Source of the DNA: Acidobacteriota bacterium | GTDB lineage: Bacteria > Acidobacteriota > Terriglobia > Bryobacterales > Bryobacteraceae | Assembly: GCA_025350695.1 (NCBI GenBank) | Contig: JANXXI010000343.1 | Location: forward strand, 1-35,664 | DNA length: 35,664 nt | Direction of reading: 5' to 3' | Part shown: positions 1 to 35,664 of the stretch, one piece after another | Position numbering within the stretch: the stretch's first letter is position 1 | Layout of the letters: every line of letters starts with the position of its first letter | Program-made: the position numbers and the translations under genes | Notes under the pieces: model-generated | Told to the model about the DNA's origin: nothing | The model's input: only the letters and a program-made list of their open reading frames with translations | Databases searched by the model: none

Positions 1-1073
1 CTTGCGCCTAGCGGATGCCCTAACGCAACGGCCCCTCCGTTCGGATTCACGTGCGGGGCATCGTCCGGTAAACCTAAGGCGCGCAATACGCCAAGCGCTT
101 GTGCGGCAAAAGCTTCGTTCAATTCGACGACTTCCATCTGATCAAGTCGCAGCCCCGTTCGATCAAGAAGCTTGCGAACCGCCGGCACAGGACCTAGACC
201 CATTACTCGCGGCGCCACTCCAGCAACCGCGCAACCTACTACGCGGGCGAGAGGTTTCAAGCCAAAGCGCACAGCCGCCGCTTCGGATGCCAACAGCACG
301 GCCGCCGATCCATCATTGATGCCCGAGGCGTTACCGGCAGTCACGCATCCGTCCGGTTTCACCACCGGCTTCAATGCTGCGAGCGCCTCAAGCGTCGTGT
401 CCGGACGTGGATGCTCATCGCGGTCAACCGCCGTCTTCTTCGGAATCGGCACAGCCACGATTTCCTGCGCCAAGTAACCAGCTTCGATGGCAGCACCCGC
501 GCGCTGTTGACTGCGCCACGAAAAGGCGTCCTGATCGGCGCGGGATATGCCGCCTTCGGCCGCAACGTTTTCAGCGGTCTCGGCCATGGAATCCACGCCG
601 TAACGCTCCCTCATCAATGCGTTCACGAAGCGCCAGCCAAGCGTTGTGTCTTCCAGCTTCTGCGATCTTGCCCATGCTGCATCGGGCTTTGAGAGAACCA
701 GTGGAGCGCGCGACATGCTCTCCACTCCGCCTGCAATGGCGAGCGACATTTCGCCCGATTGAATGGCGCGGGCGGCGATTGCGGCAGCATCCAGGCTCGA
801 CCCGCAAAGGCGATTGATGGTGGAGCCAGGAACCTCTTGCGGAATGCCTGCCAGCAGCAGAGCCATGCGGGCCACGTTTCGATTATCCTCACCCGCTTGG
901 TTGGCGCATCCTAGAATCACGTCGTCTATAGCGGCGGGATCAAGGGTCGGGTTACGGACAAGCAACGCACGCAACGGGATTGCCGCCAAGTCATCCGGTC
1001 GAACAGTGGCGAGAGATCCACCGTAGCGGCCGAAGGGCGTCCGGATTGCATCGCAAATGAAGGCGTGGGCCAT
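1..1073 (-). CDS. Thiolase, PcaF/PaaJ-like acetyl-CoA acyltransferase (C-terminus beyond window)
   Basis: This is a type II thiolase that makes or cleaves 3-oxoacyl-CoA in the cytoplasm. The translation starts [19 protein letters not shown], the usual thiolase N-terminus. The nucleophile is Cys90 in [11 protein letters not shown], preceded by [16 protein letters not shown], a stretch typical of 3-oxoadipyl-CoA thiolases (PcaF, PaaJ). The NEAFAAQ segment and the catalytic-His motif GHPLGA are present. The frame runs off the left edge just after GHPLGA, so the last ~35 residues, including the second active-site Cys, are not seen. The ATG at 1073 has GGAG six bases upstream. It is the last visible gene of the tldD operon, 14 bp after the DUF167 gene. 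Family is certain. Substrate (3-oxoadipyl-CoA or acetoacetyl-CoA) is inferred, because no other aromatic-degradation gene is in view. Confidence 0.93.
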
Positions 1074-1087
1074 AGTCGTCTCCGTTC

Positions 1088-1312
1088 TTATTCCATTACA
1101 CGAACAATCTTCCGCTGCGAAGTGGCGCCGCTAATCACGGACACGTTGGCTTGCGGAACCCGGTGATGGCTCGCTAAGAAGGAACATAGTTCTTTGTTCG
1201 CCTTTCCATCTTCTGGAACAGCAGCCACCTTAATCTTCACAGTGCCGTCATCGATCACTCCGGCAAACTCAGTTTTGCGGCTGCGGGGAATGACTTTTAT
1301 TTTAAAATCCAT
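1088..1312 (-). CDS. DUF167 (UPF0235/YggU) family protein
   Basis: A 74-residue cytoplasmic protein of the small DUF167 family. It shows the family pattern: an N-terminal strand [12 protein letters not shown], the central [18 protein letters not shown], and the closing strand [16 protein letters not shown]. The function of the family is unknown. Its start at 1312 lies inside the end of the preceding gene (stop at 1297), a 16-base overlap that suggests translational coupling. No strong ribosome binding site is seen. The thiolase follows 14 bp downstream. Length is slightly short for the family (usually 75-100 residues), but all core elements are present. Confidence 0.88.
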
Positions 1313-2550
1313 GTGTGAATCTGGCCGCTGGGAATCGTCACCGGCTGCGTCTGCTTATATAATGAGGGGCCGGGAAGGATGGCCTCAGTCAGAAGAAACA
1401 TCTTCGAGATCTCAAGCACTTCACAAATACCAGCATCCTTTTCCCGGTCGGCGGCCAGGCATTGAAACCCAACTTCCGCAATTTGATTGGCCTTGGTTCC
1501 CGGTGGCAACTCCACGGTAGTCCGAACCCAACCATCGCGTTCAATCGCTAAATCGGTGCGGCCCAAGTTGGCTGTAAACCAGGTGGGTTTGCCTTTCAGC
1601 TTAACCACCGCCGCGGCGCGCGAACGTTGATTCCTGATCTTCGCGTCAATAAACAGGTAATTGCGAGGATCGCTGATCCGCTCGCCATCAACGGCGCCAG
1701 CAGGCCGCAGCTTGTTTTCACGGATCAATTCCTGGGCCATCACACGCCAGGTGATCGGCGTTTGATCCATCACCGTTTCGCGGGAGGACTTGGAAAGATC
1801 AACAACCACCGGGACAGGATTGTAACGAACCGGGGTTGGACCTTCGCCCGCCACCATATTGTTCTGCGTCACCGGCACAAGCAGCGGATGATCGCCCTCG
1901 AATGGTCCGGTGAACACGGCATCATTATGACCACGGCCTTGAATCATCGCCGACTTGCGAGACCCTTGCGCATCAACCGTCACCCGGTAAACGTACTCAA
2001 TGTCAGTGGTGCGGCCCCATCGCGCCATCAATCCGCGGGTCGACGTTCCACCATCTTCGTTCGAGAAGATGACCGTATACTCAAGCGTGTTGTCCGTACC
2101 GGTTTGCTTCTGTTCGCAATACATGGCAAGCGGAATATCGGTGAAATGGCCAAGCGCCGTCTTGCGCTCGTACAGCATTGGAGCATGCCGCACCGCTACG
2201 CTGTCGGCTTGTTCGAACTGGGCGCCTTTCACTTGAACGGCAATGTCTTTGGCCGAGTAGATCGCGTTACGAGTCACCGTCAATTGGTGAGCACCGGACG
2301 ACAACCTGCCGAGCAGGACACGGTACCGGAACGATTCCGCCCCGGCGAACAGCATGACATGGAGCGGGTCGCGATCATCGACTGAAAGCTGAGCCATTGA
2401 AGCTTCGCGGCCGGCGACGCTCCAATCGGCGCCAGGAGCGGTCATCTCAATAACAGCGATAGTCTCGCCGGATTGGGCCAGCGTAAACGGAAACGTTTGC
2501 GCCCCGGCGAAATGACTTACAAAAGCCGCACAGAACAAGATCCGATGCAT
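1297..2550 (-). CDS. Secreted protein of unknown function
   Basis: A 417-residue protein I do not recognise. It begins with a clear Sec signal peptide (MHRILFCAAFVSHFAGAQ) and has no further membrane segment, so it is probably periplasmic or released. The mature part is rich in beta-strand-like segments, with repeated alternation of hydrophobic and polar residues and few cysteines, which suggests tandem beta-sandwich modules. The ATG at 2550 was chosen over an in-frame one 11 codons upstream because it has AGGAG five bases before it, follows the upstream stop (2558) directly, and puts the signal peptide at residue 1. It lies in the tldD operon between a membrane-anchored beta protein and DUF167. 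A structural role, or a role as a substrate of the envelope, is only a guess. Confidence 0.85.
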   Translation of the reverse strand: MHRILFCAAFVSHFAGAQTFPFTLAQSGETIAVIEMTAPGADWSVAGREASMAQLSVDDRDPLHVMLFAGAESFRYRVLLGRLSSGAHQLTVTRNAIYSAKDIAVQVKGAQFEQADSVAVRHAPMLYERKTALGHFTDIPLAMYCEQKQTGTDNTLEYTVIFSNEDGGTSTRGLMARWGRTTDIEYVYRVTVDAQGSRKSAMIQGRGHNDAVFTGPFEGDHPLLVPVTQNNMVAGEGPTPVRYNPVPVVVDLSKSSRETVMDQTPITWRVMAQELIRENKLRPAGAVDGERISDPRNYLFIDAKIRNQRSRAAAVVKLKGKPTWFTANLGRTDLAIERDGWVRTTVELPPGTKANQIAEVGFQCLAADREKDAGICEVLEISKMFLLTEAILPGPSLYKQTQPVTIPSGQIHTWILK

Positions 2551-2557
2551 TGTGCTC

Positions 2558-3028
2558 CTACTGATCAAAGACGATTTGAGCAATCACCATTTGCGGCAAA
2601 GCTTGGTTCCAACTGCTGGGAACCGTATCAAACGGGAGGCGGAAATTGCGAGTTTCCCCCGGCTTTAAGGCGCCATCCTTCACTCTGACCACCGCCGATT
2701 TTTCGCGATGAACGTGTTGCCCGGCAATATCGGAGAAGATACAGGTAAGCGCAACCTCTTTCACTGGCCGGTCCCCTTTATTTGAGATCTTGCCAAGGAC
2801 CTCGATCACACGCCGATCCGCAAAACTTTCGGCGGCTTTCATTTCCACGTCGGCCAAGCCAAGATTGCGAACATAAGCTTTCGCTTCGGAGGAAGCGGGA
2901 GTATCCGGTTCGACGGGAACGGGACGGCTCAAGTACCAGGCCGCGCCGCCACCACATAGGAGCACCGCGATCGCCGCAACGATCACGGCCACGGGGATTT
3001 CTTTCTTTTCCTTTTTGGGCTCGATCAT
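2558..3028 (-). CDS. Membrane-anchored extracytoplasmic beta-sandwich protein (FxLYD/DUF3426-like)
   Basis: A 156-residue protein with a short charged cytoplasmic start (EPKKEKKE), one transmembrane helix at about residues 13-33 (VAVIVAAIAVLLCGGGAAWYL), a proline-rich linker, and an extracytoplasmic domain. In that domain, VIEVLGKISNKGDRPVKEVAL and the later LKPGETRNFRLPFDTVP follow the pattern of FxLYD/DUF3426-type domains, which sense or bind at the cell surface in many bacteria but have no defined activity. It starts 9 bp after pmbA and ends 7 bp before the secreted protein. The family assignment rests on the pattern alone and is moderate; the topology is clear. Confidence 0.8.
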   Translation of the reverse strand: MIEPKKEKKEIPVAVIVAAIAVLLCGGGAAWYLSRPVPVEPDTPASSEAKAYVRNLGLADVEMKAAESFADRRVIEVLGKISNKGDRPVKEVALTCIFSDIAGQHVHREKSAVVRVKDGALKPGETRNFRLPFDTVPSSWNQALPQMVIAQIVFDQ

Positions 3029-3037
3029 ATCAAGCCA

Positions 3038-4387
3038 TTATTGACCACTGATGGTCATTTCGCCAATCACTAATGTTGGAGAGTTTACCGAGCCTCTAAA
3101 TTCCAGATCGTTCCCGACATACGCAATGTCCATCAGCATCTGATTCAGGTTACCGGCGATAGTGATTTCGGAAACAGGAAATGCCGGTTCGCCGCCTTCA
3201 ATCCAAAGTCCGGCCGCGCCGCGGGAATAGTCGCCAGTTACCATGTTCACTCCGAAACCGATTAGCTCTGTGACGAACAATCCGCGCCCCACCTTCTTGA
3301 AGATTTCTTCCTGGGTAAGCTCGCCTGGTTCAAGCAACAGATTTCCATGACTGATGGAGGGGGCGCCGCACAGGCCTCGCGAGGCATTGCCGGTAGTCTT
3401 CATCCCCAGTTTTCGGGCGGTGTAAGTGTTAAGAAGGTAATTTTTGAGAACGCCCTTCTCAAGAATTGACGTGCGGCGGGAAGGCACGCCTTCGTCGTCG
3501 AACGGGCAGGCGCCAAAGGTGGCGGGTAGCGTTGCATCGTCGACCAACGTAAGTTTGTCGGACGCCACGGTCTGGCCAAGTTTGTCGACCAGGAACGAAG
3601 ATTTGCGGTAAATGGAATCGCCGCTGGCGGCTTCGAAAATGTGATCGAGAAGGCTTCCGGCGACAGTTGTGTCAAAGATGATTGGCGCCTTTTGTGTATC
3701 CACTTTCCTCGCGCCTAAACGCCGCAGAGCGCGCCCGGCTGCCTTCTTGCCGATGTACTCTGGTGACTCAAGCCTCGAGAATTGACGCGCCATGGAATAC
3801 CAATAATCGCGCTCCATTGCTTCGCCGAGTTTAGCGACTGGGGTAGCGCTTAACGAACAAGTGCTGGAACGATAGCTGCCCACGAAGCCACGGGAATTGG
3901 CGAAAACACGCTGCCCGGCATAGGAACCGAAACCGGCGCCTTCAGAATTGAAAATGCGTTCGTCGGCAGCCATGGCTGCGGCTTCGGCCCGTTTTGCATA
4001 GTCGATCTTCTGATCCGTCGGCACCAATGCCGTCTCTTCAAAAAACAAGCCTAGGTCGCCATCAATTTTTCCTAACTCACTAGGATCGGGCAGGCCGGCA
4101 TGAGGATCTTCAGAAGTGATGTGCGCCAATTCAACGGCCGCTTTCACCATCTGCTCAAGCCCTTCCTTCGATAAATCGGAGGTGTAGGCCGAGCCTTGTT
4201 TCTGGCCAATCAACACTCGCAAACCGATGGCCTTGGAGCCAGCTTCCTTCAACTTCTCAACTTCACCTTTGCGGACGGAGACGCTGAACTCCGCTCCCTC
4301 CGAAGCCGTACATTCGGCGTCGGAGGCACCCAAGCCGAGCGCGCGCTTCACAACCTCGGACGTCATTTCCTCTAAATTTGCGCTCAA
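3038..4387 (-). CDS. pmbA: TldE/PmbA, non-metal subunit of the TldD/TldE metalloprotease
   Basis: A 449-residue TldD/PmbA-family protein. In E. coli TldE pairs with TldD to form a cytoplasmic protease that trims unfolded peptides such as the microcin B17 precursor and the CcdA antitoxin; TldE lacks the metal site. Consistent with that, no HExxxH is present here. Family blocks seen include the N-terminal SVRKGEVEKLKEAGSKAIGLRV, the middle KAPIIFDTTVAGSLLDHIFEAASGD, and the C-terminal GLWIEGGEPAFPVSEITIAGN. The start is a TTG that overlaps the tldD stop codon as TTGA, with GGGAGG six bases upstream; an in-frame ATG lies seven codons later. This overlap implies equal, coupled synthesis of the two subunits. 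Confidence 0.94.
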   Translation of the reverse strand: MSANLEEMTSEVVKRALGLGASDAECTASEGAEFSVSVRKGEVEKLKEAGSKAIGLRVLIGQKQGSAYTSDLSKEGLEQMVKAAVELAHITSEDPHAGLPDPSELGKIDGDLGLFFEETALVPTDQKIDYAKRAEAAAMAADERIFNSEGAGFGSYAGQRVFANSRGFVGSYRSSTCSLSATPVAKLGEAMERDYWYSMARQFSRLESPEYIGKKAAGRALRRLGARKVDTQKAPIIFDTTVAGSLLDHIFEAASGDSIYRKSSFLVDKLGQTVASDKLTLVDDATLPATFGACPFDDEGVPSRRTSILEKGVLKNYLLNTYTARKLGMKTTGNASRGLCGAPSISHGNLLLEPGELTQEEIFKKVGRGLFVTELIGFGVNMVTGDYSRGAAGLWIEGGEPAFPVSEITIAGNLNQMLMDIAYVGNDLEFRGSVNSPTLVIGEMTISGQ

Positions 4388-5814
4388 GCAGTGCCTCCCA
4401 CCGTCATCTTGTCGATTTTAATGGTCGGAATTCCGACTCCCACTGGGACGCTTTGCCCTTCCTTGCCGCAAACGCCGACACCCTCGTCGAGCTTCAAATC
4501 GTTGCCGACCATACTGACGTGGCGCATTGCCTCGGGCCCGTTGCCGATGAGCGTCGCGCCACGCAGGGGCTTGGTTATTTTGCCGTCTTCGATGAGATAA
4601 CTTTCCGAAGCCGAGAACACGAAGTTGCCACTGGTGATATCCACCTGGCCACCACCGAAAGTGGTGCAGTAGACGCCTTTCTTCACGGAACGTACAATTT
4701 CATCCGGATCACTTTCCCCGGCGAGCATAAACGTATTGGTCATGCGGGGCATGGGGATGGCCTGATAACTTTCGCGGCGTCCGCTCCCGGTGGATTTTCC
4801 GCCTGTCACTTTAGCTGATAACTTATCCGTGAGGTAACCGCGAAGAATACCGTTTTCGATCAACACGTTCGACTGCGTGGGCGAACCTTCGTCGTCGACA
4901 TTGAGTGAGCCTCGACGATTGGCGATGGTGCCATCGTCCACGATCGTGCACAGAGGGCTGGCGACAAGCTGGCCGATTCGATTGGAGAAAGCTGAGACGC
5001 CCTTGCGGTTAAAGTCCGCTTCGAGGCCATGGCCTACCGCTTCGTGCAGCAGGATGCCGGGCCAGCCGGGCCCGAGCACGACAGTGGTTTCGCCGGCCGG
5101 AGCATCGACAGCTTCAAGTTGGACGAGCGCTTGGCGCACGGCTTCCTTGGCGAAATATTCCGGTGGGTGTTCTTTTTGGAACCAGCTGAGTTCGACGCGA
5201 CCCCCGCCGCCGTGGTAACCATTTTGCGGAACGCCTTCGCCTTCGCGCGCCAGGACGCTGACGTTCATCCGGGCTAACGGTTGACGGTCGAAGGAAATGG
5301 TTCCGTCGCTTGCAGCGACCAGCACGTGCTTCAATTGGTCGGCGTACGATACTTGAACCTGGAAGACGCGCGGATCGGCTGAGCGGGCGCATTCATCAGC
5401 ACGGCGAACCAGTGCGACGCGTTCCATTAAGGAAGCTTCGTTTGGCGAAGTCAGAATGGGGTAGAGGTCACGCTTGCCGGTGGATTCAAGGGGCGTTTTG
5501 ACTATTGAGGCAGGTCCGCTGCTGATGCAGGCGGCGACCCTGGCAGCCTGCATGATTTTCTCGGAACCGAGATCGTCGCTATAGGCGTAGCCAGTGCGTT
5601 CGCCGGTAATGACTCGGACGCCGACGCCTAGGGTGACCCCTTGGGTGGCTGATTTCAAGATTGATTCTTCAAGACCTAGCGATGAGGTAGAGACGTATTC
5701 AAAGTACAGATCAGCGTAGTCGCCGCCGCGGCTTAGAGCTTCGGCGAGATAGCGTTCGAGATCGGTGCTGGAGATGCCAAACTTCTGGGCAAAAAAGGAT
5801 TCGGATAGACCCAT
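4384..5814 (-). CDS. tldD: TldD, metal-binding catalytic subunit of the TldD/TldE protease
   Basis: A 476-residue TldD. The zinc motif HEAVGH at residues 257-262 and Cys449 in GVCGKEGQ match the metal ligands known for E. coli TldD (two His and one C-terminal Cys), so the subunit should be active. Other family blocks are YADLYFEY near residue 35, GVRVITGERTGYAYSDDL at about 65-82, and GGGQVDITSGNFVF in the C-terminal third. It works in the cytoplasm as a heterodimer with TldE, encoded directly downstream with overlapping stop and start codons. It is the first gene of a six-gene minus-strand run. The ATG at 5814 is the first plausible start. Its peptide substrate cannot be told from the window, and no ribosomal peptide precursor is visible beside it. 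Confidence 0.95.
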   Translation of the reverse strand: MGLSESFFAQKFGISSTDLERYLAEALSRGGDYADLYFEYVSTSSLGLEESILKSATQGVTLGVGVRVITGERTGYAYSDDLGSEKIMQAARVAACISSGPASIVKTPLESTGKRDLYPILTSPNEASLMERVALVRRADECARSADPRVFQVQVSYADQLKHVLVAASDGTISFDRQPLARMNVSVLAREGEGVPQNGYHGGGGRVELSWFQKEHPPEYFAKEAVRQALVQLEAVDAPAGETTVVLGPGWPGILLHEAVGHGLEADFNRKGVSAFSNRIGQLVASPLCTIVDDGTIANRRGSLNVDDEGSPTQSNVLIENGILRGYLTDKLSAKVTGGKSTGSGRRESYQAIPMPRMTNTFMLAGESDPDEIVRSVKKGVYCTTFGGGQVDITSGNFVFSASESYLIEDGKITKPLRGATLIGNGPEAMRHVSMVGNDLKLDEGVGVCGKEGQSVPVGVGIPTIKIDKMTVGGTA

Positions 5815-5890
5815 GACTCTAGTTTAGCGGGTATGGGCTAGTACTAGCGGACTACGTTTGGATTATGATGTTGAAAAGGCGAAGAATCCT

Positions 5891-6874
5891 CTACTTCGAA
5901 GCGTCGGAATCCAATAAATTTACGCGTGAGGCGACCGTCAACTGGAGGTCGTCCCAGTTGCAGTGCAGCCGATTCCTGTCCGCTTCCGGCATGGATGAAA
6001 GCAATCGCTCGCATTCCGCTTTCCAATCGAATCCTTCCTCTTGCGGCAACAGGCCCAAACCAAGGGCATCGGCCAGAGCGGAGGACAATGCAATCAAGGC
6101 GGGGCAATCGAATATACTGAGTTCCGGATCGGCTTCCGGCTTACCGGAAATCACTCGCTCAAAGAGAGGAGGGAGTTTCCATTTGCGAACCAATTCGACG
6201 CCGGCCTCGCACTTGTCGATACCATATGCATTTCTTTCCAATTCGGACAAATTTGGTGGACCAGCGGTCAGGGCACTCAGCAGGTCGGCGTATTTTTGCG
6301 GGTTCGACGCGATTAAAGCGATGCGTCCAATCTCATGCAGCAAGCCAGCCGTATAGGCCTCCGCCGGCTCGATGAAGATCTTGCCCGCGAATTCTTCAGC
6401 AATGATGGCTGTCGCCAGCGTATGGCGCCAGGTTTGGCGCAAGACGGCTGTCCCGGCGTTTTTGCCCATGAAACCGCGCATTCCTACCGTTAACGCCAGG
6501 CTCTTTATCCGATCGAGCCCCACCATGGCCAACGCCTGCCAAATGGAGCGGATTTCGCTCATTGCACCAACCATTGCCGAATTGGCCATCCTCAGCACTT
6601 CGGCTGAAAAGGCAGGGTCGGAACTAATCGAATCGGAGAGTTCCTTCAACCCAACATCGCTTCGCTGCAGCAGTTGCATGAGCTTTGTTACCACCATGGG
6701 CAATGGCGGCAGTTTTCGAATTGCGTCTAAACCGTCTTTCTTCGTGGGTAATGCGGGGGATGCGGATTGGGATGCGGTTCTGCCCGGCAGACCATTTGGC
6801 CTTGCTGGGTTGGGCTGCTGAGCCGAGTTTCTAGCTGCGGGAACCATCAAGTCGCCAATACTCCTGAGGGTCAT
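5891..6874 (-). CDS. HDOD-domain signalling protein
   Basis: A 327-residue protein with one HDOD domain (about residues 50-245). The domain starts with IRKLPPLPMVVTKLMQLLQ and contains ISSDPAFSAEVLRMANSA and AEAYTAGLLHEIGRIAL; HDOD proteins are non-enzymatic relatives of HD phosphohydrolases that act as scaffolds in signalling, often with c-di-GMP or chemotaxis proteins. The HD pair is not conserved as a full metal site, as expected for HDOD. The first 45 residues are Pro/Ser/Ala-rich and probably unstructured. The ATG at 6874 is used. It stands between a 16-bp hairpin upstream and the tldD promoter region downstream (76 bp) and may be transcribed alone. Confidence 0.9.
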   Translation of the reverse strand: MTLRSIGDLMVPAARNSAQQPNPARPNGLPGRTASQSASPALPTKKDGLDAIRKLPPLPMVVTKLMQLLQRSDVGLKELSDSISSDPAFSAEVLRMANSAMVGAMSEIRSIWQALAMVGLDRIKSLALTVGMRGFMGKNAGTAVLRQTWRHTLATAIIAEEFAGKIFIEPAEAYTAGLLHEIGRIALIASNPQKYADLLSALTAGPPNLSELERNAYGIDKCEAGVELVRKWKLPPLFERVISGKPEADPELSIFDCPALIALSSALADALGLGLLPQEEGFDWKAECERLLSSMPEADRNRLHCNWDDLQLTVASRVNLLDSDASK

Positions 6875-6929
6875 ATCGGCGGTTGGGATGGTTCCGTGAG
6901 GTGAAAATTGGATAGTTTGATTCGACTAA

Positions 6930-6971
6930 AACGCTGCAAGCGCGCAGGTAAGCCGGCGCGCTTGCAGCGTT
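6930..6971 (-). terminator. 16-bp perfect hairpin, likely terminator of the LEA-HhH gene
   Basis: Bases 6930-6945 and 6956-6971 are exact inverted repeats (AACGCTGCAAGCGCGC and its complement) with a 10-base loop. Read on the minus strand, it lies 16 bases after the stop codon of the gene ending at 6988 and is followed by TTTAGTC, a short T tract. This fits an intrinsic terminator, although the T tract is poor. It would also insulate the HDOD gene, whose start is 56 bases further on. Confidence 0.6.
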
Positions 6972-6987
6972 CAAACGTCGTTGTTGA

Positions 6988-7656
6988 CTATTGTTTGGCG
7001 ATGATCCTTTCTTTAACCTTTTCGTACTCAGCGTCGGTGAGGATTCCCTTCGAGTTGAGCTGGTTTTTCATCTTATACGGCCGTCCTTGGATGATCTTCT
7101 GCGCAACAGCATCGTTGACCCCCATTTCACGTTTGAGGTCCGCGGCACTGGCGCGATTAACGTCGAGTTGCGTTGTGCCCTTTATCGCGGCGCCTGATTT
7201 TTCGATTCCGTTGCCGGTGGCTCCGACCGTCTTCTTTGCGGCATTTTCGGTGACGCTTGCCGTCTTCTTGGCAGCATCCTTGGTGACTTCCGCAGTCTTC
7301 TTGCCTGCGTCCTTGGTTACTTCCGCAGCCTTCTTCACACCGGTTTCGGTCGCGCTGGCGGCCTTTTTTACTCCGGATTCGGTGGCGCTCGCTGCTTTCT
7401 TCGCCCCAGATTCAGTTGCGCTTGCAGCCTTCTTCACTCCGGATTCGGTAGCCTTGGCGGCGTCCTTTGCGACCTCGGCGGTTTTCTTACCGACTTCCTT
7501 TGCGCCCTCCGCAGTCTTCGTGGCGGCTTTATCGACGGTTTTACCGACTTTGCTTAAACCCTTTTCCGCCTTGCCCTCCTCGGGCTTCTTTGCTTCTTGC
7601 GCCAGGGTGGTTCCGGCAGCCAAAACAATACTTAAGAAAATGTTTAGATGTTTCAT
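6988..7656 (-). CDS. Secreted LEA-like 11-residue repeat protein with C-terminal HhH domain
   Basis: A 222-residue exported protein with three parts. Residues 1-20 (MKHLNIFLSIVLAAGTTLAQ) are a signal peptide. Residues 49-147 hold nine 11-residue repeats with consensus ESGVKKAASAT or KDAxKKTAEVT, the pattern of group 3 LEA proteins, which form amphipathic helices on drying. Residues 163-222 (LDVNRASAADLKREMGV, then QKIIQGRPYKMKNQL) match the ComEA/T2SS-K type helix-hairpin-helix. The ATG at 7656 has GAGAGG three bases upstream; the frame stays open 43 codons further back, but without a signal peptide at its start. LEA-like repeats suggest desiccation or membrane protection and the HhH suggests DNA or protein binding; the combined role is unknown. 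Confidence 0.85.
   Translation of the reverse strand: MKHLNIFLSIVLAAGTTLAQEAKKPEEGKAEKGLSKVGKTVDKAATKTAEGAKEVGKKTAEVAKDAAKATESGVKKAASATESGAKKAASATESGVKKAASATETGVKKAAEVTKDAGKKTAEVTKDAAKKTASVTENAAKKTVGATGNGIEKSGAAIKGTTQLDVNRASAADLKREMGVNDAVAQKIIQGRPYKMKNQLNSKGILTDAEYEKVKERIIAKQ
7216..7512 (-). repeat. Nine 33-base tandem repeats encoding 11-residue LEA-like units
   Basis: This in-gene repeat encodes residues 49-147 of the LEA-HhH protein. The units are diverged at codon level but keep an exact 33-base period with no indels. Units three to five (ESGVKKAASAT, ESGAKKAASAT, ESGVKKAASAT) are almost identical, which points to recent duplication within the array. On the plus strand the same bases give a long false reading frame rich in Phe, Ala and Leu. 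Confidence 0.8.
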
Positions 7657-7865
7657 AGACCTCTCATATCTTATACCAAGGGATGAATGGAAGCGAAGCG
7701 CCCCGATTCGATTTTTTCGGGCCCGGATCCTCAGGCTCAACCGATTGGATGTTTGCTTTTGGGAAAAGGTTCCTCCCCAATTCACGGGATCATTGCATAC
7801 TTAAAGGCATGAGATCCCTCGCAGAGGCCCAGAAACAGATTTCCAAAGCGGAAGACCGCTCCCTT

Positions 7866-8825
7866 ATGGTCACGGCTCGCTTTCGGCGCTTTTTCCAGGC
7901 CACAATTGGCTTCGTTTTGCTTCTTCCGCTCGCACAATCCGCCGAGCCGGTAACGGTAGAGATTCTGAGCACGAAAGACAAGTCCATGCAGAAGGCTCTT
8001 TTTCTGATTCCCAAATCCGCCGAAACTGCCAAGCGTCCCCTTCTGGTGCACCTGCACAGCTGGTCAGCAAACTACAACGATAGCGATAGCTTGAAGATCG
8101 CGATTGAGCAGGCGGAAAAACAGGGTTGGATTTTTATTTCTCCTGAGTTCCGTGGACCGAACGACAGGCCAGAGGCTGGAGCGTCTCCATTGGCCATCGC
8201 CGATGTATTGGATGCGGTGAAGTATGCCGAGAAGCATGCCAAAGTCGACCGCCGGTACATATATTTGTTGGGTGGATCCGGCGGCGGGCATATGGCGTTG
8301 ATGATGGCGACGGTGGCGCCTAAGTTGTGGACCGCTGTTTCGGCCTGGGTGCCGATCACGGATCTGGCCGACTGGCATGCGTTCTCGAAAAAAGCGGGAT
8401 CGAAGTATGCCGCGATGATGGAGGCGGTTTGTGGCGGCCCTCCGTCGACACAGGCTGATTGCTATAAAGACCGGTCGCCGCTGTTTCGCTTGGCGAAGGC
8501 CAAGGGGTTGCGGATTCAGATTGAAGTTGGCATTGAGGACGGACATAAAGGTTCGGTACCTGTGCGGCAATCGTTGTGGGCGTTCAATGCCTTGGTGAAG
8601 GCCAACGGTTGGGACTCCAAGCTGATTCCGGAAGTTGCGATCAACTACATTACGGAGAAGGCGAAGATTCCGGACGATTTGGCGCAGGATAAGCCGATAG
8701 TATTTATGCGGAAATTTCCGGTTCTGTTTTACCGGCAAGCGGGGCCGGTGGAGTTGACGATTTTCGAGGGCGGCCACGCGACTGATTTTGTGTCGGCAGT
8801 GCGCTGGCTGGATTGGCATAAATAA
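7866..8825 (+). CDS. Secreted alpha/beta-hydrolase (esterase/S9-like peptidase)
   Basis: A 319-residue exported alpha/beta-hydrolase. Residues 1-27 form a signal peptide (hydrophobic FFQATIGFVLLLPLAQSA). The nucleophile elbow is GGSGGGH with Ser138; the likely acid is Asp225 (GIEDGHKGS) and the base His304 (EGGHATD). RPLLVHLHSWS at 58-67 forms the strand and oxyanion region. This resembles the prolyl-oligopeptidase/PHB-depolymerase-like esterases that are common in soil acidobacteria. Start 7866 is preferred over in-frame ATGs at 7683 and 7809 because it places the signal peptide first. It is flanked by divergent and unrelated genes, so the substrate (ester, peptide or plant polymer) is unknown. 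Confidence 0.87.
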   Translation: MVTARFRRFFQATIGFVLLLPLAQSAEPVTVEILSTKDKSMQKALFLIPKSAETAKRPLLVHLHSWSANYNDSDSLKIAIEQAEKQGWIFISPEFRGPNDRPEAGASPLAIADVLDAVKYAEKHAKVDRRYIYLLGGSGGGHMALMMATVAPKLWTAVSAWVPITDLADWHAFSKKAGSKYAAMMEAVCGGPPSTQADCYKDRSPLFRLAKAKGLRIQIEVGIEDGHKGSVPVRQSLWAFNALVKANGWDSKLIPEVAINYITEKAKIPDDLAQDKPIVFMRKFPVLFYRQAGPVELTIFEGGHATDFVSAVRWLDWHK

Positions 8826-9258
8826 ACACAGCTCTCCCTACTTGCAGATTTTTGACGGACAACGAACTTCCGGCCGATTCCACTTCACCCCCTCTTGGCC
8901 ACCGCCCAAGCGGCTATTCCTGATTTACAGGCTGACACTTTGGGCTCTCCAGCCCACTGCATCGTCGGGGTTATCCGTGTTCACGGCCGGCAAGTCCGGT
9001 ATGAAATATGGACTCGAAGCTTCGAGCGCCATCCGTAGCTTGAGGCCCCGGATGGACTTGGTAGTAACGAGGGAAAGCTACTTGCGCGCGCTTCACTTTC
9101 CTCTCGATTGAAGAGTAGCAGACGAGAGCCGGAATTCGGCTCGGCTGGGTTCGGAAGAAAGAGGAGATTTCCTTTTGGAATTAGTCGATTGCAGGGTATT
9201 TCAATGGCTTGTGATTCGACGGCGGTTGACACTAATTTCGAAACGAAATGAACTGGTT
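8826..9258. other. Intergenic region with two short hairpins, no gene seen
   Basis: About 430 bases between a plus-strand esterase and the end of the Rpn-like gene (convergent). Reading frames here are short and look non-coding. Two hairpins are visible: TGGGCT-CTCC-AGCCCA at 8941-8956 and GAGCCG-GAATT-CGGCTC at 9126-9142. Neither has a T tract, so they are weak terminator candidates. No RNA gene was recognised. Confidence 0.5.
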
Positions 9259-10200
9259 TTAGGATATGTTGCGTTGATTTGCCGCAACCAACACCGCCGA
9301 ATGCGCCTCTGCTGGGTTTCGCGCTTCGAGGACTGCCAACAGAAGGCTGTCGAGTACTTCGGGGCGCTCAACTTGATCGAGTTCCAAGATAGGTCCTAGC
9401 GCCGGAAATTTATTTTGGAGAGCAAGCCGGATAGCGTCGGACTTGCCTTTTGCAATCCCGCGAGCCTCGCCTTCCGCTTTGCCTTCGGCCCTGCCCTCTT
9501 CCAAACCCTCTTGGTACAGCCAGCTTACCTTGAATGCGTCTGTTGACATCATGATTTTCTTCTCCAGTCTTTCAAGGAATTTCCTGATCGCATTCTTATC
9601 GTATCGGAGTGAGGCCAACGAGGCAAGCTTGCTAACAAGGGCTATCGGCTTGAATTTTTCGTGGTCGTCAAGATCAAACAATTGCTCAATCGCCGCGGCT
9701 GCCCGCTCAATCGTACCTGATCCGCCCTTAAGGAGTGGAGCCCAAGCTAATAGTGGCTCGCTACCCTTCTCAAAACAGATGGTGGGATCAATCTCCCAAA
9801 GCCGGTGGCAGGAATAGAGCATTTCTATTGTCAGGCCGAAATCTGTTTCATAGACCAACCGGTCCGATGATTCCACCGGGGCGTATTTTTCGGCCATGAA
9901 TAACACATGGCAATGCACCGGAATTTTGTATTTTTGCCACAAAAGAAAAGCGTAGAGAGCAATGGAACCGGCTTTTTTGGCGTTCCAACTGGTGATGGCC
10001 TCAAGGAGTTCGATTCGATTTCCGAACTCATCCTCGATCATGTAACCGTGATCGATTTGGACCGCATTCAATTGCAGTTCGCGGGGAACATGGGTAATCT
10101 GGGTCTTCTTACCGGGTTGCAGAATGCCTAGCAGGCGGAGCAGCAGTTCGGGATGATCTCCAGCGAGATCTTTGAAGCCCCCGTCGTAGGGGTTCTTCAT
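9259..10200 (-). CDS. Rpn-like PD-(D/E)XK nuclease / putative transposase family protein
   Basis: A 313-residue protein of the broad Rpn (recombination-promoting nuclease) and PDDEXK transposase-like group. The N-terminal FKDLAGDHPELLLRLLG, the central block with Asp in AVQIDHGYMIEDEFGNRIELLEA, and LYAFLLWQKYKIPVHCHVLFM fit the nuclease core seen in this group. Near residue 235 there is the EEGRAEGKAEGEARGIAKGK tail that many members carry before a short C-terminal domain. Such proteins occur in many copies per genome and may promote DNA rearrangement. Catalytic residues are not all certain here because the usual ExQ motif reads EAI. No inverted repeats or target duplications flank it, so it is not itself an insertion sequence. 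Confidence 0.8.
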   Translation of the reverse strand: MKNPYDGGFKDLAGDHPELLLRLLGILQPGKKTQITHVPRELQLNAVQIDHGYMIEDEFGNRIELLEAITSWNAKKAGSIALYAFLLWQKYKIPVHCHVLFMAEKYAPVESSDRLVYETDFGLTIEMLYSCHRLWEIDPTICFEKGSEPLLAWAPLLKGGSGTIERAAAAIEQLFDLDDHEKFKPIALVSKLASLASLRYDKNAIRKFLERLEKKIMMSTDAFKVSWLYQEGLEEGRAEGKAEGEARGIAKGKSDAIRLALQNKFPALGPILELDQVERPEVLDSLLLAVLEARNPAEAHSAVLVAANQRNIS

Positions 10201-10227
10201 GGATGCCTTCAGCCTACCATGCCAGCG

Positions 10228-12231
10228 CTACTTAGCTTCGTCCAACGCAAAGGCCATGATGCTGTCATCCGTCACCGGGTTGTTAAAGAAACCACCGCCG
10301 GTAGAGGCGATCACAACGTACTGTCGGCCATCCCTGCCCTGGTAAGTCATCGGCGTCGCTTGGGCCGCGCCGCCCAGTTTGGTAACCCAAAGTTCCTTGC
10401 CAGTCTTAGCATCAAATGCACGAAAGCGGGCGTCGTCGGTCGCGCCCACAAACACCAGGCCACCGGCAGTTGCAATGGTCCCTCCGTTGCCCGGTCGACC
10501 AGTATTCTGTTTACCGGCGGGCAAACTATCAGTCACTCCGAGCGCCACGCGCCACGCGAATTCGCCAGTATTCACATTCACCGCCGTCAATTGGCCCCAT
10601 GGCGGCTGCTGGCAAGGCAGTTGCTGCGGGGAACCATCTTTGCCCGGAATGCTGAACCGCCCGCCGCCGATGCCCTCATACGGTCCATCCGGATGAACGC
10701 GATTCCCCATACCTCGTCCAATCGCCCTGCCCTCCATCGACGCCCGATCTTTCAATCCCGTAATTTGTCCCAAGTCGTTGGAGTTCACAAACAGGTAACC
10801 CAATTGCGGATTGAACGACACGCCACCCCAATTGACTCCACCGTGGTTGCCGGGAAAGCGAACACCGAGCCGGTTATAGCTGACAGGGAGATACGGCCCG
10901 CCCAATTGCAGATCCTTCATCAACGCCTTGCAGGCTGTTTCCAACTCCGGCGTGACAGTGGCCACATCGCCCGCACTCATCGACATTCGCGAAAGCGGCG
11001 GCGGCTTCAACGGAAACGGCTGTGTCTTGGCGGTCTTTTCAAGAGGCACTTCGCTTTGTGGCACGGGACGCTCCTCCACGCCAAATATCGGTTTTCCGGT
11101 CACGCGATCGAAGAGGAATAGCATTCCAGACTTGTTGTTCGCCGCCACAGCGGGGATGGTCCGGCCACCACGCTTCACATCAATCAACACCGGTGCGCCC
11201 GCTAGGTCGGCGTCCCAAATGTCGTGATGGATCAGTTGGAAGTGCCACAAGTATTTCCCCGTGTTGGCATCAGCGGCCACGAGGCTTGTGCTGAAAAGAT
11301 TGTCGCCTTCGCGGTCGCCGCCGTATTGATCCACTGAAGGCGCGCCGAATGGCATGTAGACAATTCCGCGTTCCGCATCCACAGTAAGAAATCCCCATAC
11401 ATTCACGCCCGAACGCTGCTTCCAGCTATCGCCGGCCCACGTATCGTTATACTTTTCCCCGGCCTGCGGAATGGAATGAAAGGTCCAAGCCAACTTGCCA
11501 GTATGCATGTTCCAAGCGCGTACATCGCCAGCCGGACCCAATGGCGGATTCTCCTGCGTGGTGCCACCGGTGATCACCAAATTCTTGTAAACAATCGGCG
11601 GGGAACTTAAACCATTGCGACCAGGAAGTCCGCGCATGATTTCTGGCGTATTCAGACTAACGATGCCGTTGTCCCCAAAGCTCGCGTTGGGTTTGCCGGT
11701 ACGGGCGTCGAGCGAAAACAGCCGGCCATCGCCAGTGCCGAATACTACTTGTGGCGCCGTGCGTCCTTCGCCGGGCCAGTATTCCAGACCGCGTGAAGAA
11801 GCGCCTCCACCGCCGGGTAGAGCGAATGACCACACCTCTTTTCCTGATGTTGCATCAATCGCCACAACGCGGCCGTACGGCGTCGTCAGATACATGGTCC
11901 CGTTGATGACCAGTGGCGTTACCGTGCTGGGACTCATGCCACCCGCGCCGCGCGTCCTGGCAAAGGGAACTTCATCGCCAACGGCCCCACCGGTATTCGC
12001 GGACGGTGGGCGAACCGGGACGGGTGCAGCCGTCCCGGCGGGCTTCATATGGTAAACCCACGCCACTTTCAAACGATTCACGTTCGACGGATTCAGTTCC
12101 GTCAATGGAGAGAACCGCATGCCACCCGGATCGTGCCCATAGGTCGGCCATTCCTTGGACGACGTTTGCGGCAAGGCCATCGGGATCGTGACAAAACAAA
12201 TCGTTGTGGATAAAAGCAGAACGTGCTTCAT
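10228..12231 (-). CDS. PQQ-dependent dehydrogenase, soluble periplasmic beta-propeller
   Basis: A 667-residue secreted quinoprotein of the glucose/alcohol dehydrogenase propeller family. It starts with a signal peptide (MKHVLLLSTTICFVTIPMALPQ), then WPTYGHDPGGMRFSPLTELN, the standard first blade. Further blades show VVAIDATSGKEVWSF, LFSLDARTGKPNASF, VDAERGIVYMPFGAPS and, near the end, FRAFDAKTGKELWVTKL with tryptophan-docking repeats. It lacks the five membrane helices of E. coli Gcd, so it must pass electrons to a separate carrier. The divergently encoded cytochrome c at 12346 is the obvious candidate, with only 114 bp between the two start codons. No heme motif is in the protein itself. Substrate (sugar or alcohol) is not readable. 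Confidence 0.93.
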   Translation of the reverse strand: MKHVLLLSTTICFVTIPMALPQTSSKEWPTYGHDPGGMRFSPLTELNPSNVNRLKVAWVYHMKPAGTAAPVPVRPPSANTGGAVGDEVPFARTRGAGGMSPSTVTPLVINGTMYLTTPYGRVVAIDATSGKEVWSFALPGGGGASSRGLEYWPGEGRTAPQVVFGTGDGRLFSLDARTGKPNASFGDNGIVSLNTPEIMRGLPGRNGLSSPPIVYKNLVITGGTTQENPPLGPAGDVRAWNMHTGKLAWTFHSIPQAGEKYNDTWAGDSWKQRSGVNVWGFLTVDAERGIVYMPFGAPSVDQYGGDREGDNLFSTSLVAADANTGKYLWHFQLIHHDIWDADLAGAPVLIDVKRGGRTIPAVAANNKSGMLFLFDRVTGKPIFGVEERPVPQSEVPLEKTAKTQPFPLKPPPLSRMSMSAGDVATVTPELETACKALMKDLQLGGPYLPVSYNRLGVRFPGNHGGVNWGGVSFNPQLGYLFVNSNDLGQITGLKDRASMEGRAIGRGMGNRVHPDGPYEGIGGGRFSIPGKDGSPQQLPCQQPPWGQLTAVNVNTGEFAWRVALGVTDSLPAGKQNTGRPGNGGTIATAGGLVFVGATDDARFRAFDAKTGKELWVTKLGGAAQATPMTYQGRDGRQYVVIASTGGGFFNNPVTDDSIMAFALDEAK

Positions 12232-12345
12232 GTGTGCAGCGTCATTATGAATCTATTCGGAAGGCGCCGTCAACATACGACGCCGAAACAGCATTCGATA
12301 ATGGACGCATTGCAATGCCCGCGGATTCGGTGGCAAGCTAGAGTC

Positions 12346-12801
12346 ATGCGAGCGCTCATACTTTCGATCCTGATGGTTAGCTTCACGGCAGTTCTTCTGA
12401 AGGCGGAAGACGACGGCCTGCCAGCGGGGAAGGAGAAAGAGACGTTCCTTAAGATGTGCTCCAACTGCCATGCCATGGCGCGCGTGACGAAGGCTAGATT
12501 CTCGAAGAAATTTTGGTCGTCAGTGGTGGACGATATGGTTTCGCGCGGTGCGGAGGGCACCGAAGAGGAAGCCGAACTTGTCATCAACTATCTGTCGCGC
12601 CATTTTGGCAAGCCGGTCAACGTGAATACGGCCACAGCGAAGGAAATTCAGGAAGGCCTGTCGCTCAAGGCCGCCGAGTCGGAGTTGCTGGTGAAGCATC
12701 GCACTGACAATGGGGCATTCAAGGTTTTTGAGGATCTACTGAAAATTCCTGGCCTGAATGCGAAGCTGCTGGATGAGCAGAAGAAAAATATTCAGTTTTG
12801 A
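12346..12801 (+). CDS. Exported cytochrome c fused to a ComEA-like helix-hairpin-helix
   Basis: A 151-residue exported protein. Residues 1-20 are a signal peptide (MRALILSILMVSFTAVLLKA). A short c-type cytochrome domain follows, with heme site CSNCH, a putative distal Met in DDMVSRGAEG, and VINYLSRHFGKP as its last helix. The C-terminal 60 residues (VNVNTATAKEIQEGLSL, then FKVFEDLLKIPGLNAKLL) are a ComEA/DUF655-type HhH. The start at 12346 gives the signal peptide at residue 1; the frame is open further upstream but crosses the PQQ gene start. Electron acceptance from the divergent PQQ dehydrogenase is inferred from position. The HhH may mediate docking and not DNA binding. Confidence 0.87.
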   Translation: MRALILSILMVSFTAVLLKAEDDGLPAGKEKETFLKMCSNCHAMARVTKARFSKKFWSSVVDDMVSRGAEGTEEEAELVINYLSRHFGKPVNVNTATAKEIQEGLSLKAAESELLVKHRTDNGAFKVFEDLLKIPGLNAKLLDEQKKNIQF

Positions 12802-12811
12802 AATAACCCCG

Positions 12812-13234
12812 CTAGGATCGATCCAGATCCAATGAGGCAACAGCCGCCATCATGGCGAGCAGCACGCACAAGGGCGAAAATAGGCGCGTGTCCCAATACG
12901 CAAACCTCGAATCGCTCGCTTGCTGAAAGAATCCAACGTAATGGAATTCGCCGATAGCTCGAAGCGCGAAAACCAACGCCATCGTGCGGAGAAATTGCTT
13001 TTTTAGCCAAGGGTCGAAGGGCGTCAAAACGCCGGCTGCGGCAATGGCCAGCAGGAATGCCACGGCGGCTGTGGCGACCGTGCCGGGTTGAAATAATGTT
13101 TTGCCGCCGACGCGAGGGATTGCTGCCTCGATGCCCCAATGTCCACCGGCGGCCCAGTAGAGATGAAGGGCGGAAATGGCTGCAAGCATACCTGCTAGAA
13201 GTCTTGATGCCATCGAATGCATGAGCGGATTCAT
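12812..13234 (-). CDS. DUF3995 integral membrane protein
   Basis: A 140-residue protein with four predicted membrane helices (about residues 9-28, 54-70, 82-98 and 117-135). The pattern HLYWAAGGHWG followed by AAIPR and a Gly/Phe/Pro-Gly stretch (GKTLFQPG) is the DUF3995 signature; the family has no known function. The ATG at 13234 has GAGAG four bases upstream. It overlaps the stop of a possible small gene (ATGA at 13231-13234) and converges with the cytochrome-HhH gene, with 10 bp between the two stops. Confidence 0.85.
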   Translation of the reverse strand: MNPLMHSMASRLLAGMLAAISALHLYWAAGGHWGIEAAIPRVGGKTLFQPGTVATAAVAFLLAIAAAGVLTPFDPWLKKQFLRTMALVFALRAIGEFHYVGFFQQASDSRFAYWDTRLFSPLCVLLAMMAAVASLDLDRS

Positions 13235-13452
13235 GTATCTCTCTTGTAACAGACTCCGGGTTCCAAACGCGAGCCGGCTGCGTTTGTAAGTATATTTTCC
13301 GCCGCCTTGTTGCCGAGACCTCCTTCCCTGCCGAGTACGGCGGTCGCAGCCAATGAGGTCAGCGCGTCCGCGAGGCCGGCGGCTGGCATGGTTAGGATCA
13401 GTTTGTCAGAGGAGCCAGGAACATGAAAAACGAACCCAAAACTTGCAATCAC
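13231..13452 (-). CDS. Possible small ORF coupled to the DUF3995 gene
   Basis: A 73-codon frame with a GTG start preceded by GAGGG at eight bases. Its TGA stop overlaps the DUF3995 start as ATGA, a coupling arrangement often seen in real genes. The product (start IASFGFVFHVPGSSDKL, end LEPGVCYKRDT) is unlike any family I know and has no membrane segment or signal peptide. It could be chance, since an ATGA overlap alone is weak evidence. An in-frame internal ATG lies at codon 22. Confidence 0.3.
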   Translation of the reverse strand: MIASFGFVFHVPGSSDKLILTMPAAGLADALTSLAATAVLGREGGLGNKAAENILTNAAGSRLEPGVCYKRDT

Positions 13453-13811
13453 GCCGCTTCAATCCCTCGATTTCCCCTGTTTTCAATCACTTCATCGTCC
13501 ACTGAAACCGAAGTTCAGTACGGCCCGCTGTAGCTTATCAATTGTAGAGAGCGAATCCGGCCGGAATACTCTTGCAAGCAAAACCGTTCTGTTGAAAGAC
13601 AGAGCGGTCTCGGGTCGATCTGAGTTGTCTTTTTCTTAGTCGTATTCAGTGGGGGTTGTTGAGCGTGGAAACATTGGATAGAGGCGTGGGTTGGGGAACC
13701 TGTGCCGCAAGCCCGGCAAACCGGGCGGACCTGGGCGGGTCTTCCGATTGAAACGCGAAACAATCCCTGCTGGATGCGTTTGTCGATTTGTCGATGGAGG
13801 GAGAGTTGTGT
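13453..13811. other. Intergenic stretch, no gene recognised
   Basis: About 360 bases without a convincing reading frame. It holds a GC hairpin, GCCCGG-CAAA-CCGGGC (13711-13726), and a short direct repeat TGTCGATTTGTCGAT near 13781. No tRNA or known riboswitch pattern was found. Confidence 0.45.
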
Positions 13812-13853
13812 CCGCTCCCTAAGAAGCCACTAGCCGTGACCGCAAGGGAGCGG
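13812..13853. repeat. Inverted repeat downstream of ssb, possibly a dispersed REP-like element
   Basis: CCGCTCCCT (13812-13820) and AGGGAGCGG (13845-13853) form a perfect 9-bp stem around a 24-base loop containing CTAGCCGTGACCGCAA. It lies 22 bases after the ssb stop on the minus strand without a T tract. From memory, similar CCGCTCCC...GCGGTC...AGGGAGCGG phrases recur between genes in Solibacter-like genomes, but only one copy is in this window, so the repeat status is inference. It may act as a 3' mRNA stabiliser or terminator of ssb. Confidence 0.45.
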
Positions 13854-13875
13854 TGCTCAATACTGAATGTAGAAC

Positions 13876-14403
13876 CTAGAACGGAACGTCGTCGTCGGTA
13901 ATTCCCTGGTCAAAGCTATCAGCTGCCGGTTGCCCTGCTGCCGGACGCGGGGCCATTGCCGAACGAGGCATGGATACCGGACCACCAGCACCAGCGCCGC
14001 CGCGATCACGGAATCCGCCGCCACCAGCGCCTTCAGAGAATCCGCCACCCTCGCCACCGCCGCCTTCGCCCTTGCCACCCAGAAGCATCACTTCTTCGGC
14101 CACAACTTCGGTAGCGTAAACTTTCTTGCCGTCCTTATCCTCGTAGCTGCGAGTCTGCAGGCGGCCTTCCAGGTAAATTTGCTTACCCTTCAGCAAATAG
14201 TTGGCTAGATTTTCACTCCGCCAAAGCACAATGTTGTGCCAGTCAGTCTCATCTTTCCAATCGCCAGTCGCCTGATCTTTCCACCTGCGCGTGGTGGCTA
14301 TTGAAAATGTTGTGCGGGCCACGCCAGCGGGTGTAAACTTTGTTTCCGCATCCCGCCCCAGGTTCCCTATCAACATTACTTTGTTGACGCTTCTGCTCGC
14401 CAT
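13876..14403 (-). CDS. ssb: Single-stranded DNA-binding protein
   Basis: A 175-residue SSB that coats single-stranded DNA in replication, repair and recombination. The OB-fold (residues 1-107) begins MASRSVNKVMLIGNLGRDAE and includes FSIATTRRWKD, DWHNIVLWRSENLANYLLKG and YLEGRLQTRSYEDKDG. A glycine-rich linker follows, then the acidic tip DDDVPF that recruits partner proteins. The frame extends 27 codons upstream to a TTG, but the ATG at 14403 matches the conserved SSB start. It is not next to rpsF/rpsR as in many bacteria, so it may be a second or relocated copy. A sigma70-like promoter lies at 14455-14484. Confidence 0.96.
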   Translation of the reverse strand: MASRSVNKVMLIGNLGRDAETKFTPAGVARTTFSIATTRRWKDQATGDWKDETDWHNIVLWRSENLANYLLKGKQIYLEGRLQTRSYEDKDGKKVYATEVVAEEVMLLGGKGEGGGGEGGGFSEGAGGGGFRDRGGAGAGGPVSMPRSAMAPRPAAGQPAADSFDQGITDDDVPF

Positions 14404-14454
14404 ATCCTGCAAATGTAACACATGGGGGGAGGCCAGATCCCCGCTTTTGTGAAT

Positions 14455-14484
14455 TTTATTCGGAATGTCACTTTTCCGTTTCAA
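14455..14484 (-). promoter_or_regulatory. Candidate ssb promoter
   Basis: On the minus strand TTGAAA (14484-14479) and AATAAA (14460-14455) are spaced 18 bases, a fair sigma70-like match, and lie 52 bases before the ssb ATG in an otherwise AT-rich stretch. The -10 box matches consensus at four of six positions, so this is a candidate only. Confidence 0.35.
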
Positions 14485-14497
14485 AGATTCTAATTAT

Positions 14498-14543
14498 GGT
14501 AGATAATACCTTCTAGTAATGTTACCTTGCTGATTGAGGTAAC
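14498..14543. promoter_or_regulatory. Cluster of GGTA/TACC inverted repeats between divergent genes
   Basis: GGTA-gataa-TACC (14498-14510) is followed by GTTACCT (14521-14527) and its exact complement AGGTAAC (14537-14543) with nine bases between. The repeated half-site lies between ssb and the divergent secreted-protein gene at 14652. Such spaced dyads look like operator sites for a dimeric regulator, but no regulator gene is adjacent. Confidence 0.35.
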
Positions 14544-14651
14544 TAGCTCAAGAACTTCGGATTCCAAAAGTTGTAGAGTTGTACTAGGTTTGGATAGAGA
14601 ATTGCAATAAAAACTGTGTAGTTGAGACCCGCAATCCCAAAGAGGAAGCAC

Positions 14652-15896
14652 ATGCGGCATTTGAAGGACCGTTCGACTAGCAACACGGCTCCATTTCTTA
14701 AGGCTCTAGCCCTTACACCAATGCTGTGTGTAACAGTTTGGGGCCAAATTCCGATGGGTCAGCCAGGCAGTTTAGTTCGCATCATCCCCACCGATTCAGC
14801 CGTGCTTGAGATGCAGGAAGTTCGCAAGGACCTTCCCTGCACGGTCGCCCCTGCTAAGGCGCCATTGGGTTTCGACCTGAAATTTCATACAGGCTATGAA
14901 GTCACTGTCCCGTTTAAAGAGTTAGTCGGAGCGGAAAATCTTCTGACAATCGTTTTCCGCATCACGCCAAAAGACAGGGCAGAGGATCCGGCTTACTTCA
15001 TTCAGCGGATGAAAGTACCTTCCATAGAAGAGGATGCCAGAGGAGAGGCGACGTTTGAGGGCGCTTTCGATCTGGGCACAGGAAAGTATCACGTCGATTG
15101 GTTAATGCGGGATCGAGCAGAAAGAGTTTGCTCATTTTATTGGGATGTTGAAGCAACCCTGCCGAACAAGGATGCGTCACTAACTGTAGCAATACCACAA
15201 TCAGAGGTGAGGCCAGTGGAATCCGAGCATTTTCGCGAGGAGCCGGCTGTGGAGCGCGCGCAAAACGCTCCGATAAATGTTAAGGTTTTGTTGAACTACG
15301 CGCCGCAAAGTGCCGCGTCGGCCGCTATGCGACCAAGCGACATTACGGCATTAGTATCGATTTTACGTAGTATCTTCCGTGACCCTCGGATTGCCAAGTT
15401 TTCGCTGGTGGCGTTTAATTTACACGAGCAAAAGATCCTGTTTCGTCAGCAGAACGCCGATAGTATAGATTTTCCGAGCTTGGGAGAGGCCGTGAGTAAA
15501 GTGAAATTAGCTACCGTGGATTTGGCGAGACTGGCGCAGAAGAAAGGAGAGATTTCGTTTCTCTCTTCCTTAGTTCAGTCCGAACTGTCGCAGGACGACA
15601 GGCCTGATGCGATTGTGTTCGCCGGGCCGAAGGCGATGGTGGACGCCAAGATCGAACCGGGAGTTTTGAAAGAACTGGGTGAGTTGGCTTACCCCGTTTA
15701 CTACTTGAATTACAATCTAGCCCCGCAAGCTGTTCCGTGGCGCGATGCCATATCCCACGCTGTGAAATATTTTAAGGGCCAGGAGTTCACGATCTCCAAG
15801 CCCAGGGATTTATGGTTCGCGACCACGGAGATGGTGGAAAGCATCGTTAAACTGAAGCATAACCGGACTGCGACAGCTGCCGGTGGGGGACAGTAA
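14652..15896 (+). CDS. Secreted protein with a vWA-like region lacking the metal motif
   Basis: A 414-residue exported protein, not assigned to a named family. The signal segment lies at about residues 14-32 (APFLKALALTPMLCVTVWGQ), after a basic start. An N-terminal beta domain (residues ~40-190) is followed from about residue 215 by alternating strands and helices: VKVLLNYAPQ, FSLVAFNLHEQKILFRQ, and RPDAIVFAGPKAM. That order resembles a von Willebrand A fold, but the DxSxS metal site is missing (VLLNYAPQS in its place), so this is inference. The ATG at 14652 has GAGGAAG three bases upstream; an in-frame TTG lies ten codons earlier. The next gene starts one base after its stop, so they form an operon. 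Confidence 0.85.
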   Translation: MRHLKDRSTSNTAPFLKALALTPMLCVTVWGQIPMGQPGSLVRIIPTDSAVLEMQEVRKDLPCTVAPAKAPLGFDLKFHTGYEVTVPFKELVGAENLLTIVFRITPKDRAEDPAYFIQRMKVPSIEEDARGEATFEGAFDLGTGKYHVDWLMRDRAERVCSFYWDVEATLPNKDASLTVAIPQSEVRPVESEHFREEPAVERAQNAPINVKVLLNYAPQSAASAAMRPSDITALVSILRSIFRDPRIAKFSLVAFNLHEQKILFRQQNADSIDFPSLGEAVSKVKLATVDLARLAQKKGEISFLSSLVQSELSQDDRPDAIVFAGPKAMVDAKIEPGVLKELGELAYPVYYLNYNLAPQAVPWRDAISHAVKYFKGQEFTISKPRDLWFATTEMVESIVKLKHNRTATAAGGGQ

Positions 15897-15897
15897 C

Positions 15898-16431
15898 ATG
15901 AAGTTACAAACATCGATTTTGTTTATGTTCTTGGGGGTATGCGGATTTGCCCAAGGGCAGATTAAGCAATTGGCTCCGTATGTGGCCTCCCCGCAAGACA
16001 TCATAGATCGCATGCTGGAAATCTCAAAACTCCAGCGGGGCGAAATGGTTTACGACATCGGCTGCGGCGATGGACGCATCGTCATAACCGCGGCGCAGAA
16101 GTTTGGAGCCAAAGGCGTGGGAATTGAAATCTCCCCAAAACTGGCGCAATCGGCCAATGAAATCGTCACCAAGTTAGGCCTTCACAATCGCGTGCAAATC
16201 TTAAAAGCCGATGCGATGGATGTGGACCTAAGTCCAGCCGACGTCGTGACCCTGTACTTGACCACATCTGCGAATGAAACTTTACGTCCGAAATTAGAGC
16301 AGACCCTCCGGGCCGGCGCCCGTGTGGTTTCGCACGATTACCCCGTGAGGGGTTGGAAGCCGACGGCCGTGGAAGAAATTTTTGCGCATAACCGGATGCA
16401 CAAGATCTTCCTCTACGTGAAAGAGAAATAA
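15898..16431 (+). CDS. Exported class I SAM-dependent methyltransferase
   Basis: A 177-residue Rossmann methyltransferase with an N-terminal signal peptide (MKLQTSILFMFLGVCGFAQGQ). Motif I is YDIGCGDGRIVITAA (about residues 53-67), followed by GVGIEISP for the acidic ribose-binding residue and VQILKADAMD for motif III. All SAM-binding features are present, so the enzyme should be active, yet export would put it where SAM is not normally found. It starts one base after the vWA-like gene. Cytoplasmic relatives with the same core exist, but here the hydrophobic start is unambiguous. Substrate is unknown. Confidence 0.87.
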   Translation: MKLQTSILFMFLGVCGFAQGQIKQLAPYVASPQDIIDRMLEISKLQRGEMVYDIGCGDGRIVITAAQKFGAKGVGIEISPKLAQSANEIVTKLGLHNRVQILKADAMDVDLSPADVVTLYLTTSANETLRPKLEQTLRAGARVVSHDYPVRGWKPTAVEEIFAHNRMHKIFLYVKEK

Positions 16432-16434
16432 GCC

Positions 16435-18375
16435 TTGGCTAAACGAATTCGGTTCTTGCTCCCGCTGCTTTTCACGGGTCTCTTCAGTCAAGCTCCCCTA
16501 CTGCTAAATAAGCAAGGCAAGAGTTTACGCAAGTGGACCACTCTTGAACGGATTGCGCCCGAGCATCTTGAAGCGGTGCATCAGGCCCGGGAAGTATTTT
16601 CGAGGATGCGCAAGGCGGTGCCCGCCTTCTCCTTGTATAACGACTATCGAGCCGTGATGCATGTCCATGCTGAGGACGCCGAACACACGCAGGGGACGCG
16701 ACAGCAGGTTTTAGAAGCTGCGAAAGAAGCTGGTGTGCGCATCGTGCTTTCCACCGATCACCGTGGGCCCAAGAAAGATAGCTGGGCTGGCATTAAGGAC
16801 GGAGTGTTGTACATAGCCGGCTCCGAGGATGAGGGGAATCAACTCCGTTGGACCTCGCCGCGGGATGGCGATCTTCGGGTGCTTTCGCACCTTGAGGAAA
16901 AGCCGGAGAAATCAGCGGATGGCTACATTGGCCTGGAGATCTACAATCGCCACGCCGATGCCAAAGATGAACCCGAGTTCTACGAGTACTTCAAAGCAGC
17001 CATGGCGAAGCCTGCTGAATGGGCAAGCATTGTTGAGCGTCAGAACAAGTACCCGATAGAGATGTTTGCCGCTCATCAGGATTACTGGCCGGAACTGCTT
17101 ACGCGTTGGGATAAGGAATCAGCGAATGGGCCGTTCGTCGGAATCGCAGCGAACGATGCGCATCGGAACCAGGTTTACAAAGGAACGGTTTTCGATCCAT
17201 ACGAAATTGCCTTTCGCGATGTTTCCACCCACATAATGGCGACCGATTTAACGGAAGGCGCCGTGCGGACTGCTTTACGAGAAGGTCGAGCCTACGTCTC
17301 GCACGATTGGCTGTGCGACCCCACGGGGTTCTACTTCAGCGCCCAAAACAATTTAGGCGTCTATGAAATGGGAGACCGAATTCCGCACACCGGCTCGACC
17401 AAACTGCTGGCTTTCCTACCTGTGTCCGCTCATTGGAAATTGATTCATAATGGCAAACAGATCGCCGATGGCCGCGGGGATCGTGTGGCCTACGACGTTA
17501 AACAGATCGGCTCCTACCGCTTGGAAGCGTGGCTTGAAGCAGACGGCGAAGAACGTCCCTGGATTTACGCGAACCCCGTGTTTCTGCGCGCGCCGCTGGC
17601 TTCGGAAATGAGTCTGCCTTCGGGAACGGTGCATGATACGATCGATGCTCGAAAGGGTGTTGAGTACGGCTCAGGCGCGGAAGGCCGGCAAAGATTGGAC
17701 GTCTACACTCCCAAGGGAAAATCGAATCTGCCGGTACTGTTTTTCGTCCATGGCGGCTCATGGAAGGGTGGGGATCGCAGCCAGTACCCAGCCTTCGCCA
17801 GTCGCTTCGCGAAAGAGGGCGTGGCCGTGGTGGCTCCTAGCTACCGGCTGGCTCCAAAGGATCCGCATCCGGCGCAAATTGAGGATGTTGCTTCGGCCTT
17901 TGCCTGGACCGTAAAACATGCGGCGGAATTTGGCGGCGATCCCAAGCGGATTACAATTATGGGGCATTCGGCCGGCGGACACTTAGTGTCGCTTTTGGCG
18001 ACCGACCCAAGCTACCTCGAAAAGTTTGGACTGGGCATCTCGAACATCAAGAAAGTGATTTCCTGGAGTGGCGTCTACGAAATTAACGAGGGCTTGGAGA
18101 ACGTCTTTGGGACTGACCCGGAGATACGGCGCAAGGCTGGACCGATGGCCCATATTCGTCCCGGATTGCCGCCATTCCTCGTTGCCTACAGTCAGTGGGA
18201 TTACTTATCGCTTCCTTTGCAGGCGCGGCAATTCCATGCCACGCTACAAAAAGCGGGAGTGCCTTCGCGCTTGATGTATGTTCCGGGCGAAAATCACATT
18301 TCCGAAGTAGTGCGATCCGTACGCGATGAAGACCCGACGGCGATCGCCTTTGTCAAGGCGTTGACGGAAGACTAG
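16435..18375 (+). CDS. Secreted PHP-type phosphoesterase fused to an alpha/beta-hydrolase
   Basis: A 646-residue, two-enzyme fusion. After a signal peptide (residues 1-20) comes a PHP-like metal hydrolase region (residues ~70-300), with HVH at 76-78, TDH at 107-109, His214 (AAHQD) and NDAH at 240-243, the order expected for PHP metal ligands. A beta-rich linker (~320-390) leads to an esterase domain (400-646), with oxyanion motif HGGSW (439-443), nucleophile GHSAGG (Ser512), Asp589 and His621. The start is a TTG three bases after the methyltransferase stop. The pair of domains suggests hydrolysis of a molecule with both phosphate or sugar-phosphate and ester bonds; the substrate is unknown. 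It ends overlapping the convergent DUF1552 gene. Confidence 0.88.
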   Translation: MAKRIRFLLPLLFTGLFSQAPLLLNKQGKSLRKWTTLERIAPEHLEAVHQAREVFSRMRKAVPAFSLYNDYRAVMHVHAEDAEHTQGTRQQVLEAAKEAGVRIVLSTDHRGPKKDSWAGIKDGVLYIAGSEDEGNQLRWTSPRDGDLRVLSHLEEKPEKSADGYIGLEIYNRHADAKDEPEFYEYFKAAMAKPAEWASIVERQNKYPIEMFAAHQDYWPELLTRWDKESANGPFVGIAANDAHRNQVYKGTVFDPYEIAFRDVSTHIMATDLTEGAVRTALREGRAYVSHDWLCDPTGFYFSAQNNLGVYEMGDRIPHTGSTKLLAFLPVSAHWKLIHNGKQIADGRGDRVAYDVKQIGSYRLEAWLEADGEERPWIYANPVFLRAPLASEMSLPSGTVHDTIDARKGVEYGSGAEGRQRLDVYTPKGKSNLPVLFFVHGGSWKGGDRSQYPAFASRFAKEGVAVVAPSYRLAPKDPHPAQIEDVASAFAWTVKHAAEFGGDPKRITIMGHSAGGHLVSLLATDPSYLEKFGLGISNIKKVISWSGVYEINEGLENVFGTDPEIRRKAGPMAHIRPGLPPFLVAYSQWDYLSLPLQARQFHATLQKAGVPSRLMYVPGENHISEVVRSVRDEDPTAIAFVKALTED

Positions 18376-19745
18376 CCCAGCCCTTCCAATACCCCGGTGC
18401 TGTCGCCGAACGATTTTTCCTTTACGCCCAGACGGTGCAGCATCGACAGATGCAAGTTGCACAGCGGCGTCTTCTCGGCGAAGCGGACGCGGCGGCCCGG
18501 GCGGAGTGTTCCCTTCCCCCTACCGGCCAACAGCACCGGAAGATTCTCGGGGTCGTGACGATTGCCATCCTTAAGCGTTGCGCCGAACAAGATCATGGAA
18601 TTGTCCAGCAGCGATTTGCCGCCTTCATCCAGGCTCTTCATGCGGTTCAGGAAGTAGGCCAACTGCTCGGTGTGCCACGTAACGATTTTTTCGTACTGCC
18701 CGCGCTGTTCAGGAATGTTGCGGTGATGCGAGAGCCCATGGAAGCTTCCCCTTACTCCCGGAAGGAATCCGTAATCCTGGCCGCTTTGTGCGTCGCCCAT
18801 CATCATGGTGGCGATACGCGTGCTGTCGGTCCAGAAGCTGAGCACCAAAATATCGAGCATTAAGCGCAGATGCTCTTTGCGGGTTTCGGGGATGCCAGGC
18901 GCAGGCCGTTCCATCGGGAACTTGCCTTGATTAATCCAGCGTTTCTGCGGCTTCATGGAAGCTTCGAGGCGGCGCTCCACGGAACGGACGGACTCGAAAT
19001 ATTCGTCGAGGCGAGCCTGATCGCTGGTGCTGCCCTGCTTGCGTAACGCACGTGCTTGTTCCTGAACGATGTCGAGCACGCTGGTTTCGTCGCGCTGCAG
19101 GGATTCGAGCAACGAAGGGTGCATGGGGTTCGCGCCGGAGATGGCCTTCGCTTTGGTGTTGCGGAAAAGACGGTCGAACGCCAGTTGCGGAATGATCTCT
19201 TTGGGTACCGGCGTTTTCGGATCGGCCCAGCTTAGGAACGAACCCAAGGCGCGCGGGAAGCCGCCGCCAGCCGTGTCGATGCCGGTGCGTGGGGCTTCAA
19301 GGCCAAGCTCGAAACTCGGGAGCGGCGTGCCGATTTCCATTTTCTGAACAGCCAGTTGATCAACCGTTGTCCCGCCCGAATCGAGATCGCCGCCGACGGT
19401 GCGCTCCACAAAGCCGCCGGAGAGCCAGGCAGGAACTTTGGGCCAGTGACCGTTGCGACCGACCGAGTTCTTGTTCCATAAATTCTCGATGAGAAGAAAA
19501 TCGTTCTTCAAACTTTCGAGCGGCTTCAGGTGCGGAGTGATTTCGTAATCTTCGCTATCTCCGGCCGGGGTCCAGTAATCCGGGCGGACACCATTCGGCA
19601 TGAATATGCAGGCCATGCGGAGAGGCGGTTCGGAGAGGCGCTCACCAGTTGCGTCCGCAGCGTGGGAAATAGACTCCAGCCAAGGCAGTGCGAGTGTTGC
19701 GCCCGCGCCGCGTAGAAAGATTCGACGAGTAAGTTCTTTGGCCAT
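18372..19745 (-). CDS. DUF1552 family secreted protein (Tat signal)
   Basis: A 457-residue DUF1552 protein, found next to DUF1592-type cytochrome proteins in acidobacteria, planctomycetes and verrucomicrobia. The start MAKELTRRIFLRGAGATLALPWLE carries a twin-arginine motif, so it is exported folded. Family blocks include CIFMPNGVRPDYWTP, STSDQARLDEYFESVRSVERRL, HLRLMLDILVLSFWTDSTR, and the closing LGVKEKSFGDSTGVLEGL. The fold resembles sulfatase/alkaline phosphatase-like DUF1501 proteins in outline, but no activity is established. It follows the DUF1592 gene by 35 bp in the same direction. Its stop shares the bases CTAG with the stop of the convergent PHP-esterase gene. Confidence 0.93.
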   Translation of the reverse strand: MAKELTRRIFLRGAGATLALPWLESISHAADATGERLSEPPLRMACIFMPNGVRPDYWTPAGDSEDYEITPHLKPLESLKNDFLLIENLWNKNSVGRNGHWPKVPAWLSGGFVERTVGGDLDSGGTTVDQLAVQKMEIGTPLPSFELGLEAPRTGIDTAGGGFPRALGSFLSWADPKTPVPKEIIPQLAFDRLFRNTKAKAISGANPMHPSLLESLQRDETSVLDIVQEQARALRKQGSTSDQARLDEYFESVRSVERRLEASMKPQKRWINQGKFPMERPAPGIPETRKEHLRLMLDILVLSFWTDSTRIATMMMGDAQSGQDYGFLPGVRGSFHGLSHHRNIPEQRGQYEKIVTWHTEQLAYFLNRMKSLDEGGKSLLDNSMILFGATLKDGNRHDPENLPVLLAGRGKGTLRPGRRVRFAEKTPLCNLHLSMLHRLGVKEKSFGDSTGVLEGLG

Positions 19746-19780
19746 GGTGCGATGTCTCCGGTAGCTATAATTTATCAGAT

Positions 19781-22138
19781 TTACTTCTCGCCCAGGAGGC
19801 GGGTCCGGATCTTCTTTACGTTGCCGTCGCTTGAGATCAGTTGACTGGGGTTAGTATTGCGGAATGGCGAGCTGAGCACGATTTCGCGAATGAGGGTGCG
19901 CGCACTGTAATTGTTGACCGCGAGCTTGTCGGCGATTCGTTGCACAGTGCATTGGTCACCATCTTGTAAACCGCGCCCTAACGCATAGCCAAGCGTCTTG
20001 CCGGTGAGGTGACGAACAAATTCGTCCTTGCGATTGAGCAGAACTTTGCGCAGTTCCACTGGCCCATTGAAAGCCTCCCCGGATGGCATTTTGCCCGAGG
20101 CATCAACTGGTTTGCCGTTAGTTTCAAGGTCACGCCAACGGCCCATCCAATCGAAATTTTCGAGACCGAAGCCGATCGGGTCCATCAAGTTGTGGCAACT
20201 GGCGCAAGCCGGATCGGCGCGATGGCGGGCAAGGATCTGCCGCATCGTAAGACCCTTTTCGGATTTGGCGGCTGTCTCAAGAGGCGGAACGTCAGGTGGC
20301 GGCGGAGGTACAGGCGTACCGAGCAAAGTATCAAGCACCCAAGCTCCGCGCAGCACGGGGCTGCCCTGTTTATAGTGCGAGGTCATGGCGAGAACACCAG
20401 CCATGCCGAGCACGCCGCCGCGGTTCTCATCGGGCCACTGGACTTTTTGGAACGTTTCGTTGAGGCCGGTGACCTTCTTTTCTACCTCGTAATATTTTGC
20501 GAGGCGCGCTGTGAGGAACGTGTAGTTAGCGGTGAGCAGTTCAAGCAGACTGCGATTGGCGCTGAGGATATGGTGATAGAGCAGGACAGGTTCCTGACGC
20601 AGTTCAGCAGCGCCTTCGGGTGTGTAGTAATGCTGCAGTTCAGTAAGCAGCGGCGCCACGCGTCCGCCCACTTCCTGCGTGCCGAGCCATTGGCCGACGA
20701 AGCTGGTGGCGAAGGCGCGGGAGCGTGGATCGTTGATCATGCGATCTGTTTGCGCGGCGAGCACCGCAGGATCTTGCAGCCGGCCTTGCGCGGCTAGTTG
20801 CAGCAACTCTTCATCGGGCGCCGTGGACCATAAAAAGTAAGAGAGGCGTGAGGCCATGTCGTAGTGCGAGATGGGCTGCGTGCCCGGCTTGGTAGCCGCG
20901 TCCTCAACATGGAACAGGAAGCGCGGCGAGACTAGAACGGCTTTGAGAGCAATCTTGACGCACTCCTCATAAGGGTCGCCGCGCTTGGCTGAACGTTCGT
21001 AGAGCGTGACGAAAGGCGCGACGGCGGCGGCGGTGACAGGGCGCCGGTAAGCCTTTGCGAGGAACGACTGGATAAGTTGGCTTGCGGCGCGGCTAGGGTC
21101 GAGCGGAGCTTCACCCGGTTCGAGGCCGAAGAGGCGGTAGTGCATGGAGCGCTTATCGGGTGGCGGATCCTCGACGCGTTGTTCGATAAAGAGACTGAAG
21201 AATTCGACGGGGTGATCGCCGTTGACAACGGTGACGTTGTGGATGCCGCGGGTGAGTGTCGCAAGTGAGGCGCGGGAGGTGGGGCCGCCGGCGGAATCGC
21301 GCGCATAGTTGAGCTTGCCGAGGTCTGTGCCGTCGAGCTTCACGCTTAAGTAGATGGGCCGATCGTGCGGGCGTTCGATTGAGACGCGAAGATTGTATTT
21401 GCCTTCGACGAAGATGGGAATCTCGGTGGACACTTCTTGTGCGGGGGCGACTATGCGGCCTGGCTTCTTGCTGGGTTGGGGCGGCGTCATTTCAGCGGAA
21501 GGAAATTGTTTGGTAAGCGGAGGCGTGATGATGACGCGGTCAAGAATTTTCTGGGCGGCTTCCATGTAGCGTTCCAGCATCATGGGCGGGAGGTAGAGTG
21601 TTTCGCCATTCGTGTCGAACCCGGCGCCACCAGATTCGTCAGCGGGGAAAGCATCGGCCACAGCGAATTCAAGGCCGAAGATGTCGCGTATGGTGTGGTG
21701 ATATTCACGGCGATTGAGACGGCGTGGAGCGACTGCGCCGGTGAAGGGGCCGGTGCTGCAGGCGGTGTCGCGCAGGCGGCTATCGATCCAGGTGGCAAGG
21801 TGGAGGCGTTCGTCTTCGGTGAGCTTGGTTGCGGCCGGGGGCATGGTGCGATTGCGGATCTGTGCGGCGACGGAGCGCCACATGCCGCGCTTTGATTCCA
21901 TGTCGGAGGCGGATTGGGCTTTGAGGAAATCGATGCGGACTTTGGGGTCGGCGGGATTGTGGCAGGAGGCGCAGTTTTTTTCGAGCGTGGGGCGGATGGT
22001 TTCGGTGAACTCGACGGTGGGATTCGTTTCGGCCGCGGCTAACGGGAGGATGAGGGTAAGAAAGAGGATGGGTCGCACACATGCAACTTTATAAGAGGGG
22101 GGCTGGGGTGTGCAAGGGGTGTGTTGTTGATTGAGCAT
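19781..22138 (-). CDS. DUF1592/DUF1588/DUF1587/DUF1585 cytochrome-type secreted protein
   Basis: A large exported protein of about 785 residues with the standard module order: N-terminal c-type heme site CASCH (residues 56-60, in the PSCyt region), DUF1587 (RRLNRREYHHTIRDIFGL), carbohydrate-binding-like beta module, DUF1595 (FLAKAYRRPVTAAAVAPF), DUF1592 (YDMASRLSYFLWSTAPDEELL), DUF1588 with second CASCHN (DPACASCHNLMDPIGFGLENFD), and C-terminal DUF1585. The family is always paired with DUF1552 or a similar gene and may oxidise an extracellular substrate, possibly carbohydrate. Start 22138 (ATG) has AGGA five bases before it; GTG 22078 would give a more compact signal peptide (RPILFLTLILPLAAA). 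It is the first gene of a two-gene operon. Confidence 0.9.
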   Translation of the reverse strand: MLNQQHTPCTPQPPSYKVACVRPILFLTLILPLAAAETNPTVEFTETIRPTLEKNCASCHNPADPKVRIDFLKAQSASDMESKRGMWRSVAAQIRNRTMPPAATKLTEDERLHLATWIDSRLRDTACSTGPFTGAVAPRRLNRREYHHTIRDIFGLEFAVADAFPADESGGAGFDTNGETLYLPPMMLERYMEAAQKILDRVIITPPLTKQFPSAEMTPPQPSKKPGRIVAPAQEVSTEIPIFVEGKYNLRVSIERPHDRPIYLSVKLDGTDLGKLNYARDSAGGPTSRASLATLTRGIHNVTVVNGDHPVEFFSLFIEQRVEDPPPDKRSMHYRLFGLEPGEAPLDPSRAASQLIQSFLAKAYRRPVTAAAVAPFVTLYERSAKRGDPYEECVKIALKAVLVSPRFLFHVEDAATKPGTQPISHYDMASRLSYFLWSTAPDEELLQLAAQGRLQDPAVLAAQTDRMINDPRSRAFATSFVGQWLGTQEVGGRVAPLLTELQHYYTPEGAAELRQEPVLLYHHILSANRSLLELLTANYTFLTARLAKYYEVEKKVTGLNETFQKVQWPDENRGGVLGMAGVLAMTSHYKQGSPVLRGAWVLDTLLGTPVPPPPPDVPPLETAAKSEKGLTMRQILARHRADPACASCHNLMDPIGFGLENFDWMGRWRDLETNGKPVDASGKMPSGEAFNGPVELRKVLLNRKDEFVRHLTGKTLGYALGRGLQDGDQCTVQRIADKLAVNNYSARTLIREIVLSSPFRNTNPSQLISSDGNVKKIRTRLLGEK

Positions 22139-22193
22139 ACCTATCCTGATTTTCTGATCCAACAGTATCAGACCGAACCAACCAGGCAAGCCT

Positions 22194-22793
22194 CTAGCGC
22201 AACGGATCCCAAACGGGTAAGAGGTCAAGCACAAATCCGGCAACTGGACCTTCGCCCGCCACGGAATCTATCCCGGCAATGAATTGCGGTTCCGCATTGG
22301 GGCGATGGATCTCAACGGAGTGTTTTTTGGGGTCGATCAGCCAGCCCAGTTCCGCTCCGTTACCGATGTACTCGCCCATCTTTGCGCGAAGGACGCCGAC
22401 GCGGTCCGATTCTGATCTAAGTTCAATCACGAAGGCGGGACAAAGATGCCAGAAGCCTTGCAAGCTTTTCTCACTCAGCAGCTTAATTCTATCCTTAGCG
22501 ACCCAGGAAGCATCGGGTGAGCGCCTGGAACTATTGGGAAGCACGTATCCAGTGGAGGAATCGTTCACGATACCGCGACCGTCCCGATCCGCCCAAGTAC
22601 CCAATTGTCGAATGATATTGGCATTGCGCGAACCGGTCATTGAAAAAGTTGGCGCCATTACGATCAACTCCCCCTCAGCTGTCATTTCAAACATCAGATC
22701 GGGATGTTCCGCGCAGAATTCGGCGAACTGTTCGTCGGTCATCGGTGGCGCGGTCAAGGTTGCCGGCAGAAAGGATTCGATCATTAACGCCAT
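22194..22793 (-). CDS. Uma2 family (DUF820) PD-(D/E)XK endonuclease-like protein
   Basis: A 199-residue Uma2/DUF820 protein. The pattern is typical: MTDEQFAEFCAEHPDLMFEMTAEGELIVM at the start, GTGY-like strand (SSTGYVLPNSSRRSPDASWV), the catalytic-like PAFVIELRSESDRVGVLRAKMGEYIGNGAELGWLIDP, and VEIHRP. The Asp in SPDASW, Glu in VIEL and the later Ser-Glu-Ser match the PDDEXK core with E-x-R/K variation. These genes occur in many copies in cyanobacteria and acidobacteria; their function is unproven. The ATG at 22793 is used. It ends 55 bp before the DUF1592 start but is unlikely to be functionally linked to it. Confidence 0.92.
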   Translation of the reverse strand: MALMIESFLPATLTAPPMTDEQFAEFCAEHPDLMFEMTAEGELIVMAPTFSMTGSRNANIIRQLGTWADRDGRGIVNDSSTGYVLPNSSRRSPDASWVAKDRIKLLSEKSLQGFWHLCPAFVIELRSESDRVGVLRAKMGEYIGNGAELGWLIDPKKHSVEIHRPNAEPQFIAGIDSVAGEGPVAGFVLDLLPVWDPLR

Positions 22794-22807
22794 AGTTTCA
22801 TTCTAGC

Positions 22808-23011
22808 TTAACGCTGCACTGCTCCCCTGTGCTGACCACAGTCATTGATGCCTTTCGGCGCCGGGCATGAAAGTACGTGACCAGCCCACGGTCGAGCGCC
22901 TGTAGGATCCGTTCCCTTAAAGTGCGTGTCCAACCGCTGTGCATCGTCGTCATGGATCAGCAACAGGCTGCCGTGCGGCGTGAGACTGAGTGAATGTGCG
23001 CCAAGGTCCAT
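22808..23011 (-). pseudogene. Short ORF, possible remnant of a larger gene
   Basis: A 67-codon frame upstream of the Uma2 gene. The product starts MDLGAHSLSLTPHGSLLLIHDDD, which vaguely recalls the N-terminus of some SNF2-type helicases in acidobacteria, then stops. If that resemblance is real, this is a decayed 5' fragment; otherwise it is chance. A perfect inverted repeat CATGATG-atc-CATCATG (23009-23025) overlaps its start codon. Confidence 0.25.
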
Positions 23012-23125
23012 GATGATCCATCATGTTAGCAGGCTCCTTCAGCTAAGAGAAAACAAGGTTCGAGCATGGTCTCGTCAACTTGGGCAAGTTCCTCAGGACG
23101 ATCACCAGTGGGATCATTTAAGGAT

Positions 23126-23845
23126 ATGGCCCGACGCCTCTTCTACATCCCAGCACCAAGCGGCGACCACGCTGAACTCCACGACGAGGATGCGCATCAT
23201 CTTACTCGCGTACTGCGCGTCGAAGCCGGGCAACTCTACGAACTCTCCGACCAGACTTCGCTGTACCTGGGCGAAATTGAATCCGCGCACAAAAACCTCG
23301 TCTCCTTCCTCATCAAAGAACAGCTGCCAACTCCGCCACCGCTCCCGAACGTCACACTCTACGCCAGCCTGTTCAAGTTCGATCACTTTGAATGGATGCT
23401 TGAAAAAGTCACGGAGCTAGGCGTCTGTACAATTCAACCTATCGTCACCGAACGGAGCGAACGTGGGCTCGACATGGCTGCTCCGAAACGTATGGAGCGT
23501 TGGCGCAAAATAGTAACAGAATCGGGCCAGCAGTCGCGCCGCCTGCGCGTCCCGGTCATCCAGCAACCCGTCCGTCTCGCTCAAACGCTCAAGGACGCCA
23601 CGGGCTTGCGTCTGCTGCTGGATGAAAAGAAAGCGCTGCCCTCAATTCTTACGCTGCTCGAACCGAATTCGTCGGAAACCTCGTTGATGCTTGGACCCGA
23701 AGGCGGGTGGGCTGACCGGGAGCGCGAAGCTATCCTTGCCGTTGGTTGGAAGGCATGCTCGTTAGGGCACACTGTACTGCGCGCCGAAACCGCTGCTTGT
23801 GCCGCGCTCGCCATTGTCTCAGCCTACAGTCTTAATACGTTATAA
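23126..23845 (+). CDS. rsmE: 16S rRNA m3U1498 methyltransferase RsmE
   Basis: A 239-residue SPOUT enzyme that methylates N3 of U1498 in 16S rRNA. The N-terminal PUA-like part starts MARRLFYIPAP and includes HDEDAHHLTRVLRVEAGQ. The catalytic SPOUT domain has EWMLEKVTELGV (89-100), the arginine-rich VTERSERG (107-114), TESGQQSRRLRVPVI (131-145), and the trefoil-knot SAM site GPEGG (190-194) with LGHTVLRAETAA (213-224). The ATG at 23126 gives the conserved start; the frame continues 20 codons upstream without homology. It begins a plus-strand series with the Rrf2 regulator 47 bp downstream. Confidence 0.95.
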   Translation: MARRLFYIPAPSGDHAELHDEDAHHLTRVLRVEAGQLYELSDQTSLYLGEIESAHKNLVSFLIKEQLPTPPPLPNVTLYASLFKFDHFEWMLEKVTELGVCTIQPIVTERSERGLDMAAPKRMERWRKIVTESGQQSRRLRVPVIQQPVRLAQTLKDATGLRLLLDEKKALPSILTLLEPNSSETSLMLGPEGGWADREREAILAVGWKACSLGHTVLRAETAACAALAIVSAYSLNTL

Positions 23846-23846
23846 T
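23841..23846 (+). promoter_or_regulatory. Candidate -10 box for the Rrf2-cysK transcript
   Basis: TATAAT at 23841-23846 overlaps the rsmE stop codon and lies 46 bases before the Rrf2 ATG. No good -35 box is at 16-18 bases, as expected if a transcription factor helps or blocks here. A short dyad ATGGG-tgtttc-CCCAT (23859-23874) lies just downstream where an autoregulatory operator could sit. Confidence 0.3.
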
Positions 23847-23892
23847 CTCCATCGAGGCATGGGTGTTTCCCCATCCAGCATTTGCACAAACC

Positions 23893-24318
23893 ATGAATAT
23901 TTCCGTTAAAGGCGAATATGCTCTCCAAGCGATTTTCGACCTAACTGTTAACAGTGGCCACGGTCCGGTGAAGATTGCCGATATCGCCAAGAGACAGAAG
24001 ATTCCGCAGAAGTTTTTGGAGTTGATTTTGGCCGGACTCAAACAGGGAGGCTTTGTGGAATCGCGTCGCGGGGCCGAAGGCGGCTATCTGCTTGCCCGCC
24101 CAGCCGCACAGATTGCCGTCGGGGAAGTCCTGCGTCATGTTGAAGGGCAACGGCTCTCTGGCGCCACTACACGCCGCAAGGCGGACAATCCTTTTGCCGA
24201 TTTGTGGAACCAGGTGGACAAAGCGATTTCTGCCGTTGTGGATCAAACCACGTTCTTGGATTTGGCGCAGACATGGAAAGACCGGCAGGCGCGGTATGTA
24301 CCCAATTGGGATATCTAA
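23893..24318 (+). CDS. Rrf2 family transcriptional regulator, CymR-like
   Basis: A 141-residue Rrf2 winged-helix regulator. It begins MNISVKGEYALQAIFDL, with the recognition region ADIAKRQKIPQKFLELILAGLKQGGFVESRRGAEGGYLLARP and the dimer helix near the end. The three cysteines that hold Fe-S clusters in IscR and NsrR are missing, so it is the cluster-free type such as CymR. CymR represses cysteine genes in Bacillus and binds CysK; here cysK follows 27 bp downstream, which supports that role. Start 23893 fits the family; an upstream frame of ten codons is not conserved. No clear Shine-Dalgarno site is seen. Confidence 0.92.
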   Translation: MNISVKGEYALQAIFDLTVNSGHGPVKIADIAKRQKIPQKFLELILAGLKQGGFVESRRGAEGGYLLARPAAQIAVGEVLRHVEGQRLSGATTRRKADNPFADLWNQVDKAISAVVDQTTFLDLAQTWKDRQARYVPNWDI

Positions 24319-24345
24319 TCGAACAATACAGGGAGGAATTACACA

Positions 24346-25302
24346 ATGTTATTTGACGATAATTCGTTGAGCATCGGCCACACACCGCTGATTAAATTGA
24401 AGCGTGTGACGGCGGGCGCCGGCGCAACCGTACTGGCGAAGATCGAGGGCCGCAACCCGGCTTATTCGGTGAAATGCCGCATTGGCGCATCGATGATTTG
24501 GGACGCGGAAAAGAAGGGCTTACTGAAGCCGGGCGTCGAAATGGTGGAGCCCACTAGCGGAAACACCGGCATTGCGCTGGCCTTCGTCGCGGCGGCTCGC
24601 GGGTATGCCATCACATTGACAATGCCCGAGACCATGTCTCTGGAACGCCGCAAAGTGCTGAAGGCTTTTGGCGCGACTCTGGTTTTAACAGAGGGCTCTG
24701 CCGGCATGAAGGGTGCGATTGCCAAGGCGGAACAGATGGCGACATCCGACCCTGGCCGCTACTTGCTGCTGCAACAGTTCAAGAATCCCGCCAATCCGGA
24801 GATTCACTTCAAAACTACCGGTCCGGAGATTTGGGACGATACCGATGGCGGCATGGACGTGCTGGTTTCGGGCATTGGCACGGGCGGAACTATCACTGGC
24901 ATTTCGCGATACTTCAAGCAGGCCAAGGGGAAGAAGATAACATCCATCGGTGTTGAACCGTCGGCCAGTCCGGTAATCACGCAGACGCTGAAAGGCGAAG
25001 CTATTAAGCCTGGGCCCCACAAGATCCAAGGCATTGGCGCGGGTTTTATTCCGGATACTCTGGATCTTTCGATGGTAGACAGGGTGGAGCAGATCTCGAA
25101 CGAAGAATCGATAGAAATGGCGCGGCGACTGGCGAAGGAAGAAGGTATCCTTTGCGGAATCTCGTGCGGGGCGGCGGCTGCGGTGGCGATTCGTGTGGCT
25201 AAGGAACCGGAGATGAAAGGCAAAACGATAGTTGTGGTTCTGCCTGATTCCGGAGAACGCTATCTCAGTTCAGTCTTGTTTGAGGGGATGTTTAACGACT
25301 AA
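24346..25302 (+). CDS. cysK: Cysteine synthase A (O-acetylserine sulfhydrylase)
   Basis: A 318-residue PLP enzyme that makes cysteine from O-acetylserine and sulfide. The PLP lysine is Lys43 in [20 protein letters not shown], matching E. coli CysK even in the Cys after the Lys. Substrate loop [19 protein letters not shown] (about 68-86), phosphate-binding [10 protein letters not shown] (about 178-187), and the C-terminal [12 protein letters not shown] and [14 protein letters not shown] complete the fold. The ATG has GGGAGG nine bases before it, a strong site. It is in an operon-like pair with the Rrf2 regulator, and a hairpin follows the stop. Confidence 0.96.
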
Positions 25303-25311
25303 GTGGTAATA

Positions 25312-25352
25312 AGCGGGCGTACTCTTGGGATTCAGGGGTGAGTGCGCCCGCT
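25312..25352 (+). terminator. Hairpin after cysK, likely terminator
   Basis: AGCGGGCGTAC (25312-25322) and GTGCGCCCGCT (25342-25352) pair over 11 bases with one G-U, around a 19-base loop, ten bases after the cysK stop. There is no following T tract, so termination may be partial or Rho-aided. Confidence 0.45.
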
Positions 25353-25442
25353 CGTCGTAACGGGGATTATATATGTAGCGAACGGACTAACCCTAAGGTT
25401 ACACTCATCTTAAAATTTTCGCGTTTCCCCTCAATTGTGGGT

Positions 25443-25518
25443 GGCGAATAAAGAGCGAAAATAGTTCTTGACTCCGCTAGGGGATTCACCTTATCATGGG
25501 GCGAATAGAGAGCGAAGA
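25443..25518 (+). repeat. Two 19-base direct repeats flanking the DUF72 promoter
   Basis: GGCGAATAAAGAGCGAAAA (25443-25461) and GGCGAATAGAGAGCGAAGA (25500-25518) differ at two positions and lie 57 bases apart. One is directly upstream of the -35 box, the other at the likely transcript start, an arrangement seen for regulator binding sites that act by looping or by paired sites. Confidence 0.5.
25468..25496 (+). promoter_or_regulatory. Candidate sigma70-like promoter of the DUF72 gene
   Basis: TTGACT (25468-25473) and TTATCA (25491-25496) are 17 bases apart, each close to consensus. The transcript would start near 25503, which excludes the in-frame ATG at 25496 and supports the start at 25529. 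Confidence 0.5.
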
Positions 25519-25528
25519 GAGTACCCAT

Positions 25529-26374
25529 ATGGCAAACGTTAAGCCCACTTCGAATATCCGAACCGGTCCGGCCGGATGGCTGCATCCTCACTGGCAAGGC
25601 GTCATTTACCCCAAGGCCGCTCCAAAGGGATTTCATCCTCTGGAGTTTCTGGCCAAACGTTTCGACACGGTCGAAATCAACACGAACATGCATCAGCCCT
25701 TGCGGCCGGAGCTGTCGCACATGTGGCTGGACAAGGCTGCTTGCAACCCGAATTTTCAATTCACTGCGCGGCTGGCCCGCCAGTTCACGCATGACCGTTC
25801 GTTGGAACCACAGGCGGTGACGCAATTCTGCGATGGCCTGCGACCGCTGCAAAAAGCTGGAAAGCTAGGGGCAGTGGCGATGCAGTTCCCGTGGGCCTTT
25901 CGCTATACCGAAGAGAATCGCGAATTCTTCATTAAGCTGCGGCGCGCCTTTTCCGAGTTTCCTCTAGTCGCTGAGTTCCGTCATGCCAGTTGGATGCTGG
26001 ATGAAGCGCTTGGAACCTTGATAGACTATCGCGTCGGGTTCGTGAATATCGACCAGTCCGAGGGTGTAAAGGCTATGCCTCCGACTTCTTTCCTGACCAC
26101 CGCTGTTGGCTATGTGCGCTTGAACGGACGGCAACAGCGGAACTGGTTCCAAGACTTCGGCGCGCAGGCTGGGGATCAAACTCCCGTCGATTATCTGTAC
26201 GGCGCGGCTGAACTTGCGGAGTGGAAGCAACGGATCGAACACATTACCAAGTTTGCTCCCTCAACCTATGTGATTTTCAACAACGATGGGGGAGGAAGAA
26301 GCGTGGTGAATGCGCTGCAGATGCAGGCTATGCTGAAGCCGCGTGTGGATGTTCTGATGCCCGCCGCGGCGTAG
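25529..26374 (+). CDS. DUF72 (YecE-like) family protein
   Basis: A 281-residue cytoplasmic DUF72 protein with a TIM-barrel-like fold of unknown activity. It shows IRTGPAGWLHPHWQGVIYP (compare the family GTSGWxYxxWxGxFYP), FDTVEINTNMHQ, FTARLARQFTHD, LGAVAMQFPWAFRYTEEN, FPLVAEFRHASWM, and the C-terminal YVIFNNDGGGRSVVNALQM. The usual Ser/Trp-Ser-Tyr near the start is replaced by Ala-Gly-Trp-Leu-His. Start 25529 has GAGAG seven bases upstream and fits the promoter, so it is preferred over the ATG at 25496. It stands alone between the cysK hairpin and the S46 terminator. Confidence 0.92.
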   Translation: MANVKPTSNIRTGPAGWLHPHWQGVIYPKAAPKGFHPLEFLAKRFDTVEINTNMHQPLRPELSHMWLDKAACNPNFQFTARLARQFTHDRSLEPQAVTQFCDGLRPLQKAGKLGAVAMQFPWAFRYTEENREFFIKLRRAFSEFPLVAEFRHASWMLDEALGTLIDYRVGFVNIDQSEGVKAMPPTSFLTTAVGYVRLNGRQQRNWFQDFGAQAGDQTPVDYLYGAAELAEWKQRIEHITKFAPSTYVIFNNDGGGRSVVNALQMQAMLKPRVDVLMPAAA

Positions 26375-26405
26375 ATTTTTCTCCCTGACAGTAAAGATGT
26401 ATTTC

Positions 26406-26451
26406 GAGCCGGCGACTGCCTAGACGACCGGGTAGCCGCGGGCTCTTTTTT
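26406..26451 (+). terminator. Terminator after the DUF72 gene, overlapping the S46 stop codon
   Basis: GAGCC (26406-26410) pairs with GGCTC (26441-26445), with further imperfect pairing inside (GGC with GCC), and is followed by TTTTTT to 26451. This is a standard intrinsic terminator for the plus strand, and the T tract includes the last base of the convergent peptidase stop codon. Confidence 0.65.
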
Positions 26452-28516
26452 ATCGGGATTGTTCAATTTCGCGAAGCACATTATCCGCCTTATAAACCTT
26501 CTTCAACGACTCCAGGATAATCTGGCTGGCCACGTGGACCGACCGTTCCCGCACATCGCGGTATACATAGTTGTTCGGCAACCCTTCAATATTTCCATCA
26601 AACAAAATGCCAATTAACTCGCCCTTCTTGTTGATGGTGGGGCTGCCGGAATTTCCGCCGTGGGTATCGGCGGTGCTGACGAAGTTAAATGATGTTGCGG
26701 GCGAAAGCAAAGGCCGAGCCTTCATCCATGATTCCGGTAATTCGTACGGCTCCTTCCCTGTCACTTTGGGCCAGAGTCCCGAAGTGCGGGTGGTCCAATC
26801 TCTCCGCTCTCCCTTGTCGTCTCGGTAGCCCGCTATTTTGGCGTAGCTTAGCCGCAGCGTAAAGGTGGCGTCGGGATATTCCGTGGATCCGTAGGCCGCG
26901 AATCGCGCCTGCGCAATTTTGCTGTAGGAGGCGGTGAGCACGGCCTCAACCTTATCCTGGTACATGGTGCGAAGCCGGCGGCTTTCGGGATCAATTAGTT
27001 TCGCGAGTTTGATCAGTGGGTCATCGGAGGCGGCCACGCTGGACAGGTTTTCCCCCAGACCCTTGCGCACCTTGGGATCCATCAGCTTAGAATTGTCCAC
27101 GTAATATTCGGCAGCTTGTTTTGGCGTGCGTCCGCCAAGCATCTTTGCGACAAGCTCGTCGTTCGGCAAAACTCGCTGCATTTGGGCGAACGATTCCTCA
27201 AACATTAGCTTTTCAAGAGAAGGATAAATGGGGGCCTCCGAATAGAGCGAGCTTTCAAGCTGAGGCAACATTGTATCGGTGTAGCCACGCAGTCTCTCGG
27301 CATTCGGCTTCTTCTTTTCTTCAGCGAGGCGCACCAGCGTTTTTGCCTTCATGAACATTTCAGAACCGGCGATACCGCGAGCTTCAAGCATCCAATAGCG
27401 CCGGTAAAAGGTCTGGTAGAATTTGTAGGCTCCAGCCACGTCGTCCCAGGCTTTCCCAAACTCCCGATTCTTTTCCGGATTGTCGCGAATGGACGCAATC
27501 AACTTGTTTTCGTCCTCTCGCTTCTTGCCGACTAAAGATGGGTCGTCCAACCCGCGCTTAAACCCGCTGTAGGCTTTGTAGGAATTTTGGAAACTCAACA
27601 GCAGGTCACGGGCGATGCGCTTTTGTTCGGGGTTCTCTTCTCCGAATTTCAGCAGTTTGGAGATAATCCCCTCATACAGTGGAAAGCGGAGCTTGAATTC
27701 AACGTCGCGCGTGAATTCCAAGGCTGCGACGGTATCCAGGCGATTGGTTTTACCGGGATGGCCGGTGACGAACACAAGCTCCCCGTCTCGCGCGCCAGGC
27801 TTCGACCACTTAAAATACTCCATGGGTTTCACTGGCTTGTTGTTTTCATAGGCGCGGAAAAATGCGAAATCCAAGCAATAACGCGGATAGGTGAAGTTGT
27901 CCGGATCGCCCCCAAACGCCGCTATGGCCTCTTCAGGCGCGAAAACCAACCGGATGTCTGTGTACTTCTTGTACTGATAGAGATGATATTGGCCGCCGGA
28001 ATAGAGCGTCACGACATCGCAGCGGTTCCCTGTGGTCTTGTTACAAGCCGACTCCAGATTGGTCATGTTTGCTTTGCGCTTGATGTTGGCGTCCTGGCTT
28101 GGCGTGCCGGGCTTCACCCCTTCTCTAACTTTTGAAGTGACATCTTCCATGGAAAGCAGAACATTAATTTCCAAATCCGCGCACTTCTTTTCTTCCGCGA
28201 AGTTACGCGCCAGAAAGCCGTTGGCGATGTAATTGTTCTCTTTCGATCCCAACTGGTAAATACATTCTGATCCGACATGGTGATTTGTAAACAACAATCC
28301 CTCTTTAGAAACAAAGGAGCCAGAGCCGCCGTTGTTGAACCGGACCGATGCTAGCCTCATTTTGTCGAGGAAAGAATCCTTCAGATCGAAGCCATACTTG
28401 GATTTGATTGTCGCCTTCGGGGCTTGATTGAAAAGCCACATACCTTCTTCAGCCAGGCTGACCGCGGGCAGAAGGAGGCAATATAATGCTGGTGTGAGAT
28501 TACGCATCGCACTCAT
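26450..28516 (-). CDS. S46 family dipeptidyl-peptidase, DPP7-like
   Basis: An exported serine peptidase of about 688 residues that removes dipeptides from N-termini. Signal peptide: MRNLTPALYCLLLPAVSLA. Catalytic His is in FTNHHVGSECIYQ, and catalytic Ser in DTHGGNSGSPTIN; the N-terminal EEGMWLFNQAP and the middle FAFFRAYENNKP are typical of S46. Eighteen residues after the Ser the sequence reads FDGN; DPP7 has this Gly, whereas DPP11 (Asp/Glu-specific) has Arg there, so preference for hydrophobic P1 residues is expected. Several starts are possible (28558, 28516, 28507); 28516 or 28507 place the signal peptide first. The enzyme probably helps feed on extracellular protein. Confidence 0.92.
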   Translation of the reverse strand: MSAMRNLTPALYCLLLPAVSLAEEGMWLFNQAPKATIKSKYGFDLKDSFLDKMRLASVRFNNGGSGSFVSKEGLLFTNHHVGSECIYQLGSKENNYIANGFLARNFAEEKKCADLEINVLLSMEDVTSKVREGVKPGTPSQDANIKRKANMTNLESACNKTTGNRCDVVTLYSGGQYHLYQYKKYTDIRLVFAPEEAIAAFGGDPDNFTYPRYCLDFAFFRAYENNKPVKPMEYFKWSKPGARDGELVFVTGHPGKTNRLDTVAALEFTRDVEFKLRFPLYEGIISKLLKFGEENPEQKRIARDLLLSFQNSYKAYSGFKRGLDDPSLVGKKREDENKLIASIRDNPEKNREFGKAWDDVAGAYKFYQTFYRRYWMLEARGIAGSEMFMKAKTLVRLAEEKKKPNAERLRGYTDTMLPQLESSLYSEAPIYPSLEKLMFEESFAQMQRVLPNDELVAKMLGGRTPKQAAEYYVDNSKLMDPKVRKGLGENLSSVAASDDPLIKLAKLIDPESRRLRTMYQDKVEAVLTASYSKIAQARFAAYGSTEYPDATFTLRLSYAKIAGYRDDKGERRDWTTRTSGLWPKVTGKEPYELPESWMKARPLLSPATSFNFVSTADTHGGNSGSPTINKKGELIGILFDGNIEGLPNNYVYRDVRERSVHVASQIILESLKKVYKADNVLREIEQSR

Positions 28517-28691
28517 ATTGTGACAATTAACCGTCCAGAAGGGAAGCCAGGACCCCATTAGCCATATTTTTTAACATGCCTTAAGTATATTTATTATCAG
28601 CAGCTTATGGTCGAACTACGGTTTTACCATGGTGTACAAATCTATACCCTGTATGAGATAATTTTTTGTTATAAGTGAGTTTCGAGTTAAG
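28517..28691. promoter_or_regulatory. AT-rich divergent promoter region
   Basis: The stretch between the S46 and ATP-grasp genes is clearly richer in A and T than its surroundings and contains several -10-like boxes (GATAAT at 28657, TTATAA at 28669 for the plus strand; GATAAT on the minus strand at 28598-28593). No well-spaced -35 partners are evident, so the exact promoters are not assigned. Confidence 0.4.
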
Positions 28692-30047
28692 ATGACTCAA
28701 CATAGCGAGGCGGTTGCCCGCTACCATAAACTACTGGAATCTGAAGCATTTAAGGACCTTGGGTGGGTTGGCGAACTTCGTCAGGCCATGGAAGAGAAAG
28801 GCCTTATTGTCTCCACACGACCGGTTTCCCCCTTTCTGCGCCCACACTTCGTGGCAAAGCGGCAGTACGACCACCTGACGAAAGATTCCGAGACGCTTTT
28901 TTCGGCTATCAATCGTATGAAGATGGCGGCGCTAAGCAATCCGCAATTAATGGCCAGAATGGAGTTGCTTCCAGCCGAGAAGATGCTTGCCACAACGGAC
29001 CCCGGATATGCGGAGCTAGCTTCGATGAGCACGCTTGAAGCGAGCGCCGAAAATGGTTCGATGCATTTTCTGAACTATCAGGCTTCGGCGCCTTATGGAG
29101 TGATTTATTCAGAAATTCTTTCCGATCTGTTCCATGATTGCGGCCCAATGAAGGAATTCCGAAAGAAACAAAAGCTAAGCAAGGTTAGTGGCCTGAAATA
29201 TTTCCTAAACGCCATGCTGAAAGCCTGGAAGGAATTCGGGCAGAAGAAGAAACCTCAGATCGCTATTCTGGAGTTTAAGCAGCCTTTTCCAACTATGGAA
29301 TCGAATGAACACGTGCTGCTGGCGGAATATCTGCGCAAGGCTGGTTACGCGGCTGAAGTGGTTTCCCCGGAACAGTTGGAATATAAAAATGGTGTTCTGC
29401 GCAAGGGAGAATTTGTCATCGATCTGGTATTGCGCCGGGTCAATGCACAGGATTTTGTGATCCGCTACGATTTGTCGCAGCCGCTTGTGCGCGCCTATCG
29501 TGACCGGGCTGTTTGCGTCGTGAATAATTTCCGCGCCGAGATTGCTCAAAAACGGGCAATTTTTGAGTTGCTGACCGATGATAATTTGACCTCCAAGTTC
29601 CCTGCGGCGGAACGGAAAGCGATTCGCGACATGGTGCCTTGGACTCGCGTGGTTCGCTCCGCGAATACTAATTGGCGCGGCGCGATCGTTGATTTGCCGG
29701 AGTACATCCTGGCCAATCGCGAGAACCTTGTGATGCGTCCTAATGACGAAACCGCCGAACAAAATACTTACGACGGTGCAGCGATGGATGATCATTCCTG
29801 GCAACGCGCGCTGAAAACGGCTGTTCGGAATCCTTATGTGGTGCAGGAGAAGACTCCCACTGCTACCGATAAGTTCCCAGTGCAATTGTATGGTGGGCTT
29901 GAAATGAAAGAAATGCGGATTGACATGTTTGCCCATGCCTATCAGGGCAAGGTGCAGTCGGCTTCGACATATCTTTCGACGGCTTCGCCTTCAGGGTTTT
30001 CGAGTATTGAGGGTGTTGTCCCGACGTTTGTGTTGGAAAGCCGGTAG
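28692..30047 (+). CDS. Circularly permuted ATP-grasp-like protein
   Basis: A 451-residue cytoplasmic protein whose C-terminal half resembles circularly permuted ATP-grasp ligases (DUF404/glutathionylspermidine synthase-like). Supporting motifs are VCVVNNFRAEIAQKRAIFELLTDD (about 274-297), NLVMRPNDETAEQNTYDG with W370 and NPYVVQEK (380-387), and LYGGLEMKEMRIDMFAHAY. ATP-grasp enzymes join an acid to an amine or thiol with ATP; the substrates are unknown. The N-terminal 180 residues, mostly helical, do not match anything I know. The ATG at 28692 lacks a strong ribosome site. It is divergent from the S46 peptidase and has no carboxylate-amine partner enzyme nearby. Confidence 0.78.
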   Translation: MTQHSEAVARYHKLLESEAFKDLGWVGELRQAMEEKGLIVSTRPVSPFLRPHFVAKRQYDHLTKDSETLFSAINRMKMAALSNPQLMARMELLPAEKMLATTDPGYAELASMSTLEASAENGSMHFLNYQASAPYGVIYSEILSDLFHDCGPMKEFRKKQKLSKVSGLKYFLNAMLKAWKEFGQKKKPQIAILEFKQPFPTMESNEHVLLAEYLRKAGYAAEVVSPEQLEYKNGVLRKGEFVIDLVLRRVNAQDFVIRYDLSQPLVRAYRDRAVCVVNNFRAEIAQKRAIFELLTDDNLTSKFPAAERKAIRDMVPWTRVVRSANTNWRGAIVDLPEYILANRENLVMRPNDETAEQNTYDGAAMDDHSWQRALKTAVRNPYVVQEKTPTATDKFPVQLYGGLEMKEMRIDMFAHAYQGKVQSASTYLSTASPSGFSSIEGVVPTFVLESR

Positions 30048-30119
30048 TTCGCCGCATTGTGGGCGATCCGCTAATGCATGTGACTGTCATACCGCTTGGC
30101 GGCGTGAAGGAAATTATCC

Positions 30120-31578
30120 TTAGCGAGCGGCCTCTCGTCCAAACTCAAGCTCCAATTGAGCATAAAGAGAAATCACCGGATTGGCGCTCCGAGTAAGATG
30201 ACCTAGAAGCCATGCCTTCTCATGCTCGTCGCGGCTTGCTTTGAGGCGGTCAAACACCATCCGAATTGCGGCATACCAGAAATTTCTGCTCTCCATTCCG
30301 GCATACCGCTGTTCAAGAAATCGTAGATGGCTTTCCATTGACCGATTACGCCCGTCTTCCGTTGGAGCTAACTCCGCAAGGTTCTGATACGTATGGGAAA
30401 CAACAAATATGTAGTCTTCCGCGGTTTCTTCCTCGGACTCCTTCCAACCCTCAATCAGCTTCATGGTTGCGTCATACCGGCTTCGCCATGCCTCCGTATT
30501 ACGCTCCTCCAATGTCCATTTTCTAGGTTGCCCCAAAACGGCGGCGCGGTTCCCATGGTTAAGCCACTGAAGCGCGCTTAGAACTTCCTTTCCGCGATTC
30601 GAGCGCCAAGCAAACTCATTCTTGAACGTGCCTTCGTCTTCGCCCGGTCTCACTTCGCTTTCAGCGATCAGCCGGTAAATCGCGCCTTCCTTGTCAATGC
30701 GGGCTATCAACCCATTGAAGTTCGAAGCCGCCTTGGACATTTGACCGGCAGGGGGCATATTGTCATGGCAGCGGGGCCCACTGAGCCGGCGAACAAGATA
30801 TGAGCGGAGAGCCGGAAGGATCACCACCGCATTATTCAGCTCTGGTGAAGCTCCAGGTACGGCCATGGCCTCCGTAGCCCCAAACGTTCGATCATCTCCG
30901 CTTACTTGATCAAGCACCGTTGCGAACTTACCGGCTAATGACATCCGTTGATTCGGCTGCAGGTTTGCGCTCAAAATAAGATGAAGAGCCGGCTCCACTT
31001 GTGCAGGAGATTTTACTGTAAGGATTATGCGGTCTAAGAACCGGATATGTTCTTCTGCTTTCCGTTGCTTGTCCGTAAAGGCAGAGTCAAAAATCTTTCC
31101 TGCCAGCCGGTAGAAGACCTTCAAGTCAGGTATGTTCACATCCCTGACAGGTGCGCGCGGCGATCTCAGGCAACCGAATGCGCTCGAACAATTCGAGCCC
31201 CCGTGCGCGATCAATCAATAGCATCGCTTCCACGGCTTGTGATTGAAGCGTCAGCGCTTCTAGATCGTTCGGATAAAATTTTAGATAAGTACGGGAATCG
31301 GTGGAAAGCCCGATCACTTGTTGGCGATATGGCAGTTGAGCGTGGCCGGCAAAATGAAAAGCTTCCTCAATCAATTCGATTTTCGATTTCGCATCCGCGA
31401 TCAGCGGTCTTTGGGCGATCCGAAGGAGAGCAGTGGCGGCGAACTCAGGCGGCAATGTCCGGGCACGGTCTACAAACCTGAGTGCTTGAAAAGACCGCTC
31501 TTTTTTGGCCGGGATCTCTTGGCTTACTCCAAATGAGTTCAGAGCCAACAGAATAAGCACGCCTGTTCTGGCTATCAT
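30120..31578 (-). pseudogene. Secreted acidobacterial-type protein interrupted by a one-base frameshift
   Basis: Two overlapping minus-strand frames make one protein of about 485 residues. The first (31578 to 31126) has a signal peptide (MIARTGVLILLALNSFGVSQ) and the helical block RTLPPEFAATALLRIAQRPL, and ends at CQGCEHT. The second (to 30120) is only coherent from DVNIPDLKVFYRLAGKIF onward, in the neighbouring frame, and ends ELEFGREAAR. Removing one G from the GGG at 31142-31144 joins them as RTCQDVNIPDLKVFY. From memory, related acidobacterial proteins continue through this junction in one frame. The mature part is alpha-helical, TPR-like in feel. Either the gene is broken or the base is a sequencing error. 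Confidence 0.72.
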
Positions 31579-31733
31579 AAATGCTAAGACGGATGTGGCT
31601 CAAGGAAAGTTTAACACAAAGGTGTAATCCACATGCGGCAAAGCCAGACACACCACGGCGGCAAAGCGCCGAGAATTCAACCGGGATGCTTTTGCTTCTC
31701 ATCGCCCTGGTACTGTAGCCGATCTGTTGGCAA

Positions 31734-32663
31734 CTAACCCTTCTCCACAGACACTTCGGTCCGCAAATTTGCCACACCTGCTGTATACCGCGAATCACTC
31801 ACCGAAAAAGCAACGGCATCCTCCATCCAGTCATGCCATACCCCATCCGGATCGTGCGACGCCACGGTCAGCGTATACTCCTTTGGACAAAGCGCAACGA
31901 CGAATCGGAAGGTTATCCGCCTCGCATCACCAGCCTTGCACGGCCCCAGCTTAAGCCCTTCCAGTTGCGTGTTGGTGCCATAAACCTCGAATCCGATCCG
32001 GGTCCGAATCATAATGCCCACCACCGGGTCTTCCACAGGGGCGGTGAATTCAACGCTCACCCTAACAGACACTGGCTCCCCGCTGACAAGATTCACTGCG
32101 TGGTTGCCGGTTCCGTCTAAAATCTCTAGCTTTTGGATCTTCGCCCGGCCGTCGCCGCGCCGAAGTGTCGGATGTAATTCCGCAACCGCTGTATGCGCGC
32201 GCAACTGCTTTGAGATCGCAGTACGGTAGCGGGAGATCACGTCGCGCGGGTCACCCTGCTGAACGATCTTGCCCTGCGCCATCCACCAAACTTCGTCGGC
32301 AACATCCAACAAGAATTCCAATTCGTGGGAGACCAGCAGAATGCTTGCCCCCTCGCGACGCTGCTTTTCAATATCGTTCAATGCGCGAACACGGGTCGGC
32401 GCGTCCTTCAGTGCGAATGTATGAAAGATTGCAATCGTCTGCGCCGCGCCAATTTCCAGATTGTCGGCCGGTCCGAGTAATTGGGCCGATTCGTCGACCA
32501 GCGCCTCGCCGGAATCCGGCCTAGCTTGCCCCGTCGCAAGGCGAAGCAATTCAATTTGCCCCGAACCATCGTTGCCAACAATTCCGATCACTGCGCCGCC
32601 TGGAGCGGAGACGCTACACTGTTGAAGCGGGCCGTAACAGGCGCCGCTTAGCTGAATGCTCAT
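31734..32663 (-). CDS. Degenerate ABC ATPase with Wzt-type C-terminal domain
   Basis: A 309-residue protein. Residues 1-150 are an ABC ATPase cut down to its ends: Walker-A-like GNDGSGQIELL (30-40) has Gln in place of the essential Lys, the LSGG signature and a Walker B Asp-Glu are missing, but the H-loop region ASILLVSHELEFLLDVADEVWWM (106-128) and GKIVQQGDP remain. Residues ~170-309 resemble the Wzt C-terminal carbohydrate-binding domain, with VVGIMIRTRIGFEVYGTNT and YTLTVASHDPDGVWHDW. Wzt exports O-antigen and reads its capped end. This version probably cannot hydrolyse ATP and may only bind glycan. The start at 32663 is the ATG fitting the ABC fold. Confidence 0.82.
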   Translation of the reverse strand: MSIQLSGACYGPLQQCSVSAPGGAVIGIVGNDGSGQIELLRLATGQARPDSGEALVDESAQLLGPADNLEIGAAQTIAIFHTFALKDAPTRVRALNDIEKQRREGASILLVSHELEFLLDVADEVWWMAQGKIVQQGDPRDVISRYRTAISKQLRAHTAVAELHPTLRRGDGRAKIQKLEILDGTGNHAVNLVSGEPVSVRVSVEFTAPVEDPVVGIMIRTRIGFEVYGTNTQLEGLKLGPCKAGDARRITFRFVVALCPKEYTLTVASHDPDGVWHDWMEDAVAFSVSDSRYTAGVANLRTEVSVEKG

Positions 32664-33969
32664 TGCCCCTAGGATACAATTCCTGACAACCTTTATGTGG
32701 CTCATCCTATTTGAGGTAACCGCCCGGCAATTGCCGTTCGGCTTGATGGTGATCCATGAGCCGATCATTGTATCCGGCGACGGAGCGACCTTGATAGGCC
32801 ATCCTAAAGGCACTCGCATAAAAATGGCAGCCGATTTCAAGGGCCCCGGCGCCGTCACCGCGCAGGGGAAGAATATCCGGTTGAAAGGCTTTTCCATTGA
32901 GGGAAACCGTTCGAGAACAGATCAACGTCGTGGCCTTCCTCCCTTTGACAAGACCTTCGCCGAATTCCATAGTAAGACCGGAATTCTGGCCGATGGCGTG
33001 GATGGTGTGGAAATCACCGATGTGGTGCTGCGCGAAATGCCGGCCATGGCGATCCTCATTCGCGGTGGACGCAATGCCAGGCTGAAACGGTTGCGCGTGG
33101 AAGATAGCGGCGGATTGAATGCCAAGGGCCGCAACAACGCCACGGGCGGTGTGTTATTCGAGGACGGAGTCGATACCTTCAGTGTTGAGGCTTGCGTATT
33201 CGCGCGCATTCAAGGCAACGCGCTTTGGACGCATTCGCGCTATACCTCGCCGCGTAATCGAAACGGACTGTTCGCAAGGAACCATTTTGAAGATATCGGC
33301 CGCGATGCCATTCAAATCGGCCACGCTACAAACGTGCGGGTTCAGAATAACGATGGCAAGCGCATCGGCTATCCCAGCGAAATTGTGGATGCCGAAGGAG
33401 GAGGCACGCCGGTTGCCATTGACACGGCGGGCAATGTGGACGGCAGTGTTTACACCGGTAATCGCTTCGAGGAGCTAAATGGAAAGTGCATTGATCTGGA
33501 CGGGTTCCATCACGGAGAAGTCTCGCGCAACCGCTGCATTAATTCCAAGCCCCAGGCAGCCTACCCTTTCGGCCACTTCGGCATTGTGATGAACAACACC
33601 AATCCCGACATGCAATCCACGGCAATTCGCATTTTTGAAAATCACGTGGAAGGAATGAAGTACGGGGCGATTTTCGTCATCGGGTCTGGCCACTTAATTC
33701 ACCACAATACATTCCTTGACCTGAACACTTCCCACTGCAGCGAAAGCGGCGCGGGCTGCACCTACTTTGCCGGTGAGCCCGATCTGCTACGTTCTGGCAT
33801 CTATTTCGGCCGGCGCGCGGAACGGGCCGCCGTTACCCGGGACAACAAAATTGAGGACAATGTAATTTCCGGTTGGAAGATGAGCACTCGTTGCCTGGGC
33901 TTTGCCCCCGGCGTGGATCGTAACGAACAGAAAGCCGCTCGTAACCGGTGCATTTCCGAGGAGCGTTGA
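32656..33969 (+). CDS. Right-handed parallel beta-helix protein
   Basis: A 437-residue protein of pectate-lyase-like fold. From residue 40 onward it shows repeated beta-helix coils: NIRLKGFSIEGN, GVEITDVVLREM, NARLKRLRVEDSG, TFSVEACVFARIQGNALWTHS, HATNVRVQNNDGKRIGYP, NVDGSVYTGNRFEELNGKCIDLDGFHHGEVSRNRCIN, and STAIRIFENHVEGMKYGAIFVIGSGHLIHHN. Such proteins cut or bind extracellular polysaccharide. The first 25 residues (FLTTFMWLILFEVTA) could be a signal peptide, but the start is uncertain: ATGs at 32656, 32695 and 32746 are all open and none has a good ribosome site. The 32656 start overlaps the ABC-Wzt start head to head. The downstream methyltransferase starts in its last base. Confidence 0.88.
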   Translation: MLIAPRIQFLTTFMWLILFEVTARQLPFGLMVIHEPIIVSGDGATLIGHPKGTRIKMAADFKGPGAVTAQGKNIRLKGFSIEGNRSRTDQRRGLPPFDKTFAEFHSKTGILADGVDGVEITDVVLREMPAMAILIRGGRNARLKRLRVEDSGGLNAKGRNNATGGVLFEDGVDTFSVEACVFARIQGNALWTHSRYTSPRNRNGLFARNHFEDIGRDAIQIGHATNVRVQNNDGKRIGYPSEIVDAEGGGTPVAIDTAGNVDGSVYTGNRFEELNGKCIDLDGFHHGEVSRNRCINSKPQAAYPFGHFGIVMNNTNPDMQSTAIRIFENHVEGMKYGAIFVIGSGHLIHHNTFLDLNTSHCSESGAGCTYFAGEPDLLRSGIYFGRRAERAAVTRDNKIEDNVISGWKMSTRCLGFAPGVDRNEQKAARNRCISEER

Positions 33970-35276
33970 TGGATCAACAAGTGGTATTAAAAATGCGCGA
34001 GGATTGGAATGGCCGCGCCGGTGAAGATGCGCACTACTACGTCGCATTTGGCCGCAAGAATCAGGATGAGGATGAATTCTACGCCACAGGCGATGAACTT
34101 GTTGCGGGCCTGAAATGGGAAATGAAGCGGCTTCCTGTTGGGAATCCACGCGCCCGCAGAGCGCTTGAAATTGGATGCGGTCCGGGACGCCTGCTGAAGC
34201 CGATGAGCCAGTTCTTCGGTGAAATTCACGGTGTCGATATTTCTGACCAAATGATCGCGATGGCAAAGGAACGGCTGCGCGGAGTTCCGCATGCCCATGC
34301 TCATGTTGCTCTCAATTCCGATCTCTCTGCGTTCGCCGACGAGTCTTTTGACCTGGTCTATTCTTATGCTGTGTTTCAACACATCCCCAGTGGTGATGTG
34401 GTGATGAACTATTTGCGTGAAGCGCGAAGGGTGCTGAAGGTGGGCGGCCTGCTGCGTTGCCAAATCAACGGACTGCCCGACACCGCTGCGCGTTATGACA
34501 CCTGGAGCGGCGTTCGCATCCCTTCTGGCGAGATCGAAACGTTTTGCCGTGAGTCCGATCTGCAACTGCTTGCCCTTGAAGGCCGCAACACGCAGTACAT
34601 GTGGATCTCCGCGATTAAGCAACCTCGCGGTTGGTATGAAACGCATGCCATGCCGGAAACGGAGCCGGTGGTGCGGCGAATCACCAATGCAGCCAGTTCC
34701 GAACCGGTTGCCCCAAGCCGCGGTCGTTTTGCCGCGCTTTCGCTTTGGCTTGAAAACCTTCCTCCCAGTGCCGACATTTTGGACTTCGAGATTCATGTCG
34801 GCTCCGCGCGCGCCACAACTACATATGTTGGCGCCCCAGAGCGCGACGGATTGGTTCAGGTGACAGTCCGCCTTCCCGCTGAAATTGCGACGGGCCTGCA
34901 GCCCGTTACCCTAGCTTGGAAAGGAGAAAGTTGGGGTAGGGGAGGCGTTATTCGGATCATCTCTCCGCCGCCCATGGTGCCTCGCGTCATTACTTTGACA
35001 GACGGGATTGACTTGATGAGCACAACCAAGATCGTGAACCGCTGCGTGAAGGTTGCGCTAGAGGAAGCCATGCACCCGGAGGAATTCGGGGCTCAGATCG
35101 GCGATCATATGGTGACCGATTGCGACCGTTTCTGTACCGACCCGGTCCCACCCCGATTTGAGGTGAACTTTCGGCTGCCGGAGGAAGTTGGCGAAGGTCA
35201 CCATATCCTTCGATTGTGGATTGGCGAGCGGGATTTGGGTTCGTTTTCTCTAGAAGTGATGTCGATGAGAGCCTGA
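33969..35276 (+). CDS. SAM-dependent methyltransferase with C-terminal beta domain
   Basis: A 435-residue cytoplasmic protein. Residues ~60-215 are a class I methyltransferase, with motif I ALEIGCGPGRLLKPM (66-80), GVDISDQMIAMAKERL, FDLVYSYAVFQHIPSGDV and EARRVLKVGGLLRCQI. Residues ~250-435 are beta-rich with repeated VTVRLPAEI- and RFEVNFRLPEEVG-like strands, resembling an Ig-like or glycan-binding module. Its ATG overlaps the beta-helix stop as TGATG, so the two are translated together. Opposite lies the Wzt-like protein; in known O-antigen systems a methyltransferase caps the chain and the Wzt C-domain reads the cap, so a glycan substrate is a reasonable inference. Confidence 0.88.
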   Translation: MDQQVVLKMREDWNGRAGEDAHYYVAFGRKNQDEDEFYATGDELVAGLKWEMKRLPVGNPRARRALEIGCGPGRLLKPMSQFFGEIHGVDISDQMIAMAKERLRGVPHAHAHVALNSDLSAFADESFDLVYSYAVFQHIPSGDVVMNYLREARRVLKVGGLLRCQINGLPDTAARYDTWSGVRIPSGEIETFCRESDLQLLALEGRNTQYMWISAIKQPRGWYETHAMPETEPVVRRITNAASSEPVAPSRGRFAALSLWLENLPPSADILDFEIHVGSARATTTYVGAPERDGLVQVTVRLPAEIATGLQPVTLAWKGESWGRGGVIRIISPPPMVPRVITLTDGIDLMSTTKIVNRCVKVALEEAMHPEEFGAQIGDHMVTDCDRFCTDPVPPRFEVNFRLPEEVGEGHHILRLWIGERDLGSFSLEVMSMRA

Positions 35277-35428
35277 TCCCCCCCTATTTGCGGGTACGTC
35301 AAAGCACTGTTTCAATACCCCCATTGGTGCCCCCAAATCACCTAGGCGGTACTAGGCAAAAAATAGGGGGAAAGCCCACCCGTAACTGTATGCACCGTAT
35401 CTAGATATAGTTCTTGACGCAGTACTAG
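35277..35428. other. Structured intergenic region with a long inverted repeat
   Basis: CCCCCTATTT (35280-35289) and AAATAGGGGG (35361-35370) are exact inverted repeats 71 bases apart. A nested pair CCTAG/CTAGG lies at 35341-35356. It begins four bases after the methyltransferase stop. It may be a large terminator-like structure or the end of a small element. TTGACG with CATGAT at 18 bases (35414-35443) is a possible promoter for what follows. Confidence 0.4.
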
Positions 35429-35664
35429 ATGTTGGGGCATGATTGCAAAGTTACAGTACAGTTAAGGGATTCGACCGACCACGTTAAGCCTCCCCCGGCT
35501 GTGGGTCAATTCAAAGCTTGTTACCTCAATGACTTACAGATTTTCTACTCGCAAGGACTCAATGGACCAATGGGACACCTCAGCATAGACCTGAGCGCGC
35601 CAAGCATGGATGCGAAGCGTGCATTAGCAAAACAAGAAAGGACGGGAATCTCATTCCCGCAGCA
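35429..35664 (+). CDS. Partial ORF open to the right edge, uncertain
   Basis: A frame of 78 codons from ATG 35429 stays open to the window end; a second in-frame ATG at 35570 has AAGGA 11 bases upstream. The product includes VKPPPAVGQFKACYLNDLQ and GHLSIDLSAPSMDAKRALAK and matches nothing I know. A hairpin at 35477-35507 lies inside the first half, so that half may instead be leader sequence, with translation from 35570. Confidence 0.3.
   Translation, partial: MLGHDCKVTVQLRDSTDHVKPPPAVGQFKACYLNDLQIFYSQGLNGPMGHLSIDLSAPSMDAKRALAKQERTGISFPQ
35477..35507 (+). promoter_or_regulatory. Leader-type hairpin
   Basis: GACCAC and AGCC (35477-35490, with four unpaired bases between) pair with GGCT and GTGGGTC (35497-35507) around a TCCCCC loop. 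It follows a possible promoter at 35414-35443 and precedes ATG 35570. No known riboswitch consensus fits. Confidence 0.3.
35643..35659. repeat. Perfect 7-bp inverted repeat at the window edge
   Basis: CGGGAAT-CTC-ATTCCCG is a perfect hairpin with a three-base loop at the right edge. Its context is cut off, so its role (repeat element, terminator or coding coincidence) cannot be judged. Confidence 0.35.

Follow-up and report, generated by a model that had tools for sequence, protein, structure and literature searches.

A long amphipathic 11-residue-repeat linker on a widespread, putatively exported helix-hairpin-helix (HhH) protein

The window is the whole stretch of DNA that was analysed (35,664 nucleotides). 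The host genome, that of a soil-type bacterium, has a completeness of 100 and a contamination of 4.8. A gene on the minus strand encodes a putative signal peptide, an array of 11-residue units and a C-terminal HhH domain. The features are listed below, generally with their basis in brackets.

7656..6988, minus strand: whole gene, 222 aa; ATG at 7656, stop at 6988-6990.
7600..7656, minus strand: putative signal peptide, type I-like, residues 1-19 (read by eye).
7513..7545, minus strand: degenerate first unit, residues 38-48 (unit scoring).
7216..7512, minus strand: nine core 11-residue units, residues 49-147, basic 11/3 amphipathic helix (autocorrelation, hydrophobic moment, unit scoring).
7183..7215, minus strand: degenerate last unit, residues 148-158, GNGIEKSGAAI (unit scoring).
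7003..7173, minus strand: HHH_3/ComEA-fold domain, residues 162-218, with the altered hairpin GVNDAVA (Pfam, structure comparison).
6929..6972, minus strand: strong stem-loop directly 3' of the gene (-43.2 kcal/mol, z -7.5).

The signal peptide named in the original prediction was recognised by eye, as a putative one, in the first 19 residues (K/H, hydrophobic core, TLA before Q20); the AF2 model places a helix at residues 6-18, inside this segment. The window protein has no lipobox, since no Cys is present in residues 1-19. The stem-loop at 6929-6972, a short version of which was also listed by a separate signal scan, is a probable transcription terminator with a short T run. The promoter scan found 0 promoters.

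Synonymous and non-synonymous changes were compared with L003, a relative of the same genus. The linker has pS 0.71 and pN 0.18, the head pS 0.93 and pN 0.06; synonymous sites are saturated or nearly so and non-synonymous change is much lower. As pN lies far under pS, the minus-strand frame is a real gene, and the same pattern supports it over a long antisense ORF. The latter (6908-7804, plus strand) is a 298-codon open frame and apparently a by-product of repeat composition. L003 shows a single gap, of 22 residues (two units), relative to the window protein. The 222-aa HhH protein is real and conserved.

The 11-residue units span residues 38-158, in a register chosen by eye. For each of the nine units of residues 49-147, no more than 32 of 5000 random 11-mers with an identical composition score as high; the counts are 200 of 5000 for unit 38-48 and 296 of 5000 for unit 148-158. 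The "nine uninterrupted repeats" of the original prediction are exact, because nine units, all in one register, are strong and both outer units are degenerate. The lag-11 autocorrelation of residues 34-162 has a z of 13.1, and 0 of 20,000 shuffles score as high. A 33-bp periodicity is visible in the DNA of the array. The window linker is rich in K, A, T and E and devoid of aromatics; the net charge of residues 21-162 is +12, long linkers in general having +7 to +12. Several other long forms have TGxGLEKAGE or a similar sequence at the place of the degenerate last unit.

In 10 of 10 long linkers and in 11 of 11 repeat-only proteins (described below), the peak of the hydrophobic moment lies at 98-99 degrees, as expected for an 11/3 helix. 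In each of these 10 linkers and 11 proteins, the moment at 98.2 degrees is higher than in any of 500 shuffles, and the helix propensity expected of the repeats was thus found. Period and amphipathicity are retained where unit sequences differ. The 11-residue period is clear in nine of ten long proteins, L006 being weak (z 2.2), and also occurs in the short linkers of L029 (z 4.2) and of L151, L156 and L184 (z 4.7-5.7). In the AF2 model (pTM 0.35), the long helices have a pLDDT of 56-80. By its geometry, the array belongs with the 11/3 amphipathic helices of the synuclein/perilipin/LEA kind.

The membership of LEA group 3 that had been proposed for the repeats did not hold in the profile check. 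PF02987 (LEA_4) was not listed at E <= 10, HMMER filters dropping most matches above E about 0.1, for the window protein, for the eight long-form proteins of group A1 (window included; L014 and L097 left out) or for 11 repeat-only proteins. The positive control, nine copies of a sequence that was taken to be the group-3 consensus, matched PF02987 with an E of 0.0063 (16.8 bits, below the cut-off of 51.1); unlike this control, the window array alone gave no PF02987 match. An LEA_4 profile search of 61 genomes gave 0 matches, and control genomes were also without match, so that it is uninformative on absence. The best repeat-region Pfam match of the long forms is Synuclein (PF01387), weak and found in two of eight (best E 0.0016); it is also found, again weakly, in three of 11 repeat-only proteins (best E 0.022), and the Pfam scan gave no Synuclein match for the window protein. 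The lowest E among the repeat-only proteins is that of the antifreeze beta-roll LbR_Ice_bind (two of 11, best E 0.0058, weak), which has no match in the window protein. Histone H1-like (E 0.051) and curli (E 0.0039) matches were both far under cut-off and were judged compositional. LEA group 3 proteins have the same 11/3 helix geometry; this common geometry leaves room for a function of the window repeats on drying.

Two published systems bear on such repeats. BilRI is described as an outer-membrane protein with eleven LEA-like 11-mers, encoded near competence genes, the deletion of which lowers transformation; the terms HhH and ComEA are absent from the main text of that paper (PMC8096337). 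Given this association of LEA-like 11-mers with transformation, the idea behind the original prediction is not baseless. The 11-mers of perilipin 4 are described as a 3-11 helix of low hydrophobicity with a Thr/Val apolar face and almost no aromatics, and alpha-synuclein is named beside perilipin 4 for this helix type (PMC5889406).

The HHH_3 match of residues 162-218 has an E of 1.2e-8 and 35.3 bits against a cut-off of 27; the HhH region is not unrelated sequence. The AF2 model has a pLDDT of 90-97 in residues 161-220. The best chains of the structural aligner, for which middling Z values are common with helical models, are those of ComEA: 2duy (Z 9.7, rmsd 2.1, 64 aligned) and 8dss_B (Z 9.5, rmsd 1.6, 61 aligned). 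They are followed by Tex (7.6), a T2SS pseudopilin (6.4) and PsbU (4.6-6.3 over eight chains). Foldseek gave no match at E <= 0.001, the best being 2duy (0.061). The family profile, compared with the PDB, matched an endonuclease-family protein with two HhH stretches (1.9e-14), 2duy (2.4e-12), ComEA 8dss (4.5e-9) and PsbU (about 7e-6). PsbU serves a protein complex, not DNA, and is another exported use of the fold. Its model PF06514 gives the window protein 15.7 bits, under the cut-off of 24.5.

The key DNA contact of ComEA is reported to be K63 in V. cholerae and K164 in B. subtilis, and G60A is reported as tolerated, G60V and G60E as non-transformable (PMC3879209, PMC9747964). When places are assigned by their distance from the second G, the hairpin GVNDAVA of the window protein has Asn at the G60 place, Ala at the K62 place and Val at the K63 place. 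The second HhH1 glycine is kept in 143 of 145 distinct proteins, Asn being found in the window protein and its same-genus relative; the window genus is therefore an outlier even within its own family. The K63 place is basic in 3 of the 145, and the K62 or K63 place in 8. The second hairpin of the window protein is GILTDAEY versus GIGEKTLE in the ComEA of G. stearothermophilus, and the second GIG is also replaced in the family consensus. For the window protein, neither of the ComEA NCBIfam models TIGR01259 and TIGR00426 was listed at E <= 10. At E <= 0.01, TIGR01259 (comE) matches all 24 scanned short relatives (best 5.2e-10) and TIGR00426 matches 18 of the 24; L012, a short relative, has 28.9 of 152.35 bits and 19.7 of 53.1 bits, far under both cut-offs. 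The ComEA-type HhH of the original prediction thus stands as a domain and as a fold, but the lysine of DNA contact, the second glycine and the second GIG are gone. The head has the fold of ComEA, with a ComEA function only putative, and DNA binding loses its main sequence support. The head has a net charge of +4, and the protein as a whole is strongly basic, so that it might bind DNA or LPS unspecifically. According to PMC9747964, about 110 residues separate anchor and head in Gram-positive ComEA and the Gram-negative protein is a stand-alone head; Pasteurella ComE1 is reported to bind fibronectin as well as DNA (PMC2601033).

HHH_3 matches are found at six places of the same genome: this gene, three cytochrome-c-type proteins, a paralogue on contig C80 and a 771-codon frame taken as a putative Tex. 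The first five of these, which were read, include no GxGxKK ComEA. A ComEC-type Competence domain is present in the genome. One of the cytochrome-c-type genes lies in the window (12223-12801, plus strand); it encodes a putatively exported cytochrome-c-like protein (CxxCH) with a C-terminal HHH_3 without GxG and adjoins a PQQ dehydrogenase gene (10228-12231, minus strand). The other two, also putatively exported and with the HHH_3 at the C-terminal end, are L196 and L200. In the C80 paralogue (L002), the HhH is followed by a C-terminal segment of the KGLVWLNEESKVFHREGDRWYGRTKKGKYLTEAEA type; a similar one is found in L202.

The core of the family is an exported HhH protein of ~100 residues (export read by eye), found in Acidobacteriota, Nitrospira, Bradyrhizobium and others. 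The family motif is DxNxAS..LPGIGDAYA.KII.GRPY..K.EL..K.I.P.ATYDKIKD.IIAKQ. The alignment of 42 proteins (window first) has 12 invariant columns; DxNxA, RPY, K, L, Y and A are conserved. Among 150 genomes of the bacterial family, a search with the window protein gave matches in 77 and the profile of short relatives gave matches in 84, the weakest of which may be other HhH proteins. The 91 small loci that were read are L001-L031 and L052-L111 (G047:C29 and G110:C6, for example, were left out); 79 encode the HhH protein and 12 do not. The linker, measured from residue 20 to the HhH, is bimodal: 12-44 residues in 69 of the 79 and 79-159 in the other ten. The ten long proteins are L001 (window), L003-L008, L010, L014 and L097; L014 and L097 carry a different HhH subfamily. 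The window genus has a linker of about 120 residues and a conserved head of about 60.

A peptide-pattern scan of named genomes gave 113 relatives, the best 80 of which were kept. The titles of these best 80 of 113 include Acidobacteria, Nitrospira, Rokubacteria, Bradyrhizobium, Verrucomicrobia and others, and a long 11-mer linker is found in seven of them (L112-L117, L120). Across the phylum, 69 of 396 genomes matched at E <= 1e-15, in a sample that holds few genomes of the window's family; among those 69 (matched ranges and nine loci read), no window-type array was found other than the window's own. In the HhH tree (60 columns), the long state needs five changes, at least three of which are forced by starred branches; gain and loss are not separable in it and its bootstrap is not fully settled. 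The window protein and its sister share a long branch, which attaches to the short L009 protein (96/89).

Proteins with a signal-peptide-like start and basic 11-mers only, without HhH, are found in the same bacterial family (L100-L109, L111); these 11 were read, those of G115, G136, G082, G144, G099 and G106 being left out. A match of the repeat module elsewhere in the genome (E <= 1e-5) is found in 0 of 8 genomes with a canonical long form versus 44 of 142 others; these are raw counts, and no exclusion is claimed from them for a "Rosetta stone" fusion of two genes. Two of the 44 (G071, G110) owe their match to a long gene (L097, L014). At E <= 1e-15 the module is found in 17 of 142 genomes, always away from an HhH gene, and 13 of these genomes also have an HhH match. 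When the linkers were reversed and scored against the repeat-only profile, four of ten did better than their real counterparts or fell short of them by no more than 1.5 bits. The profile similarity of repeat-only and long-form linkers is therefore largely due to composition and period, and these scores do not establish common descent of the repeat modules.

A lipoprotein form with a stretch of 41-72 residues between anchor and HhH is found in other families of the class. The best 13 of 30 loci were read (L290-L302). A lipobox pattern is present in 12 of these best 13. The moment of 12 of them peaks at 98-103.5 degrees and clears the 95% level of the shuffles, in several cases narrowly, in a scan that gave real linkers more angles than shuffles and so favours the real ones; L300 shows neither. 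LEA_4 was listed for neither of two scanned proteins of this form, one of which matches YtxH (5.6e-5, below cut-off). The other, L288, just passes the PsbU model PF06514 (24.7 versus 24.5 bits). The arrangement of envelope anchor, helix-type stretch and HhH head thus recurs with a different anchor.

The neighbours of the window gene are of tldD/pmbA-type, HDOD and hydrolase; among 20 loci compared, their order is kept only in the same-genus L032. In L033, L035, L036 and L038, which belong to two genera, the long-form gene is directly preceded upstream by a gene of ECF sigma type together with two other ORFs; the window locus has no such group. In L036, the one locus scanned, Sigma70_r2 matches at 1.6e-15 and the two other ORFs have no Pfam match. 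This suggests envelope-stress control in the ECF clade. Among 80 named loci, a dehydrogenase-like ORF lies just upstream in 20 and several others are found in 6-16 (by eye); the sets of neighbours differ between Acidobacteriaceae-titled and Bradyrhizobium-titled records (by eye). No neighbour common to all clades was found and no partner emerged from the neighbourhoods. The 14 neighbour clusters that recur most, inspected by eye, showed no recognisable competence gene.

Several readings of the array can be weighed. An exported desiccation protectant, in which the 11-mers would become helical on drying, like those of LEA group 3, and shield the envelope while the HhH holds the place, would fit the 11-residue period, the K/A/T/E-rich composition without aromatics, the 11/3 amphipathic helix of the window linker, the repeat-only proteins with signal-peptide-like starts of the same bacterial family and the precedent of BilRI as an exported bacterial LEA-like 11-mer protein (PMC8096337). 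It is nevertheless unlikely: none of 19 proteins had LEA_4 listed at E <= 10, the positive control did match, and most sampled family members lack the repeats. That the array is a near-neutral, slippage-prone spacer, the 33-bp units of which expand and contract with only the HhH head mattering, is about equally unlikely. The 33-bp tandem structure, the one gap of exactly two units in the same-genus relative and the short linkers that suffice in most sampled relatives (12-44 residues) agree with it; the linker pN of 0.18, low against a saturated pS of 0.71, the period and amphipathicity kept despite differing unit sequences, the long linkers of several lineages and the repeat-only proteins without head do not.

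A ComEA-like DNA receptor would bind periplasmic DNA by the head, and the basic helix would add affinity or drive oligomerisation or condensation, like the extra domain of Gram-positive ComEA. The ComEA chains 2duy and 8dss as best structural matches, the TIGR01259 and TIGR00426 matches of the short relatives, the ComEC-type Competence domain of the genome, the net charges of linker (+12) and head (+4) and the lower transformation on BilRI deletion (PMC8096337) point to such a receptor. It is made improbable by the A and V at the equivalents of K62 and K63, the N at that of G60, the loss of the second GIG, the absence of both ComEA models from the matches of the window protein at E <= 10, the scores of L012 (the sole short relative with shown scores) far under both cut-offs and the 14 printed neighbour clusters in which no competence gene was recognised by eye.

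The reading preferred here, with a probability of about 0.42, is that the protein, a long-linker member of a widespread family of small exported HhH proteins, serves as a helical tether which binds a surface and bears a head for docking a protein. After putative export, the 11-mer stretch would be largely disordered in solution. On contact with an anionic membrane or another envelope surface, it would fold into a long amphipathic helix, like alpha-synuclein and perilipin 4 on lipid, and the surface-bound helix would hold the HhH head at the envelope. The head would dock a protein partner, like PsbU, rather than DNA, like ComEA; any advantage on drying would be incidental to the tendency of this stretch to form a helix. 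This tether is favoured by linker lengths that are bimodal while the head stays conserved, by the five changes of linker state on the HhH tree, by the hydrophobic moments of long linkers and repeat-only proteins, by the Synuclein matches among the relatives, by the rarity of a basic K63 place (3 of 145), by the parallel design of the lipoprotein form with the PsbU match of L288, by the ECF sigma group of four long-form loci and by the confident head and long helices of the AF2 model. Against it stand the neighbourhoods, from which no family-wide neighbour or partner emerged, the window protein's lack of a Synuclein match, the weakness of the Synuclein and LbR_Ice_bind matches, the strongly basic character of the whole protein, the scores of the reversed linkers and the 11-residue period of some short linkers. 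A wider proposal is more doubtful: Acidobacteriota might have arrived more than once at one design, with a ComEA-fold head that is exported and carried by a long amphipathic helix. Such a device would insert itself (window type, 11-mers) or be anchored by lipid (lipoprotein type). This would be a new class of envelope tether, with a DNA-uptake fold as docking module and a synuclein-like helix as membrane sensor.

What is new here is the long amphipathic linker on a widespread exported HhH family (export by eye). No description of the combination of HhH and 11-mers was found in a literature search of titles and abstract beginnings, and LEA together with helix-hairpin-helix was found in plant context only, subscription journals being little covered in both cases. 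The same kind of search found no function for the conserved exported HhH protein itself (84 of 150 family genomes, several phyla). Judged from its sequence, the window protein is an elongated form of a putative envelope protein that is widespread but little known, with a desiccation role unproven and DNA binding not likely. The tempting label "LEA plus DNA binder" is thereby corrected: neither the "dry-state protectant" nor the protein "tethered to extracellular DNA" of the original prediction found support in this analysis. If the stalk binds membranes, a synuclein-like 11-mer helix would have been built onto a bacterial periplasmic domain.

The window protein can be compared with four known systems. 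It shares with ComEA the HHH_3 domain and the fold, the C-terminal position of the head after an export or anchor segment and, with the Gram-positive protein, a long stretch before the head; it differs in lacking the DNA-binding lysine, the second HhH1 glycine and the second GIG, and the NCBIfam ComEA models were not listed for it. With PsbU, it has in common a small HhH of the same fold, a second hairpin without GIG and a short PY loop, but it lies under the PF06514 cut-off and has no photosystem link. The likeness to LEA group 3 lies in the 11-residue period, the K/A/E/T-rich composition without aromatics and the amphipathic helix of the linker; the window units differ in having KK in place of the K..E pattern of the presumed consensus, the repeats are fused to an HhH and LEA_4 is not listed. 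Alpha-synuclein and perilipin 4 differ from the window protein, which is bacterial and putatively exported and in the case of which the Synuclein model is weakly reached, by relatives only; what is shared with them is weakly hydrophobic 11-mers with a Thr and Val apolar face and almost no aromatics.
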